This document shows positions 1 to 64,000 of a DNA stretch of 64,000 nucleotides, piece by piece. Numbering within the stretch: the stretch's first letter is position 1; each line of letters opens with the position of its first letter. This DNA is from Novosphingobium sp. FSW06-99 (GTDB lineage: Bacteria; Pseudomonadota; Alphaproteobacteria; Sphingomonadales; Sphingomonadaceae), in NCBI RefSeq assembly GCF_001519065.1, contig NZ_KQ954264.1:1-64000 (forward strand), read 5' to 3'. A program made the position numbers and the translations under genes. The notes under the pieces are model-generated. The model made no database searches and was not told the origin of the DNA. It saw nothing but the letters and a program-made list of their open reading frames with translations.

Positions 1-32
1 CCACGAAAAAGCACCCGCATGATCCGATGACA

Positions 33-52
33 GGGGCGCCCCAGGGCGCCCC
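33..52. other. Hairpin upstream of the first alcohol dehydrogenase
   Basis: A perfect 8-bp GC stem (GGGGCGCC / GGCGCCCC) with loop CCAG lies 30 bases before the first start codon. It could end an upstream transcript or be a leader hairpin. No T-run follows, so an intrinsic terminator is not certain. Confidence 0.4.
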
Positions 53-81
53 ATGCCCCCGCCAACACAAGGGATTGCCCC

Positions 82-1179
82 ATGTTGCCCAAGACCATGC
101 AGGCCGCCGTCGTGACGGCGTTCAAACATCCGCTGCAATTGCAGGAATGGGATGTGCCAAGACCCGGCCCCGGCCAGATCCTCGTCAAGACCGAGGCCTG
201 CGGCGTGTGCCACACCGATCTCCACGCCGCCAACGGCGACTGGCCGTTAAAGCCCAAACCGCCGTTCATTCCCGGCCACGAAGCAATCGGCATCGTCGTC
301 GCGCTGGGTGCCGGTGTGACCATCGTCAAGGAAGGCGACCGGGTTGGTGTGCCCTGGCTCTATTCAGCCTGCGGGCATTGCGAATATTGCCTGTCGGCGT
401 GGGAAACCGTGTGCGATCAGGCCGAATTTGGCGGCTATACGCAAAACGGCGGGTTCGCCGAATATCTGTTGGCCGATCCGAACTATGTCGCGCACATTCC
501 CGCCGGGCTGGGCGCCAAAGAGGCCGCGCCGCTGATCTGCGCGGGCATCACCACCTACAAGGGCATCAAGGAAACCGAGGCCAAACCGGGCGAATGGATC
601 GCCATTTCGGGGTGCGGCGGACTGGGCCATCTGGCCATTCAATATGCCAAGGCAATGGGCCTGCTGGTCTGCGCGGTCGATATCGAGGACGGCAAGCTTG
701 ACCATGCCAGACGCCTGGGCGCAGACTTGGTGATCAATGCCAAGAACGAAGACCCGGCCGCAGTGTTGAAAAAGGAAACCGGCGGCGGCGCCCACGGCGT
801 GCTGATCACCGCGCCTTCGCTGCCTGCATTCAAACAGGGCGTGGCGATGACGCGCAAGCGCGGCACTTGCGCGCTGGTCGGTCTGCCACCGGGCAGCTTT
901 CCGCTCGATATCTTCAACCTGGTGGCTGGCGCCGTTACCGTGCGCGGATCGTTTGTCGGCACGCGCAAGGATATGGCCGAAGCGCTCGATTTCGCGGCCC
1001 GCGGCAAAGTCCATGCCGATATCGAACTGCAACCCCTGTCGGCCATCAACACCGTGTTCGAACGCCTGGCGCACGGCGATGTGCCATCGCGCGTGGTGCT
1101 CGATTTTGTCGGTACCGGGCCCGGCACCGCCAAGGCGCATCATGCCGATGGCAAGTTGATCGAGCCGGCTGGCGCCTGA
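82..1179 (+). CDS. Zinc-dependent alcohol dehydrogenase (AdhP-like)
   Basis: Medium-chain zinc alcohol dehydrogenase of 365 residues, predicted to interconvert a primary alcohol and its aldehyde with NAD(H) in the cytoplasm. Catalytic-zinc ligands are seen as C40 in CGVCHTD with the following H44, and the GHE motif at 65-67. The structural-zinc cysteines are C97, C100, C103 and C111. The nucleotide-binding loop GCGGLGHLA lies at 177-185. The start at 82 has AGGGA seven bases upstream; Met6 at position 97 is an alternative that fits many family members. It is the first of three related dehydrogenases within 6.5 kb, so it may belong to a fermentative or low-oxygen response. The substrate cannot be told from sequence. 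Confidence 0.93.
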   Translation: MLPKTMQAAVVTAFKHPLQLQEWDVPRPGPGQILVKTEACGVCHTDLHAANGDWPLKPKPPFIPGHEAIGIVVALGAGVTIVKEGDRVGVPWLYSACGHCEYCLSAWETVCDQAEFGGYTQNGGFAEYLLADPNYVAHIPAGLGAKEAAPLICAGITTYKGIKETEAKPGEWIAISGCGGLGHLAIQYAKAMGLLVCAVDIEDGKLDHARRLGADLVINAKNEDPAAVLKKETGGGAHGVLITAPSLPAFKQGVAMTRKRGTCALVGLPPGSFPLDIFNLVAGAVTVRGSFVGTRKDMAEALDFAARGKVHADIELQPLSAINTVFERLAHGDVPSRVVLDFVGTGPGTAKAHHADGKLIEPAGA

Positions 1180-1189
1180 CATGACACTG

Positions 1190-1216
1190 CCCCGCCTCAC
1201 GCCAGGTGAGGCGGGG
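1190..1216 (+). terminator. Hairpin terminator after the first alcohol dehydrogenase
   Basis: An 11-bp perfect stem (CCCCGCCTCAC / GTGAGGCGGGG) with loop GCCAG starts 11 bases after the dehydrogenase stop. Only a weak T-rich tail (TGCTCATT) follows, so termination may be partial and the next small genes may be read through. Confidence 0.6.
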
Positions 1217-1242
1217 TGCTCATTCCCGAAGGACACCCTGAC

Positions 1243-1461
1243 ATGACCGACCTTGATCGCGGCAAGCTGCCAGACAGCAAATGGTTCTGGCTGCTCCTGC
1301 TGATTGCGCTGCTGGTGGTCGTGGTGATGTGGTTCGCCAACCCGCTGGGCAGCATGCGCGTGCCGCCGACCGGTGGGACAACCAGCCAGTCGACCCCCGT
1401 CGATCCGGCAGAGCAGGCTTCGCCGTCGGTGCCACTGACGTTGCCTTCGACGCCGGGCTGA
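1243..1461 (+). CDS. Small single-pass membrane protein
   Basis: Unrecognised 72-residue protein. A short charged N-terminus is followed by one hydrophobic segment at about residues 14-32 (WFWLLLLIALLVVVVMWF) and a Pro/Ser/Thr-rich tail. This suggests an inner-membrane anchor with a flexible periplasmic tail. The ATG at 1243 is preferred because GAAGGA lies at a normal distance upstream; an in-frame GTG at 1216 falls inside the terminator stem. It follows the first alcohol dehydrogenase and precedes another small gene on the same strand. No family name can be given. Confidence 0.6.
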   Translation: MTDLDRGKLPDSKWFWLLLLIALLVVVVMWFANPLGSMRVPPTGGTTSQSTPVDPAEQASPSVPLTLPSTPG

Positions 1462-1492
1462 CCGACCGGCCGTTTTCAAAAGGCGACAGACA

Positions 1493-1687
1493 ATGCCCCG
1501 GATGGAACACATCGAGCTGGAGCGGCACAGTCGCGCAATTGTTGCCGACCTGACCAAACTGATCGAACATTGGCGCGCGGTGTTCGATTGGGATGTGCCG
1601 GACATCGACCAGACTTGTGCTGACGCCCTGATCTTCAAGGAAGTGCGCGCCGCGCTCGATCAGATCGAGCGCGATCTGCTCCGATAG
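1493..1687 (+). CDS. Small hypothetical protein, 64 residues
   Basis: Unrecognised, mostly charged helical cytoplasmic protein (LERHSRAIVADLTKLIEHW, then a C-terminal helix ending IERDLLR). It has no membrane segment or cysteine motif. An AAGGCGA Shine-Dalgarno-like sequence precedes the ATG at 1493; Met4 at 1502 is an alternative. It lies 31 bases after the small membrane protein gene on the same strand and may be its operon partner. It ends seven bases before the convergent gene at 1695. Confidence 0.5.
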   Translation: MPRMEHIELERHSRAIVADLTKLIEHWRAVFDWDVPDIDQTCADALIFKEVRAALDQIERDLLR

Positions 1688-1694
1688 CCGGCGC

Positions 1695-1901
1695 TCAGGG
1701 TTCGCCCAGCAGGTCGTCGGCCTTGCTGTCGATGCGCGCCTTGTCTGCCGCGCTCAGCCTGCCCTTGTGCAACTCCTCGGCGGCGCGCGCCTTGGCGTTC
1801 CCGGCACGGCTGGCGTCGGGCATCGGATAGACGCGCTGTTCGGGCAAGCCAAAGGCGCTGTCGGGCAAGGCGTTGCGCTGGTGCGTCAACAACCGGGTCA
1901 T
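1695..1901 (-). CDS. Small DUF6582-like protein
   Basis: A 68-residue protein with the pattern LPDSAFGLPEQRVYPMPD followed by an Ala/Lys-rich segment rich in SRAGNAKARAAEE. From memory this resembles the small DUF6582-type proteins (SAF-LP-R-YP-D-HARNA pattern) common in proteobacteria and phages, which have no proven function. The start at 1901 is chosen because AGGAGA sits at the right distance upstream on the minus strand; the frame continues upstream without family-like sequence. It is transcribed away from the second alcohol dehydrogenase, sharing an intergenic region of about 260 bp with it. Confidence 0.65.
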   Translation of the reverse strand: MTRLLTHQRNALPDSAFGLPEQRVYPMPDASRAGNAKARAAEELHKGRLSAADKARIDSKADDLLGEP

Positions 1902-1955
1902 GCTGGTCTCCTGACTGTACGATACTCCTGGTGCAGCCGATCGGCGCACACGGGC

Positions 1956-1970
1956 AGCCCCGGAAACTAC
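1956..1970. promoter_or_regulatory. 15-bp motif repeated at 4414 (candidate regulator site)
   Basis: AGCCCCGGAAACTAC occurs here, between the divergent DUF6582-like and second alcohol dehydrogenase genes. It occurs again, identically and on the same strand, at 4414-4428 upstream of the SHOCT gene. It is followed here by an imperfect palindrome, TACCCGCATTGCGTA. Shared placement suggests a common activator or repressor of this island. The assignment is inference. Confidence 0.35.
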
Positions 1971-2001
1971 CCGCATTGCGTAGAATCCGACGCTGCCCGG
2001 C

Positions 2002-2031
2002 GATGGTCATGGGCGACCATCATGGTTTTTT
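2002..2031 (+). promoter_or_regulatory. Leader hairpin with T-run before the second alcohol dehydrogenase
   Basis: Stem GATGGTC / GACCATC (2002-2008 and 2015-2021, loop ATGGGC) is followed closely by TTTTTT at 2026-2031. This is the layout of an intrinsic terminator, yet it lies in the leader of the downstream gene. It may end a divergent or spurious transcript or act as an attenuator. Confidence 0.35.
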
Positions 2032-2164
2032 CCGGCGGAGGAACATGATCACACAACACACTTTCAAACACAGCGCGCCGGGGCTGGTCGCACAGGATTT
2101 GTCCGGCGTGCTGCAAACGCCGAAAAGTGCAAGCCGACAGCCTGCCAACCCAAAGGATACGCCG

Positions 2165-3148
2165 ATGAAGGCCATGGTACTCAACCACCCCGGCACGCCG
2201 CTGGTCTGGACCGACTTGCCCGACCGCCAGCCCGGCCCGGACCAGGTGCGGGTCAAAGTGCTGGCCTGCGGAGTCTGTCGCACCGACCTGCACGTCTGTG
2301 ACGGGCAATTGCCCAACCCTGTGTCACCGATCATTCCCGGCCATGAAATCGTCGGCCGGATCGATGCCATCGGCGCGGGCGTGACCCATCTCAAAATGGG
2401 CCAGCGGGTCGGCATTCCATGGCTGGGGCACACCTGCGGGGTATGCCCCTATTGCCATGCCCATCGCGAAAACCTGTGCGATGCGCCGCTGTTCACGGGG
2501 TACACGCGCGACGGTGGATTTGCGACCGCGGTCATTGCCGATGCGCGCTTTGCCTTTCCGCTGGGCGAGGCCGGCAGCGATGTCTCGCTCGCGCCGCTGC
2601 TGTGCGCGGGACTGATCGGCTGGCGTTCGCTCAGGATTGCGGGCGATGGCAAAAAGCTGGGAATCTATGGCTTTGGCGCCGCCGGGCATATCGTGGCGCA
2701 AGTGGCCAAATGGCAGGGCAGACACGTCTATGCGTTTACCCGTCCGGGCGATACCGGCACCCAGGACTTTGCGCGCAGCCTGGGTGTAGTCTGGGCCGGG
2801 GGTTCGGATGAACAGCCGCCCGAACCGCTCGACACGGCGATCATCTATGCCACCGTCGGCGATCTGGTGCCAACCGCGCTGCGCGCCGTGCGCAAGGGCG
2901 CGCGCGTGGTCTGCGCCGGAATCCACATGAGCGACATCCCGCAATTTCCCTATGATATTCTGTGGGAAGAACGCCAGCTCGTGTCGGTCGCCAATCTTAC
3001 CCGAAAGGACGGGATCGAATTCCTCGGGCTGGTCCCCAGGATCGGCCTGGTCGTCAAGACGACGACGTATCCGCTGCAACAGGCCAACCAGGCGCTGGCC
3101 GATCTGCGGGCGGGCAAATTCGACGGCGCGGCGGTGCTGGTACCATGA
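2165..3148 (+). CDS. Zinc-binding alcohol dehydrogenase family protein
   Basis: A 327-residue medium-chain dehydrogenase. Catalytic-zinc region CGVCRTD (C35, C38, T40) and GHE at 59-61; structural-zinc cysteines C91, C94, C97 and C105; nucleotide-binding loop GFGAAGHI. The family homology begins at [10 protein letters not shown], and AAGGA lies seven bases before the ATG at 2165, so this start is chosen. An in-frame ATG at 2045 has a very strong GGAGGA only two bases upstream and would add 40 residues; it may be a short leader or an alternative start. The stop overlaps the PPK2 start (ATGA at 3145), so the two proteins are translationally coupled. Substrate unknown. Confidence 0.88.
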
Positions 3149-4014
3149 CCATCAGGACCGAACAGTTTCGCGTGCACGAAGGCGACACCGTCAAGCTGCA
3201 CAAGCTGCCCACGCGGACCGACCCGATTTACGGATCACCGGCGGACTATCAGGATCGTCTGGCCAGCCACGTGGCCAGATTGAGCGCATTGCAGGAATTG
3301 CTCTATGCCTCCGATCGCCATGCCATCCTGCTGATCTTTCAGGCGATGGATTCAGCCGGGAAAGACGGTGCGATCAAGCACGTGATGTCCGGGGTCAATC
3401 CGCAAGGGTGCCAGGTGTTCAGTTTCAAGCATCCCAGCGCCGCCGAACTGGAGCATGACTTTCTGTGGCGTACCACGCGCGATCTGCCCGAACGCGGTCA
3501 GATCGGGATCTTCAACCGATCCTACTATGAATACGTGCTGATCGTGCGTGTCCATCCGCACCTGCTCGCAGGCGAGGGATTGCCGGACAAGGCGTCCCCG
3601 GGCCGTTCGGTGTGGAAAGACCGTTTCCGGTCGATCACCAATCTTGAGCGCCATCTTCACGAAAACGGCACGCGCATCATCAAGATCTTTCTCAACCTGT
3701 CGAAGGAAGAACAGCGCAAACGGTTTTTGCAGCGCATCGACCAGCCCGACAAAAACTGGAAATTGAGCCTTGACGACATCGCGGAACGCAAGTGCTGGCA
3801 CAAATACATGCGGGCCTATGAAGCATGCCTGTCCAACACCAGCACCAAGCAATCGCCGTGGTATATCGTACCGGCCGACGACAAGGACAACGCGCGCCTG
3901 ATCGTATCGCAGATCCTGGTCGATACGCTCGACGAGCTGAAAATGGCGTTCCCCAAACCTTCACCCGCACGCATCGAGGAACTATTTGAAATCCGCAAGA
4001 ATCTGGCGAAATGA
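3145..4014 (+). CDS. Polyphosphate kinase 2 family protein (class III-like)
   Basis: A 289-residue PPK2-family phosphotransferase, expected to move phosphate between polyphosphate and AMP/ADP in the cytoplasm. The Walker A-like loop DSAGKDG is at 69-75. VNPQG, FLWR and the GIFNRSYYE block at 121-129 follow in the order seen in class III PPK2, the group that can phosphorylate both AMP and ADP. The class call is from motif memory. It overlaps the preceding dehydrogenase by four bases, linking alcohol/aldehyde metabolism to polyphosphate-driven nucleotide regeneration, which would suit energy-starved or low-oxygen cells. Confidence 0.88.
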
Positions 4015-4026
4015 TTGCAATGAAAG

Positions 4027-4051
4027 CGCCGGTCCACAACGCGGACCGGCG
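4027..4051. terminator. Bidirectional hairpin between PPK2 and the SHOCT gene
   Basis: A 9-bp perfect stem (CGCCGGTCC / GGACCGGCG) with a 7-base loop lies between two convergent genes, 12 bases after the PPK2 stop. No long T-run is seen on either side. Confidence 0.55.
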
Positions 4052-4081
4052 TTCCCTGCAGGCCAGATCTGCAGACGAAAT

Positions 4082-4315
4082 CTATGCGGCGGCGATATCC
4101 GATTTCTGTTCGAGATATTGTTCACGGGTCAGCTTTCCGGCGGCATACCGTTCTTTCAGTATCGCCAAGGCATCCTTGTCCGGCCAGTTGTCGAACTTGC
4201 GGTGCGCGCGATAGGAATAACCCCAGTTGCCAAAGCTGGAAAACATCAGAATGATGAATCCAAGCCACAAGAACCAGCCCCAGCCGAAATAATATCCATC
4301 GTTGTAGTTCATCAT
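4082..4315 (-). CDS. SHOCT-domain small membrane protein
   Basis: A 77-residue protein. A Tyr/Trp/Gly-rich N-terminus (NYNDGYYFGWGWF) leads into one hydrophobic segment (FLWLGFIILMFSSF). The C-terminus matches the SHOCT domain pattern, DALAILKERYAAGKLTREQY. SHOCT modules are short oligomerisation-type helical hairpins found at the ends of small membrane proteins; their role is not defined. The start is the first of two adjacent ATGs at 4315/4312, with GAGG five bases upstream on the minus strand. The 15-bp repeat at 4414 lies about 100 bp upstream. Confidence 0.8.
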   Translation of the reverse strand: MMNYNDGYYFGWGWFLWLGFIILMFSSFGNWGYSYRAHRKFDNWPDKDALAILKERYAAGKLTREQYLEQKSDIAAA

Positions 4316-4413
4316 AGCGGCCTCGTTGAAATGGGTAAACCAGCGAAGATCGATCGATGACCGAGTATACTTCACCGCCTTTTCAACCATTGCTCTTTGC
4401 AAATTTTATGGCG

Positions 4414-4428
4414 AGCCCCGGAAACTAC
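4414..4428. promoter_or_regulatory. Second copy of the 15-bp motif AGCCCCGGAAACTAC
   Basis: Identical to 1956-1970 and located between the SHOCT gene start (4315) and the 3' end of the DUF6629-like gene (4457). It is followed by GCAGTCTGGGG. It is a candidate operator for the SHOCT gene and possibly the wider island. Confidence 0.35.
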
Positions 4429-4456
4429 GCAGTCTGGGGCGGACCGGAGCGGTAGG

Positions 4457-5173
4457 TCACCCTGCCGCTTGCTTGCGCCACCGCAGCCAGGGAAGCAGGT
4501 ATGGCCGGAATCTTGCCGACAGCCCGTTGGGCGTTTCCACATCAATGCTGCCGCGATGGAATTGCCAATAGAGCATGATGCTGAGCATCGCGGCGTAGAA
4601 ACACCACACCGAGGCAAAGGCAAATTCGCGGACGATCTCGACGACGGTCAACCCGATGACGTTGAGCACCCCGTACCACCGGACCACGCGATGCGTGGAA
4701 AGCATCAGCGCCCCGCATGTGGCCAGGATGTACAGGCACGAAATCAGGAAATTGCCGGTGACCGGATTGCGATAGGCAATCGAATGACACTGCACGAACG
4801 CCCGGCTGGGCCAGGCCACCAGCCCTACGATGTCCCAAACACAGGCTATCGCGCCGATGCAGACCAATGCCAGGATCGCCCGGCGCCGCCAGCCCGCCGG
4901 TTCCATCAGCACGACGGCGACCGGCATCAGCAGGGGCAGCACACCTTGCGCATAGATCATGAACAGGAACGCCACATGGTCGAACGCGACTTTGCCAATC
5001 CGCCCATCAAGTCCCAGCCAGACAAAGCCTTCGCAAAACTGGTGCACCGCAAACAATAGCGGCACGGCTGCAAACAACAGCGTCCGCGGTTCACGGACAT
5101 GCCGCAATGTCGCCACGCCGATCGTTCCTATTCCGCCAGATGCAATGAAACTGGCCGTCGGCGAAAAGCACAT
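4457..5173 (-). CDS. DUF6629-like multi-pass membrane protein
   Basis: A 238-residue integral membrane protein with about seven hydrophobic segments. It starts MCFSPTASFIASGGIG and contains HQFCEGFVWLGLDG, a pattern I associate with the uncharacterised DUF6629 family. The start at 5173 is chosen because family-like sequence begins at MCFSP and a GA-rich stretch (GAGAGAGAGAACC) precedes it on the minus strand; the frame upstream runs into the repeat at 5203. Its position among dehydrogenase and PPK2 genes suggests a stress or envelope role, but this is inference only. Confidence 0.72.
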   Translation of the reverse strand: MCFSPTASFIASGGIGTIGVATLRHVREPRTLLFAAVPLLFAVHQFCEGFVWLGLDGRIGKVAFDHVAFLFMIYAQGVLPLLMPVAVVLMEPAGWRRRAILALVCIGAIACVWDIVGLVAWPSRAFVQCHSIAYRNPVTGNFLISCLYILATCGALMLSTHRVVRWYGVLNVIGLTVVEIVREFAFASVWCFYAAMLSIMLYWQFHRGSIDVETPNGLSARFRPYLLPWLRWRKQAAG

Positions 5174-5202
5174 ATGGTTCTCTCTCTCTCCGCGTATTTG
5201 TG

Positions 5203-5269
5203 CCGAAATTCCGGCAAAGCCGGAATTTCGGGAGTCGGCACCGGCTCGCTCCCGAAACGCAGGTTTCGG
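5203..5269. repeat. Composite hairpin repeat (copy A of a REP-type family)
   Basis: A 13-bp perfect stem, CCGAAATTCCGGC / GCCGGAATTTCGG (loop AAA), is followed by GTCGGCACCGGCTCGCTCCC and a second hairpin CCGAAAC / GTTTCGG (5252-5269). The 18-mer CGGCAAAGCCGGAATTTC (5212-5229) recurs at 37326-37343. The order hairpin, GGC-CACCGGC-CGCTCCC block, hairpin also recurs in the 37.2 kb repeat. It lies between divergent genes. Confidence 0.7.
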
Positions 5270-5468
5270 CCCAGGCATGGAACGCCAGGACACTCCCCTG
5301 TGAAGGGTTTGCACCCACATAGCCAGCGCCGCCGCACGCCGCCGGTTGCACAGGGCATAGCTGGGTAAATTCCGACGGTGGTGGGTTGGGATGACGGCGC
5401 CCAGCTTTGCCCGTGGCCTGTGCGATGGGCGGCCTGCCCCTCGCCTAACCCGGACCCTGGAGACGAGC

Positions 5469-6632
5469 GTGACCGAAACATTTTTCCCGGAAAAATTTGC
5501 CGACCGTGTCGACACCGCGGGGCCGCTGATCGGCACCGCGCCTGCCGCTGCGGGTCGGACGACGCCTGCGCAAGCCTGGGGCGCTCAGCGCGAAAATGGC
5601 CCGATCGCGCCGATGCCTATCCAGCGACGAGCGCTGTTGCCCGACGATGTCGCGATCGATGTGCTCTATTGCGGCGTGTGTCACAGCGACATTCACATGG
5701 TTCGTGGCGAATGGGGTGCCCAGCCCTTTCCGATGGTTCCGGGCCACGAATTCGTCGGGCGGGTCACCGCTGTCGGGCGCGACGTGACCCGGTTCGCTCC
5801 AGGTGATATCGCAGGCGTTGGCTGCATGGTCGACAGTTGCTGCGCCTGCGACAACTGTATGGCCGGGCTGGAACAATATTGCACCAATGGCGCAACGCTG
5901 ACTTATGCCTCACCCGATACGCGCGGCCCGGGGCAAACCATGGGCGGCTATAGCGAACGCATCGTGGTGCGCGATCGATTTGCGGTCAAAATTCCCGATG
6001 GGGCCGATCTGGCCAAGACGGCACCGCTGCTGTGTTCGGGGATTACCACGTTTTCACCGATGCAGCACTGGCGACTGGGCTCGGGCCAGCGCTTTGCGGT
6101 GATCGGGCTTGGCGGCTTGGGGCACATGGCGTTGAAGCTTGCCGTGCATCGAGGGGCCGAAACCACCGTGTTCACCACCAGCGCCGACAAGGCCAAGGAC
6201 GCGTATGCCATGGGCGCCACCGACGTGGTGGTATGGCATCCGACCGCAAACGACCCGATTCCGCTGGCAAAGGAGCTCGCCAACCGGTTTGATTTCATGC
6301 TCTCGACCATCCCCTCACCCTATGATCTGGCCCCGTTCCTGCCCCTGATCCGGCGCGATGGTGCGTTCGTCAATGTTGGCGCGCCGGGTCTGATCGGCGG
6401 TGTAACGGGCGGCGCACTGTGGGATCAGCGGCGTTCGCTGGTCGGATCCTGCATCGGCGGCATGCCCGAAACACAGGAACTGGTCGATTACTGCTGCGCA
6501 AACGCGATCCGCCCGCAGATCGAACTGATCCACCCGGATGACATCACCCAAGCCTATCTGCGGGTCGAAAACAAGGAGGTGCGATACCGGTTCGTCATCG
6601 ATCTGGCCGCCGGAAAGACTGCGCAAGCATAG
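5469..6632 (+). CDS. NAD(P)-dependent zinc alcohol dehydrogenase (YahK/CAD-like)
   Basis: The third zinc alcohol dehydrogenase of the island, 387 residues from the GTG at 5469, of the cinnamyl-alcohol/YahK type that usually reduces aldehydes with NADPH. CGVCHSD (C68, C71, H72), GHE at 92-94, the structural-zinc run C124, C127, C130, C138 (within SCCACDNC) and GLGGLGHMAL are present. A GGAG lies seven bases before the GTG; an ATG at 5391 would add 26 residues with no family character. Even from 5469 the N-terminus is about 35-40 residues longer than usual, so the true start may be further in. A terminator follows at 6640. Confidence 0.88.
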   Translation: MTETFFPEKFADRVDTAGPLIGTAPAAAGRTTPAQAWGAQRENGPIAPMPIQRRALLPDDVAIDVLYCGVCHSDIHMVRGEWGAQPFPMVPGHEFVGRVTAVGRDVTRFAPGDIAGVGCMVDSCCACDNCMAGLEQYCTNGATLTYASPDTRGPGQTMGGYSERIVVRDRFAVKIPDGADLAKTAPLLCSGITTFSPMQHWRLGSGQRFAVIGLGGLGHMALKLAVHRGAETTVFTTSADKAKDAYAMGATDVVVWHPTANDPIPLAKELANRFDFMLSTIPSPYDLAPFLPLIRRDGAFVNVGAPGLIGGVTGGALWDQRRSLVGSCIGGMPETQELVDYCCANAIRPQIELIHPDDITQAYLRVENKEVRYRFVIDLAAGKTAQA

Positions 6633-6639
6633 CACGACA

Positions 6640-6666
6640 GAGGCTGCCAGTTTGCCTGGCAGCCTC
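6640..6666. terminator. Bidirectional terminator hairpin
   Basis: An 11-bp perfect stem (GAGGCTGCCAG / CTGGCAGCCTC) with loop TTTGC lies between the convergent dehydrogenase and Old Yellow Enzyme genes. It can serve both strands. Confidence 0.7.
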
Positions 6667-6672
6667 CGCCGG

Positions 6673-7824
6673 TCAGCCCACGCCCGCCGGAACCGGCGCG
6701 GCGATGGGCGTCAACGCGGGATAGTCGGTGTAACCGTGCGCGCCGCCGCCATAGATCGTATCGGCGGCCATCATCGGGTTCAACGCGGCGTCCTGTTGCA
6801 GGCGCGCGACCAGATCGGGATTGGCGAGAAACGCCCGCCCGAACGCGACCAGATCTGCCCGGCCGCTGGCTACAGCCGCCATCGCCATGGCACGGTCATA
6901 GCCGTTGTTGACAATCCATGTCCCGTGAAAGCGGTCGCGCAAGGCGACATAGTCGAACGGCGGCTGGTCGCGCGCACCGCCAGTATCGCCTTCGACCACA
7001 TGGACATAGGCAAGGCCAAGCTGATCGAGCCGGTCCACCACATGGTCGAACAACGGCTGGGGATTGCTGTCGTGCGAATCCCCGGCGGTGGACACCGGTG
7101 AAATGCGCACGCCAAGCCGGTCAGCGCCGATGGCCGTTGCACAAGCCCGGGTGACTTCGATCAGCAACCGCGCCCGATTGTCGATCGATCCGCCATAGCT
7201 GTCCTGCCGGTGATTGCTGCCGTCCCGCAAAAAGGCATCGAGCAGGTAGCCATGCGCGCCATGGATCTCGACCCCGTCAAATCCGGCATCGCGGGCCCGC
7301 AACGACGCATTGGCAAAATCGGCGACGATCCCTGGAATTTCCGACAATTCCAGCGCGCGCGGCATCGAACAGGGGGCAAAGCCGCCCTCGCCCGATCCGG
7401 CACCGACAAACGTGCGGGTGTTCGCGCGGATTGCCGAAGGACCGACCGGAGCCAGCCCGCCAGGCTGAAACGTGGTGTGCGAAACACGCCCGGTATGCCA
7501 CAACTGCACCACGATGGTGCCGCCGCGGGCATGCACGGCATCGGTAACCTTGCGCCAGCCGATCACTTGCGCTTCGGTATAGCAGCCCGGTGTGTCGGCA
7601 TAGCCTTGCGCTTGCGCGGACACTTGCGTGGCCTCGGCAATGATCAACCCGGCGCTGGCGCGTTGCGCATAATATTGCGCCGCCAGCGGCCCCGGCACCA
7701 GCCCGGGGCCCGCGCGGTTGCGCGTCAGCGGGGCCATGACAATGCGATTTGCGCAGTGAAATGCGCCAACATCGACACGCTCGAACAGCGCCCCGGCGGT
7801 GCGCGTGGAATAAAGTCTGGCCAA
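6673..7824 (-). CDS. Old Yellow Enzyme family alkene reductase
   Basis: A 383-residue FMN-dependent ene-reductase of the NemA/OYE type, predicted to reduce activated C=C bonds (enones, maleimides) and nitro or nitrate esters with NAD(P)H. The N-terminal barrel strand is NRIVMAPLTRNRA (27-39). The substrate-anion-binding pair is H188 and H191 in HGAHGYLLDAFL. The C-terminal FMN-phosphate region is GRADLVAFGRAFLANPDL. The ATG at 7824 starts a family-like N-terminus. Its convergent position next to aldehyde-type dehydrogenases suggests an electrophile detoxification set. Confidence 0.92.
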   Translation of the reverse strand: MARLYSTRTAGALFERVDVGAFHCANRIVMAPLTRNRAGPGLVPGPLAAQYYAQRASAGLIIAEATQVSAQAQGYADTPGCYTEAQVIGWRKVTDAVHARGGTIVVQLWHTGRVSHTTFQPGGLAPVGPSAIRANTRTFVGAGSGEGGFAPCSMPRALELSEIPGIVADFANASLRARDAGFDGVEIHGAHGYLLDAFLRDGSNHRQDSYGGSIDNRARLLIEVTRACATAIGADRLGVRISPVSTAGDSHDSNPQPLFDHVVDRLDQLGLAYVHVVEGDTGGARDQPPFDYVALRDRFHGTWIVNNGYDRAMAMAAVASGRADLVAFGRAFLANPDLVARLQQDAALNPMMAADTIYGGGAHGYTDYPALTPIAAPVPAGVG

Positions 7825-8166
7825 TCTGGTTCTCCTGGCCGAAACCGGCCGATCACTGCGAATTGCAACAGGCCTTGCATGTCGCGTTTCATCCCAGCGT
7901 GATCGGGTCGGAATCTACGCAACCAGGCCCCCGGTGACCGAGGCGCAAGGCCGTCTGAACAACCCAAAAAATCGCGAACGGCGCCAGCACAGTCGATATC
8001 CGCAGCTCAGATCCCCGCAGCACGGCGCACGCAATGGGCTGTTGAACAGTTTCAAACGCGATCTGGAAAATAAATCTCGCCTGGAATTGAACGTTGGAGC
8101 GCTCGCCAGTCATCCACCGCAGGGATGAGGTCGTTTCGGCCCCGACCATTCCGGGAGTTTGCGACA
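7825..8166. other. Divergent intergenic region, Old Yellow Enzyme / lipoprotein
   Basis: These 342 bp hold no convincing gene. The only structure noticed is an AT-richer stretch with a small palindrome TTGAA-CAGT-TTCAA at 8042-8055, about 110 bp before the lipoprotein start. It loosely resembles FNR-type boxes but differs at the fifth base of each half. Promoters for both flanking genes should lie here, but none could be fixed by eye. Confidence 0.4.
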
Positions 8167-9402
8167 ATGAAGAGAACTGGTTTCCGCTTGGCTTGCTTGG
8201 CGTTGGGCACAAGCGCCGTCATCTTGTCCGGTTGCGGCGGCGGCAGCGGCTCGACCGCAGGCGGCAGCGCGCCCGCGCCAGCACCGACTTCAACACCAAC
8301 TGGCTATGCGGTGACCAACCTGGTGTCCGACACCAGTGGCAACCCCAACCAGGACCCCAATCTGGTTGACGGCTGGGGCATCGCTTTCGCGCCGGGCCAG
8401 GCTGTGTGGGTGGCTGACAACGGCACCAACAAATCCACTCTCTATGACGGTAACGGCGTGGTGCAGTCGCTCGTCGTGTCAATTCCGCCCGGTTCGGCAG
8501 GTTCCTCCAACCCGACCGGGGGCACGGCAAATCCCACTGGCATCGTCTACAATGGCACCAACGGATTCACGGTCAGTCAAGGCGGCAACACGGGGCCTGC
8601 CAGTTTCATTTTCGCGGGCGAAGAAGGAACGATCTCTGGCTGGTCGCAAAATGTCAACAATGGCAATGCCATCACGGTGGTCGACAACAGCACCAGTGGC
8701 GCTGTCTACAAGGGACTGGCAATATACACGCAAGGCAGCACCAATTTACTTTTCGCCGCCAATTTTCACACCGGCAAAGTCGATGTGTTCGACTCTTCCT
8801 TCAACAAAACCACGGTCGCCGGGGGCTTTACAGACTCGTCACTTCCCGCCGGATATGCGCCGTTCGGCATTCAGACCATCGGCAACATGGTCTATGTATC
8901 CTACGCCAAACAGGATGCGCAGGGGTTCAACGAGATCGACGGCGCCGGCCAGGGCTATGTGGACGCGTTCGACATCACCGGAACCCTCGTCAAACGTCTG
9001 GTCAGCGGAGGCGCCCTGAACGCGCCATGGGGAATGGCGATCGCTCCGGCGAATTTCGGCGCATTCAGCAATGACCTGCTTGTCGGGAATTTCGGTGACG
9101 GCAAGATAAATGTCTATGACCCGAACACCGGCGCGATGATCGGCACGCTGAGTGATTCCACCGGCGCGCCAATTGTCATCAGTGGACTTTGGGGCATCGC
9201 TTTCGGAAACGGGGCCTTCAACCAACCGACGAATACGCTGTTCTTCGCCGCCGGTCCGAACGGCGAGACCCACGGTCTTTATGGCCGCATCGATCTGCCG
9301 GGAACCTACACAGCACCGACGCCGACTCCAACCCCAACTCCCACGCCAACACCGGCACCAACGTCAACTCCGACGTCGTCTTCCGGTGGCTACAGCTACT
9401 AA
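8167..9402 (+). CDS. TIGR03118-type lipoprotein
   Basis: A 411-residue exported protein. The N-terminal signal ends in the lipobox LSGC (VILSGCGGG), so it is probably a lipoprotein. The body has repeated NG/GN-rich beta segments ([47 protein letters not shown]) of a beta-propeller kind. Together these match the uncharacterised TIGR03118 family. The C-terminus is a TPTPTP linker with a GGYSY end. The start at 8167 has GGGAG upstream. The stop is only four bases before the VirB1-like start, so it is probably co-transcribed with the secretion genes. Whether it is a substrate or a surface part of the system is unknown. Confidence 0.82.
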
Positions 9403-9406
9403 ACCC

Positions 9407-10024
9407 ATGACCAGCCGCATCTCCGCCTCGCGCCTGGCACCCGGCACGGCACCGGAGAGAGGTCGGGCCGGGATTCGGTTGTTCCCGATCATGCTGCTGC
9501 TTGCCGCCTGTTCCGCCAGTCCAGCCTCGGCCCAAGTGTTCGAGGTTGGATCGGACGGCGTCAAGGAGGTCGGTTCAGCCCCCCGCAAACCGGCATCGCG
9601 CCTGCCGCCGCCTGCCGCCTGGGCGGCGGCGGCGGCTGGCGCGGCGGCCCGGCATGGGGTGTCGCCAGCGCTCGTCGACGCTGTCGCCCGCCAGGAGTCC
9701 GGGTATCGGGCCGATGCCGTATCGCGCAAGGGCGCGATCGGCGTGATGCAACTGATGCCCGAAACGGCGCGTGCGCTCGGCGTCGATCCGCACGACGCCC
9801 TCGCCAACATCGAGGGTGGCGCACTCTATCTGCGGCAACTGCTCGATCGCTTCGGCGGGCGCATCGACCTGACTCTCGCCGCCTACAACGCCGGCCCCGG
9901 TGCCGTGGAACGCTATGGCGGCGTGCCGCCCTTTCGCGAAACGCAAGCCTATGTCGCCGCCGGCCTTCGCCGTCTTGCCTCGCAAAGTCTCGTGCCACCC
10001 GCCCCTTCAGGAGCAATGCCATGA
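9407..10024 (+). CDS. virB1: VirB1-like lytic transglycosylase
   Basis: A 205-residue secreted lytic transglycosylase of the SLT family, expected to open peptidoglycan for a type IV secretion channel. The signal region has a long basic stretch and then [16 protein letters not shown], which could be read as a signal peptide (ASA cleavage) or a lipobox (LAAC). The catalytic glutamate is E97 in ARQESGY, followed by [13 protein letters not shown] and AYNAGPGAV, all typical. The start at 9407 gives the long N-region; an ATG at 9491 directly before the hydrophobic part is an alternative. The stop overlaps the virB2 start (ATGA). Confidence 0.88.
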
Positions 10025-10323
10025 CCCGTTTACGCCGTTCGTTTCTCGCTTCTCCCCTCCTCTTGGCCCTTGCCACGCCAGCCGCCGCTCACGCTGCCGC
10101 GCCAAGCGGGTCTGGTCCCATTCTCAACGCCGTAACCTGGATGCAGGATACGCTGCTGGGTGAAGTCGCCAGCGGGGTCGCGGTGATTGCGGTCGCTGCG
10201 GTCGGCTTTCTGATGCTGAGCGGCCGGCTCAACTGGCGCTATGGCGCGACGGTCATTGTCGGCTGCTTCGTCCTGTTCGGAGCGGCCACCATCGTTGGCG
10301 GCATCCGCGCCGCGGCCGGGTGA
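10021..10323 (+). CDS. virB2: VirB2/TrbC-family pilin
   Basis: A 100-residue pilin precursor. The signal peptide ends in AHAA near residue 26. It is followed by a short mature protein with two hydrophobic helices ([14 protein letters not shown] and [19 protein letters not shown]) around a small polar loop NWRYG, as in VirB2/TrbC. It would form the pilus or the inner lining of the secretion apparatus. It overlaps virB1 by four bases and is followed six bases later by virB3. Confidence 0.88.
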
Positions 10324-10329
10324 TCGCGC

Positions 10330-10614
10330 ATGATCGATCTTGTCCGCTCTCCGGTGTTTCGCGCGCTCACCCAGCCGCAAATGTTCGCTGGCGTCACCTA
10401 CAGCTTCTTTGTGATCAATGGCGTCGTCACGACCGAAGCCTTCCTGATCGCACGCTCCTTTCTGGTGTTCGGGGTCGCCATCGCCGTCCACGCTGTCGGG
10501 TATCTTGCCTGCCTGCGCGAGCCGCGCATCTTTGATCTCTGGCTGGTGCGGGTCAGCCGTTGCCCTCGCGGACGTACCTGGCGGCAGCACCGCTGCAACA
10601 GTTACTACCCATGA
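10330..10614 (+). CDS. virB3: VirB3-family inner-membrane protein
   Basis: A 94-residue inner-membrane protein with one or two hydrophobic segments (GVTYSFFVINGVV and FLIARSFLVFGVAIAV) and the typical VirB3 ending EPRIFDLWLVR. VirB3 works with the VirB4 ATPase in pilus assembly; in some systems the two are fused. Its stop overlaps the virB4 start (ATGA at 10611), so the usual close pairing is kept here by translational coupling. Confidence 0.87.
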   Translation: MIDLVRSPVFRALTQPQMFAGVTYSFFVINGVVTTEAFLIARSFLVFGVAIAVHAVGYLACLREPRIFDLWLVRVSRCPRGRTWRQHRCNSYYP

Positions 10615-13034
10615 CTATCTCGGGCAGGCGCTCGCGTCGTGAGGACAAGGCAGGTGCGCGCCTGCCCTATCTGCGCGTCGAGGACGAGCGCACAGTCGTG
10701 CTGCGCGACGGCAGCCTGTTGCAATGCCTGCACCTCGAAGGCTTTGCCTTCGAGACTGCTGAAACTCTCGATCTCAATCATCGCCAGGCCATGCGCGATA
10801 CCGCGCTAAAGGCCATCGCGAACTCGCGGTTCGTCGTGCATCATCACATCCTGCGCCGCCGCGTGTCGGTCGAGCTTGTCGCGCCCTTCGCTGATCCTGT
10901 CTGTGCCGAAGTCGACCGGCGCTGGCACAGCCGCCTGCAGTCGCGGCGGCTGTTCGTCAACAGCCTGTTCATCAGCGTGCTGCGGCGGCCATCGCGCGGC
11001 AAGGCGGGGTTTGCCGAACGTCTCACCGCCCCCCTTTCACGCGGGCTCGGATCGGCCGAACGTGCGGCGGTGTTGAAGCGAGATATCCGCGAACTCGATG
11101 CTGCACGCGAAGCGCTGCAGGCAGGACTTGCGAGCTACGCGCCCACGCTGCTGGCTGGCTATGACACGCCGCACGGGCGCTGTTCAGAGCCGCTCGAACT
11201 GCTCTCTGCCTTGTATAATGGCGAACTGCGGCCGGTGCTCGCGCCCGACGGCGATGCCGGTCATCACCTGCCCTATAAGCGGACCAGCTTCGGCGCGGAG
11301 GCACTGGAGCAGAAAGGTGCCGGTGCGGACAGGACCTTTGCTGCCATCCTGTCTCTGAAGGAATATCCACCGCAGGCGCAACCGGGCATGATCGATGCCT
11401 TGCTGCGCCTGCCCTATGAGATGGCCCTGTCCGAAAGCCTGTCGTTCGTGGACCGCCAGATCGGTGTCGAACGGGTCGATCTCGCCTTGCGTCGGTTCCG
11501 GGCCGCCGACGACGATGCACAGAGTCTGCGGCGTGGCCTGGTTGAGGCGAAGGACGATCTCGCATCGGGCAGATCGGCAATCGGCGACCACAGTTTCAGC
11601 GTATTGGTACGCGCGCCTTCGCTGGTTCAGCTCGATCGGGCAGCGGCGGAATGCGCCTCTGCGCTCGCCGATATCGGTGCGGTGCCGGTGCGTGAGACGC
11701 TCAACCTCGAGCCAGCTTTTTGGGCACAATTCCCTGGCAATGAGCACTATACGGCGCGCAAATCGCTGATTTCGACCGGAGCCTTCGCTAGCTTCGCCAG
11801 CCTTCACGGTTTTCCGATCGGACGGGCAGACGGCAACCACTGGGGCCAGGCGGTCAGCGTGTTCGAAACGACTTCGGCAACGCCCTATTTCTTCAATTTC
11901 CATTCCGGCGATCTCGGCAATTTCACCGTCATCGGGCCCTCGGGTTCCGGCAAGACGGTGGTGCTGAACTTCCTGGCCGCGCAGGCCGCACGCTTTGGAC
12001 CGCGGACCATCTTTTTCGATAAGGATCGCGGTGCCGAGATATTCCTGCGTGGCATCGGCGGCCACTATGCAACGTTGCGACCGGGCCACCCGACCGGCTT
12101 CAATCCGCTCCAGAATGATGGCACGCCTGACGACCGGGCCTTCCTGCGATCGCTGATCGCACGTCTGGTGTGCAAACCCGGCGAACGGCCAACCCCCGAT
12201 GAAGACGCCACCATCGCCTCTGCGGTCGTTGCCAACTACGAACAGGAAACCGGCTTTCGGCGGTTGCGCTATTTCGTCGAGTTGCTGGCGGGTGATCGCC
12301 GTCCCCAGCAGGGCGATCTCGCGTCGCGGCTGGCGCCCTGGGTTGGCGATGGCGAGCATGCCTGGCTGTTCGACAATCCGGTCGACCGGCTCGATGCCTC
12401 GACCCGCACACTCGGTTTCGACATGACCGCATTGCTTGAAGATCCGGTGCTGCGGACCCCTGCGATGATGTATCTGTTCCACCGGATCGAACAGCGCCTC
12501 GATGGTGAGCCCACCATCATCCTGATCGACGAAGGCTGGAAAGCGCTCGACGACGAAGTGTTTGCGGCACGCATTCGCGACTGGATGAAAACACTGCGCA
12601 AACGCAACGCGATTTTGGGGTTCGGCACCCAGTCGGCCCGCGATGCGCTGGACAGCAGCATCGCTTCGGCCATCATCGAACAGGCCGCGACCCAGATCTT
12701 CATGCCCAACCCGCGCGCCCAGCCTGAAGATTATTGCGAGGGTTTCGGCCTGACCTCGCACGAACTGGACCTGGTGCGGGCGCTGCCCCCGCATTCGCAT
12801 GGCTTCCTCGTCAAGCATGGCCACCACAGTGTCGTCGCGAGACTCGATCTGTCCGACATGCCCGATCTGCTCGTGCTGCTGTCGGGGCGTGAATCCTCGG
12901 TGCGCAAGCTCGATGAACTGCGCGATCGATTTGGCGATGCGCCATCCAAATGGTGGCCCCATCTGATCGGAACACCCTGGCCGGGGCTGGCAGCAGAGGA
13001 CGACACCCCGCGCCACTTGCGGATCGTACAATAA
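10611..13034 (+). CDS. virB4: VirB4-family type IV secretion ATPase
   Basis: An 807-residue ATPase that energises type IV secretion and pilus assembly at the inner membrane. Walker A GPSGSGKT is at 442-449. A Walker B-like IILIDEGWKALDD and the late GTQSARDALDS and ATQIFMPNPRAQPEDY segments follow in normal VirB4 order. The start at 10611 is chosen because it overlaps the virB3 stop and because family similarity begins with a basic stretch followed by LPYLRVEDERTVVLRDG; a TTG at 10560 would extend it 17 residues. Stop and virB6 start overlap at 13034. Confidence 0.93.
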   Translation: MTISGRRSRREDKAGARLPYLRVEDERTVVLRDGSLLQCLHLEGFAFETAETLDLNHRQAMRDTALKAIANSRFVVHHHILRRRVSVELVAPFADPVCAEVDRRWHSRLQSRRLFVNSLFISVLRRPSRGKAGFAERLTAPLSRGLGSAERAAVLKRDIRELDAAREALQAGLASYAPTLLAGYDTPHGRCSEPLELLSALYNGELRPVLAPDGDAGHHLPYKRTSFGAEALEQKGAGADRTFAAILSLKEYPPQAQPGMIDALLRLPYEMALSESLSFVDRQIGVERVDLALRRFRAADDDAQSLRRGLVEAKDDLASGRSAIGDHSFSVLVRAPSLVQLDRAAAECASALADIGAVPVRETLNLEPAFWAQFPGNEHYTARKSLISTGAFASFASLHGFPIGRADGNHWGQAVSVFETTSATPYFFNFHSGDLGNFTVIGPSGSGKTVVLNFLAAQAARFGPRTIFFDKDRGAEIFLRGIGGHYATLRPGHPTGFNPLQNDGTPDDRAFLRSLIARLVCKPGERPTPDEDATIASAVVANYEQETGFRRLRYFVELLAGDRRPQQGDLASRLAPWVGDGEHAWLFDNPVDRLDASTRTLGFDMTALLEDPVLRTPAMMYLFHRIEQRLDGEPTIILIDEGWKALDDEVFAARIRDWMKTLRKRNAILGFGTQSARDALDSSIASAIIEQAATQIFMPNPRAQPEDYCEGFGLTSHELDLVRALPPHSHGFLVKHGHHSVVARLDLSDMPDLLVLLSGRESSVRKLDELRDRFGDAPSKWWPHLIGTPWPGLAAEDDTPRHLRIVQ

Positions 13035-14245
13035 TGGCCGGTCTTGCAGCTTGTCCCGCAGCCGACGCCGGTATGCTCGGCATCAGCAATGCGCTTGGCG
13101 CGGTCGATTGCAATGTCGGCTTGCTGGTAACCTCGAGCTATGGTCGGCTGTTCGGTACAGAAGGTGTGTTCGGCACCGTTCTGACCGGACTTCTGACGTT
13201 GTACGTCGGCTTTGTCGCGCTCGGTCTGATGACAGGCCGCACCCGGCTGACGCTTTCGGGCATGGTTCCCAAAGTGCTCGCAATCGGCCTGGTACTGACA
13301 TTTGCGACCTCGTGGCCGGCGTATCATGCCCTGGTCTTTGGTTTGCTCGTGGGTGGCCCGGAACAACTTGCGACCGCGCTGGCCGGTGCGAACGGCGACA
13401 CGCTCGGATTCGCGAACCGGCTCGACCTTCTGCTCGACGCCTTCGCCACTCTGGCCAAAGTCATTGGTGATAATGTCCCCAGCAGCGATGCAAAGGCGCT
13501 GGGACCTTTGGCTGGTCCGCAGATCGCCTCGGCATTGGTGTGGTTGAGCGGGATGATGATCCTGTTGGCGTCCGCCGGCGCCCTGGTGCTGACGCGGATC
13601 GTGTTGGCGCTGCTGCTTGCGATTGGACCGGTGTTCATCGTGTTCGGGCTGTTCCGCCAGACGCGCGGATTGCTGGAAGCCTGGCTGCGGACGAGCCTGC
13701 TGTTCGCTTTGGCACCGACGCTGACCGTGCTGGCAGGCTCGGCCGCGCTGACGCTGTTGACACCCCTTGTCGACATCATCGCGCAGGACCCCGCCGGTGC
13801 GGTCGCCGATTTGCGCCCGATCATCGAACTGTTCCTTGGCTCGCTCGTCTATGTCGGACTGGTCGCGATGCTGATGTGGGCGTCAGCCAGCCTGGTACGC
13901 GGCTGGCGGTTCGGCCGATCGGAGGGAGAACCGGCTTCGTTCGACCAGGTCCACCAGGCCGGTCTGCCGCCGACCACCTTGCACGGCGCGGCATCAGCCT
14001 CAGCCGCCACGCTCGCCACCGATGCGCGCGTGAACGGGATCGTCGTCGCGCTTTCACGGGCGGGACGCGACGACATGGCCATCCAGACCGCGTCGATCCG
14101 TGTCGAACAAGTGGCCGCGAATGGCTCCAACCCGATTTCCGCGCCCGGGACCGGTTCTCCGGCGGGCACGCAACGCCGGACCGAAGGGCTGGCACAGGGT
14201 CTGCGCGCTGCGCGCCGGCCTCACTTTGCTGGAGTTGTACAATGA
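13034..14245 (+). CDS. virB6: VirB6/TrbL-family membrane protein
   Basis: A 403-residue multi-pass inner-membrane protein of the VirB6/TrbL family, a core channel component. The N-terminal part up to about residue 290 has at least six hydrophobic helices (for example LTGLLTLYVGFVALGLM and ILLASAGALVL). A Ser/Thr/Ala-rich soluble tail of about 110 residues follows. It starts by overlapping the virB4 stop (TAATG) and ends by overlapping the virB9 start. In canonical VirB operons virB8 normally lies near this position; here no bases are left for it. Confidence 0.9.
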   Translation: MAGLAACPAADAGMLGISNALGAVDCNVGLLVTSSYGRLFGTEGVFGTVLTGLLTLYVGFVALGLMTGRTRLTLSGMVPKVLAIGLVLTFATSWPAYHALVFGLLVGGPEQLATALAGANGDTLGFANRLDLLLDAFATLAKVIGDNVPSSDAKALGPLAGPQIASALVWLSGMMILLASAGALVLTRIVLALLLAIGPVFIVFGLFRQTRGLLEAWLRTSLLFALAPTLTVLAGSAALTLLTPLVDIIAQDPAGAVADLRPIIELFLGSLVYVGLVAMLMWASASLVRGWRFGRSEGEPASFDQVHQAGLPPTTLHGAASASAATLATDARVNGIVVALSRAGRDDMAIQTASIRVEQVAANGSNPISAPGTGSPAGTQRRTEGLAQGLRAARRPHFAGVVQ

Positions 14246-15081
14246 TTGGGCGCCTGGCGATTCTCGCCGTTCTGCTTTGCCCGACGGCAGCCATGGCCGG
14301 CGACCCCCGGATCCGTGAAACCTCCTATCATGCCCGGTCTGTCACGACCCTGCTGGGTTGCCCCGGCTTCCAGTCGACGGTGGCCTTCGGATCAGGTGAG
14401 CACATAGAAAACATTGCACTTGGCAATGCGGCGCTGTGGCAGGCGGTGCCGAACAAGCGCTCCGATCTTCTGTTCCTCAAGCCGGTCGGGCGAAGCGCGC
14501 AGACGAATATGACCGTGGTGACAGACCGGCATCGCTATGCCTTCGATCTACGGGCCCAGGCTGCCGCCGCTTGCCGCGCCGGACGGGTCACGTACGATCT
14601 GCAGTTCGCCTATCCAGATGAGCCGCCGACCCCTGCGGCTCAGGCGGCGGCGCCAGAGGTCCCGGCGCCGCCGCCACCCCCGGCGCCGGAAAGCGACCTG
14701 CCTGCACCAACTGCGCGCAACACCGCCTACAGCTACACCGGTGCTTCGGCGAATGTCCCGATCCGGGTGTTCGACGACGGACATTCAACCTGGCTGCGCT
14801 GGTCCGATGGCGTTGCGACACCGGCCATTTATGCGCTCGGATCGGACAAGGGCGAAACCCTGCTCAACTCAAGGATCAAAGGTGACTTCGTTGTGATTGA
14901 TAGCGTCGGGCCGGCCTTTGTCTTGCGGCGCGGGACGGCCGTGGCCGTCCTCTACAATGACGGCTTTCAGGCACCCAAGCTTGACGCCGATGCGCCCCAG
15001 CCGCGGACCGGCAAGGCCCCCCGGCATGGGGGTCTCGCCCGGTTGCTGCACGGGGCCCGGACGGCGAGTAGCGCGCCATGA
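14242..15081 (+). CDS. virB9: VirB9/TrbG-family outer-membrane complex protein
   Basis: A 279-residue periplasmic protein with the signal peptide MIGRLAILAVLLCPTAAMAG. The N-terminal domain carries IALGNAALWQAVPNKRSDLLFLKP. A proline-rich linker (about residues 130-155, PAPPPPPAPE) leads to a C-terminal domain with VFDDGHSTWLRW and VIDSVGPAFVLRRGTAVAVLYN. This two-domain layout is that of VirB9, which with VirB7 and VirB10 forms the outer-membrane core. No VirB7 lipoprotein gene is next to it. The start overlaps the virB6 stop. Confidence 0.92.
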   Translation: MIGRLAILAVLLCPTAAMAGDPRIRETSYHARSVTTLLGCPGFQSTVAFGSGEHIENIALGNAALWQAVPNKRSDLLFLKPVGRSAQTNMTVVTDRHRYAFDLRAQAAAACRAGRVTYDLQFAYPDEPPTPAAQAAAPEVPAPPPPPAPESDLPAPTARNTAYSYTGASANVPIRVFDDGHSTWLRWSDGVATPAIYALGSDKGETLLNSRIKGDFVVIDSVGPAFVLRRGTAVAVLYNDGFQAPKLDADAPQPRTGKAPRHGGLARLLHGARTASSAP

Positions 15082-16160
15082 CCGGCCTTGGTGCAAGCGA
15101 CGGCCGCGCGCCGGCCGAGCCAGGCGTCCATGCCGACGAAAGTGATCTCCACGCTGCCAGCGTGCGCTCGGCGCCCGTCGTCGGCAGGCGCGCAAGCTTG
15201 GCCGAAGGCCTTGGCCTCGCGCTTGGCTTGATCGGAGCGACGGCGATCGGGAGCGCCACCATCTTCAGTCTGGCGGCCCATAAACAGCCGGTCGCAGCCA
15301 AGGCGGCAATTCCGACGGTGCCGGCGCCTTCTCCGCCGCCCTCGGTCGCAGTCTTGCCGGGTGCTCCGGTGCCACTGCCGACCCCCACCACCCCGCCCGC
15401 CCTTGCGGCAACTGCGCCCGCCCCGCCGCCGTTGCTGGTCCTCGACAACAGCACACCGCCCACGCTGTCGGGCGCCTCTGCCCCGAACCGGACCGCGCCC
15501 GGATCGTCTGCGTCAGGCCTTGCCAAACCCGAAGCCAATCTGTCGCCCGAAGAGCAGTTTTCCGCGCGTGCGGGTGATGAGCCGGTGCCAACCAGCCATG
15601 CCCACAGGCTTGATCATCCCGGCAAAATCGTTCCGCAAGGCACGGTGATACCGGCCGTGCTGGAAACCGCGCTCAATTCCGATCTCCCTGGCTATGCCCG
15701 CGCGCTGGTCAGCGGCGACGTCCGCTCGTTCGATGGCTCACACTTGCTGATCCCACGCGGTTCGCGCCTGATCGGCCAGTACAAGAGTGCGCTCCAGTCT
15801 GGGCAAAGCCGGGCGCTGATCGTATGGAACCGCTTGCTTCGGCCCGATGGCATTTCGATCCAGCTTGGTTCGCCTGCCACGGACGATCTTGGCCAGACCG
15901 GGCTGGCCGGCAAAGTCGACAGCCATTTTTTCCAGCGCTATGGCTCGGCCATTCTTTTGTCCGTGATCGACGGACTGGCCGGCGCGGTCGGCGGTTCGGG
16001 CAATACCGTAGTGCTCGGTTCGGTCAGTGGCAGCACGGGCGCAGCCGGCGTTGCGCTCCAGAACCAGATCAAGATCCCACCAACCGTGCGCATCCTCCAG
16101 GGGACGCCGATACAGGTCTTTGCCGCGCGCGACCTCGACTTCACCGAGGACGGACGATGA
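15078..16160 (+). CDS. virB10: VirB10/TrbI-family scaffold protein
   Basis: A 360-residue envelope-spanning protein. A cytoplasmic tail of about 45 residues and one inner-membrane helix (LGLALGLIGATAIGSATIF) are followed by a long Pro/Ala/Val-rich periplasmic stretch (about residues 75-165). The conserved C-terminal beta-barrel domain begins near KIVPQGTVIPAVLETALNS and includes LLIPRGSRLIGQYKS and VDSHFFQRYGSAIL. VirB10 links the inner-membrane ATPases with the outer-membrane pore. It overlaps both neighbours by four bases. Confidence 0.93.
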   Translation: MTGLGASDGRAPAEPGVHADESDLHAASVRSAPVVGRRASLAEGLGLALGLIGATAIGSATIFSLAAHKQPVAAKAAIPTVPAPSPPPSVAVLPGAPVPLPTPTTPPALAATAPAPPPLLVLDNSTPPTLSGASAPNRTAPGSSASGLAKPEANLSPEEQFSARAGDEPVPTSHAHRLDHPGKIVPQGTVIPAVLETALNSDLPGYARALVSGDVRSFDGSHLLIPRGSRLIGQYKSALQSGQSRALIVWNRLLRPDGISIQLGSPATDDLGQTGLAGKVDSHFFQRYGSAILLSVIDGLAGAVGGSGNTVVLGSVSGSTGAAGVALQNQIKIPPTVRILQGTPIQVFAARDLDFTEDGR

Positions 16161-17149
16161 CCGCGCTGACACTTGCAACCGCCGAGGCATCCGCCGATCC
16201 GGGCGTCTATCTCAACCTCTATCTTCGCCCGTTCGCCGCCTGGCTCGACCAGCCTGATGTCACCGAGGTGATGGTCAACCGGCCAGGGGAAGTCTGGATC
16301 GAACGTGTTGGCGAGCCGGTCATGCACTGCCTCAATGCACCTGCCGTGACTGAAGTCCTGCTTGGACGTCTGGCCGCACAGATTGCGCGGGCGACCCACC
16401 AAGGCGTGAATCGGGAAAATCCGTTGCTCGCGGCGATCTTGCCCGGCGGTGAGCGCGTGCAGATGGTCGGGCCTCCGGCAACCCGTTCCGGCTGGGGCCT
16501 GTCTATTCGCCGTCATCTTACCCTCGATCGCACGATCGCGGACTATGACCAGCCTCTCCCGCCGCCATCGACCGGCACAGACCACACAGCGCCGACGGAA
16601 GCCAACATCCGCCAAGCGCCGGGCACCTATCTGCGCGATGCCGTGCTTGCCCGCAAGACCATCCTGATTTCGGGCGGCACGTCATCAGGCAAGACCACCT
16701 TCCTCAACGCGCTGTTGAAGCTGGTGCCGGCACATGAACGGATACTTACGGTCGAGGATACGCCCGAGATCGTCGTTGGCCAGCCCAACACGCTGGGCCT
16801 TGTTGCGGTCAAAGGTGCGCTTGGCGAGGCGGCAGTCAGCGTCGAGGACTTGCTCCAGGCCTCGCTGCGGCTGAGGCCCGACCGCATTATCGTCGGCGAG
16901 ATTCGCGGCCGTGAAGCGGCGACTTTTCTGCGCGCGATCAACACCGGCCACCCGGGCTCGTTCACGACTGTCCACGCCAACACGCCTGAAGGTGCGCTCG
17001 ATCAGATTGCGCTGATGGTGTTGCAATCCGGCCTGTCGCTCTCGCGCGAGGAGACAATCATCTACACGCGGTCTTTGATCGATGTCATCATCCAACTCGG
17101 GCGGATCGATGGCGCACGCCGTATCGTCGATATCCGGATACTGTCCTGA
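16157..17149 (+). CDS. virB11: VirB11-family type IV secretion ATPase
   Basis: A 330-residue hexameric traffic ATPase at the inner membrane. Walker A GGTSSGKTT is at 173-181, the Asp box is ILTVEDTPEI, Walker B-like is DRIIVGEIRGREA, and the His box is GSFTTVHANTPEGAL, all intact. The N-terminal domain begins YLNLYLRPFAAWLD. It overlaps virB10 by four bases and is the last gene of the secretion set. No virD4 coupling ATPase or relaxase gene follows; the next gene on the strand is the sigma factor at 17361. Confidence 0.94.
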   Translation: MTALTLATAEASADPGVYLNLYLRPFAAWLDQPDVTEVMVNRPGEVWIERVGEPVMHCLNAPAVTEVLLGRLAAQIARATHQGVNRENPLLAAILPGGERVQMVGPPATRSGWGLSIRRHLTLDRTIADYDQPLPPPSTGTDHTAPTEANIRQAPGTYLRDAVLARKTILISGGTSSGKTTFLNALLKLVPAHERILTVEDTPEIVVGQPNTLGLVAVKGALGEAAVSVEDLLQASLRLRPDRIIVGEIRGREAATFLRAINTGHPGSFTTVHANTPEGALDQIALMVLQSGLSLSREETIIYTRSLIDVIIQLGRIDGARRIVDIRILS

Positions 17150-17360
17150 TCGCACCGCTGGCAAGGGGATGTGTGGCCCAACGGACCTCGCACGGCGGCC
17201 AGCAACGGGACGAGGCGCGCTATGCGGACAATCGGCCTTTGTCTTGCCGGTGTTCCTGACATAAAACGAAACCTCTTTTGAGTCTCTGCAACCAGCACAT
17301 TGAACCTGTCGTGCCAATCTCGGCACCTACCGACACAGCTTTGCCGAGACCTGACCAACC

Positions 17361-17960
17361 GTGACCACCAACCGCCCCCCCAACTCGATTGCTCCGCTTC
17401 CCGCCCGCCTGCCGCTGGATGTGGAATTGCGACTTTTGCAAAGGGTGATCGAAGGGGATCGCCCCGCCTTTGAGCAGTTGTACCGCGTGTACCATCCCCG
17501 CTTGACGCGGTTTTTGATGAACCTGATCCGCCGGCCCACGCTGGTGGAAGAAGTGCTCAACGACACAATGATGGTGGTCTGGGAGAAAGGCGCGAATTTC
17601 AACGGCACCAGCAAATTGTCGACATGGATTTTCGCCATCGCCTACCGCAAGGCGATGAAGGGATTGCGCCGGCAGGACGAAGCCAGAGAAGACAAACAGG
17701 CCGAGAACCGCCCGTGCGACGCTCCGCTGCCGGAAAATGTGGCAGGACAAGAACGGATCCAGCGCCTGTTGCGCCAGGCCATCGACGAACTATCCCCCTC
17801 TCATCGGGCAGTTGTCGATCTGGCCTATTTTCACGACATGGGCTATCGCGAGATCGCTGATATTCTCGAATGTCCGGTCGATACAGTGAAAACCCGCATG
17901 TTCCATGCACGCCGCCATCTCAAGCGCCACCTAGACGGTGCGCTGGGCGACTGGATCTAG
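17361..17960 (+). CDS. ECF-type RNA polymerase sigma factor
   Basis: A 199-residue sigma-70 family protein with only regions 2 and 4, as in extracytoplasmic-function sigma factors. Region 2 covers about residues 35-100 (FEQLYRVYHPRLTRFL, LVEEVLNDTMMVVWEKG, WIFAIAYRKAMKGLRR). Region 4 covers about 135-190 (LSPSHRAVVDLAYFHDMGY, REIADILECPVDTVKTRMFHARRHL). The start is a GTG with a weak ribosome-binding site; no better start is seen. It is followed nine bases later by its probable anti-sigma factor, and probably controls this four-gene cluster itself. Confidence 0.92.
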   Translation: MTTNRPPNSIAPLPARLPLDVELRLLQRVIEGDRPAFEQLYRVYHPRLTRFLMNLIRRPTLVEEVLNDTMMVVWEKGANFNGTSKLSTWIFAIAYRKAMKGLRRQDEAREDKQAENRPCDAPLPENVAGQERIQRLLRQAIDELSPSHRAVVDLAYFHDMGYREIADILECPVDTVKTRMFHARRHLKRHLDGALGDWI

Positions 17961-17969
17961 GATACCGCG

Positions 17970-18596
17970 ATGTCACAATCCTCTACGCCCCACCCACAGA
18001 CCATCCACGACCGGATCGAGGAACTGCTGCCGTGGTACGTCAATGCCACGCTTACGGCCGAAGAAACCGGCGAAGTCGATGCGCATCTCGGACAATGCCA
18101 GGCCTGCCGCGACAGTCTGGCGGTTGAAGAAGCGCTGGCCAGGCAGGTCAAGATGCTGCCGCTTGACGCACACCTGGAAGAAACACCCGCAGCCCCCAGA
18201 TTCCCCGCGCGGGCCCAGCCGTTCTGGCATCGTCGCGTGGGCATTGGCTGGGCCCTTGCCAGCCCCCTGCTGGCCGCTTCGCTCGCTGCCATTGCAGTGC
18301 TTGGCCTGCGGCCCGGCGCCCCGTCCCTCGGTCAGGCCGGTCCTTATGTGGCCCTGAGTGCCGCCAGTTCGCCAGGACAGGGCAATCTGCTGGTAAAGCT
18401 GCAGCCCGATGCCAGCGAAAATCAGGTGCGCGATTTGCTGCAGAAAGTCGGCGCCCGGGTCGTCGATGGGCCCACTGTTGCCGATGCCTGGGTGCTGCGC
18501 GTTCAGCCAGATCAGCGTGACACCGCGCTGCACAGACTGCAGCAAGCCTCGATCGTGACCCTGGCCCAACCTCTCGTACCGGATGCGCAGCAATGA
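17970..18596 (+). CDS. Zinc-finger anti-sigma factor with propeptide-like periplasmic domain
   Basis: A 208-residue membrane anti-sigma factor. The cytoplasmic part has a ZAS-type zinc motif H39-x3-C43-x2-C46 (HLGQCQAC). One membrane helix spans about residues 93-113. The periplasmic part (138-202) reads LLVKLQPDASENQVRDLLQK, then ADAWVLRVQ and LQQASIVTLAQPL. That arrangement resembles the I9 or fervidolysin-type propeptide of subtilases, and the adjacent S8 protease has a similar segment at its residues 99-130. I infer that the protease may bind or cut this domain. The stop overlaps the protease start by four bases. Confidence 0.85.
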   Translation: MSQSSTPHPQTIHDRIEELLPWYVNATLTAEETGEVDAHLGQCQACRDSLAVEEALARQVKMLPLDAHLEETPAAPRFPARAQPFWHRRVGIGWALASPLLAASLAAIAVLGLRPGAPSLGQAGPYVALSAASSPGQGNLLVKLQPDASENQVRDLLQKVGARVVDGPTVADAWVLRVQPDQRDTALHRLQQASIVTLAQPLVPDAQQ

Positions 18597-19855
18597 TCGC
18601 ACAAGGATGGTTGCGACGCGGGGCGCGCGTTGCACTGGCATTGGCGTTACTCTGGTTGACGCCCGCGTTGGTCGATGCGGAACCCGTTCGGGCGGAAAAT
18701 GCGCCCCGGCAAGTGCTGGTGATGATCCGGATCGCACCGCCCCACCGCAAGGCAACGGCCGATTATGCCACCAGCTATGGCGATGGCGAAGATCAGGTTG
18801 CCCGGCGTCGCCGCGCGAAAGAGATCGCGGCGCGCAACGGATTTGACCTGCAGGACAACTGGCCGATGCCCCTGCTGGGGGTCGATTGCTTCGTCATGAC
18901 GCTGCCGGCCGGCACCACCGTCGATCACGCCATTCAAGTGCTCTCCCACGAAGCCAACGTGGCCTGGGCCCAGCCCATGGAAGAATTCAACGGCCTTGCA
19001 CTGGAGGGAAGGCGTGATCCTTTGCTCGATGCCCAACCGGCACAAACGGCGTGGCACATCAGCGATCTGCACAAGCTGGCGACCGGCCGCGGCGTGAGCG
19101 TGGCGGTCATCGACAGTCGCATTGATACCAGCCATCCCGACCTTGCCGGTCAGTTCTCGCACGTGCGCGATTTCGTCACCCCGCATGCCGCCCAGCCCGG
19201 CCCTGCCGAACGCCACGGCACCGCTGTTGCCGGAATTATCGCGGCGCGTGCCGACAACGGGATCGGCGTTGCCGGGCTTGCCCCGGAATCGCGCCTGATG
19301 GCGTTGCGGGCGTGCTGGCAAAGTCCGGCAACACCTGCAACCACCTGCAACAGCTTCACCCTCGGGCAGGCGCTTGAATTCGCGATCGAGCAGGGCGCGC
19401 AGATCATCAATCTCAGCATATCGGGCCCGCCTGATCGCTTGTTGGCCAACCTGGTGCAAGTTGCGCAACATCGCCACATCGCGATCGTCGCGGCAGTCGA
19501 TCCGCACAATCCGGCGGCAAGCTTTCCGGCATCGCTGGCCGGTGTCATCTCCGTGACCGCCGATGCGCATTCCGGCATGCTCGCCACCTCCTATGTCGCA
19601 CCCGGTCGCGATGTTCCGACGACTGTACCCGGCGGCGGATGGGGGCTGGTCAATGGCTCTTCGTTTTCGGCCGCGCATGTCAGTGGCCTGTTGGCACTGG
19701 TACGACAACGTTCCGGCAGCGCGCAGATCGCGCTGGCGCACAACGATCAGCGCGAGATCAACGCTTGCCTGACGCTGGCCCATCTCGCCGTGGGCTATCG
19801 CTGCGGCACCGACAACCGGCTGGCCCTTGTCGCCCAGGCCCACGGCAACAACTAA
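18593..19855 (+). CDS. S8 (subtilisin-like) serine peptidase, exported
   Basis: A 420-residue exported subtilase. Signal region at 1-30 (VALALALLWLTPALVDAE), propeptide-like region at about 40-131, then the catalytic domain. The triad is visible as D174 in VAVIDSRID, H208 in ERHGTAVAG and S357 in NGSSFSAAH (GSS replaces the usual GTS). The position of the oxyanion-hole Asn in the usual AAGN motif reads AAVD (D303), an uncommon change that may lower activity or alter specificity. It is encoded between the anti-sigma factor (4-base overlap) and a TorF-like porin, so it is likely part of the signalling pathway rather than a bulk protease. Confidence 0.9.
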   Translation: MIAQGWLRRGARVALALALLWLTPALVDAEPVRAENAPRQVLVMIRIAPPHRKATADYATSYGDGEDQVARRRRAKEIAARNGFDLQDNWPMPLLGVDCFVMTLPAGTTVDHAIQVLSHEANVAWAQPMEEFNGLALEGRRDPLLDAQPAQTAWHISDLHKLATGRGVSVAVIDSRIDTSHPDLAGQFSHVRDFVTPHAAQPGPAERHGTAVAGIIAARADNGIGVAGLAPESRLMALRACWQSPATPATTCNSFTLGQALEFAIEQGAQIINLSISGPPDRLLANLVQVAQHRHIAIVAAVDPHNPAASFPASLAGVISVTADAHSGMLATSYVAPGRDVPTTVPGGGWGLVNGSSFSAAHVSGLLALVRQRSGSAQIALAHNDQREINACLTLAHLAVGYRCGTDNRLALVAQAHGNN

Positions 19856-19861
19856 GGTTGA

Positions 19862-20665
19862 ATGTCAGCTCACCAGCATCAGCCGAGCAGCCGAGCAAAG
19901 CGCCACATGCCGGTTCCCAATCGATCACCGGCCTGGCGGCTGGCGGGTGCCTGCGCAACCGTGATCGGTGCTTCCGCCGGACATCCGGCCCATGCCCAAC
20001 TTGCAGGGTCGATCAGCGTCGAGAGTGACACCTACCTGCGCGGGTATAGCATCAGCGACAACCAGCCCACGATCACCGGCCAGGTCGATTATGACACGCA
20101 AGCGGGGGTCTATGTCTCCGGATCGGCAACCAGCACGCTGGTGGACGGCACGGCAAAATTTGTTGGCTGGCAGGGCGACATCGGCTTTGTCCGGCGGCTG
20201 AATCGAATGCTGTCAATGGACCTGGGCGTCAGCCGCGTCGATTTTCGTCAGGTCGACGTCTACTCAAAGGGCATAAGCTACAACGAGATCTATACCGGTC
20301 TGACCTATCGCCCGGTCACCTTGCGCCTGTCCTATTCGCCAGAATACCAGGCAAGCCATACGCAGACCCTGTACGCCGATCTTGCCATCAGCCAGGCGGT
20401 GGCCCGCCATCTCGTGATAAGCGCACATTTTGCAGAATTGCTCTACTTGAACCAACCTGCCCCCGCCAGGACGCGCTATTACGATACCTCTGCGACCGCG
20501 TTTCCGTACCAGCCCGACAATTGCGACTGGAGCCTGTCTGCAACCAGACAGCTTGGTCCATTCGAACTGCGCGCAAGCCTGATCGGTGCTGGCAACCGTG
20601 GCTCTCCGGTGGCACGTGCCAATCGGCCGGCGAGCGCGACAGTGGGCGCGATCTGGTCCTTCTGA
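19862..20665 (+). CDS. TorF-like putative porin
   Basis: A 267-residue outer-membrane beta-barrel protein. A long N-region is followed by a signal peptide ending in HPAHAQ. The mature part begins LAGSISVESDTYLRGYSIS, typical of the TorF putative porin family (TIGR02001), and has alternating beta strands to a C-terminal aromatic (AIWSF). The start is ATG 19862; Met16 at 19907 would give a more usual signal peptide. It starts seven bases after the protease stop and is the last gene of the sigma factor cluster. It may be the envelope protein that the cluster monitors or supplies. Confidence 0.8.
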   Translation: MSAHQHQPSSRAKRHMPVPNRSPAWRLAGACATVIGASAGHPAHAQLAGSISVESDTYLRGYSISDNQPTITGQVDYDTQAGVYVSGSATSTLVDGTAKFVGWQGDIGFVRRLNRMLSMDLGVSRVDFRQVDVYSKGISYNEIYTGLTYRPVTLRLSYSPEYQASHTQTLYADLAISQAVARHLVISAHFAELLYLNQPAPARTRYYDTSATAFPYQPDNCDWSLSATRQLGPFELRASLIGAGNRGSPVARANRPASATVGAIWSF

Positions 20666-20697
20666 CACCCATCCGACACACTGCCGGATGGGTGTCA
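20663..20697. terminator. Bidirectional terminator embedding both stop codons
   Basis: A 13-bp perfect stem (TGACACCCATCCG / CGGATGGGTGTCA, 9-base loop) starts with the TGA of the porin gene and ends with the reverse-strand TGA of the cytochrome gene. One palindrome thus supplies both stops and a two-way terminator. Confidence 0.75.
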
Positions 20698-21063
20698 GCG
20701 CAGCGTTTCAAGATAGGCAACCAGGTCGACAGCCTGTGAGCGGTTTTGCAGGCCGGAAAAGGGCATCCGGTTGCCCTTGACCACCGCCTGCGGATTGGTG
20801 ACATATTTGGCCAGTTGCTCGGCGGTCCAGGCAAAGCCTGCCGACTTCATGGCCGCCGAATAGCTGAAGCCGGGGACCGATCCCGCCTTGCGCCCAACCA
20901 GGCCGTGAAGCCCTGGTCCAACGACAGCATTGGTACCGGTCGAGTGGCACACGGCACAATTGGTCCTGAAGACTTTTGCTCCCGTCGCCAGGTCTGCCGC
21001 CAATGCCGGTGATGCACAACCGATTGCAACCACGGCGGCGGTGTTGATCAGAATGCGAGCCAT
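20695..21063 (-). CDS. Class I cytochrome c
   Basis: A 122-residue periplasmic mono-heme cytochrome c. It has a signal peptide ending in ALAAD, the heme motif C36-A-V-C39-H40, and a likely axial methionine M100 in GNRMPFSGL. GPGLHGLVGRKAG and FSYSAAMK are typical of mitochondrial-type class I cytochromes. The gene overlaps the 3' end of the upstream heme-tagged barrel gene by 16 bp, so the two are co-transcribed and probably exchange electrons. The terminal acceptor is not evident. Confidence 0.92.
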   Translation of the reverse strand: MARILINTAAVVAIGCASPALAADLATGAKVFRTNCAVCHSTGTNAVVGPGLHGLVGRKAGSVPGFSYSAAMKSAGFAWTAEQLAKYVTNPQAVVKGNRMPFSGLQNRSQAVDLVAYLETLR

Positions 21064-22460
21064 GTAAAAAACCTCAGTGTGTTGTTGTCGGACGCATTGG
21101 CACCGTTGCCATCGTAATTGCGGACTGCGCCGTTGAAGCGCCCATAGGCGGTGTATTGCACCCCCATGCGCACGTTGAAGAGCGGGCCAAGCGGCGAGTT
21201 GCCCGCGCCCCAGGGCGTATAGTCGACCTGAGTGATGATGCCGTTGCTGTCGGGCCGGTTGGTGGGCGCAAACAGGTTAGCGTTGCTCGATCCGGTGATG
21301 AGGAACGGGTTCAGTGTCAGCCCGACCTTGCCGTGCCAGTAATAGGAGATATCGCCGCGCACCTCGTCAAGCGTCGTGCGCGCGCAATCCGGCGTGCCGG
21401 CATTACCAAAAAGACCAAGGGCGCAACTGGCCTCCAGATTGCTCGCCTCGTGCGCATAGCGCAGGTTGAGCGCCACGGTGTCACCTTTCGAGAGCGCCTT
21501 TTGCCATGAGGCATCGAGGCCGACATCGGCGTAGTGGTCGGAAAAGCCAGAGCTGCTATCGCGGCCCGGATAAATCTGCGCCTTGAGCAAAAAGGCGCCT
21601 GTCTCAACGGTGCCACCGGCAAAGTCCGTCTGGTACGCGAGCCGCGCATAAGGAGCCAGACCATGAATGGCGCCGGGGCTGGTAGGGTCAACGCCGAGCC
21701 ACGAGAGCGTGCCGGCCGCCGGACTGGAATAGCCACCTCCCTCCACATAGAGGTGGTGGTTGAACCAGGCATAGGCAGTCAGGCCAACCACGTTTTGCGC
21801 CAGCGCTCCGTCGATAAGCGGCGCGGCGGCGGGCACCTGCGGCAATGCGCTGGCCGTATAGGGAAACCCCCAGGCGGGGGTGGTATTCCATGGATCTTGT
21901 ACCGTGGGCGAGTTGTTGAACGAGAGGCCATAGGTCGCATCGGCCCCCAACAGCCTGCCACTGTTGACCAGCCGCAGGTCAAGGTTGTCCCAATGGAACT
22001 GGTGCGCGACACCATCCCAGGTAAACTGGGAAAAACCCCCGATATGCGATCCCAAGCCTCCCGCTACGAACAGGCTCGCCTGGTCGAGTGCAACATTGTC
22101 GTTACCGGCAAAATTGGCAGGCGGCGGGCTCTGGTCCCTGGCAGTATGCGTGAACGACGACTGCACCATCGCCGCCAAAGGAATGCTGTCCCTGGTGCGC
22201 AGCGTATACCCTCCCAGTTTGAACTCGCGCCCGAACGGGGTAAGCTGCGGGCCAAAGCCGCCAACGTGACACGCGGCGCATGGTTGACCGGTCTGATCAG
22301 CGTAAGCCGGTAGCGCGCGAGCAGGTGGCGTGATCAGCGCCGCCAGCAAACCGCAGAGCGCCGGGGCCGCAAGACACAGACCCAACGCTCGGCGACGCGG
22401 ACCCGACCAAGCCCGCATTGCCAAAGGCAAATCCCCCAAAGCGAGTCCATCCACCGTCAT
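21048..22460 (-). CDS. Outer-membrane barrel protein with N-terminal c-type heme motif
   Basis: A 470-residue exported protein. A hydrophobic signal region (about 25-50) leads to ADQTGQPCAACHVGGFGP, in which C61-x2-C64-H65 is a c-type heme site. The rest (75-470) is a long series of amphipathic beta strands with aromatic residues and many N/G turns, ending FFTWLAF, as in an outer-membrane barrel. This layout recalls fused cytochrome-porins such as Cyc2, although I cannot show that it is an orthologue. A TTG at 22475 could add five residues; ATG 22460 with GGGAG upstream is preferred. Co-transcription with a cytochrome c supports an electron-transfer role. Confidence 0.75.
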   Translation of the reverse strand: MTVDGLALGDLPLAMRAWSGPRRRALGLCLAAPALCGLLAALITPPARALPAYADQTGQPCAACHVGGFGPQLTPFGREFKLGGYTLRTRDSIPLAAMVQSSFTHTARDQSPPPANFAGNDNVALDQASLFVAGGLGSHIGGFSQFTWDGVAHQFHWDNLDLRLVNSGRLLGADATYGLSFNNSPTVQDPWNTTPAWGFPYTASALPQVPAAAPLIDGALAQNVVGLTAYAWFNHHLYVEGGGYSSPAAGTLSWLGVDPTSPGAIHGLAPYARLAYQTDFAGGTVETGAFLLKAQIYPGRDSSSGFSDHYADVGLDASWQKALSKGDTVALNLRYAHEASNLEASCALGLFGNAGTPDCARTTLDEVRGDISYYWHGKVGLTLNPFLITGSSNANLFAPTNRPDSNGIITQVDYTPWGAGNSPLGPLFNVRMGVQYTAYGRFNGAVRNYDGNGANASDNNTLRFFTWLAF

Positions 22461-23075
22461 GTTCACTCCCGCCAAGCTGGCAATAAGGCGCGGCCCGCAT
22501 GTCTGGCCCGCTCTACCGCTAGTGGCTTTGCGGCTGGCTTTGGTTCATCCCGACCAGGCCAATTGCGTCGCGCAGCAATTTGAAGCGGAGGATTTTGCTA
22601 GGCCGCAGCGCACGAAAGGGCGACGCCCGAACGGATTGGACAGCCGCATACCAAGCGGCGCTGACGTGCAATCATACCTCCCGCCCCTCCTCGCCGCCCG
22701 ACCACCATAACCAGCGAGTATCGTTGGTGGTCGGGCGGCGAGGAGGGGCCGGAGGTATGACCAGCGCTTTGCGCGAAAGTGGGCACTTGGTGCCCGTCAG
22801 CGCGGAGATGGCTTCGGTGGACGCGCAGCAGCCCGCTCTTCGGGCAAATCCGTTTGATAAACCCAGATCCGGCCTCGGCCTTCTACGGCTTCCACCCGCC
22901 CCGGGTTATCAACGTCTGGGAGGACGCATGAACGGCCAAAAGCAACGCAATCGCGCAAATTTCAGCCAGACCGACCGCGAATCGGTCCCGAAATATGACT
23001 GTAGATGCCAAAGTGGACCCAGAGGGCCCAGTTTTGCCCTAAGTAACTTATTTTATTATCATTACTGGTCTAAAA
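22461..23075. other. Gene-free region of about 615 bp
   Basis: No supported gene. It contains the 35-bp inverted repeat at 22673-22759. Nearer the tRNA it holds a stretch without recognisable features (22780-23030) and a short AT-rich segment (23040-23075). A frame open from 22580 to 23290 crosses the inverted repeat and the tRNA antisense strand and is not believable. Confidence 0.6.
22673..22759. repeat. 35-bp near-perfect inverted repeat (copy B of the REP-type family)
   Basis: Arms 22673-22707 and 22725-22759 pair over 35 bp with a single mismatch around a 17-base loop. The inner part, CCGACCACC / GGTGGTCGG with a loop containing a CGATA-type core, is also found in the 37.2 kb repeat (37255-37290). 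There too it is followed by a G-rich stretch leading to GGGCCGG. It is not flanked by a transposase gene. Confidence 0.75.
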
Positions 23076-23166
23076 TGGCGGAGCGGGAGGGATTCGAACC
23101 CTCGATACGCTTTTGGCGTATACTCACTTTCCAGGCGAGCGCCTTCGACCACTCGGCCACCGCTCC
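23076..23166 (-). tRNA. tRNA-Ser(GGA)
   Basis: On the minus strand the acceptor arm GGAGCGG pairs with CCGCTCC, followed by a G discriminator and an encoded CCA. The D-arm region TGGCCGAGTGG, an anticodon loop CTGGAAA with anticodon GGA (serine UCC codon), a long variable arm (ATACGC / GCGTAT) and the T-arm GGTTCGAATCC are all present. The long variable arm is the class II feature of serine tRNAs. Confidence 0.97.
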
Positions 23167-23244
23167 GCATGCTCTGGATGAGGCACGCGCCCTAGCGGCA
23201 TGGTGGGGGTTTCGCAAGGGCGCAGGCAGTGGCATGGTGGGGAT

Positions 23245-24207
23245 ATGTTGCAAGCATCCGATCGTTTCGCCCGCCCTGCCCTTTCCTTGATCGCTGTTGC
23301 GCTGGCCCTGTTGGGCTCGCCTGCCGCATTTGCGCGGGACGATGCGGCGGCTGTGCCCACGCCGCCCGACATCGTGGCCTCCGCACCGGCGGGCGACTGG
23401 GTGGCGATTGCACCCGCTGATCTGCTGGTGATCGATCTGGCGCCCGCGGCGGCGGGGCATGCGCGGCGCGTGGTGATCCAGCTTTTGCCAGCGCCGTTTT
23501 CGCAAGGGTGGATTGGCAATATCCGCAAACTGGCGGCGGCGCATTGGTGGGACGGCACCAGCATCAACCGCGCGCAGGACAATTATGTGGTGCAATGGGG
23601 CGATCCCGATGGCGATGACAAGGCCCATGCCAAACCGCTGCCGGGCGGGCTGATCGAAAATGGCGAAGGCGCTTACGTGGCACCGCGCTTTGCGCTGCCG
23701 GCCGGGGCGGACAGCGCGTTGTCGCTGGGCGCGGATGCCTATGCGCCCGAAACGCGGATCATCGCGGGCTGGCCGGTCGGGCTCGACAAGGATCATGCCT
23801 GGCCGTTGCATTGCTATGGCATGGTGGGCGTCGGCCGCGACAATCCGCCCGATACCGGCACCGGGGCCGAACTCTACGCCGTGATCGGCCAGGCCCCGCG
23901 CCAGCTCGACCGCAATATCGCGCTGGTCGGGCGGGTGATCGAGGGGATCGAATATCTGTCCACGCTGCCGCGCGGAACCGCGGCGCTCGGCTTTTACGCC
24001 ACGGCCGCCGAGCGCGTGCCGATCACCGCCAGCCGCATCGGCACCGATGTGCCCGGTCTGCCGACATACCAGTATCTGTCGACCACCGGCAGCACGTTTG
24101 CCCGTTATGCTGCCGCGCGCGCCAACCGGCGCGACCGGTTCTTTATTCAGCCTGCGGGCGGGGTCGATGCCTGCAACGTGCCTGTGCCGGTGCGCCGCGC
24201 GCCGTGA
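23245..24207 (+). CDS. Cyclophilin-type peptidylprolyl isomerase, exported
   Basis: A 320-residue protein with an N-terminal signal peptide (LSLIAVALALLGSPAAFARD) and a cyclophilin-like domain. DLLVIDLAPAAAGHARRVVIQLLP, FSQGWIGNIRKLAAAHWWDGTSINRAQDNYVVQWGDP and the later ELYAVIGQAPRQLDRNIALVGRVIEGIEYLSTLP follow the order of bacterial cyclophilins. It should catalyse prolyl cis-trans isomerisation in the periplasm. The start at 23245 (GGTGGGG upstream) places the signal peptide correctly. It overlaps the DUF1905 gene by four bases (GTGA). Confidence 0.85.
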   Translation: MLQASDRFARPALSLIAVALALLGSPAAFARDDAAAVPTPPDIVASAPAGDWVAIAPADLLVIDLAPAAAGHARRVVIQLLPAPFSQGWIGNIRKLAAAHWWDGTSINRAQDNYVVQWGDPDGDDKAHAKPLPGGLIENGEGAYVAPRFALPAGADSALSLGADAYAPETRIIAGWPVGLDKDHAWPLHCYGMVGVGRDNPPDTGTGAELYAVIGQAPRQLDRNIALVGRVIEGIEYLSTLPRGTAALGFYATAAERVPITASRIGTDVPGLPTYQYLSTTGSTFARYAAARANRRDRFFIQPAGGVDACNVPVPVRRAP

Positions 24208-24524
24208 CCGGCGAGGAAACCCATCGGTTTACCACCACGCTGGTGCAATGGCGCAGCGAAGGGCATGGTGTGTGGCATTTCATCGGAGTGACCGCCGATG
24301 TGGCCGAGGCGCTCGATGGCACGGCGCTGATGCACCGGCTTGAATCCGGGCGGCGCAGCGGGTTTGGCTCGGTGAAACTGACCATCCGCATCGGCGAAAC
24401 CGAATGGCGCACCTCCGCCTTTCCGATCAAGCACGCGGGCTGGTCGATCCCGGTATCGGCCAAAGTGCGCAAGGCCGAAGGGCTGGTCGTGGGCGATGCG
24501 CTGGAGGTTTGCCTGACATTCTGA
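24204..24524 (+). CDS. DUF1905 domain protein
   Basis: A 106-residue cytoplasmic protein matching the short DUF1905 pattern: LVQWRSEGHGVWHFIGV near the start, GFGSVKLTIRIGETEWRTSAFP in the middle, and an ending of the form VSAKVRKAEGLVVGDALEV. The function of this family is not known. The GTG start at 24204 overlaps the cyclophilin stop; no ATG is available before the domain. It is probably co-translated with the cyclophilin. Confidence 0.8.
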   Translation: MTGEETHRFTTTLVQWRSEGHGVWHFIGVTADVAEALDGTALMHRLESGRRSGFGSVKLTIRIGETEWRTSAFPIKHAGWSIPVSAKVRKAEGLVVGDALEVCLTF

Positions 24525-24544
24525 CGCAGCCCGGTTGCACAGCT

Positions 24545-24560
24545 TTAATCGATCACTTAA
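24545..24560. promoter_or_regulatory. TTAATCGA-N4-TTAA motif upstream of the CoA-transferase
   Basis: TTAATCGATCACTTAA lies 31 bases before the CaiB/BaiF start. A near match, TTAATCGAGCCATTAA, lies 48 bases before the amidohydrolase start at 57446. It is a possible shared operator or promoter element of catabolic genes. Inference from two sites only. Confidence 0.35.
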
Positions 24561-24591
24561 GCCCCGGCAGGTCATAACGGGAGATTTGGGC

Positions 24592-25743
24592 GTGACCGGA
24601 CAAAAACTGCTCGAAGGCATTCGCATCGTCGATCTGACCAGCGTGGTGTTCGGCCCCTATGCGACCGAAATCATGGCCGATCTGGGCGCCGATGTGATCA
24701 AGGTCGAAGGCCCGACCGGCGACCAGTTCCGCCATGCCGGAAAGTTTCGCACCACGCCGGGCATGGGCCCCTGCACGCTCAACCTCAACAAGGGCAAGCG
24801 CTCGCTTGCCGTCGATCTCAAAACCGAAGCGGGCAAGACGGCGCTGGCCGCGCAACTGGCCGAGGCGGACGTGTTCATCCACAACGTGCGGGGCAAGGCG
24901 ATCGAGCGGCTGGGGTTCGGCTATGACGCGGTGCGCGCGATCCGGCCCGATATCGTCTATGTCCATTGCGTCGGGTTCGGTTCGGACGGGCCCTATGCCG
25001 ATTTGCAGGCCTATGACGATGTGATCCAGGCCGCGACCGGAACGGCGACGCTGTTGCCGCGCGCCGATGGCAACCCGGCCCCGCGCTATATCCCCTCGCT
25101 GATCGCCGACAAAGTCGCGGGACTGCACGGCGCCTATGCCATCCTGGCGGCGATCGTGCACTAGCTGCGCTTTGGCGGCGGACAATTCGTGGAAGTGCCG
25201 ATGTTCGAAACGTTCACCCATTTCATGGCGCAGGAACACCTGTTTGGCGCCACGCTGGTGCCCCCGCTCGAACCCGCAGGCTATCCCCGTCAGATCGACC
25301 CGGCGCGCCAGCCCTTCCCCACCGCCGATGGCCATATCAGCCTGGTGCCCTATACCGACGCCGCGCTGATCAAGGTGTTCACCCTGCTCGGCGCGCCCGA
25401 GCTGGCGTTGGAAGACCGTTTTGCCACACCGCGTGCGCGCGCCGCCAATATTACCGAGGCCTATCGCGAAATCGCGCGCCGGACGCCCGCGCGCACCACC
25501 GCCGAATGGACGCGGATCTTCGCCGAAAACCAGATCCCCGCGATGCCGGTGCGCGATCTGGCCGATATCACCAGCGACCCGCACCTGATCGAAGTTGGCC
25601 TGTTCCAGCCGCGCACCCATCCGACCGAGGGCGAATACCTGCACCTGAAGGCACCGGTGCGTTTTTCAGTCGGATCGTGCGCAACCGGGCCGGCGCCGAC
25701 GATCGGGCAGGACAATGCGGAATTGGGCGCGGCACCCGTTTGA
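24592..25743 (+). pseudogene. CaiB/BaiF family CoA-transferase, interrupted by an amber codon
   Basis: Type III CoA-transferase family sequence in one continuous frame (GTG 24592 to stop 25743, 383 codons) interrupted by TAG at 25162-25164. The first half has IRIVDLTSVVFGPYATEIMA, ADLGADVIKVE, LNLNKGKRSLAVDLK and VHCVGFGSDGPYAD. After the stop the frame continues with LRFGGGQFVEVPMFETFTHF, which is the normal next family segment (GKGQ-VEVPM). A single C-to-T change in a CAG glutamine codon would create the TAG. It may be a recent pseudogene, a sequencing error or a readthrough gene. No partner gene is adjacent; the convergent neighbour is the Rsh gene. Confidence 0.8.
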
Positions 25744-25767
25744 TCGCAACCCGGCGAGACTGGCGCC

Positions 25768-27876
25768 TCAGATCCGTTCCGCCTGCGCCACTGCATCGCT
25801 GGCGCGCAGGGCGCTGATGATCCGGGTCAGGTGGGCCAGGTCGCGCACTTCCAGATCGACCACATAAGTATGAAACGGGTTTTCACGCTGGGTCATTTCC
25901 AGGTTGACCACGTTGGCGTGGTTCTTGCCGAAAATCCCGGCCATTTCGGCCAGTGTGCCGGGGCGGTTGTAAAGCTCTGCGCGCAGGCGGCCGACCGCGC
26001 CGTCGTTGGGGGTTTCCCACGACAGGTCGATCCAGTCGGCATCGACCCCGTTGGCCAGTTGCAGGCAATCGATCGAATGGACTTCGACGCTCTTTTCAGG
26101 GCGCCGCAGCCCGACAATGCGGTCGCCCGGCACGGGATGGCAACAGGTCGCCAGCTTGAACGCGGCGCCGGGGCTCAGGCCGCGCACGGCGATCGCGCGT
26201 TGCTGGCGCGGCCATGAATCCTGCGGCCATTCCTCGCTTTGCGGCAAGTTGGCGGCACTGCCGGGCACCAGCGCCTCCATCACCTGGCGGTCGCTGATCC
26301 GGGCCTGGCCGATCGCCACCATCAGTTCGTCTTCATTGTTGAATTTCAGCCGCTTGATCGCTTCGGTCAGCGCCTTTTTGCCGATCTTGGTGGGCAGGCG
26401 GTCGACGATTTCATCATAGAGCTTGCGCCCGATCGCGGCGATATCGGCGCGTTCCTTTTGGCGCACCGCGCGGCGGATGGCGGCACGCGCCTTGCCGGTC
26501 ACCGCAAACGACAGCCACGACAATTGCGGTTCGGACGTGCGGCTGCGGATAATCTCGACCACGTCGCCATTGGTCAGCGGGGTGCGCAGCGGCACGTGGC
26601 GACCGTTGATCTTCGCGCCGACCGCCGCCGCGCCCAGATTGGTGTGCACGGCAAAGGCAAAATCGATCGGCGTCGCGCCCTTGGGCAACTGGAACAGCGC
26701 GCCCTTGGGGGTGAACGCAAAGATGCGATCCTGGTACATCGCCATGCGCGTGTTTTCGAGCAGTTCCTCGGGATCATTGCTGGCATCGAGGATTTCGACC
26801 AGATCGCGCAGCCAGCCGACTTGTTCGTCGGGCTGGGTCCCGCCCTGTTTGTAGGCCCAGTGCGCGGCCAGCCCATATTCGTTGGTCTGGTGCATTTCCT
26901 GCGTTTTGATCTGAACTTCAACACGCATCGCATTGTTATAAATCAATGATGTGTGCAGGCTACGATATCCGTTCAGCTTTGGCGTGGAAATGTAATCCTT
27001 GAACCGGCCGGGGATCATCTGCCACGTGCGGTGCAACAGCCCCAACGCGGCATAACAGTCCTCGACCGTGTCGGTGACCACGCGAAACGCCATGATATCG
27101 GTGATCTGTTCAAACGAGACATGGCGCTCGGCCATCTTTTTCCAGATCGAATAAGGATGCTTTTCGCGGCCCGCGACTTCGACGCGCATGCCCGTACCGG
27201 CCAGCACCTGCTTGATTTCCAGCGCGATTGCATCGACCTGGCCTTCACCCGCAGTGCGGATCGCCTCAAGCCGACCGGTGATCGTGGCATAGGCGTCGGG
27301 TTCCAATTGCTGAAACGCCAGCAACTGCATCTCGCGCATATATTCGTACATCCCCACGCGCTGCGCCAGCGGGGCATAGATTTCCATCGTCTCACGCCCG
27401 ATGCGGCGGCGCTTTTCCTCGCTGCGGATGAAATGCAGCGTGCGCATGTTGTGCAACCGGTCGGCCAGCTTGACCAGCAGGACGCGCAAGTCTTCGCTCA
27501 TGGCCAGCAGAAACTTGCGCAAGTTTTCCGCCGCGCGCTCGTTTTCCGACATCGTTTCGATTTTCGACAGCTTGGTCACGCCATCGACCATGCGCGCCAC
27601 ATTGGCCCCGAACAGGCGCTCGATTTCCTCAGGGGTCGCCAGCGTATCCTCGACCGTGTCGTGCAACAGCGCGGTCATGATGGTTTCCTGATCGAGCTTC
27701 AGCTCGGTCATCAACCCCGCCACTTCGACCGGATGCGAAAAATACGGGTCGCCGCTCGCGCGTTTCTGGGTGCCGTGTTTCTGCACGGTGTAGACATAGG
27801 CACGGTTGAGCATCGCCTCGTCCGCATCCGGGGCATAGGCGAGCACGCGCTCGACAAGTTCATACTGACGCAACAT
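25768..27876 (-). CDS. Bifunctional (p)ppGpp synthetase/hydrolase (Rsh)
   Basis: A 702-residue RelA/SpoT homologue that makes and degrades the stringent-response alarmone (p)ppGpp. The N-terminal HD hydrolase domain is intact (PYFSHPVEVAGL, ALLHDTVEDT). The synthetase domain has YSIWKKM and TPKLNGYRSLHTSLI. A TGS domain (FAFTPKGALFQLPKGATPIDFA), the Cys/His segment CCHPVPGDRIVGL and a C-terminal ACT domain (GRLRAELYNRPGTLAEMAGI) follow. This is the single long alphaproteobacterial type. The start at MLRQYELVERV (27876) is the usual family start; upstream in-frame codons look non-coding. Confidence 0.95.
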   Translation of the reverse strand: MLRQYELVERVLAYAPDADEAMLNRAYVYTVQKHGTQKRASGDPYFSHPVEVAGLMTELKLDQETIMTALLHDTVEDTLATPEEIERLFGANVARMVDGVTKLSKIETMSENERAAENLRKFLLAMSEDLRVLLVKLADRLHNMRTLHFIRSEEKRRRIGRETMEIYAPLAQRVGMYEYMREMQLLAFQQLEPDAYATITGRLEAIRTAGEGQVDAIALEIKQVLAGTGMRVEVAGREKHPYSIWKKMAERHVSFEQITDIMAFRVVTDTVEDCYAALGLLHRTWQMIPGRFKDYISTPKLNGYRSLHTSLIYNNAMRVEVQIKTQEMHQTNEYGLAAHWAYKQGGTQPDEQVGWLRDLVEILDASNDPEELLENTRMAMYQDRIFAFTPKGALFQLPKGATPIDFAFAVHTNLGAAAVGAKINGRHVPLRTPLTNGDVVEIIRSRTSEPQLSWLSFAVTGKARAAIRRAVRQKERADIAAIGRKLYDEIVDRLPTKIGKKALTEAIKRLKFNNEDELMVAIGQARISDRQVMEALVPGSAANLPQSEEWPQDSWPRQQRAIAVRGLSPGAAFKLATCCHPVPGDRIVGLRRPEKSVEVHSIDCLQLANGVDADWIDLSWETPNDGAVGRLRAELYNRPGTLAEMAGIFGKNHANVVNLEMTQRENPFHTYVVDLEVRDLAHLTRIISALRASDAVAQAERI

Positions 27877-27975
27877 GGTCTGCCCAGAATGGGCGCACGA
27901 TTGCCGCAAGGGCAAGGCAAAACTCCCCCCGCGCATACGATTCGTTCAATATTGCGGGGTTAAGGTGACGCCATC

Positions 27976-29259
27976 ATGGACTGGGTGGCGTTCTTGGGCA
28001 GGACCATTTCCAATGGGTGTGCCGGCTGGCTGGCGGCGTTGCGCGCCAATGCCTGGCCCGACCGGCTGCGCGTGCGGGTAATCGCGCTCTATATGCTGAT
28101 CGCCTATGTGCCGATGATGGGGCATGTCTATCGCGATGCGGTGGGCCATGTCGGCAGCGATTTTCTGGCCTTCTGGGGCGCCGGGCGGATCGTGGCCGCG
28201 GGCATTCCGTGGGACGTGTTCGACCTTGCCACCGAACGCGCAGCCCAGGCCGCCAGCCACACCGGCCAGATGGTCGCCTATGTCAATCCGCCGCCATACC
28301 TGTTTCTCACCTGGCCGCTGGGGCTGTTGCCCTATGCCCAGGCGTGGCTGATCTGGGCGCTGGGCGGCTGGCTGATATGGTTTGCCGTGGCACGCCGGGT
28401 GCTGCCGCACGAGCCCTTGGCGGTGCTGGCCTATCCGGCGGCGTTTCTGGCCGGGTGTCATGCGCAAAACGGGTTCATCACCGGCGCGCTGCTGATCGGC
28501 GGGGTCCTGGCGGTGGCGCGCAACACCCGGCGCAGCGACATTGTGGCGGGCCTGCTGTTCGGCGCGCTGGTGATCAAGCCGCATCTGGCGCTGCTGGTGC
28601 CGCTGTGGCTGATTGCCGCGCGGCGCTGGCGCGTGCTGGGTGCGGGGGCGGCTTCGGCGGCGCTGCTGTGTCTGGCCTCGCTGGTGGTGTTCGGGCCTGC
28701 CACATGGGCCGCCTGGCCGACCGGGCTGCATGTCGATGCAGTGTTGATGGCGCAGACCAGCGGTCCGTTTTTCCTGCGCATGGCAACGCCCTATGCGCTG
28801 CTGCGGGTGACGATGGGGCCGTCGGTGGCGCTGGCCGGGCAGGCGGCGATCTCGTTTGCCACGGCGATCCTGCTGTGGCGGATTGCACGTCAACAGGGCG
28901 CCACCGCCGCTACCGGAGCGCTGATGCTGGCGGCGACGGCGATCGCCTCACCCTATCTGTTCAGCTATGACTTCCCGTTCCTGATCCAGCCGACATTGTG
29001 GCTGGTGGCACAGGCGCAGCGGCTGGGCTGGCGCGCGTGGGAGAAACCCGCGCTGATCATGCTGTGGCTGGCGCCGCTGGCGACGCGCTCGGCGGCGCTG
29101 CCGCTCCATGCCAATCTGATGCCGCTGGCGGGGCTGGCGCTGGTCTGCGTGGTGCTGTCGCGCCTGCCCGGCGCTCAGTCGACGATCAGCGGGTGGAGCG
29201 GGGCAGTGTCGGCGGGCAACAGCCCCGATGCGCGCGGATCGCTGAATACCTCGACATAG
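27976..29259 (+). CDS. DUF2029/GT87-like multi-pass membrane protein
   Basis: A 427-residue integral membrane protein with about ten hydrophobic helices. An early SDFLAFWGAGRIVAAG motif is followed by DLA and NPPPYLFLTWPLGLLPY, and by GFITGALLIGG and LLFGALVIKPHLALLVPLWL. This is the layout of polyprenol-phosphate-sugar-dependent mannosyltransferase-like GT87/DUF2029 proteins, with the early Asp in the position of the presumed catalytic residue. The sugar and acceptor are unknown. Its 3' end overlaps the convergent acetyltransferase gene by 85 bp, and the last 30 or so residues are low in hydrophobicity, so the true end may have drifted by mutation. Confidence 0.8.
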   Translation: MDWVAFLGRTISNGCAGWLAALRANAWPDRLRVRVIALYMLIAYVPMMGHVYRDAVGHVGSDFLAFWGAGRIVAAGIPWDVFDLATERAAQAASHTGQMVAYVNPPPYLFLTWPLGLLPYAQAWLIWALGGWLIWFAVARRVLPHEPLAVLAYPAAFLAGCHAQNGFITGALLIGGVLAVARNTRRSDIVAGLLFGALVIKPHLALLVPLWLIAARRWRVLGAGAASAALLCLASLVVFGPATWAAWPTGLHVDAVLMAQTSGPFFLRMATPYALLRVTMGPSVALAGQAAISFATAILLWRIARQQGATAATGALMLAATAIASPYLFSYDFPFLIQPTLWLVAQAQRLGWRAWEKPALIMLWLAPLATRSAALPLHANLMPLAGLALVCVVLSRLPGAQSTISGWSGAVSAGNSPDARGSLNTST

Positions 29260-29828
29260 CGCGCGACCGGCGCAAAGCCCTGGGCCCGGTAAAACCCCAC
29301 TGCGCGCGGATCATCGAGTGTGCAGGTATGCACCCACACCCGCGCCACCGGCGCCCTGGCATCGCCCCCGGCCCAGGCCCGCTGCAGCGCGCGACGCATC
29401 AGCCATTTGCCAAAGCCTTGCCCGGCGGCCTTTGGCACAAACCCGAAGAAGGCAATTTCGCAGGCATTAGCATGGCGGAAATCAAGCTCCAGCATGCCGA
29501 TTTCCACGCGCGCGCGGTCGGTCACGGCATAAAGCTCGACCGCCGGATCATGGATGATCCCGGCCAGCGCCGCATCGTCTAGGGCCAGCCGCGACCACCA
29601 CAGCCAGGGCGCCCCGATCCGCTGATAGAGCAGGCGATAGCGTTCGGGCGCGCAATCGGCCCAGCGCACCAGTTGCAGCGGCACGTCGGGCTCGATGCCC
29701 GGGCGCCGCAGTGCATCGGGCAAGGCGGTCATTTCCAGCGCGGTGACCACCGCCGCCAGATCGCCTGGTGCCACCGCATGAAAGCCCTGCGCCAGCGGGG
29801 CGCGCGTGTCGTCGTGGGTGATCGCCAT
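29175..29828 (-). CDS. GNAT-family N-acetyltransferase
   Basis: A 217-residue protein with a C-terminal GNAT fold. Motif A is recognisable as NACEIAFFGFVPKAAGQGFGKWLMRRAL (Q/RxxGxG/A-type acetyl-CoA loop AAGQGFGKW), and the end VHTCTLDDPRAVGFYRAQGFAPV is typical. The N-terminal half (VPLQLVRWADCAPERYRLLYQRI, WLWWSRLALDD) is seen in a set of sphingomonad GNATs whose substrates are unknown. It lies just downstream of hemF on the same strand (16-base gap) and overlaps the convergent GT87-like gene by 85 bp. Confidence 0.86.
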   Translation of the reverse strand: MAITHDDTRAPLAQGFHAVAPGDLAAVVTALEMTALPDALRRPGIEPDVPLQLVRWADCAPERYRLLYQRIGAPWLWWSRLALDDAALAGIIHDPAVELYAVTDRARVEIGMLELDFRHANACEIAFFGFVPKAAGQGFGKWLMRRALQRAWAGGDARAPVARVWVHTCTLDDPRAVGFYRAQGFAPVARYVEVFSDPRASGLLPADTAPLHPLIVD

Positions 29829-29844
29829 CAGCCGTGTCCTGCAC

Positions 29845-30717
29845 TCACGCCCAGGTCGCTTCGGGCGGCAGGCTCATCAGGATGGCATCGATGTTGCCCC
29901 CGGTTTTCAGCCCGAACAGCGTGCCCCGATCATAGACCAGGTTGAATTCGGCATAGCGCCCGCGCCAGGCGAGTTGCTGCGCCTTGTCGACAGGCGTCCA
30001 GTCATGCCTCATGCGGCGGCGCACCAGCCGGGGAAACACATCGACAAACGCCTCTCCCACCGCGCGCGTAAAGGCGAAATGGGCGTCGAACGCGGCAGCA
30101 TCGGCGCATTCGAGGTGATCGTAGAAGATCCCCCCCACGCCGCGATGGACCTGGCGATGGGGAATATAGAAATAGTCATCGGCCCAGGCCTTGAAGCGCG
30201 GGTAATAGGCCGGATCATGCGCATCGCAGGCGGCCTTGAACGCGGCGTGGAAATCGGCGGTGTCTTCGTCATAGGGCAAAGGCGGGTTGAGATCGCCGCC
30301 GCCGCCGAACCACGCCTTGCGCGTGGTCAGGAACCGCGTGTTGAAATGCACCGCCGGCACATGCGGATTGGCCATATGCGCCACCAGGCTGATGCCGGTT
30401 GCGGTAAAGCCGGGGTTTTCGGCATCGGCGCCGTTGATGGTCCTGGCGAATTCGGGGCTGAACGCACCGCCGACGGTCGACACGTTGACGCCGACTTTCT
30501 CGAACACTTTGCCCTTCATGAGGCCCTGCACGCCGCCGCCGCCTTCACCGCTGCCATCAGCCTCGCGCGCCCAGGGGGTATAACCGAACGCCGCGTCACT
30601 GCCAGCCTCACGCTCGATCGCCTCGAACGCGGCGCAGATCCTGTCGCGCAGGCTTTCAAACCAGGCGCGCGCGCGCGCGGTGGCTTCGGTCCAGTCCGCC
30701 GGGGTCGTCTCGGTCAT
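29845..30717 (-). CDS. hemF: Oxygen-dependent coproporphyrinogen III oxidase
   Basis: A 290-residue cytoplasmic HemF, which converts coproporphyrinogen III to protoporphyrinogen IX with O2 in heme synthesis. Conserved blocks are MKGKVFEKVGVNVS, MANPHVPAVHFNTRFL, WFGGGGDLNP, HRQVHRGVGGIFYDHL and GRYAEFNLVYDRGTLFGL with the closing GNIDAILMSLPP. The start at MTETTPADW (30717) precedes family-like sequence; the upstream in-frame part is not family-like. The window also carries hemN at 37.4 kb, so heme can be made with or without oxygen. Confidence 0.96.
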   Translation of the reverse strand: MTETTPADWTEATARARAWFESLRDRICAAFEAIEREAGSDAAFGYTPWAREADGSGEGGGGVQGLMKGKVFEKVGVNVSTVGGAFSPEFARTINGADAENPGFTATGISLVAHMANPHVPAVHFNTRFLTTRKAWFGGGGDLNPPLPYDEDTADFHAAFKAACDAHDPAYYPRFKAWADDYFYIPHRQVHRGVGGIFYDHLECADAAAFDAHFAFTRAVGEAFVDVFPRLVRRRMRHDWTPVDKAQQLAWRGRYAEFNLVYDRGTLFGLKTGGNIDAILMSLPPEATWA

Positions 30718-30798
30718 GCGTGCCCTCTTCCCAATCGCCCCCGGCAAAGGGGGTGAAAACGGCTTGCCAAGCTCTGCGCCGTCCCGCAAGAGAAACAA

Positions 30799-31515
30799 AT
30801 GGTTCCCGTTTCGTTCGCGTCATTTCCCTTTCATCGCCAGGAATTCTGCCTTGGCACCGGGGCCGATGCGGCGCGGGCGCTCTATTGGGTGGAACAGCGC
30901 GCATTGCTGGTGGCCGACCTGCATCTGGAAAAGGCCAGTTTCTTTGCACGCGGCGGGCAGATGCTGCCGCCTTATGACAGCCGCGAAACGCTTGAACGGC
31001 TGGCCCATGCCTTGCGGTTGACGGGGGCGCGCCGGGTGTTCTGCCTGGGCGACAACTTTCACGACGCGGGCGGGCCAGACCGGCTCGATCCGCATGCCGC
31101 CGGGATGCTGTCGGCACTGACCCGCGCCACCGACTGGGTGTGGATCACCGGCAATCACGATATCAAGGGCGCCGCGCCGCAGAGCCCGGCGCTGCCCGGC
31201 ACGCATCTCGTCGAGGCGGAACTGGACGGGATCGTGTTGCGGCACGAGGCTTTGGCGGGCGAACTCCGCCCCGAATTGTCGGGCCATTTCCATCCGCGCC
31301 TGCGCGTGGTGCAACGCGGCCGCACGATCCGGCGGCCCTGCGTGGTGGCCAGCGACACGCGGCTGGTGCTGCCCGCGTTCGGCACGCTGACCGGGGGCCT
31401 CGATGCCGATGCCCCGGCGATCCGCGCCGCGCTCGCCCCCGCCGCGGCGGCCGATGCGCTCGTGCCCGCGGGCGGGCGTCTGGCACGCTTTGCGCTGTGG
31501 CGCGACGCGGCCTGA
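30799..31515 (+). CDS. pdeM: Ligase-associated DNA damage response endonuclease PdeM-like
   Basis: A 238-residue metallophosphoesterase. The metal-binding motifs are in order: ADLHLEK, GDNFHD, GNHD and GHFHPR. Length and the N-terminal pattern (ALYWVEQRALLVADLHLEKASFFARGG, truncated here to the motif) match the PdeM group, which is linked in many bacteria to a DNA ligase/helicase/exonuclease repair set. None of those partners is adjacent here; it stands alone, divergent from hemF. The GTPase or nuclease substrate cannot be read from sequence, so the PdeM name is by family resemblance. Confidence 0.85.
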   Translation: MVPVSFASFPFHRQEFCLGTGADAARALYWVEQRALLVADLHLEKASFFARGGQMLPPYDSRETLERLAHALRLTGARRVFCLGDNFHDAGGPDRLDPHAAGMLSALTRATDWVWITGNHDIKGAAPQSPALPGTHLVEAELDGIVLRHEALAGELRPELSGHFHPRLRVVQRGRTIRRPCVVASDTRLVLPAFGTLTGGLDADAPAIRAALAPAAAADALVPAGGRLARFALWRDAA

Positions 31516-31568
31516 ACTTACGCTTTAACTGTTGGCGCGTTGTGGTATGAGCGCGTTTCGAAAACCAC

Positions 31569-31584
31569 AGGAGAACCGAAAATA
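31569..31584 (+). promoter_or_regulatory. Shine-Dalgarno and rare AUA start codon of infC
   Basis: AGGAG at 31569-31573 is ideally spaced for ATA at 31582-31584 and too far (29 bases) from the first ATG. This decides the infC start and points to IF-3 feedback control of its own translation. Confidence 0.75.
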
Positions 31585-32124
31585 GCTCCCCCACCTCGGC
31601 GCATGATGGCGCCCCCCGTCAAGAGCGGGCCACGCTTCAATCAGATGATCAACGTGCCCAAAGTGCGCGTGATCGATGAGAACGGCGAAAACCTGGGCGT
31701 AATGTACACCCGCGAAGCGATCGAGCAGGCAGCCGAGGTCGGTCTTGACCTTGTCGAAGTGTCTCCCAATGCCGATCCGCCCGTGTGCAAATTCCTGGAT
31801 GTCGGCAAGTTCCGTTACGAAGCCCAGAAAAAGGCCAACCTTGCCCGCAAGAGCCAGAAGACGCAGGAGATCAAGGAGATCAAGATGCGTCCGAATATCG
31901 ATGACCACGACTATGACGTGAAGATGCGCAACGTGCACCGCTTCATCGAAGATGGCGACAAAGTGAAAATCACCTTGCGCTTTCGCGGTCGCGAACTGTC
32001 GCACCAGCAACTGGGCATGAACCTGTTGCGCCGCGTGCAGGACGATGTGGCCGAAATCGCCAAAGTCGAGGCGTTTCCGCGCATGGAAGGCCGCCAGATG
32101 CTGATGGTGCTCGCACCGAAGTAA
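31582..32124 (+). CDS. infC: Translation initiation factor IF-3 with an AUA start
   Basis: A 180-residue IF-3, which binds the 30S subunit and checks start-codon pairing. The N-domain has [20 protein letters not shown] and [20 protein letters not shown]. The C-domain has [20 protein letters not shown] and [12 protein letters not shown]. The start is taken as ATA at 31582: AGGAG at 31569-31573 lies eight bases before it, while the first in-frame ATGs (31603, 31606) have no Shine-Dalgarno sequence. Rare starts in infC are known to serve autoregulation in E. coli (AUU), so an AUA here would fit the same logic. With this start the length equals the usual 180 residues. Confidence 0.94.
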
Positions 32125-32143
32125 CCCGGCGCGATTGCGTCGC

Positions 32144-32184
32144 CATGCAAAAGGGCGCGGCCGTCGGTCGCGCCCTTTTGCATG
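32144..32184. terminator. Strong intrinsic terminator after infC
   Basis: A 16-bp perfect stem (CATGCAAAAGGGCGCG / CGCGCCCTTTTGCATG) with a 9-base loop begins 20 bases after the infC stop. The stem ends in a TTTT stretch within the descending arm. Confidence 0.85.
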
Positions 32185-32244
32185 GCTGCGGTTTCGCCCG
32201 ACTGGACAAACCGGTGGCCGATAGGTCATCTGGTCCGCGCAACC

Positions 32245-33366
32245 ATGGCCGGAATTCAACCACCCCACACCCCGATTTTCGGGAACCAGCACGAAACGGG
32301 CGGTTTGCTCGCCTCGCCGCTGAAGCTGTTGTCGGGCACGATCGTGTGGATGGCGATCGTGTTCATGGTGTCGACCATCGGCTATGCCATGGCCGGCTGG
32401 CCGCTGGGCGATGCGGCCTATATGGTGCTGACCACGGTCTATTCGGTCGGCTATGGCGAAGTGCGCCCGGTCGATACCGCGTTTCTGCGGATGTGGACGA
32501 TCATGACCATCGTGCTGGGGTGCACCGGCATGATCGTGTTGACCGGCGCGCTGATCCAGGTGTTCAATCTCTACCAATTCCGCCGTTTTCTGGGGCTTGA
32601 TCGCATGCAGAACGAAATCGAACGGCTCGACACCCATGCCATCATCTGCGGCTATGGCCGCATCGGCGTACAATTGGCCAAGGCGCTGACCGAAGCGCGC
32701 CATCCGTTCGTGATCATCGAGCGCGAAGCGGCCAAAGCCGAAGAGGCGCGCACTGCCGGATACCTGACGATTACCGGCGAGGCCACCCACGAAGACGTGC
32801 TGATGCAGGGCCGTATCGATCGCGCGCGCGTGCTGGTCTGCGCGCTGCCCAACGATGCCGCCAATGTGTTCATCACGTTGTCGGCGCGCAACCTCAATCC
32901 GGCGGTGCAGATCATCGCGCGCGGCGAGGCACCCACCACCGAAAGCAAACTGTTCCACGCCGGGGCCAACAAAGTCGTGCTGCCCACGCACATCGGCGCC
33001 GAACGGATCACCGAACTGATCCTGTTTCCCGCCACCGAATCGATGCTGGGCGATATCCGCGAGGTCGGCACGATCAAACGCAACCTCAACGATTTCGGGC
33101 TCGATCTCGAAGTGGTGACCGCAGGCGAGCGCGGCGCGCTGACCGGGGTGACCGTGGGTGAGGCGGAACGGCGCGGCGCGGGTGCATTCTTCATCGTGCA
33201 GATCGATCGCGACGGCGGCCAGTCGATCCAGCACCCCGGCGAAGACGTGCGCATCGAGCCGGGCGACCTGATCCTGCTGGTGGTGCGCGGCAGCCGCCTG
33301 TCGGCCGGCGCCATCTTCAACGCGCCGCAACGCCCGCAACGTCACGGGCGGATGTTCATCGGCTGA
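32245..33366 (+). CDS. Potassium channel with TrkA-type (RCK) domain
   Basis: A 373-residue two-helix ion channel. The outer helix is at about 30-50, then comes the pore helix and selectivity filter SVGYGE at 67-72, and the inner helix at about 85-108. A cytoplasmic RCK/TrkA-N domain follows (HAIICGYGRIGVQLAKAL with the G-x-G-x-x-G nucleotide loop, then VIIEREAAKAEEA). A TrkA-C domain ends near PGDLILLVVRGSRL. The filter has GYGE instead of GYGD but should still pass K+. The start at ATG 32245 follows the infC terminator; a weak ribosome-binding site leaves some doubt. No K+ transporter genes are adjacent. Confidence 0.88.
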   Translation: MAGIQPPHTPIFGNQHETGGLLASPLKLLSGTIVWMAIVFMVSTIGYAMAGWPLGDAAYMVLTTVYSVGYGEVRPVDTAFLRMWTIMTIVLGCTGMIVLTGALIQVFNLYQFRRFLGLDRMQNEIERLDTHAIICGYGRIGVQLAKALTEARHPFVIIEREAAKAEEARTAGYLTITGEATHEDVLMQGRIDRARVLVCALPNDAANVFITLSARNLNPAVQIIARGEAPTTESKLFHAGANKVVLPTHIGAERITELILFPATESMLGDIREVGTIKRNLNDFGLDLEVVTAGERGALTGVTVGEAERRGAGAFFIVQIDRDGGQSIQHPGEDVRIEPGDLILLVVRGSRLSAGAIFNAPQRPQRHGRMFIG

Positions 33367-33444
33367 AAGTCCCATCAGGGACTACGGCGCTGACACAAGT
33401 GCGTTGGGCGACTTTACGCCAATACTATCCGCAAAATCCGCTCG

Positions 33445-33542
33445 TCCTGAGCTTGTCGAAGGATGCGCGCCGACCTCGACCCCGCACGCCAGCAATACGC
33501 CCGTTGGGCAACTGCCGCGCGCATCCTTCGACAAGCTCAGGA
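33445..33542. repeat. Inverted pair of the CCTGAGCTTGTCGAAGG dispersed repeat
   Basis: Arms 33445-33470 and 33517-33542 are exact 26-bp inverted copies (core TCCTGAGCTTGTCGAAGGA) separated by 46 bases, between the convergent K+ channel and PEPC genes. The core is a dispersed repeat that I recall from many proteobacterial genomes, especially sphingomonads. It could act as a two-way terminator or mRNA stabiliser. Confidence 0.8.
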
Positions 33543-33597
33543 TGAACGGACTTCGAGAACGCAGGGATGCATGAATCCACCAGATCTGCGCCTCGCG

Positions 33598-36381
33598 CTA
33601 CCCGTGCGCGCCGAAATAATTGGCGATGGCCACCGCGATGCGCAGATTGAGCGCATGCGCTCGCTCGATCGGGTCGATGAAGCGGGTGCGGATCGCGCTG
33701 TAGTCTTCGGCTTCGTCGTCGGGATAGTCGGTCGGCTCGGTCAGCACGAAATCACCGATGCCCGGTTCGATCACCGGATAGGCCCGCCGCAATTGCGCCA
33801 GTGCCTCGTCCACGCGCAGCGACAGCACCATTTCCAGCACGTCTTCGCGGCTGATGTCGTTGGCGCGCGAAAACTGCGGCACTTGCACCGCGCGCAGGAA
33901 CATATGCATCAGCAGCGTCAGGCGCACCGCCTGCAACAGCCCGATCGTGCGCCGCGCATCGTCGCTGGCCGGATCGCGCCCGGCCGGTGCCCCCGGCACC
34001 AGCGACAACAGCCGGTGCAGCTTCATCCAGTCAACACGCAGGCGTGACACCATGCGCCGGAACACGCCCGCGCGGTCATCCTTGGTCAGGTAATCGGCCA
34101 GCGCCAGACAGCCGTTTTCCAGGCCGGTTTCGGTGCCGCGATAGGGACGGCTGGCCCAATAGGCCGAATTGAACAGTTCGCCGAACGCGCCGACCGTCTT
34201 GATCGAGGCAAGTCCGTTGGCCGATCGCAACAGGCGCACCAACTGGTTGCCCCGGTCCGACGCGCCGAGCAGTTCGGCAATCGATTCGATTTCCTCGCCC
34301 GCCGCCGTGCCCGCCCCGGCGATCACGTTCACCGCATAGCCGATCTGTTGCAGGATGGCGTTGTGCGGGATCGCGCGGATCTGCCGCAGGCTCATCGTGC
34401 GGTCGGCCTGGATATCCGACTGGCGACGCGACACGCGGCTGCCGGTCACTTTCAGCATGCCCAGGCCAAAGGCAGTCACCGCGCGCGAATAGGTCGTGCT
34501 GCCCAGGAAATCGCGCTGAACGCGGCGGATCGAGCGATAGAAATCGAGACTGAGATCGGTGCGGTCGTAAAACGGATCGCGCCCATATTCGCCGGTCAGC
34601 GCGGTCTGTGCCTCGGCCACGCGGGTCAGCGTGGCCAGCGCCAGATCGGGATTGCGGAAAAACAGATAACCGTCGCCACCCTGAAAGCTGACTTCGGGTT
34701 CCAGTACGATGCCGGTCTTGGCAAACCGGCTGCGCGCCCAGCGACTGAGCGGCCAGGACAACCGGTCGACCATGCCCGAGGGATGCGCACCGCGCCCCAT
34801 GCTTTCGCCATGGGTGTTGAAGATCAGCGCGGACACCCCGGTCATGTCGTGTGCACGCATCGCTTCGGCCAGCCGGCCCTGCAACCGCTCGATCGCCAGC
34901 GCCGCCGGGATCTGGCCGAGGAAGCGCCCGGCATCGGAAAAGCCGGTCTGGATCGCCACCCGGCCACGCGCCCGCGCATAGTCGCGATAGGCGGGTTCGG
35001 CCAGCAAGGCGTCGAGAAAGCGCCCGCCATGTTCCAGCGCGGTTTCGGTTTCGAACAAAGGCGAGACATCGACTTTGTCCTCGATCCCGAACAACCGCGC
35101 GAAATAGAGCGCGGCCAGCACGGTCTGCGGCTGTTCGCATTCGGCGATCAGCATGCGGATCGGCGTATCCGCATCGATATGGTGCAGGATCTGCGCCATG
35201 ACGAGAAACTGGCGCATCGCGGTCGAGGTTTCGATTGCCAGCGCGGCGAAATTGACGCGCAGCGGCTTGGCCGCCGCCAGCACTTCGCGCAATCGCGACA
35301 ATGCGCCCCGGCTGCCCAGATCCAGCGTGCCATCGGGATCGATGCGACGGCGCAAGGCATTGTGCAATTGCGACGAATTGACGCGGAAGTGAATCCACCC
35401 CAGCCCCAGACCATCGGCGCGCATCGCCGCCGCCAGCGCGGCATAAGCCACCGCGCTGTCATCCTTTGCGGTGCGGGCATCGGCATCGAGTGCGGCGATG
35501 ATCGGCGTCAGCGACAGCAGGCGCGCCGGATTGTCGGCGGTCATGCGGTTGGCGACATCGGCCAGCACGGCGGGATCGGTCAGCGGCTGGGCAAACAGCT
35601 CTGCCATTTCCGCCGCCTGGTCACGCCCGGCAACCAGCCGGGGCAACAGCGCGTGATCGCCATCGATCGCCGCCAGCGTCGCCACATAGCTCGACAGGCG
35701 GCGCGCCTTCTCGCGCAGCCGGAACAGGATCGAGGTGGACCAGCCGATATCGGTGCGCCCATCCATGTCATAGCCGACCCAGGTGGCAAAGCGGAACGGC
35801 AACGGCCGGAAATCGAGCCACCGCCCGGGCCAGCGCGCGCGCGCATGGGCCAGCAGGCGGGTATTGATCCGGTCGCGCGCAGTGGCGGCGCGCTCGATCG
35901 CGGCCAGCGCTTCGGCGTGTTCGAATTCCAGCGTGATGGCCGGGCCCGGCCCCGGCACCGCACAGACCGTGGCGGCACGCGGATCGTCGGCCAGCGCGGC
36001 CGTGGCCACCGCATCGGCATCACCGGGGGTCAGCAGAAACGTCGGATGCGCGGTAAACACCGCATGCAGCAAGGGCCGTTCCCAGCGGCGGCGGAATTCG
36101 GAAAAGCCGTCTTCTTCGTGCAGCAGCCCGACAATGCGGTCGAGATTGGCGTCGGGCTCGGTCGGCGCGACCAGCGCGCGCAGCCGCGCGGCGCGGGTTT
36201 GCAAGGCCTCGCATTCCAGCTCTGCCACCAGCGCCTCGATCGCATCGAGCCCGATCGTGCCGGCCTCCAACTGGCGCGACAGATCGTGGCTGAGCTGAAA
36301 CACCGGGTTGAACAGCGGCGTTTCGGTGGTGCGCTCGTGCAAGTCCCGCAACCTGCTGCGCAAAGTATCGACGGTGGTCAT
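33598..36381 (-). CDS. ppc: Phosphoenolpyruvate carboxylase-like protein
   Basis: A 927-residue protein collinear with PEP carboxylase, which adds bicarbonate to PEP to give oxaloacetate. The opening AHPT (111-114) lacks the usual following Glu (AHPTF). The lysine motif normally GYSDSGKDAG reads GFSDAGRFLG (480-489). The mobile loop normally GRGGT-GRGG reads HGESMGRGAH (from H524). These changes recur, as far as I recall, in a PEPC-like branch of alphaproteobacteria, so activity should not be assumed. The start at 36381 fits the family N-terminus; an ATG at 36426, directly abutting the eda stop (TAAATG), would add 15 residues. It is in one operon with eda. Confidence 0.82.
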   Translation of the reverse strand: MTTVDTLRSRLRDLHERTTETPLFNPVFQLSHDLSRQLEAGTIGLDAIEALVAELECEALQTRAARLRALVAPTEPDANLDRIVGLLHEEDGFSEFRRRWERPLLHAVFTAHPTFLLTPGDADAVATAALADDPRAATVCAVPGPGPAITLEFEHAEALAAIERAATARDRINTRLLAHARARWPGRWLDFRPLPFRFATWVGYDMDGRTDIGWSTSILFRLREKARRLSSYVATLAAIDGDHALLPRLVAGRDQAAEMAELFAQPLTDPAVLADVANRMTADNPARLLSLTPIIAALDADARTAKDDSAVAYAALAAAMRADGLGLGWIHFRVNSSQLHNALRRRIDPDGTLDLGSRGALSRLREVLAAAKPLRVNFAALAIETSTAMRQFLVMAQILHHIDADTPIRMLIAECEQPQTVLAALYFARLFGIEDKVDVSPLFETETALEHGGRFLDALLAEPAYRDYARARGRVAIQTGFSDAGRFLGQIPAALAIERLQGRLAEAMRAHDMTGVSALIFNTHGESMGRGAHPSGMVDRLSWPLSRWARSRFAKTGIVLEPEVSFQGGDGYLFFRNPDLALATLTRVAEAQTALTGEYGRDPFYDRTDLSLDFYRSIRRVQRDFLGSTTYSRAVTAFGLGMLKVTGSRVSRRQSDIQADRTMSLRQIRAIPHNAILQQIGYAVNVIAGAGTAAGEEIESIAELLGASDRGNQLVRLLRSANGLASIKTVGAFGELFNSAYWASRPYRGTETGLENGCLALADYLTKDDRAGVFRRMVSRLRVDWMKLHRLLSLVPGAPAGRDPASDDARRTIGLLQAVRLTLLMHMFLRAVQVPQFSRANDISREDVLEMVLSLRVDEALAQLRRAYPVIEPGIGDFVLTEPTDYPDDEAEDYSAIRTRFIDPIERAHALNLRIAVAIANYFGAHG

Positions 36382-36426
36382 CGTCCGTGTCTTTCCTCTG
36401 GGTCGGCGCGGTGCGGGACTGGTCAT

Positions 36427-37041
36427 TTATGGTCGCAGAGCGGTTGCCGCGCGCGCCGCCGCCTCGATCGCGGCTTCGTCGGGTGTGCCCTTGCCCACCA
36501 GCCAACTGCCGCCGACGCACAGCACCGGGTCGAACGCCAGCCATTCGGGGGCATTTTGCAGGTTGATCCCGCCGGTCGGACAGAATTTCGCCTGATAGAA
36601 CGGGGCCGCCAGCGCCTTGAGCGCGGGCAGCCCGCCCGACGTCGCCGCCGGGAAGAACTTGAAGTGCGTCAGCCCGAGATCGAGCCCGGTCATGATATCG
36701 GCGGCATTGGCGGTGCCGGGCAGGAACGGAATGCCCGCATCGATCGCCGCTTCGCCCAGCCGCCGGGTCAACCCGGGCGACACGATGAATTCCGCGCCCG
36801 CGTCGATCGCCAATTTCAGGTCATCGGGATTGGTCACCGTGCCGGCACCGACAATCGCGCCATCAACCCCGCGCATGGCACGGATCGCGTCGAGCGCGGC
36901 GGGCGTGCGCAAAGTCACTTCGAGCACGCGCAGCCCCCCCGCGACGAGCGCGCGCGCCACGGGCACCGCGTGCGCGGCGTCCTCGATCACCAGGACCGGA
37001 ATGACCGGTGCGGTGCGCATGATGGTTTCAATCGGCTTCAT
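36427..37041 (-). CDS. eda: 2-keto-3-deoxy-6-phosphogluconate aldolase
   Basis: A 204-residue KDPG/KHG aldolase of the Entner-Doudoroff pathway, splitting KDPG into pyruvate and glyceraldehyde-3-phosphate. The catalytic region includes [37 protein letters not shown], and the Schiff-base lysine in [23 protein letters not shown] and CVGGSWLV close the barrel. Sphingomonads rely on this pathway for glucose. It stands upstream of and abuts the PEPC-like gene, so the two are likely co-transcribed, linking pyruvate formation with an anaplerotic or related step. Confidence 0.95.
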
Positions 37042-37157
37042 GGCAAGGTCTCGCGTATCTATGGACGCGCGAACCTAGCCCGCAACCCTTTCTTGTGCAG
37101 CCGCTAACACGACTGCCGCATACTTATTTCCTGTGGCATGCGCGCATCAGAGTCTGA

Positions 37158-37344
37158 TTCAAAATTCGCGAGAGAGCGAATTTTGAAGGCCGCACCGGCC
37201 CGCTCCCCGCGACGAAGAGCACGAAAACGTCCGGGGGACGTTTTCGCTGAGGAGCCGACCACCCTACGATAGTACCCTATGGGTGGTCGGGTGGGGGAGC
37301 GGGCCGGTGCGGCCTTCGGAAATTTCGGCAAAGCCGGAATTTCC
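37158..37344. repeat. Composite cruciform repeat (copy C of the REP-type family)
   Basis: Four nested or adjacent palindromes. (1) TTCAAAATTCGC / GCGAATTTTGAA at 37158-37187. (2) A 23-bp perfect long-range stem pairing 37186-37208 with 37294-37316 (core GGCCGCACCGGCCCGCTCCC). (3) Inside it, CGAAAACGTCC / GGACGTTTTCG (37222-37246) and CCGACCACCC / GGGTGGTCGG (37255-37290). (4) GGAAATTTCGGC / GCCGGAATTTCC with one mismatch (37318-37344). It fills most of the 313-bp gap between eda (divergent, start 37041) and the hemN 3' end. It shares an 18-mer with the 5.2 kb repeat and the CCGACCACC hairpin with the 22.7 kb repeat. Confidence 0.8.
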
Positions 37345-37354
37345 GATCCGACTC

Positions 37355-38686
37355 TCACACCGCCGAGCTGAAACGGCGCTCGCCGCTGCGATAGGCATCG
37401 AACACCGCCGCGATCGACCGCGCATAAGGTTCGCTGCCGCGTTCGAGGATCAACCGGTCGGCATCCCACCGGATCAGGCCGCGCGCGGCAAAGGGTGCAA
37501 GCCGGGTCGCGGCGGCCATGGCGAGGTCGGCATCGATATGCGCCGCGCCATGGCACAACAGCGCCTCGATCACCGCCCCCCGACGGCGATCTTCGGCGCT
37601 GCGCCGCACCCCGCGCCGTCCGGCAAGCTGCCCGGCCCCGGTCAGCATGCGGTATCGGCCGGTGTTCTTTTCGTTCTGCACATAGGCGGTGTCGAACTGG
37701 CTGATCGAGGTGGCGCCCAGCCCGATCAGCACAGCCGCCTGATCCTCGGTAAAGCCCTGGAAATTGCGCCGCAGTCTCCCGGCCAGCGTGGCCTGCGCCA
37801 GGCTGTCGCCAGGGCGGGCAAAATGGTCGAAACCGACCGGCTGATACCCCGCATCGACCAGTTGGCGATAACCCAGCGCGGCCATGCGAAACCGCGCCCG
37901 CTGATCGGGCAAGGCCGTCGCATCGATCCGCCGCTGGCGCGGGATCATGTGCGGCACATGGGCATAGCCGAACAGCGCAACGCGGTCGGCACCCAGTGCC
38001 GCGGTTTCATCAAGCGTTTCGGCCAGCACCGCGTCATCCTGAAACGGCAGGCCATACATCAGGTCGAAATTGATCGATTCCACCCCGCTCTGGCGCAGAC
38101 CCGCCACCGCGCGGGCAATATCGTCGCGCGGCTGCACCCGGCCGATGGCGGATTGCACGCGCGGATCGAATGTCTGCACGCCAAGGCTGGCCTTGACGAC
38201 ACCGATGCCGCGAATGGCGGTCAGCCACGCCGGGGTCAGGCTGCGCGGATCGATCTCGATCGAGATGACCGGCCACGGCACGCGGAAATTGACCAGCAGC
38301 GCATCGACCAGCCGCACCATTTCATGCGGCTGGATCGCGTTGGGGCTGCCCCCGCCAAAGGCGATGCGCGACACCCGTACCGAAGGGTGGAGCAAACGCG
38401 CCACCGCAACCATTTCGGCATGGAGCGCATCGAGATAGGCGGCGAGCCGCTCGGCGCGATTGGCCGCCGCCGTGTTGCACCCGCAATACCAGCAGATCTC
38501 CTGACAGAACGGGATATGCACATAGAGCGAGACATCGCCACGCACCGCGGCCAGGGCCTCGCGCTGCACCGTCTCCAGACTTTCATCGCCAAATTCGGCG
38601 GCGGTTGGATAGCTGGTATAGCGGGGCACCGCCTGCGCCAGCAGGTCCGGGTAATAGGTCCAGTCGGCATGGCGCTCAGGCGGCAT
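37355..38686 (-). CDS. hemN: Oxygen-independent coproporphyrinogen III oxidase
   Basis: A 443-residue radical-SAM enzyme that makes protoporphyrinogen IX without oxygen. The Fe-S/SAM motif is C61-x3-C65-x2-C68 followed by G69-C70 (FCQEICWYCGC), with YVHIPF before it. GGGSPNAI, the SIEIDPR segment and HVPHMIPRQRRI are typical of HemN. The ATG at 38686 is preferred because GGAGAGG lies nine bases upstream; ATGs at 38695 and 38692 abut the ribosome-binding site. It overlaps the preceding small gene and is the last gene of the cbb3 oxidase operon, as expected for a low-oxygen regulon under FNR. Confidence 0.95.
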   Translation of the reverse strand: MPPERHADWTYYPDLLAQAVPRYTSYPTAAEFGDESLETVQREALAAVRGDVSLYVHIPFCQEICWYCGCNTAAANRAERLAAYLDALHAEMVAVARLLHPSVRVSRIAFGGGSPNAIQPHEMVRLVDALLVNFRVPWPVISIEIDPRSLTPAWLTAIRGIGVVKASLGVQTFDPRVQSAIGRVQPRDDIARAVAGLRQSGVESINFDLMYGLPFQDDAVLAETLDETAALGADRVALFGYAHVPHMIPRQRRIDATALPDQRARFRMAALGYRQLVDAGYQPVGFDHFARPGDSLAQATLAGRLRRNFQGFTEDQAAVLIGLGATSISQFDTAYVQNEKNTGRYRMLTGAGQLAGRRGVRRSAEDRRRGAVIEALLCHGAAHIDADLAMAAATRLAPFAARGLIRWDADRLILERGSEPYARSIAAVFDAYRSGERRFSSAV

Positions 38687-38939
38687 CGGCATCATCCTCT
38701 CCGTCGCAACAGCTATCGCCGGGCAGCCGCTTGCGCATTGCGCTATGACAAATCTTGCAGCATGGCGCGCCGCCGGGGGCATCATCCTTGCCCGGCAGGC
38801 GGATCGGCACGGCGTGGCCGCCATATTCGCCGCAGATCGGCACCAGCATCCAGCCCGCCCTGGCCGGTGCAGGCGCCGTCATCTGCGCCAGCGCGACCAG
38901 CGCGGGCCCGCCCGCGATCCATGCCCGCGCCAGTGTCAT
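38676..38939 (-). CDS. Small Cys-rich protein between ccoS and hemN
   Basis: An 87-residue protein that I cannot name with certainty. It has an Ala-rich hydrophobic N-terminus (LVALAQMTAPAPARAGW), then MLVPICGEYGGHAVPI, and a cysteine cluster CCKICHSAMRKR with a further CC near the end (GDSCCDGEDD). The pattern of signal-like start, LVPIC and a Cys/His cluster resembles DUF2946-type proteins linked to copper or to cytochrome oxidase genes. It overlaps ccoS by four bases (ATGA) and the hemN start region by 11 bases, so it is translated within the cbb3 operon. A metal-handling role in oxidase maturation is inferred. Confidence 0.7.
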   Translation of the reverse strand: MTLARAWIAGGPALVALAQMTAPAPARAGWMLVPICGEYGGHAVPIRLPGKDDAPGGAPCCKICHSAMRKRLPGDSCCDGEDDADAA

Positions 38940-39088
38940 GGCTGATCCTCGTCTTCCTCGATCAGGATACGCGCCGCCGCGCCATCGAGATCGCTGAATT
39001 GCCCGCGCCGCAGCGCCCAGAAAAACGCGATCAGCCCGATCAGCCCCATGAAGAGCGCAATCGGGATCAGCAGCGCGAGCGAGGTCAT
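38936..39088 (-). CDS. ccoS: cbb3-type oxidase assembly protein CcoS
   Basis: A 50-residue single-pass membrane protein: a hydrophobic helix LLIPIALFMGLIGLIAFFWAL, then RRGQFSDLDGAAARILIEEDE. The F-DL-GAA-RIL-DE tail is the hallmark of CcoS. CcoS is needed to insert cofactors (heme and copper) into the cbb3 oxidase. It overlaps the upstream ccoI gene and the downstream small gene by four bases each. Confidence 0.95.
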   Translation of the reverse strand: MTSLALLIPIALFMGLIGLIAFFWALRRGQFSDLDGAAARILIEEDEDQP

Positions 39089-41223
39089 CGCGGCACCCGC
39101 GCCAGCCGCAGCGAATTGGCGATCACCACCAGCGACGACAGGCTCATCGCCACCGCCGCCACCAGCGGTGTGACCAGCCCCGCCATCGCCAACGGCACCG
39201 CCAGCAGGTTGTAGCCGATCGCCAGCGCAAAATTCTGCCGCACCACGCGCATCGTGGCCCGCGCGACCGACACCGCGCGCGGCAGCGCCAGCAGCGAATC
39301 CCCGGTGAACACCAGATCGGCGGCCTGCCGCCCGACATCGCTCGCTGTGCCCGGCGCAATCGAGGCATCGGCGGCGGCCAGCGCGGGGCCATCGTTCAGC
39401 CCGTCCCCAACCATCAGCACGCGGGCCCCGGCGGCTTGCAGATCGGCAATCGCCGCCTGCTTTTCCGCCGGGCTGGCGGTGGCGCGCGCAGGCAGGCCGG
39501 TTATGCGCGCGGCCTCTGCCACAGCCGCCCGATTGTCCCCCGACAGGATCGCGCAAGGCACACCCAGCGCCGCCAGCCGCGCCAGCGCCTCGGCCCAATC
39601 GGGGCGCAAGGCGTCGGCAAAGCGGATAATCCGCACTGGCTGGCCAGTGATCGACAGCGCGGCAGCCATGCCTTCGGCACCTGCCGGACGCCCCAGCGAC
39701 ACCGCCAGCGCGCCATGGCGCGCCTCGACCCCGCGCCCGGCGATCTCGGCCACATCAGTCAGATCGACGGTGCGCACACCGCGCGCCGCCAGCGCCCGCG
39801 TCAGGGCGAGCGACAGCGGATGCCGGCTGTGGCTGGCCAGCGACAGCGCAATCGCCGCGTCGGTCCCATCGAGCGCCGCCAGGCAGGCCGCGTCGGGCAC
39901 CGGACACCCATGGGTCAGCGTACCGGTTTTGTCGATCAGCGCGTGATCGACCCCGGCCAGCCGTTCGAGCGCCGCCCCGTCCTTGACCAGCACCCCGCGC
40001 CGCAGCAACGCGCCCGCCGCCACCACTTGCGCCACCGGCACCGCCAGCCCCAGCGCGCAAGGACAGGTGATGATCAGCACCGCAATCGCGACCACCAGCG
40101 CGTGATAGAGCTCCGCCCCCGCGATCAGCCAGCCGACAAAGGCCAGCAGCGCCAGACTGTGCACCGCCGGGGCATAGAGCCGCGCCGCGCGGTCGGCGAT
40201 CCGCACATAGCGCGATCGCCCCTGCCCCGCGCTGGCCATCAGCCGGGCGATTTCGGCCAGCGAGGTGTCCTCGCCGCTGGCGCCCACGCGCACATCGACC
40301 GGATTGTCCAGATTGAGCGTGCCTGCCAGCACCGTATCCCCGGTATCGGCCCGCACCGCCGCGCTTTCGCCGGTCAGCAGCGACTGGTCGAACCGGCTGG
40401 CGCCGCGCGCGATCGCGCCGTCGGCGGCCAGCCGTTCGCCCGCCGCCACGCGCATCACCATGCCGGGCACCAGATCGGTCGCCGGCAACCACGCAGGCGT
40501 GCCATCGGCGGCCACCACCGTGGCCCCGGCCGGCGCCTGGCGCAGCAGGGCATCGACCCCGGCCCGCGCACGATCGCGCATCATCGCATCGAGCGCGCGG
40601 CCCGCCAGCAGGAACAGCAACAGCATCAGCGTGCCGTCAAACCAGGCCTCCTTGCCGCCGGTCATCGTTTCATAGCACGACAGCCCGGTCGCCAGCAGCA
40701 CGCCGATCGAGATCGGCACGTCCATATTGGTCGCCCCGTGCCGCAGTGCGCCCCACGCCGAGGCAAAGAACGGGCGCCCGGCATAGGCCACCGCCGGCAC
40801 CGCGATTACCGCCGACAGCCAGTGAAACAGCACGCGCGTGGCCCCATCGGCCCCCGACCACACCGACACCGACAACAACATGACATTCATGCAGGCAAAC
40901 GCTGCCACCGCCAGCGGGGCCATCAGCGGGCGCACCGCCGACACCGGCTCGGCCCGGTCAAGCCGGGGCTGTGCCTCGAACCCCGCCTGCGCCAGACTGG
41001 CCACCAGATCGGGCACCGCGACGGTATCGTGATGATCGACCGCCACCTGCCGCGCGGTCAGATTGACGCGCGCGGTGGCAACCCCTTCGATCCGCCCCAG
41101 CGTGCGTTCGACTTTGGCCATGCACCCGGCGCAATGCATGCCGGGCACCGACAGCACGGTGTGCACAGTCTCGCCCGCGATCGTGTGCCCCGCATCGGTG
41201 CCGGGCACGGCCAGGCTGGTCAC
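39085..41223 (-). CDS. ccoI: Cu+-exporting P1B-type ATPase CcoI/FixI
   Basis: A 712-residue heavy-metal P-type ATPase that supplies copper for cbb3 oxidase assembly. The N-terminal HMA domain has CAGC (C31, C34). The membrane metal site CPC is at 387-389. The phosphorylation motif DKTGTLTHG begins at D431. GDGLNDGPAL is the hinge near the C-terminus. HP-type motif SRHPLSLAL is present. It lies between ccoH and ccoS with ATGA overlaps on both sides, the standard fixGHIS order. Confidence 0.95.
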   Translation of the reverse strand: MTSLAVPGTDAGHTIAGETVHTVLSVPGMHCAGCMAKVERTLGRIEGVATARVNLTARQVAVDHHDTVAVPDLVASLAQAGFEAQPRLDRAEPVSAVRPLMAPLAVAAFACMNVMLLSVSVWSGADGATRVLFHWLSAVIAVPAVAYAGRPFFASAWGALRHGATNMDVPISIGVLLATGLSCYETMTGGKEAWFDGTLMLLLFLLAGRALDAMMRDRARAGVDALLRQAPAGATVVAADGTPAWLPATDLVPGMVMRVAAGERLAADGAIARGASRFDQSLLTGESAAVRADTGDTVLAGTLNLDNPVDVRVGASGEDTSLAEIARLMASAGQGRSRYVRIADRAARLYAPAVHSLALLAFVGWLIAGAELYHALVVAIAVLIITCPCALGLAVPVAQVVAAGALLRRGVLVKDGAALERLAGVDHALIDKTGTLTHGCPVPDAACLAALDGTDAAIALSLASHSRHPLSLALTRALAARGVRTVDLTDVAEIAGRGVEARHGALAVSLGRPAGAEGMAAALSITGQPVRIIRFADALRPDWAEALARLAALGVPCAILSGDNRAAVAEAARITGLPARATASPAEKQAAIADLQAAGARVLMVGDGLNDGPALAAADASIAPGTASDVGRQAADLVFTGDSLLALPRAVSVARATMRVVRQNFALAIGYNLLAVPLAMAGLVTPLVAAVAMSLSSLVVIANSLRLARVPR

Positions 41224-41714
41224 GGACGCGCTCCGCTGGTCACTTCGGCAACATGGTGCCAGGAATGCCCGGCGGCCTGCACGGCCAGGTGGATACGCCA
41301 GCGTCCGGCAGGCAGCGTGGCCGTATAAGTACCGGGGGCGGTCTCGACGAAGTCCAGGCCGAGATCGGTCGTCGCGCCCAGCGGATGCGTGGCATCGCCG
41401 CTGAGCCGCGCACCGCGCAAGGGCCGTGCCTGACGATCGACCAGCGTGACCGACAGCCGGTCGCCCGCCGTGCCGAACCCGGCGGTCCAGCCCAGCGCGC
41501 GTTCGGCCCGCGCCTGATCGATCCAGCCATTGTAGCGCTGGCTGGCGTCATAGGAATTTTCCACCACTTCGCCGCTGAACGTCGACAGCGCCAGCCGCGC
41601 CATGGCGACATTGATGACCAGCACCACGCCAAACCCGGCAGTCAGGATCGCCAGCATGTGCCAGCCGGTGAACGGGCGCCACAACCGGTGTGGAACGATA
41701 GCTTGGCGGGTCAT
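41220..41714 (-). CDS. ccoH: FixH/CcoH family assembly protein
   Basis: A 164-residue protein with an N-terminal membrane helix (MLAILTAGFGVVLVINVAMA), then VENSYDASQRYNGWIDQARAE and a periplasmic beta domain ending PAGRWRIHLAVQAAGHSWHH. This is the FixH pattern (VENSYxxGQxFN followed by a small periplasmic domain). FixH helps assemble the cbb3 oxidase. It overlaps ccoG and ccoI by four bases. Confidence 0.93.
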   Translation of the reverse strand: MTRQAIVPHRLWRPFTGWHMLAILTAGFGVVLVINVAMARLALSTFSGEVVENSYDASQRYNGWIDQARAERALGWTAGFGTAGDRLSVTLVDRQARPLRGARLSGDATHPLGATTDLGLDFVETAPGTYTATLPAGRWRIHLAVQAAGHSWHHVAEVTSGARP

Positions 41715-43204
41715 TGGCCGTTTCCTTCCGCATTGGAAAATGTCGATCGCACCTGATCGTGCCCTTGTTCACGATCGCCCGCTTTGAGCTGGAACAACAC
41801 CGGGCCGGGTTTTGTGCCGACCGGGCCCAGCATATAGAGCCGCAGGCGCAGCGTGGTGTCGGCAGGGACGCTCATCGCCAGCGTGCCCCGCGCTCCGTGC
41901 TCATCCATGTCGTCGGTATAGATCAAGGCGCCGGGCACGCCGCTGGTGGTCAGCGTGACCGGGCGCGGGCGATCTTCCATGTTGCGCACCTTGACGGTGA
42001 ACCCGTCGCGCGCCGCGCCGCCAGACAATTGCACGAATTCGGGGTTGCGATCCTTGGCCACCGACAGCGTCAACCGCGTGCGCGTGCCCAGCATGAACAG
42101 CAGCCCCGCGCCGATCCCCGCCCACACCGCGAAATAGATCAGCGTGCGCGGGCGCAGGATGGTCTTGAGCACCGGAGTATCGGCCTCGCCATGCGCTTCG
42201 CGGGTGGCGTCTTCCAGCGTGCAATAATCGATCAACCCGCGCGGGCGGCCCACTTGCGCCATCGCGCTGTCGCAGGCATCGATGCACAGCCCGCAGGTGA
42301 TGCAGCCGATCTGGGCGCCTTCGCGAATGTCGATCCCGGTCGGGCAGACCGCCGCGCACTGGTGGCAATCGATGCAATCGCCGACCGGCGCCAGCCCGGT
42401 TTCAAGATGGCGTTGCGCGGTCTTGAGCGAGCCGCGCGGTTCGCCGCGCCAGTGCTTGTAAGTGACCAGCAGCGATTTTTCATCGAGCATCGCCGACTGG
42501 ATGCGCGGCCAGGGGCACATATAGACGCACACCTGTTCGCGCATGAACCCGCCCAGCACAAATGTGGTCAGCGTCAGCACGCCGACCGTGGCATAGGCAA
42601 CCGGATCGGCCGTGCCGGTCCAGAACGCGCGCTGCAGCGTGGGCGCGTCGGCGAAATAGAAGATCCACGCCCCGCCGGTCATGAACGAAATGCCCAGCCA
42701 GATCGCCCATTTGAGCAGTCGCCTGGCCAGCTTGCCCGCTGTCCACGGCGCCTTTTGCATCCGCAATTGGGCGTTGCGATCGCCATCGATCAACCGGTCG
42801 ACATGCTGGAACAGATCGGTCCACACCGTTTGCGGGCAGGCATAGCCGCACCACGCACGGCCGACCACGCTGGTCACCAGAAACAGCCCGATCCCCGCCA
42901 TGATCAGCAGGCCGGCCACGAAATAGAATTCGTGCGGCCAGATTTCGATGGCAAACATGTAGAACCGCCGGTGCGCCAGATCGATCAGCACGGCCTGGTG
43001 CGGAGCCCACTCCCCCCGGTTCCAGCGCAGCCACGGCGTGCCCCAATAGACGATCAGGCACAGCGCCATGACCGCCCATTTGAAACGACGAAACGGTCCG
43101 TCAACTTTGCGCGGAAAGACCGGAACCCGCCTGGCATAAAGCTGTACGGGGTCCGGGTCTGTCCTTGCCACGAGCCTGGGATCTGGCGCGTTCATGTCTG
43201 GCAT
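41711..43204 (-). CDS. ccoG: Cytochrome oxidase accessory Fe-S protein CcoG/FixG
   Basis: A 497-residue membrane protein with several helices and ferredoxin-like clusters: WCGYACPQTVWTDLF, VCVYMCPWPRIQSAM and CIDCHQCAAVCPTGIDIREG followed by CITCGLCIDACDSAM. The C-terminal periplasmic domain begins near TLSVAKDRNPEFV. CcoG is a cupric reductase for copper delivery to the cbb3 oxidase in studied bacteria. The start may be 43204 or Met4 at 43195; AGGA upstream fits the second slightly better. It starts nine bases after ccoP and overlaps ccoH. Confidence 0.95.
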   Translation of the reverse strand: MPDMNAPDPRLVARTDPDPVQLYARRVPVFPRKVDGPFRRFKWAVMALCLIVYWGTPWLRWNRGEWAPHQAVLIDLAHRRFYMFAIEIWPHEFYFVAGLLIMAGIGLFLVTSVVGRAWCGYACPQTVWTDLFQHVDRLIDGDRNAQLRMQKAPWTAGKLARRLLKWAIWLGISFMTGGAWIFYFADAPTLQRAFWTGTADPVAYATVGVLTLTTFVLGGFMREQVCVYMCPWPRIQSAMLDEKSLLVTYKHWRGEPRGSLKTAQRHLETGLAPVGDCIDCHQCAAVCPTGIDIREGAQIGCITCGLCIDACDSAMAQVGRPRGLIDYCTLEDATREAHGEADTPVLKTILRPRTLIYFAVWAGIGAGLLFMLGTRTRLTLSVAKDRNPEFVQLSGGAARDGFTVKVRNMEDRPRPVTLTTSGVPGALIYTDDMDEHGARGTLAMSVPADTTLRLRLYMLGPVGTKPGPVLFQLKAGDREQGHDQVRSTFSNAEGNGQ

Positions 43205-43213
43205 GTCCTGTGG

Positions 43214-44161
43214 TTATCTGGCCGCAACCGGCACAGTGGGGGTCGCTTCACCGCCGCCCAGCGAATGGACATAGGCGGCCAGCATCTTGACCGTGACGGG
43301 ATCGAGCCGCTGCCCCCAGGCCGGCATCACCCCGGCATGGGCGTTGGTGACGGTGTTGGTGATCGCCGCGCGATCGCCGCCATAAAGCCAGATCGCGTCG
43401 TTGAGCCGTGGCGCACCGACCGTGCGTCCGCCTTCACCATTGGCGCCATGGCACACCGCGCAATTCTGGGCGAAGATCACCGCCCCGCGTTGCGAAGAGG
43501 CCGAGGCCGGGTCCTGTTTGCTGATCACACGGACATGGCTGACCACATCCTGGACTTGCGCCGGGGTCAGGATGCCGTCGCGGCCGAACGAGGGCATCAG
43601 GCTGGTGCGGGTCTGATCATCACCGGGATAGCGGATGCCGTGTTGCAGCGTCTGGTAAATCGCGCCGATATCGCCGCCCCACAGCCAGTCATCGTCGTTG
43701 AGGTTGGGATAGCCCTTGCCCCCAGCCGCGCCCGCGCCGTGGCATTGCACGCAGTTCTGCTTGAACGCTGCGCGCCCGCCCTCGATCGCGGCGCGTTGCA
43801 GGGTGGGGTTCCTGATCAGATCTTCGACCGGGGTCTGCGCAATCGCGGCGCGCACTGCCGCGTGGCTGGCGTCGGCAGTCTTGATCTCGGTCGCCAGCGC
43901 GCCCCGGCTGGTCCACCCAAGCACGCCCGGCGTCGCGCCGCGCAGGCCGGGCAGCGCCGGATAGAGGATCACATAGACCACTGCAAAGGCAATGCAGATA
44001 TAGAACAGGATCAGCCACCAGCGCGGCAGCGGGGTATCGAGCTCCTCGATCCCGTCCCATTCGTGGCCGACAGTATGCGTGCCGGTGGCCTCGTCAAGGC
44101 GGGCACCGTGCTGCTTTGCGTGGCCGGTTTCGGTGCCGGCCGCACCATGATCATGCGCCAT
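43214..44161 (-). CDS. ccoP: cbb3-type cytochrome c oxidase subunit III
   Basis: A 315-residue diheme subunit that passes electrons to the oxidase core. The N-terminal His-rich cytoplasmic stretch is followed by GHEWDGIEELDTPLPRWW, a membrane helix at about 49-67, and two heme sites C137-x2-C140-H141 and C234-x2-C237-H238. The start is ATG 44161 (MAHDHGAAG), with GAGG nine bases upstream; an ATG at 44170 abuts the ribosome-binding site. It overlaps the ccoQ 3' end by 11 bases in a different frame. Confidence 0.95.
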   Translation of the reverse strand: MAHDHGAAGTETGHAKQHGARLDEATGTHTVGHEWDGIEELDTPLPRWWLILFYICIAFAVVYVILYPALPGLRGATPGVLGWTSRGALATEIKTADASHAAVRAAIAQTPVEDLIRNPTLQRAAIEGGRAAFKQNCVQCHGAGAAGGKGYPNLNDDDWLWGGDIGAIYQTLQHGIRYPGDDQTRTSLMPSFGRDGILTPAQVQDVVSHVRVISKQDPASASSQRGAVIFAQNCAVCHGANGEGGRTVGAPRLNDAIWLYGGDRAAITNTVTNAHAGVMPAWGQRLDPVTVKMLAAYVHSLGGGEATPTVPVAAR

Positions 44162-44324
44162 CGTTGTCATCCTCGAAAATCGAGTTGGCGGCCTTGTCGG
44201 CTTCGCTGCGCGCGCCCGGCCGGAACGGCCACAGGCACAGCACGACAAACACCACGGTCATCGCAGCCAGGCCCCAACTGTCGGCCAGCCCGCGCAGCAC
44301 CTCATAGGTCGATCCGCTGTTCAT
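44151..44324 (-). CDS. ccoQ: cbb3-type oxidase subunit CcoQ (short gene)
   Basis: A 57-residue single-helix protein read directly from the minus strand: [18 protein letters not shown], then the helix [16 protein letters not shown] and an acidic tail ending EDDNDGA. Position between ccoO and ccoP, the YE-LR-FADSWG-type start and the WPFRPG after the helix identify CcoQ, which stabilises the oxidase complex. It overlaps ccoO by four bases (ATGA) and ccoP by 11 bases. Confidence 0.92.
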
Positions 44325-45073
44325 CGTCCCTTCTCCTTCGAGAACTGTTCCTGCGCGGCGGGCGCGTTGACATCGACCATCGTGCCCAGCACCTGCAGAT
44401 AGGCGACCAGCGCATCCATTTCGGTCAGGCGCTTGGGATTGCCGTCAAAGTCGCGCGACTGCGCCTTGGGATAACGCTTCTTCAGGTCGGTGGTGTCGGC
44501 GTCGGGATCGGCCTGCGCCTTGAGATCGTCGTTGGCCTTGGCGATGTCGTCCCTGGTATAGGGGACACCGACTTCGGACAGGACTTTGGTCTCGGCGCGC
44601 ATGTCGCCCGCATCGAGATCGTGCTCGGCCAGGAACTGATAGGTCGGCATGATCGATTCAGGCACGACCGAACGCGGGTCTTTCAGATGCTGGACATGCC
44701 ATTCATCCGAATATTTGCCGCCCACGCGCGCCAGATCGGGGCCCGTGCGCTTTGACCCCCACTGGAACGGGTGGTCGTACATCGATTCTGCGGCCAGGCT
44801 GTAGTGGCCATAGCGTTCGACCTCGTCGCGGAACGGACGGATCATCTGGCTGTGGCACAGATAGCAGCCTTCGCGGACATAGATGTCGCGCCCGGCCTGT
44901 TCGAGCGGGGTATAGGGCCGCATGCCCTGTACTTTCTCGATCGTGTTGTCGATCCAGAACAGCGGGGCGATCTCGACGATCCCCCCGATCGTCACCGCGC
45001 CGAATGCCAGGACCGCGAGCAGCGTGATATTACGCTCGATGACCTTGTGGCGCTGAAGGAATGAGTTTGCCAT
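44321..45073 (-). CDS. ccoO: cbb3-type cytochrome c oxidase subunit II
   Basis: A 250-residue mono-heme subunit. An N-terminal membrane anchor ([21 protein letters not shown]) is followed by [23 protein letters not shown] (shown here as the motif), in which C70-x2-C73-H74 binds heme, and by [18 protein letters not shown]. The C-terminal [21 protein letters not shown] is typical. It lies 18 bases after ccoN and overlaps ccoQ. Confidence 0.96.
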
Positions 45074-45091
45074 TGTCGTTGCTCCTTCAGA

Positions 45092-46750
45092 TCACTGGAC
45101 GGGTGCCGGGGTGAGCGGCACGTCCCTGGCGGGGTCGAAGGTGATGTCGCCAAACGGGGCTTCATCGCGTTGCGCGTGGCCCAGGATGGTGCGGGTGATG
45201 TTCCACGCCATGATGCTGGCGCCCGACAGGTAGAGCAGCCCGCCAAAGCAGCGCAGCACGTACATCGGGTGGACCGCCGCGACGGTTTCGGCGAACGAGT
45301 TCACCAGATAGCCGTCAGGACCATATTCGCGCCACATCAGGCCTTCGGTCAGCCCGGCGACCCACATGCTGGCGGCGTAGAAAACGATCCCCAGCGTCGC
45401 CAGCCAGAAATGCCAGTTGATCATCCGCACCGAATACATGCGGGTGCGGTTCCACAGGCGCGGCGTCAGGTAATAGAGCGCGCCAAAAGTGACCATGCCG
45501 TTCCACCCGAGCGCACCCGAATGCACGTGGCCGATCGTCCAGTCGGTATAATGCGACAGGCTGTTGACCGACTTGATCGACATCATCGGGCCTTCGAACG
45601 TGCTCATGCCGTAAAAGGCCAGGCTCATCACGAACAGGCGCAGGATCGGATCGGTGCGCAACTTGTCCCACGCGCCGTTGAGCGTCATCAGCCCGTTGAT
45701 CATGCCGCCCCAGCTCGGCATCCACAGCATGATCGAAAACACCATGCCCAGCGTCTGCGCCCAGTCGGGCAGCGCCGTATAGTGAAGATGGTGCGGCCCC
45801 GCCCAGATGTAGAGGAAGATCAGCGCCCAGAAATGGATGATCGACAGGCGATAGGAATAGACCGGACGATTGGCCTGTTTGGGCACGAAATAGTACATCA
45901 TGCCAAGGAACCCGGCGGTCAGGAAAAAGCCCACCGCGTTGTGGCCATACCACCACTCGATCAGCGCGCCCTGCACCCCGCCCGCGACCGAAATCGACCG
46001 GCTGCCGAACCAACTGACGGGAATGGCCGCGTTGTTGACCAGATGCAGCATCGCCACGGTCAGGATGAACGACAGGTAGAACCAGTTGGCGACATAGATA
46101 TGCGGTTCGGACCGGCGCAGGATCGTGAACACGAACACCGCCAGATAGCTGACCCACACGATCGTCAGCCAGATGTCGACATACCATTCGGGCTCGGCAT
46201 ATTCCTTGCCCTGGGTGATCCCCATCAGATAGCCGGTGGCGGCCAGCACGATGAACAGTTGATAGCCCCAGAACACGAAACGGGCGAGACCGGGGAAGGC
46301 CAGCCTGGCCCGGCACGTACGCTGCACGACGTAAAACGACGTGGCGATCAGCGCATTGCCTCCAAAGGCGAAGATGACAGCCGACGTGTGCAGCGGGCGC
46401 AGGCGGCCGAAGTTGATATATTCGATGCCGAAATTGAGCGCCGGAAACGCCATTTCGAGCGCGATGTAGAGCCCGGCCATAAAACCGGCCATGCCCCAGA
46501 ACACCGTGGCGATAACCGCCCAGCGAATCACTTCGTCATCGTATTTGCCAGGGTCGGGCGACCGCAGGATGCCGCGCGAGATCGCATCGACATCCTTGCC
46601 GCGCAGCGTAACGATCAGCGCGATGGCAGCCGCCAGCGCGCAGATCACCATATGCACTGCAAAACCCCAGTCGACCGACAGCGCGCACGCCATCAATGCC
46701 AGCACGAGCGCGGCGAACCACACGCCCGCACGTATCACAACCAATTCCAT
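45092..46750 (-). CDS. ccoN: cbb3-type cytochrome c oxidase subunit I
   Basis: A 552-residue heme-copper oxidase catalytic subunit with about 14 membrane helices. It reduces O2 to water at very low oxygen. The conserved regions [19 protein letters not shown] (low-spin heme His), [18 protein letters not shown] (Cu-B His) and [18 protein letters not shown] (Cu-B His pair) are present, followed by HSGALGWNG and [11 protein letters not shown]. It is the first gene of a ten-gene minus-strand operon reaching hemN. An exact FNR/FixK box is centred about 70 bp before its start codon, so it should be induced at low oxygen. Confidence 0.97.
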
Positions 46751-46812
46751 GGAGCCTTCCCTTCCATAGCCAATCTCACCGATCGGCCCTGCGCGAGGGA
46801 CAGGGGCGGCGC

Positions 46813-46828
46813 ATTGACACCGGTCAAT
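46813..46828. promoter_or_regulatory. FNR/FixK box upstream of ccoN
   Basis: ATTGAC-ACCG-GTCAAT is a perfect palindrome containing TTGAC-N4-GTCAA, which fits the FNR/FixK consensus TTGAY-N4-RTCAA. It is centred about 70 bp before the ccoN ATG, a usual place for activation. It lies about 195 bp before the divergent ompW-like gene and might serve both. Confidence 0.85.
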
Positions 46829-47016
46829 TAAGGAATGGGCGCCAGGGTTCCTTGTTGTGCAATTGCAACATCACCGGATTGGAACATCGAATGCGTCCGC
46901 AATTTTGCGCTCCGTCAATGCCGGGGGTCTGGCGATGCCCCATCAGGCTGCCAACGCCACGGCTGAACAGACGGGCCAACGAGGGGTTGGCCAACCGCGG
47001 CGGCAGGACATGAGAC

Positions 47017-47712
47017 ATGAAGACATTTGTTCGCCGGACCCTGGCAATGTGCCTGGTCGCCCCCGTTCTGGCCGCAGCCGCTCCGGCGTTTGCCGACGAC
47101 GCAGCGGCAGGTCCCTGGCAGGTCAAACTGTTCTACACGGCAGTGATTCCCGACGGCAAGATCAGCAAAGTCGAACAGACCACGCTGACCGGCCCGCTGG
47201 TGTCCGCGCCGCAGACTTATGCCAGCGACAACGCGTTCACCCCGACGCTGGCAGTCGAATATTTCTTCACGCCCAACGTGTCGGTTGAAACCATCGCAGG
47301 CGTCACCGCACACCATGTCGGTGGCGCGGGCTCGCTGGCCGGAACCGCCTTGATTGATCACGTGCTGATCGTTCCGGCAACCCTTACGGTGAAATACCAC
47401 CTGCCGCTTGGGCCGATCAAACCCTATGTCGGCGTTGGCCCGACCTGGTTCATCGTCGGTGGCGAACGGCCCGGTGCCGATGCGCTTGCGCTGGGCGTGA
47501 CCAGGACGAAGCTGTCGAGCGATGTGGGTGTTGCGGTGCAGGCCGGCGTCGATATCCCGATCGGCAAGAGCCCCTACAGCCTCAGCTTCGACGCCAAAAA
47601 GTACTGGGTGGACACCACCGCGAACTTCTATGCGGGCAGCGCCGACGTGCTGACCACCAAGAACAAGCTCGATCCCTGGGTGCTGAGCGCGGGTGTCGCG
47701 TACCGCTTCTGA
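47017..47712 (+). CDS. OmpW family outer-membrane protein
   Basis: A 231-residue protein with a signal peptide ending in AFADD and an eight-stranded OmpW-type barrel: WQVKLFYTAVIPDG at the start, FFTPNVSVETIAGVT, LPLGPIKPYVGVGPTW, and a C-terminal VLSAGVAYRF. OmpW proteins form narrow hydrophobic channels and in several proteobacteria are induced at low oxygen through FNR. Here the gene sits between the FNR-controlled cbb3 operon (divergent) and the fnr-type gene (convergent). Start ATG 47017; AGGACATGAGAC precedes it. Confidence 0.9.
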   Translation: MKTFVRRTLAMCLVAPVLAAAAPAFADDAAAGPWQVKLFYTAVIPDGKISKVEQTTLTGPLVSAPQTYASDNAFTPTLAVEYFFTPNVSVETIAGVTAHHVGGAGSLAGTALIDHVLIVPATLTVKYHLPLGPIKPYVGVGPTWFIVGGERPGADALALGVTRTKLSSDVGVAVQAGVDIPIGKSPYSLSFDAKKYWVDTTANFYAGSADVLTTKNKLDPWVLSAGVAYRF

Positions 47713-47727
47713 TTGAATGCCACGAGA

Positions 47728-47749
47728 TCCCCGGCCTAATCGCCGGGGA
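47728..47749. terminator. Hairpin after the ompW-like gene
   Basis: An 8-bp perfect stem (TCCCCGGC / GCCGGGGA) with a 6-base loop begins 15 bases after the stop. No T-run follows. It may also limit transcripts of the convergent fnr-type gene. Confidence 0.5.
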
Positions 47750-47830
47750 AGGTGGGCGGGATGCGCCGGAGTCTGGGATCCTCCGGCAGCGTTCCGCCCG
47801 CCGCTTTTTTGGAATGTGCGCTTGTGCGGG

Positions 47831-48526
47831 TCAGCCCGCCTGCGCAACCAGCGCCCGGCGATCGAGCACTTCGACTTCGCGCCGCGATGGCAGGCCGATA
47901 ACCCCGTCCTGTTTCAGCCGGGTGAACTGGCGGCTGACCGTTTCGATGGTCAGGCCCAGCAGATCGGCCACTTGCTGGCGCGAAAATGGCAAGGCAAAGC
48001 GTTTGGCCGGCATCAGCGTCGGCGCACAGCCGGTCTCGCCAAAGCGATCCGACATATCGAGCAGGAACGTCGCGATCTTTTCCGACGCGGTCTTGCGGCC
48101 CAGCAGCATCATCCATGACCGCGTGCGATCAAGCTCTGCCAGCGTACGTTCGAGCAGCTTGTGCTCAAGCCCGGGATGTTCGCGCGCAAAACGGTCGAAA
48201 TCGTTGCGGGCAAACACACAGACCCGCGCGTCGGTCAGCGCGATCACGCTGGCCCGGCTGGTCTGGCCAAACGGCCGGCCGATGAAATCCGACGGATAGG
48301 CGACGCCGACAATCTGTTCGCGCCCGTCTTCGGTGGAGGTGGTCAATTTCAGCACACCGTCGATCACGTTGGCGACCAGCAGCGAATCATCGTCCTCCCA
48401 GATCAGCGGTTCGCCCGCAGACACGTTCCTGCGCCGCCCCATCGTATTGAGGGCGACCAGTTCACGACTGTCGAGGCCTGCACAGATCGCTCGGTTGCGT
48501 ACAACGCATGTTTCGCAAGATGACAT
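47831..48526 (-). CDS. FNR/FnrN-type oxygen-sensing transcription regulator
   Basis: A 231-residue Crp/Fnr regulator. The N-terminal cysteines C4-x2-C7-x7-C15 (CETCVVRNRAIC), plus a cysteine in RVCVFARN, match the [4Fe-4S] ligands of FnrN/FnrL-type FNR. The cyclic-nucleotide-like barrel follows. The C-terminal HTH reads SRQQVADLLGLTIETVSRQF, with E-x2-S-R as in proteins that bind TTGAT-N4-ATCAA-like boxes. It should activate the ccoN operon through the box at 46813 and may regulate itself through the box at 48721. The start at MSSCETC (48526) places the cysteines near the N-terminus as expected; an in-frame start further upstream overlaps the palindrome at 48539. Confidence 0.93.
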   Translation of the reverse strand: MSSCETCVVRNRAICAGLDSRELVALNTMGRRRNVSAGEPLIWEDDDSLLVANVIDGVLKLTTSTEDGREQIVGVAYPSDFIGRPFGQTSRASVIALTDARVCVFARNDFDRFAREHPGLEHKLLERTLAELDRTRSWMMLLGRKTASEKIATFLLDMSDRFGETGCAPTLMPAKRFALPFSRQQVADLLGLTIETVSRQFTRLKQDGVIGLPSRREVEVLDRRALVAQAG

Positions 48527-48538
48527 AGAGGGCCATCT

Positions 48539-48552
48539 ACCAAATATTTGGT
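48539..48552. promoter_or_regulatory. AT-rich palindrome before the fnr-type gene
   Basis: ACCAAATATTTGGT is a perfect 14-bp palindrome ending 13 bases before the fnr start codon. It could be an operator of an unknown regulator, or part of the leader. The site does not match the FNR box. Confidence 0.4.
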
Positions 48553-48720
48553 GAAACGACAATTCCACCTTGGTAAATCGGCCTCCCCACAAAAATAAGG
48601 GCGACCGGGGTCACCGGCCGCCCAAGTTGGGGAGAAATCGGCGGAAAGACACGCTGTCGAGAGTGGTGACCGTCGCCCTTCCGTCGAAAACCGTTCTCGC
48701 AGATGCGAAAGAGGTCGGCG

Positions 48721-48734
48721 TTGACCAAAGTCAA
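48721..48734. promoter_or_regulatory. Second FNR/FixK box, upstream of the fnr-type gene
   Basis: TTGAC-CAAA-GTCAA is an exact box with the same half-sites as the ccoN box. It lies about 200 bp before the fnr start codon and 28 bp after the end of the flavin reductase gene. Autoregulation of fnr is the simplest reading. Confidence 0.75.
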
Positions 48735-48761
48735 ATTGACGCCAACAAATACGCTCCGAAC

Positions 48762-49256
48762 TCAATAATCCAGCTCGGCCAGGTCGTGATATTGGCCGCT
48801 GAAGAACAGCAGCGGCGTGCCCACGTCGCGGCGACCGAGCGATTCGACCGAGCCGACCACCAGAAAATGGTCCCCGACGTCGGTCACCCGTTCGACCACG
48901 CAATCGATCCAGGCGATCGCATTTTCCAGCAGCGGCTGGCCCGACGGGGTGTGGCCATGCGCCAGGTCGGCAAACTTGTCCTCGGCACGCGCGGCGAATC
49001 GGCGGCACAAGTCGAGCTGGTCCGATCCCAGCACATTGACGCAGAACCGGCCGACCGGGGCAATCTGGGCCCAGGACCGCGATTTGCGATCGGGGAAAAA
49101 GCCGACCAGCGGCGGGTCCAGCGAAATCGACGTGAACGAGCCGACCACCAGCCCATGGCGCACGCCATCGTCCGTGACAGCGGTGATCACCGCAACACCG
49201 GTGGGATAGGCGCCGAGCACGCTGCGAAACAAAGCTGGATCGATCATCGTTGCCAT
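48762..49256 (-). CDS. Flavin reductase family protein (FMN-binding split barrel)
   Basis: A 164-residue small flavoprotein. FRSVLGAYPTGVAVITA near the start, VVGSFTSISLDPPLVGFFPD, FCVNVLGSDQ and the late DHFLVVGSVESLG are the standard segments of the HpaC-type flavin:NADH reductase family, which supplies reduced FMN/FAD to two-component monooxygenases. No monooxygenase gene is adjacent, so the partner is unknown. The start may be 49256 or Met4 at 49247. The upstream neighbour on the same strand is an MFS transporter, 32 bases away. Confidence 0.9.
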   Translation of the reverse strand: MATMIDPALFRSVLGAYPTGVAVITAVTDDGVRHGLVVGSFTSISLDPPLVGFFPDRKSRSWAQIAPVGRFCVNVLGSDQLDLCRRFAARAEDKFADLAHGHTPSGQPLLENAIAWIDCVVERVTDVGDHFLVVGSVESLGRRDVGTPLLFFSGQYHDLAELDY

Positions 49257-49288
49257 CCGTGTCGCGAAGCATTGCGCGGGTCAACCGT

Positions 49289-50575
49289 CTATTGTGCCGT
49301 CAGCTTGCGCGGAGCGGTTTCGGGCATCATGATCAGCACTGGCACCACAGCGGCGGCCACCAGCGCGATCATCGCACCGGGCGCCCAGGCCGCGCCGGTT
49401 GCCACGATCAGCACATGCGCCACCCACGGCGACAAACCGCCGAACACGGTTGTTGCTGTGGAAAACCCCAGCGCCAGGCCAGACAACCGCGCGCGACCGG
49501 AAAACTGTTCGGCCGTGGCCGAAGCGGCCACCGCGCTCCACGCGCCGCCAATCGCGGCCAGCATCATCGCCCCGCCCAGCGCCATGCCCATACCGCCACG
49601 CAGCATCAGCGGAAACAGCACGATCGGCAGCACCGATCCGGCCAGGGCAATCCCCACCAGCATCGGCCGCCGCCCCAATCGGTCGGACATCGCGCCCGCA
49701 ATCGGCGTGATCGCGATCACCATCAACGCCGCCAGGGTCGACAGCCACAGCGCCGCGCCTTCGCCCATCGCGCCCGATCCGACCAGAAAGGCCGGAACAT
49801 AGTTGATGCCGACGTAGTACGAGATCGACCCCAGCGACGAAATTGAAAAGCCGCGCAACACCCCTGCGCGTTCGGCCCCGATGGCACGCGCCAGCGGCTG
49901 GGCGTCGATCGCGCCATGCGCCACGTTGTCAAGAAATTCGGGCGATTCGGCCATGTGCGACCGCCCGATCCAGATCGCCCCGGCCAGCACCGCGCCCACC
50001 GCGAACGGCACCCGCCAGCCCCAGGTATCAAGCGCCGCGATCGGCAGGGTCAGCACGACTGCCGCGCTGACCGCCGCGGCCAGCAGGGCGCCGACTTCGC
50101 TGGCCGCCGAGGCCAGCGAGGCGATCAGCCCGCGCCGCACGGCGGGGGCGCCTTCGACCAGATAGGCAACCACCCCGGTATATTCGCCGCCCACCGCAAA
50201 GGCCATGACACAGCGCAGGGCCAGCAACAGCCACCCCGCCACCGGCCCCGCCACGGCGCGTGTCGGCAGACAGGCGGTGGCCGCCATTGCCAGCGTCATC
50301 ACCGCCATCGACACCATCATCGCGCGCCGCCGCCCGTGCCGGTCGCCAAACACCCCCAGCACCACCGCGCCCAGCGGCCGCATTACATAGGACACCGCAA
50401 ATCCGGCCAGCGCGACGCCGACCGACCCGCTGCCGCCGCCGTAAAACACCCGCGCCAGCACCGTGACGAAATAGAGATAGAGTGTGAAATCGTACCATTC
50501 GACCACGGTGGAAATCGCGGCAATTCCCATCGAAGCGGGCGATACCGGGGCAAGTGCGGGAGAATGTTCAGCCAT
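49289..50575 (-). CDS. MFS transporter, metabolite:proton symporter type
   Basis: A 428-residue inner-membrane transporter with 12 hydrophobic segments. [35 protein letters not shown] between helices 2 and 3, and [16 protein letters not shown] are characteristic of the metabolite:H+ symporter group (ProP, KgtP, ShiA type), which import organic acids or osmolytes. The second half has [13 protein letters not shown]. The substrate cannot be predicted. The start at 50575 ([15 protein letters not shown]) precedes the first helix closely; the frame upstream overlaps the aquaporin leader and is not used. Confidence 0.9.
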
Positions 50576-50661
50576 CGTCCCATCCCAGCACACCCGGCAC
50601 CGGTTGTCATGGCCATAGAATGAAATTAACCATGTGCAGGCAACAAGGTGGGAGACAGGAC

Positions 50662-51357
50662 ATGCGACACAAATTGGCGGCCGAATTTTTCGGCACGTTC
50701 TGGCTGGTGTTTGGCGGATGCGGTGCGGCGGTGCTGGCTGCGGCGTACCCCACGCTCGGCATCGGTTTTGCGGGCGTCGCGCTCGCCTTTGGCCTGACCG
50801 TGATGACGATGGCATACGCGGTGGGCGGCATTTCCGGCGGCCATTTCAACCCCGCCGTATCACTCGGGCTGGCGGTGGCTGGCCGGTTCGAATGGCGCTA
50901 TCTGATCCCCTACTGGATCGCGCAAGTGTTCGGCGCGGTGATCGCCGCCGTCGCGCTCTATGCCGTGGCCAGCGGCAAGCCCGGCTTTGTAGTCGGCGGT
51001 TTTGCCTCGAACGGCTATGGCGATCTGTCGCCCGGCCACTATTCGCTGTTTGCTGCTGCCCTGATCGAGGTGATCCTGACCGCCGGGTTTCTGGTCGTTA
51101 TCCTGGGCTCGACCTCGCGCCTGGTGCCGGCCGGGTTTGCCCCGATCGCGATTGGCCTGGCGCTGACGCTGATCCACCTGATCGCCATCCCGGTCACCAA
51201 CACCTCGGTCAACCCGGCCCGCTCGACCGGCGTCGCGCTGATCGCGCAGACCGGCGCGCTGGGCCAGTTGTGGCTGTTCTGGGCCGCGCCGCTGGCAGGT
51301 GCGGCAATCGGCGCGCTGATCTGGCGCCACCTGCTGGCGCCTTACGACGCGGATTGA
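50662..51357 (+). CDS. aqpZ: Aquaporin Z-type water channel
   Basis: A 231-residue six-helix aquaporin. The two NPA boxes are in [13 protein letters not shown] and [32 protein letters not shown] at the start and [13 protein letters not shown] at the end are AqpZ-like. The Arg after the second NPA is present, as in strict water channels. GGAGACAGGA precedes the ATG at 50662. It is divergent from the MFS transporter and followed 20 bases later by a small HTH gene. Confidence 0.94.
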
Positions 51358-51377
51358 CGTGCGCAGGAACAACACAG

Positions 51378-51749
51378 GTGAACAAAGAGCCTATCATCGC
51401 CATTCCGGCTGACCTTGACGATCCGGATGATTTCGCGGTGTCCGAAGCCGGGGTTGAACGTGCGCTGATGGGTCGCAACATCCGTAAATTGCGTCATGCG
51501 CTTGGCCTCAGCCGGACCGAATTCGCGGACCGCTATGGCATTCCGGTGGCCAATATCCGGCAATACAAGATCGGCCGCACGATGCCGCCGCCTGCAGTGC
51601 AGGTCTATCCCAAGGTCATTGCCGCAGAACCGGAACGCTTGCGGCGGCAATCACCGCGTAATGCCACGTTGTCCACCTTGGCAATGATGGCGACCGATTC
51701 TCGAACCCGAAGCAGTCTTACTCTTCGCCCATCCGCAGCGCGGCAATGA
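51378..51749 (+). CDS. Small helix-turn-helix regulator
   Basis: A 123-residue protein from the GTG at 51378 (an ATG at 51467 is alternative). The core [44 protein letters not shown] is an XRE-type helix-turn-helix (shown in parts) of the HigA/NadS-like form. The segment [12 protein letters not shown] follows, as in those proteins. The last part overlaps the 3' end of the convergent lepA gene by 32 bp and looks non-conserved, so the original stop may have been lost. No toxin gene is adjacent. The start has AACACAGGTG context and is uncertain. Confidence 0.7.
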
Positions 51750-53520
51750 AGGCTTCCTGCGGGATTTGCACGCTGCCGTATTCGCGCATGCGCTTTTTGC
51801 CTTCTTTCTGCTTGTCGAGCAGCTTTTTCTTGCGACTGATGTCGCCGCCATAGCATTTGGCGGTAACGTCCTTGCGCATTGCGGCGATGGTTTCGCGGGC
51901 AATCACTTTGGCGCCGATCGCGGCCTGGATCGGGATCTTGAACAAGTGGCGGGGGATCAGATCCTTCAGCCGTTCGACCAGGCCGCGCCCACGCGCATCG
52001 GCCTGGCTGCGGTGGACGATCATGCTCAGCGCGTCGACCGGTTCGTTGTTGACCAGGATGTTCATCTTGACCAGATCGCCCTCGCGCAGGCCGATCTGTT
52101 CATAATCGAAACTGGCATAGCCCCGGCTGATCGATTTCAGCCGGTCGTAGAAATCGAACACCACTTCATTGAGCGGCAGTTCATAGTTCACCTGGGCCCG
52201 GCCACCGACATAAGTCAGCCCGGTCTGGATGCCGCGCCTGTCCTGGCACAGCTTCAGGATCGAGCCGAGATATTCGTCGGGGGTGTAGATCGTCGCCTTG
52301 ATCCACGGTTCGTACATCGTGTCGATCTTGACCGGGTCGGGCATGTCGGACGGGTTGTGCAGTTCGACGATCGACCCGTCGGTCATCGACAGGCGATAGA
52401 CCACGCTGGGCGCCGTCGTGATCAGGTCGAGATCATATTCGCGGCTCAGCCGTTCCTGGATGATTTCCAGATGCAACAGCCCGAGAAACCCGCAACGATA
52501 GCCAAAGCCGAGCGCCGCGCTGGTTTCCATTTCAAAGCTGAAACTGGCATCGTTCAGCCGCAACTTGCCGATCGAATCGCGCAGCTTTTCGAAATCGGCG
52601 GCATCGGTCGGGAACAGCCCGCAGAACACCACCGGCTGCACTTCCTTGAAGCCGGGCAGAGCCTCGGTCGCGCCGCCCTTGACGGTGGTGATGGTGTCAC
52701 CCACGCGGGCCTGCGCCACTTCCTTGATCTGCGCGGTGATGAAGCCGATCTCGCCCGGCCCCAGTTCGGCCAGTTGCTCGATCTTGGGCCGCATGCAGCC
52801 CACGCGGTCGATCAGGTGTTCGGTATCGCCGGCCATGAAGCGGACCTGCAGCCCCTTGCGGATCACGCCATCGATGATGCGCACCAGAATGACCACGCCC
52901 AGATAGGGGTCATACCAGCTATCGACCAGCATCGCCTTCAACGGCGCATTTCGATCGCCCGACGGCGGAGGAATGCGCGTGACGATCGCTTCGAGCACTT
53001 CGGCAATGCCGATCCCCGATTTGGCGCTGGTCATCACCGCCTGGCTGGCATCGAGCCCGATCACATCCTCGATCTGCGCCTTGACGCGTTCGGGTTCGGC
53101 GGCGGGCAAGTCGATCTTGTTGATCACCGGCACGATTTCGTGATCGTGCTCGATCGACTGATAGACATTGGCGAGCGTCTGCGCCTCGACCCCCTGCGCC
53201 GCGTCGACCACCAGCAACGCGCCTTCACACGCGGCCAGGCTGCGACTGACTTCATAGGCAAAGTCGACGTGGCCGGGGGTGTCCATCAGGTTGAGCTGAT
53301 AGGTCTTGCCGTCCTTGGCCGGGTAATCGAGGCGCACGGTCTGCGCCTTGATAGTGATGCCGCGTTCGCGCTCGATATCCATGTTGTCGAGCACCTGGGC
53401 CGACATTTCACGTTCAGACAGGCCGCCGGTGAACTGGATCAGGCGGTCGGCCAGCGTCGATTTGCCGTGGTCGATGTGGGCAATGATGGAGAAATTGCGG
53501 ATCAGCGCGAGGTCGGTCAT
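51718..53520 (-). CDS. lepA: Elongation factor 4 (LepA)
   Basis: A 600-residue translational GTPase that back-translocates stalled ribosomes. G1 is [11 protein letters not shown]3 is DTPGH and G4 is NKID. The LepA-specific C-terminal domain has [18 protein letters not shown] and the end [20 protein letters not shown]. Length and order are standard. It starts immediately at a family-like [17 protein letters not shown]. The gene at 53555 on the same strand is 34 bases upstream and may be co-transcribed. Confidence 0.97.
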
Positions 53521-53554
53521 GCGTGGCCGTTAGCAGCGTGTCCGCGTCCTGTCA

Positions 53555-56281
53555 TCAACCGGTGCGCCGCTGTGCACCATCGACCGTCGTCCCGGCGGGA
53601 GAAAGTGGTGCCTGGCGCGCGCGCCGCGTCGAAATCACCGCGATGCGGCCATTTTCGTCGAGTTCCAGCGGCTCGGAAAATTCGATGCCCATGCGTTCCT
53701 CTTCCGACCAGCGGGTGGTGCCGTTGACAACTTGCCCATCGGACAGCTGGATGCGGAACACGGTGCCCGCAGGAACATTGCGCAAGCCTTCGACCAGCGC
53801 GCCCGACTGGCTGATATTGCGCACATTGGCATCATAGCGCTGGCCGCCATGTTCCAGCACCACGCGGCGCAGGATCGACTGGCGCAACGCACGCGCCGCG
53901 CGCGGCCCGCGCGCAATCGCCACCAGCCCGCTGCCCAGCCGGTCGGCAGCGGCCTGCGCCGACAGCGGGCGTTCGTAGATATAGCCCTGCACATGACTGC
54001 ACCCGAGCAGGCGCACCAGATCGAGCTCGTCGAGCGTTTCCACCCCTTCGGCGGTGGTTTCCATATTGAGCGCTTCGGCCAGGCTGACGATCGAGGCGAT
54101 GATCGCGCCGTTGCGGCTGCCCGGCTGGGTCGCGCCGCGTACAAACGACTGGTCGATCTTGATCTTGTCGAACGGCGCCTTTTTCAGATAGCCGAGCGAG
54201 GAATAGCCGGTGCCGAAATCGTCGAGCGCCAGCCGCACCCCCACCCGTTTCAGCGCGCGGAACATCGCCTCGTTGCCGTCATCGTCGTTGATGAACACGC
54301 TTTCGGTAATTTCGAGCTCCAGGCGGTCGGCGGCGACCCCGGACGACGCCAGCGCGCTGGTGACGATGCCCGGCAACGCCGGATTGGCGAATTGCAGTGC
54401 CGAAACATTCACCGCCACGCGCACCGACCCCGGCCATTTGGCCAGATCGCTGCAGGCCTGGCGCAGCGCCCATTCGCCGATCTGCGCGATCAGCCCGGCA
54501 TCTTCGGCAATCGGGATGAACTTGGCCGGCGAAATGCTGCCGTGTTCGGGATGAGTCCAGCGCAGCAGTGCCTCAAACCCGGTGATCTTCTCGGTCGTGG
54601 TCTGCACCACCGGCTGATAGAACAGTTCCAACTGCCCGTGCGCCAGCGCATCGCGCAAGTCTTCTTCAAGCTGGCGGCGTTCCTCGGCGTCGCTGTGCAG
54701 ATCGGGCGCATAGAAATGGAACCGCCCGCGGCCGCCATCCTTGGCGGCATAGAGCGCCAGATCGGCGTTGCGGATCAGCGCTTCGCTGGTCACCCCGTCA
54801 TCGGGCGCGATGGCGATACCGATCGAGGCGCCGATCATTACCCGGCTGCCATCGAGGTTGTACGATTGCGACAGGCTTTCGATGATATGCGCGGCAATCT
54901 GCGCCAGCATCGGCCGTTCGATCCGGCCCGGCAGAATGATCTGGAATTCATCGCCGCCCAGCCGCCCGACGCGCCCAGCCGAGCCGACCCCGCGTTCCAG
55001 CCGTTGCGCCACCTGTTTCAGCAACTGGTCGCCCGCCGGGTGGCCCAGCGTATCGTTGACTTGCTTGAACCTGTCGAGATCGATCAGGAACACCGCACAG
55101 GCGCGCTGGCGCATCTGCGGCGCGATGAGGATCTTTTCGAGCGACTGCGACATGAAAAACCGGTTCGACAGCCCGGTCAGCGAATCGAAATGGGCCAGCC
55201 GCGACACGTGTTCCTGCGTACGCCGCTGTTGCGTCAGATCGGCACCCGACCCGCGAAAGCCCTGAAAATTGTCGAACGTGTCATAGATCGGCCGCCCGGT
55301 GATCGCCCACCAGCGTTCCTCGTCGCGCACCGCCGCGCGCACGGTCAGATCGCTGAAGCTGGACCGCGCCGACAGATGAAAGGTCAACGTGCGTTCGCCC
55401 CGGTTGCCCGATTGCCCGGCGGCCTGATCCTCGACCTGGAACAAGTCGGTCAGCGGCCGCCCCACCAGGTCTTCGGCTGTACGCCCCAGCAAATCGGCAA
55501 CCGGCGCCGAAATATACAGGATCATCCCGCGCCGGTCGGTTTCCCAGAACCAGCCCTGCCCGGTTTCTTCGAAATCGGCGAGAATTTCCTGCGCGCGGGT
55601 CTGTTCGCGCGCGGCGTCCTGCAACCGGCGGTATTCGGCCAGATCGATCTCGCGCTGGCGGGCATAGGCGATGCTGCCGATCGCCACGCCGATGATCATC
55701 GCCAGCATACCGCCCAGCGCCGACACCACACACGTGATCGCCGCCCACATCGCCACTTGCCCGCACAGCAGCCCGGCCAGACGCACCGACTGGATCATGG
55801 TTGCGATCAACGCGACGCTGACCAGCACCGCCAGCGCCTGAAGCCAGGGCACAGCGCCGACTTGCGCCCAGTGGGCAATGCCCCAGCCATACCCGAACAT
55901 CGGCGCAACGATCATCACCGCGACCATCACCATACGATCGCGCGTGCCGTGGGCGGCATGGTCAAGCCGCCCGATCAGCCGTGCCGACAAAGCAACCCCG
56001 GCCGAAACCAGCGCAACCACGGGCGACAGCCAATCGGCAAAGGCGCGGTTGGCCAGCAACAGCACGGCAACGCCCAACACCATCGGCAGGGCAATCTGCC
56101 ACCATTCGGGCGCGACCATCGATCGGTGGTACGATGCGCCAAACAGGAAACCCGCGCCCGGCTGGTCGGGCGTATAGCCCCCGGCCCGTTCGCGACGCGG
56201 TCGACTGCGCGCATAGGGTTTGGTGCGGGCCCCTGCCGCATGGATATCGTTGATGCCCGCCTCGCTCATGCAATCGGGCAT
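53555..56281 (-). CDS. Membrane PAS-GGDEF-EAL-PilZ cyclic-di-GMP protein
   Basis: A 908-residue protein. A region with about seven hydrophobic helices (60-215) is followed by a PAS domain (240-340, GQGWFWETDRRGMILYISAP). The GGDEF domain is intact at 442-446 (RLGGDEFQI), the EAL domain starts at 570 (EALLRW) with ELEITES and DDFGTGYSSLGYL, and a C-terminal PilZ-like domain (about 815-885) has a basic RQSILRR and NISQSGA. Synthesis, breakdown and binding of c-di-GMP are thus all encoded in one chain; which activity prevails cannot be read. The start may be 56281 or Met5 at 56269. Confidence 0.9.
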   Translation of the reverse strand: MPDCMSEAGINDIHAAGARTKPYARSRPRRERAGGYTPDQPGAGFLFGASYHRSMVAPEWWQIALPMVLGVAVLLLANRAFADWLSPVVALVSAGVALSARLIGRLDHAAHGTRDRMVMVAVMIVAPMFGYGWGIAHWAQVGAVPWLQALAVLVSVALIATMIQSVRLAGLLCGQVAMWAAITCVVSALGGMLAMIIGVAIGSIAYARQREIDLAEYRRLQDAAREQTRAQEILADFEETGQGWFWETDRRGMILYISAPVADLLGRTAEDLVGRPLTDLFQVEDQAAGQSGNRGERTLTFHLSARSSFSDLTVRAAVRDEERWWAITGRPIYDTFDNFQGFRGSGADLTQQRRTQEHVSRLAHFDSLTGLSNRFFMSQSLEKILIAPQMRQRACAVFLIDLDRFKQVNDTLGHPAGDQLLKQVAQRLERGVGSAGRVGRLGGDEFQIILPGRIERPMLAQIAAHIIESLSQSYNLDGSRVMIGASIGIAIAPDDGVTSEALIRNADLALYAAKDGGRGRFHFYAPDLHSDAEERRQLEEDLRDALAHGQLELFYQPVVQTTTEKITGFEALLRWTHPEHGSISPAKFIPIAEDAGLIAQIGEWALRQACSDLAKWPGSVRVAVNVSALQFANPALPGIVTSALASSGVAADRLELEITESVFINDDDGNEAMFRALKRVGVRLALDDFGTGYSSLGYLKKAPFDKIKIDQSFVRGATQPGSRNGAIIASIVSLAEALNMETTAEGVETLDELDLVRLLGCSHVQGYIYERPLSAQAAADRLGSGLVAIARGPRAARALRQSILRRVVLEHGGQRYDANVRNISQSGALVEGLRNVPAGTVFRIQLSDGQVVNGTTRWSEEERMGIEFSEPLELDENGRIAVISTRRARQAPLSPAGTTVDGAQRRTG

Positions 56282-56527
56282 GGCCCGTCGCGCTTTGAAA
56301 AAGCGTTAAGCCGGACCATGAAATTCCATCGATTTCGCGATCATTGGCCCATGCTGCGCAGTAATGTCACGACCCTGGCAATAATGCCGGGCAAACGTCC
56401 CGCAGCGGGACAATCGGGCGCCGGCAGCATGCCCGGTGGCATTGCGCGGCAAGGCAGGCTAAAGGCCCGCCATCGCCCAGCCTCGCTGAACACGACCGCA
56501 GCGCGCCAAGGGGCAAGACAGGACAGC

Positions 56528-57349
56528 ATGACCGCCACCACCGCAACACGATCGGCCCCCAGAGATTCGACCGGCAGCTTTTCGATGGTCGGCGTCGCCG
56601 GGCGGCGGCTGCGCATCGGCCAGTGGCATGTCGGCGCCGGGGGCACACCGCTGGTGCTGTTGAACGGCATCGGCATGAATATGGAAATGCTCGAACCGGT
56701 GGCCCGCGAAATGCCCGATCGCCGCCTGATCAGTGTCGACATGCCGGGTATCGGCCAATCGCCCGATCCGATCTTTCCCTATACCATTCCCCAGATGGCG
56801 CTGACGCTGGCGGCGCTGCTCGACCGGTTGCATATCGACGTGGTCGACATGCTGGGCATCAGTTGGGGTGGTGCGCTGGCGCAACAGTTCGCCTTTCAGC
56901 ATCGCGCGCGCACCCGGCGACTGGTGCTGGCCGCAACATCGGCGGGCACCGTGATGGTGCCGGGCAACCCCGCCATGGTGGGGCACATGCTCGACCCGCT
57001 GGAATACAGTGTCGAGGCGGCACTGCGCCGCAATCTGGCGACGCTGTACAACGGCGGCGGATCGGGGCGAGTGTCGCTCAACGCGGCGATACCGCCCTCG
57101 CCGGTCGGCTGGGCATGCCAGTTGTCGGCCTTTGCGATGTGGAGCAGCGTGGCATTCCTGCCGCTGCTGTCGCTGCCGGTGCTGGTGATGGCCGACAACG
57201 AGGATCAGTTGATCCCGGTGTCGAACGCCCATTTCCTGCACAACGCCATTCCCGGCAGCCGTCTTGAACTGTTCGAGGGCGGCGGACACTTGTTCATGCT
57301 GTCGCATCCCGCCGGATTTGCCGCAAAACTTGCCGATTTCCTTGCCTGA
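56528..57349 (+). CDS. Alpha/beta hydrolase, PHA depolymerase-like
   Basis: A 273-residue alpha/beta hydrolase. LLNGIGMNMEMLEP carries the oxyanion region, and the nucleophile is S112 in GISWGGALAQQF. The acid is in VMADNEDQLIP and the histidine in GGGHLFMLSHP. GISWGGALAQQFA followed by LVLAATSAGTVMVPG is strikingly like the medium-chain-length polyhydroxyalkanoate depolymerase PhaZ, which releases hydroxyacids from intracellular PHA. No PHA synthase or phasin gene lies nearby, so the substrate is uncertain. The ATG at 56528 follows GGACAGC. Confidence 0.83.
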   Translation: MTATTATRSAPRDSTGSFSMVGVAGRRLRIGQWHVGAGGTPLVLLNGIGMNMEMLEPVAREMPDRRLISVDMPGIGQSPDPIFPYTIPQMALTLAALLDRLHIDVVDMLGISWGGALAQQFAFQHRARTRRLVLAATSAGTVMVPGNPAMVGHMLDPLEYSVEAALRRNLATLYNGGGSGRVSLNAAIPPSPVGWACQLSAFAMWSSVAFLPLLSLPVLVMADNEDQLIPVSNAHFLHNAIPGSRLELFEGGGHLFMLSHPAGFAAKLADFLA

Positions 57350-57381
57350 ATCGCGGGTTGACCCCGACGGGACGCTGTGAC

Positions 57382-57397
57382 TTAATCGAGCCATTAA
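57382..57397. promoter_or_regulatory. TTAATCGA-N4-TTAA motif upstream of the amidohydrolase
   Basis: TTAATCGAGCCATTAA lies 48 bases before the start codon at 57446 and matches 24545-24560 at 13 of 16 positions. It is a candidate operator. See the CoA-transferase site. Confidence 0.35.
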
Positions 57398-57445
57398 CAG
57401 GTGACGGCAGCCGTAACGAGTCGGCCGCACCGGGGAGAATGGCCG

Positions 57446-59194
57446 ATGGCACTCTATGACCTGATCATTCGCGGCGGTACGATTGTCGATGGCACCGGCG
57501 CCGCGCGCTTTACCGGCGATGTTGCCGTGCGCGACGGGCTGATCTGTGCGGTCGGCGCCGTCGCTGGCAGCGCGACGCGCGAAATCGATGCCACCGGGCT
57601 GGTGGTAACCCCCGGCTGGGTCGATATCCACACCCATTACGATGGTCAGGCGACCTGGGATGCCGAAATGGCGCCCTCGTCGTGGCATGGCGTCACCACC
57701 GCGATCATGGGCAATTGCGGGGTGGGCTTTGCCCCCGCCGCGCCCGATCGCCACGACTGGCTGATCGGCCTGATGGAAGGCGTCGAGGATATTCCCGGCA
57801 CAGCGCTGGCCGAAGGGCTGACCTGGGACTGGGAGACCTTCCCCGAATATCTCGATGCGCTGGAACGCCTGCCGCGCGCCATCGATGTTGGCACCCACGT
57901 GCCCCACGGCGCGGTGCGCGCCTATGTGCTGGGCGATCGCGAACGCCCGGGCGCAGTCCCCACCGCCGACGACATCGCGCAGATGGCGGCGATTGTCGAA
58001 CAGGGCATGCGCGCAGGCGCGCTGGGATTTTCCACCAGCCGTACGGTGATCCACAAATCGGTCGAAGGCGAAGTGGTGCCCGGCACCACCGCCACGGCCG
58101 AGGAGCTGGTGGCGATCGGCCGCGCGATGGGCCGGGTGGGCCATGGCGTGTTCGAAATGGCCAGCGATCTGCGCCCAGAATGGCGCGAATTCGACTGGAT
58201 GGGCGCAGTCAGCCGCGAAACCGGGCTGCCGGTGGTGTTCGCCGCGTTGCAATCGATCGCACGCGAAACCACGCTCGATCAACAACTGGCCGAAATGGAC
58301 CGCCAGAATGCCGATGGTGCGCGCATCGTCGCGGCCATCGCGCTGCGCGGCAATGGCGTGATCATGGGCTGGCGCGGCACGGTCCACCCGTTCCGATTCC
58401 GCCCGAGCTGGACCGCCATCGAACACCTGCCCTGGCCAGAGCAACTGGTGCGCCTGCAAGACCCGGCATTTCGCGCCACCCTGCTGGGTGAAGACAATGT
58501 CTATCCCGACAGCGACATCATCCACTTGCTGCGCGCACTGGCCGAAGCGTGGGACCAGTTGTTCGAAATGGACGACGATTTCGATTACGAGCCGCCTGCC
58601 GGGGCCAGCATCGCTGCCCGCGCCGCCGCGTGCGGGGTCAGCCCGGCGGCCTATGCCTATGACCTGTTGACGGCAGGCGACGGCACCGGGTTCATCTATT
58701 TCCCGATCCTCAACTATGCCGACGGCAATCTTGACTTCCTCGAAGCCTTGCAGGCGCGCGACGATTGCGTGAATTCGCTGAGCGACGGCGGCGCGCATTG
58801 CGGCACGATCTGCGATGCCGCCTCGCCCACCTTCATGCTGCAACACTGGGTCCGCGATCGTCCACGCGGGCGGCGGATTTCGCTGGAAACCGCGGTCAAG
58901 CGCCAAAGCCATGACACGGCCCGCCTCTATGGCCTGGATGATCGCGGGGTGATTGCGCCGGGCACACTGGCCGATCTCAACCTGATCGACATGGACATGC
59001 TGCGGCTGGAAAAACCATGGCTGGCGTTCGACCTGCCGGCCGGCGGCAAGCGGCTGCTGCAACGCGCGCAAGGCTATCGCTATACCATCAAGAGCGGCGT
59101 GATCACGTTCGAGGATGGCGTGTGGACCGGTGCGACACCGGGCGGCGTGCTGCGCGGGCCGCAACGCGCCGCGCTGCTCGAAGCGGCGGAATAG
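57446..59194 (+). CDS. N-acyl-D-amino-acid deacylase-type amidohydrolase
   Basis: A 582-residue metal-dependent amidohydrolase. The N-terminal beta domain YDLIIRGGTIVDGTG leads to the metal-binding HTHYDGQ (H62, H64), then GVTTAIMGNCGVGFAP with C91, a typical D-aminoacylase ligand. DGGAHCGTICDAASPTFML and the closing GTLADLNLIDMDML are further family marks. It probably removes an acyl group from an N-acyl-D-amino acid or a similar amide. The start at 57446 has GGGGAGA upstream. The stop is two bases from the convergent chemoreceptor gene, with no room for a terminator. Confidence 0.9.
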   Translation: MALYDLIIRGGTIVDGTGAARFTGDVAVRDGLICAVGAVAGSATREIDATGLVVTPGWVDIHTHYDGQATWDAEMAPSSWHGVTTAIMGNCGVGFAPAAPDRHDWLIGLMEGVEDIPGTALAEGLTWDWETFPEYLDALERLPRAIDVGTHVPHGAVRAYVLGDRERPGAVPTADDIAQMAAIVEQGMRAGALGFSTSRTVIHKSVEGEVVPGTTATAEELVAIGRAMGRVGHGVFEMASDLRPEWREFDWMGAVSRETGLPVVFAALQSIARETTLDQQLAEMDRQNADGARIVAAIALRGNGVIMGWRGTVHPFRFRPSWTAIEHLPWPEQLVRLQDPAFRATLLGEDNVYPDSDIIHLLRALAEAWDQLFEMDDDFDYEPPAGASIAARAAACGVSPAAYAYDLLTAGDGTGFIYFPILNYADGNLDFLEALQARDDCVNSLSDGGAHCGTICDAASPTFMLQHWVRDRPRGRRISLETAVKRQSHDTARLYGLDDRGVIAPGTLADLNLIDMDMLRLEKPWLAFDLPAGGKRLLQRAQGYRYTIKSGVITFEDGVWTGATPGGVLRGPQRAALLEAAE

Positions 59195-59196
59195 CG

Positions 59197-60618
59197 TCAG
59201 GCGGCTCGGCGGGCGACCACCGGCATGGTGCCGCCCTCGACGCGAAACGTGCCGACTTGCGCGGTCAACTGATCGGCTGCTGCGGCCAGGCTGCGCGCTG
59301 CGGCGGTGGCCTGTTCGACCATCGCGGCGTTGTGCTGGGTCATCACGTCAAGCTCGCTGACGGTTTCGCGCACTTCGCTGATCTGGGTTGCCTGGGTGCG
59401 CGCAGTGCTGGCAATCGTGCTGGCCAGTTCCGCGATTTCGCCGACTTTGCCAACGATCCGTTCAAACGTATCGCCGGTCTGCCCGACCAGATCGACCCCG
59501 CGCTCGACTTGCGCCGAACTTGCGCCGATCAGCGTCTTGATGTCGAGCGCGGCATCGGCCGAACGTTGCGCCAACGCGCGCACTTCGGTGGCGACCACCG
59601 CAAAGCCGCGCCCGGCCTCGCCCGCGCGCGCCGCCTCGACCCCGGCGTTAAGCGCCAGCAGGTTGGTCTGGAACGCGATCCCGTCGATCACCGTGACGAT
59701 TTTGCCGATTTCGAGCGCCGAGGCATGGATATCGCGCATCGCCGCGACAGTTTCGCCAACGACGGTGCCACCGGCCTGGGCATCGGCATGCGCCTGTTGC
59801 ACCGATGCGTGCATGGTTGCCGCATCACCTGCGGTTTGCCCGACGCTTGCCGCCAGCGTCGTCATCGCGGCAGAGGCTTCTTCCAGACTGGCGGCCTGGT
59901 GCTCGGTGCGCATCGCCAGATCATCCGATGCCTGGCGGATTTCGCGTGCACCGCTGTCGACCTGGCGCGCATTATCGGCAACATGCGCCAGCGCCGCGCT
60001 GACTTTGCCGCGCATCGCCTCAAAATCGCGCTGCAAACTTTCGAAACCGGGCGGCAGCGTGTCGAGCCGCGTCGCGAAATCGCCCTCGGTCATCACGTGC
60101 AGCGCTTCGCCCAGCGTCGTTATCACTTTCGAGCGGCGTTCGGCCTCTATGTCGAAATAAGTCGACAGCGCTATGTCCATGTCGAACAGCGCCATCTTGA
60201 CCAGACTGCCGATGGTTTCGCCCAGGCGTCTGCCCAGCGGCCCGAATGCGCCGCGCGTGATGGACTGGATCACATCGTCGAGCACAGCCGAATAGGCACC
60301 GATGTACCAGCCCGGTTCGAGCCCGATCCGCGCATGGACACGGCCAATGGTTTGCGCGGATTGCAGATAGGCCTGCTCAGGCGATCCGGCAAACATGCGT
60401 TCCCAATGGTCGACCTGTTTGGCGCGCGCATGGTCCATCGCCGCTTGCGAGGAAAACAGCCCGGCGGTTGCCTCAGTCGTGGCGATCCGCCGATAGAGCC
60501 GGTCGAGCGCCCGCCCCCCATGTTTGCGCATCGCGGCGGCAATCTTGCCAAACCGCGCAAAATCCCTCTGTTCAAGGCAAAAGAAGGCCGTCTTGGCCGA
60601 TATGCTGACGTCCGCCAT
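59197..60618 (-). CDS. Globin-coupled methyl-accepting chemotaxis protein
   Basis: A 473-residue soluble chemoreceptor without membrane helices. Residues 1 to about 180 form a protoglobin sensor with the likely heme-proximal histidine H95 in [24 protein letters not shown]-like linker ([14 protein letters not shown]) follows, and then an MCP signalling domain whose tip reads [20 protein letters not shown] with [17 protein letters not shown]. It should sense oxygen or other gases and signal to CheA. No che genes are in the window. The start at 60618 precedes the globin directly. Confidence 0.93.
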
Positions 60619-60714
60619 GCCGGTGCCATCCCATTGTCATGGAATTAACCCTAGCAAACGACGATGAAACCGCCCCCTCACGGGATATCAGCAATATCCC
60701 CTAAGCGACCACGA

Positions 60715-61833
60715 TCACACGCGCATCGGCATCAGCACATAGAGCGCTGCCGACTGGTCATCCTTGCGGATCAGTGTCGGCGCGCCCGCATCGGCCAGAT
60801 GCAGTTCGACCAGATCGCCATCGATCTGGCTGAGAATATCCTTGAGATAATTGGCGTTGAAGCCAATTTCAAAGCCATCGGCGCGGTAATCGGCGGCAAT
60901 CTCTTCGGCCGCCGTGCCGTTGTCGGGGCTGGTCACCGACAGCGTGACACGGTCGGTGTCGAGCGCCATCTTGACCGCACGGGTCTTTTCGGTGGCAATC
61001 GTCGCGACGCGGTCGACCCCTTCGAAAAAGGCGCGCGGATCGAGCCGCAGCAGCTTGTCATTGCCGGTCGGGATCACCCGGTTGTAATCGGGGAACGTGC
61101 CGTCGATCAGCTTGCTGGTCAGCACCACGCCATATTCGCCGCCCAGCGTAAAGCGCACCTTGCTGGCCGACAGATCGATCAGCACATTGGTGTCGAGCAC
61201 GTCTTCGAGCAGTTTGCGCAATTCGCCCACGCATTTGCGCGGGATGATCACGTCGGGCATGGCTTCGGCACCTTCGGGCCGGGCCAGCGTATAGCGCGCC
61301 AGCCGGTGGCCGTCGGTGGCGGCGGCCTTCAGCACGTCATCGCTGACATGGAAGAAGATGCCGTTGAGGTAATAGCGCGTTTCCTCGGTCGAAATCGCAA
61401 AGCGCGTGCGGTCGATCAGTTCGGCCAGGGTACGCGCGGGGATTTCGAAACTGGTCGGCAGATCGCCTTCGACAATCACCGGAAAGTCGTCGCGCGGCAG
61501 CGTCGGCAACTGGAACCGGCTGCGCCCGGCCTTGACCACCATACGATTGTCGACGGTTTCCAGGCTGACTTGCGACCCGTCGGGCAGCTTGCGCGCAATG
61601 TCGAACAGCAGGTGCGCCGATACGGTGATCGCCCCTGCGGCCTCGACCGATGCCGCGGGCATCGATTCGATCACTTGCAGATCGAGGTCGGTCGCCATCA
61701 GCTTGACCGATCCGCTGGCCGATGCATCGATCAGCACGTTTGACAGGATCGGGATGGTGTTGCGCCGCTCGACCACCGATTGCACATGGGACAGACAACG
61801 CAACAGCGTCGCGCGTTCGATGGTGGCCTTCAT
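60715..61833 (-). CDS. dnaN: DNA polymerase III beta subunit (sliding clamp)
   Basis: A 372-residue DnaN, forming the ring that keeps polymerase III on DNA. MKATIERATLLRCLSHVQSVVERRNTIPILSNVL (in parts) begins the first domain, and LMATDLDLQVIES and the C-terminal LVLMPMRV-type end (ALYVLMPMRV) are standard. It is alone here: neither dnaA nor recF nor gyrB is adjacent, as often seen in sphingomonads. The upstream region (61834-62074) contains no evident gene and should hold its promoter. Confidence 0.97.
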   Translation of the reverse strand: MKATIERATLLRCLSHVQSVVERRNTIPILSNVLIDASASGSVKLMATDLDLQVIESMPAASVEAAGAITVSAHLLFDIARKLPDGSQVSLETVDNRMVVKAGRSRFQLPTLPRDDFPVIVEGDLPTSFEIPARTLAELIDRTRFAISTEETRYYLNGIFFHVSDDVLKAAATDGHRLARYTLARPEGAEAMPDVIIPRKCVGELRKLLEDVLDTNVLIDLSASKVRFTLGGEYGVVLTSKLIDGTFPDYNRVIPTGNDKLLRLDPRAFFEGVDRVATIATEKTRAVKMALDTDRVTLSVTSPDNGTAAEEIAADYRADGFEIGFNANYLKDILSQIDGDLVELHLADAGAPTLIRKDDQSAALYVLMPMRV

Positions 61834-62074
61834 TCTCGTCTCGATCCCTCGGTCATGCCATCCCGGTCGCGATCAGCCCCGTGCGAGGGGATTCGCGCAA
61901 GGTGTGTTGCGGTTTCGGACCACCTTCCATAACCACGCCCGGTGCCTTCGCAAGCACCGACCGCACCGGGACAAGCGAAGCTGTGCATAAATCGCCCGAA
62001 TTCAGCCCGTCATCCGGTTCCCTGCCACGAACGCAGACCTCCCACCCCGCGCGCGAGCGCGGTCAAGCAAAGCC

Positions 62075-62593
62075 TTAATCCAGATCGCGCAGGCCGTCGA
62101 ACATGTTTGCGGTGGCCACAATCCACGCGGTGATCAAGGCCCAACCATCACTGGTGACTTTTGCCGGGTCGTGGCCAGCGTCCTTCAACGCATCGGCGAC
62201 CAGCCGCAGATCGCCCTCGGTCACTTTTTCGGCCGGGTTGTTGGCATTGCCCGGCCCGATGTCGAGCGCCTGGTCGATCAGCGCCGAAGACACCCCTGCC
62301 GCCCCCAGCCGGGCATCCAGCGCATCGCGCCCCATCCGGCCCAGCACATACGTGAAATAGGCGTTGCGCTGGCTCTCCGACAGAAACTGGTCGGCGGCGC
62401 AGCGATCGGTCAGCACGCGCAATTCATCGAGCACGGGCCGCCCGCGCGCGGTGTCGCGGCTGACGATCACATCGGCCAGCCGCGCATCGAGCCCGGCGGG
62501 GGCGGCCTGCAACGCGCAGGCCAGCGCCTCGGGCGGGCGCGCGGCGGCTGGGCTGGCAACCAGCGCCAGCAACGCCCAGCCCGTGCGCAGCAT
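62075..62593 (-). CDS. Hypothetical secreted protein downstream of fabG
   Basis: Unrecognised 172-residue protein with a short signal peptide (MLRTGWALLALVASPAAARPP). The rest is helical and soluble, with two well-spaced cysteines (ACALQ and DRCAADQF), which could form a periplasmic disulfide. NAYFTYVLGRMGRDALD and GDLRLVADALKDAGHDPAKV are its most distinctive segments. The start overlaps the fabG stop (TGATG at 62591-62595), so it is translationally coupled to fatty-acid synthesis genes. No function is proposed. Confidence 0.75.
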   Translation of the reverse strand: MLRTGWALLALVASPAAARPPEALACALQAAPAGLDARLADVIVSRDTARGRPVLDELRVLTDRCAADQFLSESQRNAYFTYVLGRMGRDALDARLGAAGVSSALIDQALDIGPGNANNPAEKVTEGDLRLVADALKDAGHDPAKVTSDGWALITAWIVATANMFDGLRDLD

Positions 62594-63357
62594 CAGGACA
62601 GCATCGCCATGCCGCCATTCACATGCAGCGTCTGGCCGGTCACATAGCCGGCCTCGCGGCTGGCGAGATAGGCCACCGCCGCGCCGATATCGGCGCCTTC
62701 GCCCATGCGCCCCATCGGGATGCGCGCATTCAACGCGTCCTTTTGCGCATCGGGCAACACGTCGGTCATCGCCGTGCGGATAAAACCGGGTGCGACGCAA
62801 TTGACGGTGATGCCCCGGCTGGCCAGTTCCTGGCCCAGCGACTTCGACAGCCCGACCAGCCCGGCCTTGGCCGCGGCATAGTTGACCTGCCCCGGATTGC
62901 CGGTGGCGCCGACCACGCTGGTGATCGTGACGATGCGGCCATGGCGCGCCTTCATCATCGGGCGCGCGGCGGCGCGCATCAGACGGAACGCGGCCTCCAG
63001 ATTGACGCGGATCACCTGATCCCAATCGTCATCCTTCATCCGCATGATCAGATTGTCGCGCGTGATCCCGGCGTTGTTGACCAGGATGTCGATCTTGCCC
63101 AGCGTGTCGATCGTCGCGGGCACGAGCTGTTCGACCGAATCCGGGTTCGACAGATCGCAGGTGATCTCGACATGGTCATGGCCATAGGTCTCGTTCAGCT
63201 CATCGCGAAAGGCGCGCAATTTGCCCGCGTTGGTGCCCGACAGCGCTAGGCGCGCACCCTGCCGCGCCAGCGCATGGCAGATCGCGGAGCCGATGCCCCC
63301 GGCGGCGCCGGTCACCAGGGCAGTCTGCCCGGTCAGATCGAAAAGACGGTGTTCCAT
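62593..63357 (-). CDS. fabG: 3-oxoacyl-ACP reductase
   Basis: A 254-residue short-chain dehydrogenase that reduces 3-oxoacyl-ACP with NADPH in fatty-acid elongation. The nucleotide loop TGAAGGIGSAI, NNAGITRDNLIMRMKDDDW, the catalytic serine in TITSVVGATGNPGQ and the Y-x3-K pair in NYAAAKAGLVGLSKS are intact. The C-terminus GYVTGQTLHVNGGMAML is FabG-like. It lies four bases after fabD, in the usual fabD-fabG order; acpP and fabF would be expected next but are not there. Confidence 0.95.
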   Translation of the reverse strand: MEHRLFDLTGQTALVTGAAGGIGSAICHALARQGARLALSGTNAGKLRAFRDELNETYGHDHVEITCDLSNPDSVEQLVPATIDTLGKIDILVNNAGITRDNLIMRMKDDDWDQVIRVNLEAAFRLMRAAARPMMKARHGRIVTITSVVGATGNPGQVNYAAAKAGLVGLSKSLGQELASRGITVNCVAPGFIRTAMTDVLPDAQKDALNARIPMGRMGEGADIGAAVAYLASREAGYVTGQTLHVNGGMAMLS

Positions 63358-63361
63358 GCGA

Positions 63362-64000
63362 TCAGATATCCTTCAGCAAGGCTTCGATGTCGGCCATGGT
63401 CACCACGCTGGTGATCGACACGTCGGCCACGGTGCGCGAAATCATCGGGCCGAGCACTTTGCCGCCCAGTTCGACGAATTGTCCCACGCCTGCGGCACCC
63501 ATCGCAAGCGCGCTTTCGCGCCAGCGCACGCGCCCGGTCACTTGTTCGACCAGCAGCCGGGCAATGTCGGACGGATCGGTCACCGGCGCGGCGGTCACAT
63601 TGGCATAGAGCGTAACCGCCAGCGAACGCGGCGCCGTTGCGGCCAGCGCCTGCCCCATGGCATCGGCGGCCGGCTGCATCAGCGGGCAATGAAACGGGGC
63701 CGACACCGGCAGCAGCACGCCGCGCTTGATGCCATGCTCCTTGACCATGCCGATCGCGCGCTCGATCGCGCCTTTGTGGCCCGACAGCACGACCTGGGTC
63801 GGGTCGTTGTCGTTGGCAACCGTGCACACTTCACCCTCGGCCGCCGCTTCGGCCAGTGCGGTGGCCTTGGCAATGTCGGCGCCCAGCAGCGCGGCCATCG
63901 CGCCCACGCCCACCGGCACCGCCGCCTGCATCGCCTGCCCGCGCAATTTCAGCAACCGCGCGGTATCGGCCAGCGAAAACGCCCCTGCCGCACACAGCGC
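63362..64000 (-). CDS. fabD: Malonyl-CoA:ACP transacylase, partial (5' end beyond the window)
   Basis: The C-terminal 212 residues of FabD, which moves malonyl groups from CoA to ACP. The frame is open to the window edge, where it reads ALCAAGAFSLADTARLLKLR. MQAAVPVGVGAMAALLGAD, VVLSGHKGAIERA, the active-site histidine in SAPFHCPLMQPAA and LYANVTAAPV follow. The GHSLGE serine loop should lie just past position 64000. It is upstream of fabG in the same operon. Confidence 0.95.
   Translation of the reverse strand, partial: ALCAAGAFSLADTARLLKLRGQAMQAAVPVGVGAMAALLGADIAKATALAEAAAEGEVCTVANDNDPTQVVLSGHKGAIERAIGMVKEHGIKRGVLLPVSAPFHCPLMQPAADAMGQALAATAPRSLAVTLYANVTAAPVTDPSDIARLLVEQVTGRVRWRESALAMGAAGVGQFVELGGKVLGPMISRTVADVSITSVVTMADIEALLKDI

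Follow-up and report, generated by a model that had tools for sequence, protein, structure and literature searches.

An ECF sigma factor operon pairing an anti-sigma factor that bears a propeptide-like domain with an S8 protease, a candidate site-1 protease

Gene layout and conservation of the module

The window analyzed here is a stretch of 64,000 nucleotides at the start of contig NZ_KQ954264.1 of Novosphingobium sp. FSW06-99. It contains four co-directional genes on the forward (+) strand, which encode an ECF sigma factor, a membrane anti-sigma factor (ASF), an S8 protease and a TorF-like outer-membrane porin. The sigma factor (17361..17960; 199 aa, GTG start) has Sigma70_r2 and r4_2 above the Pfam cut-off. 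The ASF (17970..18596; 208 aa) carries a zf-HC2 domain, with profile matches to ChrR, RslA and RsiW, and its reading frame shares 4 bases with that of the S8 protease (18593..19855; 420 aa; Peptidase_S8 in Pfam, E 1.4e-28), which is a zymogen with the triad D174, H208 and S357. The porin (19862..20665; Gcw_chp, PF09694) passes the NCBIfam TorF model TIGR02001 with 49.4 bits against a cut-off of 47.15 and is the last gene of the conserved module. An initial annotation made from the letters alone had placed the ASF and S8 genes and their 4-base overlap correctly and had named a TorF-like porin as the last gene, which agrees with the TIGR02001 match, and all stretches that it quoted were found in the sequence. 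It spanned 17970-19855; the sigma gene, the sigma promoter and the porin lie outside that interval.

The S8 alignment was scanned against a genome collection of 84,980 species, and the best 80 of the 165 relatives were kept; the window and these 80 loci form set 1. By their genome names, the best 80 belong to Sphingomonadales, Caulobacterales, Burkholderiales and Xanthomonadales, with one Actinobacteria bacterium, and the loci of set 1 span Alpha-, Beta- and Gammaproteobacteria. Alignments A3 and A4 hold 69 of the 81 sequences and A5 holds 55. In these loci, which were found by S8 alone, the ASF domain lies directly upstream of S8 in every case (80 of 80 among the best 80 of 165). The overlap between ASF and S8 is 4 nt in 74 of the 80, and a TorF-like porin is downstream in 79 of the 80. 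A sigma gene is upstream in 74 of 79 testable loci, in two of which (L043 and L044) it is a fragment. Among the five loci without it, the sigma gene is divergent in L096 and lies downstream beside a second ASF in L073, and none was found in L078, L103 and L111. The gene order that the initial annotation wished to see surveyed is thus kept across three proteobacterial classes, and the case that it had set against its own reading, a neighboring ASF without the domain where the protease is kept, occurs in 0 of 80 S8 loci.

Within the family, ASF matches were found in 17 of 298 genomes. Twelve loci from eleven of these 17 genomes have sigma factor, ASF and S8 in all cases and the porin in eleven, and nine of the twelve were taken as places found again in the S8 scan. 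The five weakest of the 17 genomes were left out at first, and one of them, G068, came back as L198 with all four genes. In two of the twelve loci, L032 and L033, the sigma factor is a different one (25-29% identity) and the ASF has no zinc motif, while the ectodomain, S8 and porin are kept. The outer module appears to have moved onto other cytoplasmic parts.

A further search used the ASF domain only. At E 0.001 it found matches in 19 of 385 class genomes, and at E 0.0001 in 27 of 398 phylum genomes. After three false matches (L167-L169) were removed, the 41 loci that were new were called set 2, a label and not a clade: L203, L206, L207, L209, L211 and L212 come from one genus, and L213 and L214 from one genome. 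S8 is present in 36 of the 41 (35 on the same strand, one on the opposite strand), though not directly adjacent in L158, L201 and L205, and L165, L200, L208, L210 and L215 are without S8. A porin match exists in only 6 of 41. The coupling of ASF domain and S8 is stronger than the initial annotation could know. The genes after TorF presumably encode a propeller-like protein in 16 loci, another propeller-like protein in 8 and a cupredoxin-like protein in 8.

The propeptide-like ectodomain and the S8 zymogen

The zf-HC2 match covers ASF residues 15-47 above the Pfam cut-off and recurs at E 0.01 in 65 of 69 aligned ASFs. It includes the zinc motif H39/C43/C46 of the initial annotation, which belongs to the columns conserved in at least 90% of the 69; in five relatives (L063, L081, L096, L102 and L104) the motif was read as missing. 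The membrane helix had been put at residues 93-113; AF2 also has a helix, at low confidence, with the limits 99-112. With its zinc domain, its ECF sigma neighbor and this low-confidence helix, the protein falls among the ZAS/zf-HC2 membrane anti-sigma factors.

The C-terminal part of the ASF, residues 137-208 (18378..18593), consists of a subtilase propeptide-like domain and a tail. PF22148 (Fervidolysin_NPro-like) matches residues 137-201 with E 8.8e-5 (23.3 bits; cut-off 21), and it matches 46 of 69 aligned ASFs, the window's own included, at E 0.01 or better. Based on the 69-ASF alignment, AF2 confidently predicts a beta-alpha-beta-beta-alpha-beta domain (strand 140-144, helix 150-160, strands 163-166 and 173-177, helix 180-192, strand 196-201). 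The block pLDDT is 91-98 over residues 141-200 and 67 for the C-terminal tail, and pLDDT falls below 50 at linker residues 123-128 and 130-133. The best chains in VIA-align are the subtilisin propeptides 1scj_B and 1spb_P (Z 8.0), followed by the Tk-subtilisin propeptide (7.5), the PC1/3 prodomain with furin (7.5) and POIA1 (1v5i_B; 7.3), although Z 7-8 is also reached by other ferredoxin-like chains, such as a mitochondrial ribosome chain at 7.5. Foldseek alone gave no match below 0.001 for this domain. The profile of the ASF domain matches that of the S8 pro-region with E 7.7e-5 and a probability of 62%, and its control match to the S8 catalytic domain has E 0.54 and a probability of 0.1%, which supports homology between the ASF ectodomain and the S8 pro-region. 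Profile and fold together place the ASF domain in the I9 / fervidolysin N-pro class, as the initial annotation had read the pattern in both proteins, and the fold prediction, which had been set beforehand as the test that could overturn that reading, came out propeptide-like.

For S8, the AF2 model is a full zymogen (mean pLDDT 85) and aligns with pro-subtilisins, prodomain included, over residues 37-400 at a VIA-align Z of 38, the structural matches being Pro-S324A subtilisin and pro-subtilisin E. Its own pro-domain, residues 39-135 (18707..18997), was assigned from this match and from homology to the ASF domain. Propeptides act as intramolecular chaperones, and this, together with the 4-base gene overlap in 74 of 80 loci, could be taken to mean that the ASF domain helps S8 to fold in trans and that sigma control is a separate matter. 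We regard this as very improbable: S8 has a complete pro-domain of its own, and a folding helper leaves both the membrane anchor and the linker motif described below unexplained.

The S8 pro/mature junction, predicted as FNGL|A at residues 132-136 (18986..19000), was placed 13 residues from the last pro-domain strand; the same spacing between strand and junction is found in BPN'. In the 81 precursors of set 1 the junction pattern is Tyr/Phe, a variable residue that is often His/Arg, a small residue, Leu/Gln/Arg and Gly/Ala/Ser, with the aromatic P4 in 81 of 81; at P1, Leu and Gln each occur in 27 and Arg in 9, and the rest have other residues. AF2 draws a strand at residues 131-134, at the predicted junction. 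The alignment of mature subtilisins begins only at S8 residue 142-143, some seven residues further on, and the actual cut may therefore be slightly downstream of the predicted one, by a few residues.

The tail of the ASF was examined against the S8 pro-tails. It extends exactly 13 residues beyond the last strand in 63 of 81 ASFs, and it is Gly-rich with mostly Pro or Arg as the last residue. An aromatic residue is found in the tail of 0 of 81 ASFs, compared with the P4 aromatic of 81 of 81 S8 pro-tails, so the ASF tail reproduces an inhibitory tail poorly; measured against S8's own tail only, it lacks a suitable P4 with which to fill S4-S1. Part of this constancy in length may stem from the ribosome-binding site of S8, whose gene overlaps that of the ASF.

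These features bear on the idea of the initial annotation that the ASF acts as a decoy propeptide. According to this idea, which recalls RsiV, the ASF domain inhibits and senses S8, another protease makes the site-1 cut, and free S8 or competing substrates change the exposure of the linker. The propeptide-like domain and its coupling to S8 stand, the subtilisin propeptides and POIA1 that it matches come from complexes with subtilisins, and the tail length is largely fixed; moreover, RsiV binds and inhibits the lysozyme active site, and this binding is needed for site-1 cleavage (PMC5014341). The part that did not hold is the inhibitory tail, given its Gly-rich, non-aromatic composition, and the S8-like motif sits in the linker, where a decoy leaves it unexplained. 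We therefore consider the decoy reading unlikely, though worth keeping in view.

Conservation of the active site was also summarized. In set 1, D174 and H208 are present in 81 of 81 S8 proteins and S357 in 80 (with one gap), an Asp-His-Ser triad in a subtilisin fold. The canonical oxyanion Gly-Asn was not found in the S8 proteins of set 1: D occupies the AAxD place in 80 of 81 and N in one, where D303 aligns with the Gly and not the Asn of AGN, and the alignment to the Asn itself is ambiguous. Ala361 stands at the subtilisin Pro position in 80 of 80 scored. Judged by these residues, S8 proteins without Gly-Asn may have weak or no catalysis, and an acid-activated or PC2-like role of the oxyanion Asp was considered, for which passages of PMC7144994 do not give the residue. 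In a protector or pseudo-substrate arrangement comparable to RseB, an S8 with little or no activity might occupy the ASF, its cleft filled by the YxxL linker or by the domain, and guard the ASF against a different site-1 protease for as long as it stays in place; binding, no less than cutting, would be served by conservation of the linker motif. The triad, however, is kept almost without exception, the aromatic P4 of S8 is retained in 81 of 81, as expected if self-processing continues, and in set 2 D, H and S are present in 36 of 36 S8 proteins with Gly-Asn at the oxyanion place in 29 of them. Such a protector appears quite unlikely to us. Cys99 of the pro-domain and Cys241 and Cys252 of the catalytic domain, each in 81 of 81, would permit redox input.

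A linker motif that resembles the predicted S8 junction

Between the membrane and the propeptide-like domain, the ASFs carry a juxtamembrane motif of the form Y-H/R-A/T-L-G/S. It was located with a position weight matrix (PWM) built from the five S8 junction positions of the 81 precursors of set 1, with no ASF sequence used, and run along each ASF; for L088 and L101 the S8 protein was read from an upstream start, which leaves the junction columns unchanged. In 81 of 81 ASFs the best 5-mer is this motif, at its exact place in all of them, and it starts 9-16 residues before the propeptide-like domain (81 of 81). Its composition in the 81 ASFs is Y/F (76/5), H/R (37/33), A/T/V, L (81) and G/S/A, so that the position matching P1 is always Leu, and Leu129 of the ASF is invariant in 69 of 69 aligned. 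In the window the motif is YVALS, residues 126-130 (18345..18359), with the predicted site-1 cut after Leu129, and its PWM score is among the three lowest.

The mean best score is 12.6 in ASFs versus 4.9 in shuffled sequences, and the highest of 200 shuffle means is 6.0. Sigma factors, which are unable to meet S8, score 8.1 versus 5.1 when shuffled. Sequence conservation by itself is thus enough to lift a score, which makes shuffles a lenient null; TorF is not enriched over shuffles with this PWM. As a stricter control, 361 PWMs were made from all 5-residue windows of S8 residues 39-403, and only the junction window (from residue 132) reaches 81 of 81, the runner-up (from residue 334) reaching 43 of 81 and the third 10 of 81. 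Reciprocally, the S8 junction ranks first among the 5-mers of its precursor in 52 of 81 and is in the top five in 66 of 81. A control with zf-HC2 proteins gave 7 matches in 21 relatives, one of which is the window's ASF, and three proteins, too few to weigh, scored 1.4-4.3.

The match also holds between classes. When the loci were split by genome names, the PWM from Beta/Gamma S8s picked out the motif in every Alpha ASF (47 of 47), and that from Alpha S8s did so in every Beta/Gamma ASF (34 of 34), a group that includes L040 (Actinobacteria bacterium) and L106 (Proteobacteria bacterium). The set-2 PWM found the motif in 65 of 81 set-1 ASFs; on the ASFs of set 2, the best match lies where it was expected in 23 of 36 cases (when shuffled, 5.8 on average and 16 at most), and of these 23, 15 are the motif on reading and 8 are not. 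In the five ASFs without an S8 partner the motif was found in 0 of 5. Within one locus, P2 is the same in S8 and ASF in 41 of 81 cases versus 24.6 in shuffled pairs, and 0 of 1000 shuffles reach 41. For P4, P3 and P1', residues shared within a locus are no more frequent than expected by chance across the 81 loci, and P1 is uninformative. The within-locus agreement at P2 could reflect relatedness.

With an aromatic, junction-like motif between the membrane and the domain, the ASF has the appearance of a substrate to which a domain for docking or inhibition is attached. The 361-window control counts in favor of S8 as the site-1 protease, and the caveat on the place of the junction and the shared ancestry of set 2 count against it.

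Promoter, proposed mechanism and related systems

A predicted autoregulatory ECF promoter, TTGAACC-N16-GCACCTA, lies before the sigma gene at 17300..17329 (+) and was identified by pattern search and enrichment in upstream regions. Of 65 non-redundant regions upstream of sigma, 21 contain TGAAC-N17-GCAC, with shuffle maxima of 4-5. At least 12 of 14 positions of TTGAACC-N16-GYAYTAA, a consensus taken from those same regions, are matched in 55 of 75 loci and in 4 of 375 shuffles, and the spacer is 16 in 61 of 72. The pattern TTGAACC-N16-GYAYNWA, relaxed to admit the site of the window, is matched once across the 4.79 Mb genome, at 17300-17329 of the window, and the control with the pattern reversed gave 0. 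A promoter of this kind is shared by most of the loci. The operon is thus probably under the control of its own sigma factor, and weaker sites elsewhere are possible. Among 17 other genomes, 16 exact sites were found in 12 genomes, ten being the operon's own and six extra. The genes after the extra sites are, as we take them, those of a beta-barrel protein, a small secreted protein, two ferritin-like proteins and a radical-SAM-like protein; one extra site precedes a relative of the c-heme protein of the window (21048-22475). No common theme was settled among the genes downstream of the six extra sites in these 17 genomes.

We propose that S8 is the cognate site-1 protease, which docks on the propeptide-like domain of the ASF, cuts the linker and frees the sigma factor, and we put the probability of this reading at slightly under 60%. 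What the analysis shows is the genes, the predicted folds, the pairing, the promoter and the motif match. For the binding, the cutting, the order of events and the signal, we infer the following course. The N-terminal domain of the ASF, usually zinc-binding, would hold the sigma factor. Outside the membrane, a short and probably flexible linker would present its copy of the S8 self-processing motif (Y-H/R-A/T-L|G/S), followed by the propeptide-like domain. Mature S8 would bind this domain like its own propeptide, and might in this way be brought to the membrane and held in check. Once S8 activity outweighs this restraint, the linker would be cut and the large ASF ectodomain shed, and an intramembrane site-2 protease would complete the destruction of the ASF. 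The freed sigma factor would transcribe its own operon from TTGAACC-N16-GYAYTAA, giving more sigma factor, ASF, S8 and porin, and the released domain may in turn act as an S8 inhibitor that ends the signal. Two matches to the M50 site-2 protease family are over the cut-off in this genome; M50 matches exist in 14 of 14 control genomes, so their presence says little. A point against this reading is that propeptide-style docking would fill the cleft from its non-prime side, so that a single S8 might be unable to cut the ASF on which it is docked.

A subtilase is the first protease in regulated intramembrane proteolysis in mammals, where SKI-1/S1P acts on SREBP and ATF6; this enzyme is, to our knowledge, eukaryotic and membrane-bound, and we know of no propeptide-like docking domain in its substrates. 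Nor do we know of a propeptide-like domain in RseA, and the ectodomain of RsiV is not known to be a subtilase propeptide. POIA1 and the subtilisin propeptides (I9) share the fold class of the ASF domain, with 1v5i being a complex with subtilisin; they are not fused to an anti-sigma factor, and the ASF tail, by contrast, has no aromatic P4. In the RseA/DegS/RseP/sigma E system of Escherichia coli, the order is the one expected here, a periplasmic site-1 cut and then a site-2 protease (PMC10202637). DegS belongs to the HtrA family and carries a PDZ domain (PMC8103513); it is not a subtilase. For sigma V of Bacillus subtilis, the ectodomain of RsiV binds and inhibits the lysozyme active site (PMC5014341), and the site-1 protease is a signal peptidase (SipS, SipT; PMC10202637). 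The proposed role of the ASF ectodomain as an enzyme binder or inhibitor would resemble that of RsiV, whose target is lysozyme, whereas the enzyme here is a protease encoded in the same operon.

DegS, PrsW, signal peptidases and Prc are among the first proteases named in passages of a review of site-2 proteases (PMC10202637). The word subtilisin is absent from the main text of that review, and subtilisin, subtilase and propeptide are absent from PMC8103513. Among the titles and abstract starts of the matches listed, no description was found of an anti-sigma factor with a propeptide domain or of a bacterial subtilase as site-1 protease; most subscription literature lay outside this search, and the 2021 ECF reclassification may describe a group with an S8 neighbor. 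In the literature searched, nothing contradicts the initial annotation, which did not know this as a described system, and the arrangement suggests regulated proteolysis of an anti-sigma factor in a form for which no description was found.

More broadly and more tentatively, at somewhat less than even odds in our estimate, these loci may represent a widespread proteobacterial class in which a subtilase serves as dedicated site-1 protease and the ASF evolved by acquiring this protease's propeptide along with a duplicate of its processing site. A single zymogen would then supply the parts for docking, inhibition, cleavage and shut-off alike, in parallel to the eukaryotic S1P pathway. If true, this would give a testable answer to how one ECF sigma family is switched on, with the protease and the cut bond named, and an example of a regulator assembled from pieces of the zymogen of a protease. 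The promoter would be usable for reporters, and because ASF and S8 are paired in Alpha-, Beta- and Gammaproteobacteria, a result obtained in one laboratory strain could carry over to many.

Genes downstream of the porin and possible sigma targets

Beyond the TorF-like porin gene, two genes convergent with the module (window 20695-22475, minus strand) encode a small cytochrome c and a 475-aa protein, the latter containing a single CxxCH motif and having no match in Pfam. Relatives of the 475-aa protein were found near the module at loci L041, L057, L094 and L112 of other genomes (56%, 53%, 55% and 36% identity, respectively), and at L041 the relative is accompanied by a cytochrome c, with an exact copy of the predicted autoregulatory sigma promoter upstream. 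Therefore, the 475-aa protein relatives and the cytochrome c may be targets of the sigma factor. In the window, a site with two mismatches to this promoter lies upstream of the convergent genes (22522-22548, minus strand); such sites number 36 across the window, which is not above chance.

Further promoter copies adjoin the operon at L044 (locus position 7857), L067 (8036), L041 (2584) and L055 (about 2047, minus strand), those of L044 and L067 being immediately 3' of the porin gene. Genes also recur 3' of the porin in other loci (e.g. L077, 7981-9057; L050, 7989-8369), and their products are presumably propeller-like periplasmic proteins and cupredoxin-like proteins.

Conserved cysteines of the S8 protease

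Cysteines 99, 241 and 252 of the S8 subtilase (window 18887-18889, 19313-19315 and 19346-19348), one of which is within the pro-domain, are each kept in 81 of 81 S8 proteases (that of the window and 80 from the best 80 of 165 relatives). They are a possible redox switch.

Locus arrangement and genomic setting

At L073 (5199-9119; the same place as L030), a single S8-porin pair is flanked by two anti-sigma factor genes, both bearing the propeptide-like domain, in the order anti-sigma factor, S8, TorF, sigma, anti-sigma factor. In the window, type IV secretion (conjugation) genes identified by Pfam (10560-17149) are located immediately upstream of the operon, encoding proteins of the VirB4, VirB6/TrbL, VirB9/CagX, VirB10/TrbI and VirB11 types (VirB11 matched as T2SSE), and thus the operon may lie within or adjoin a mobile element.
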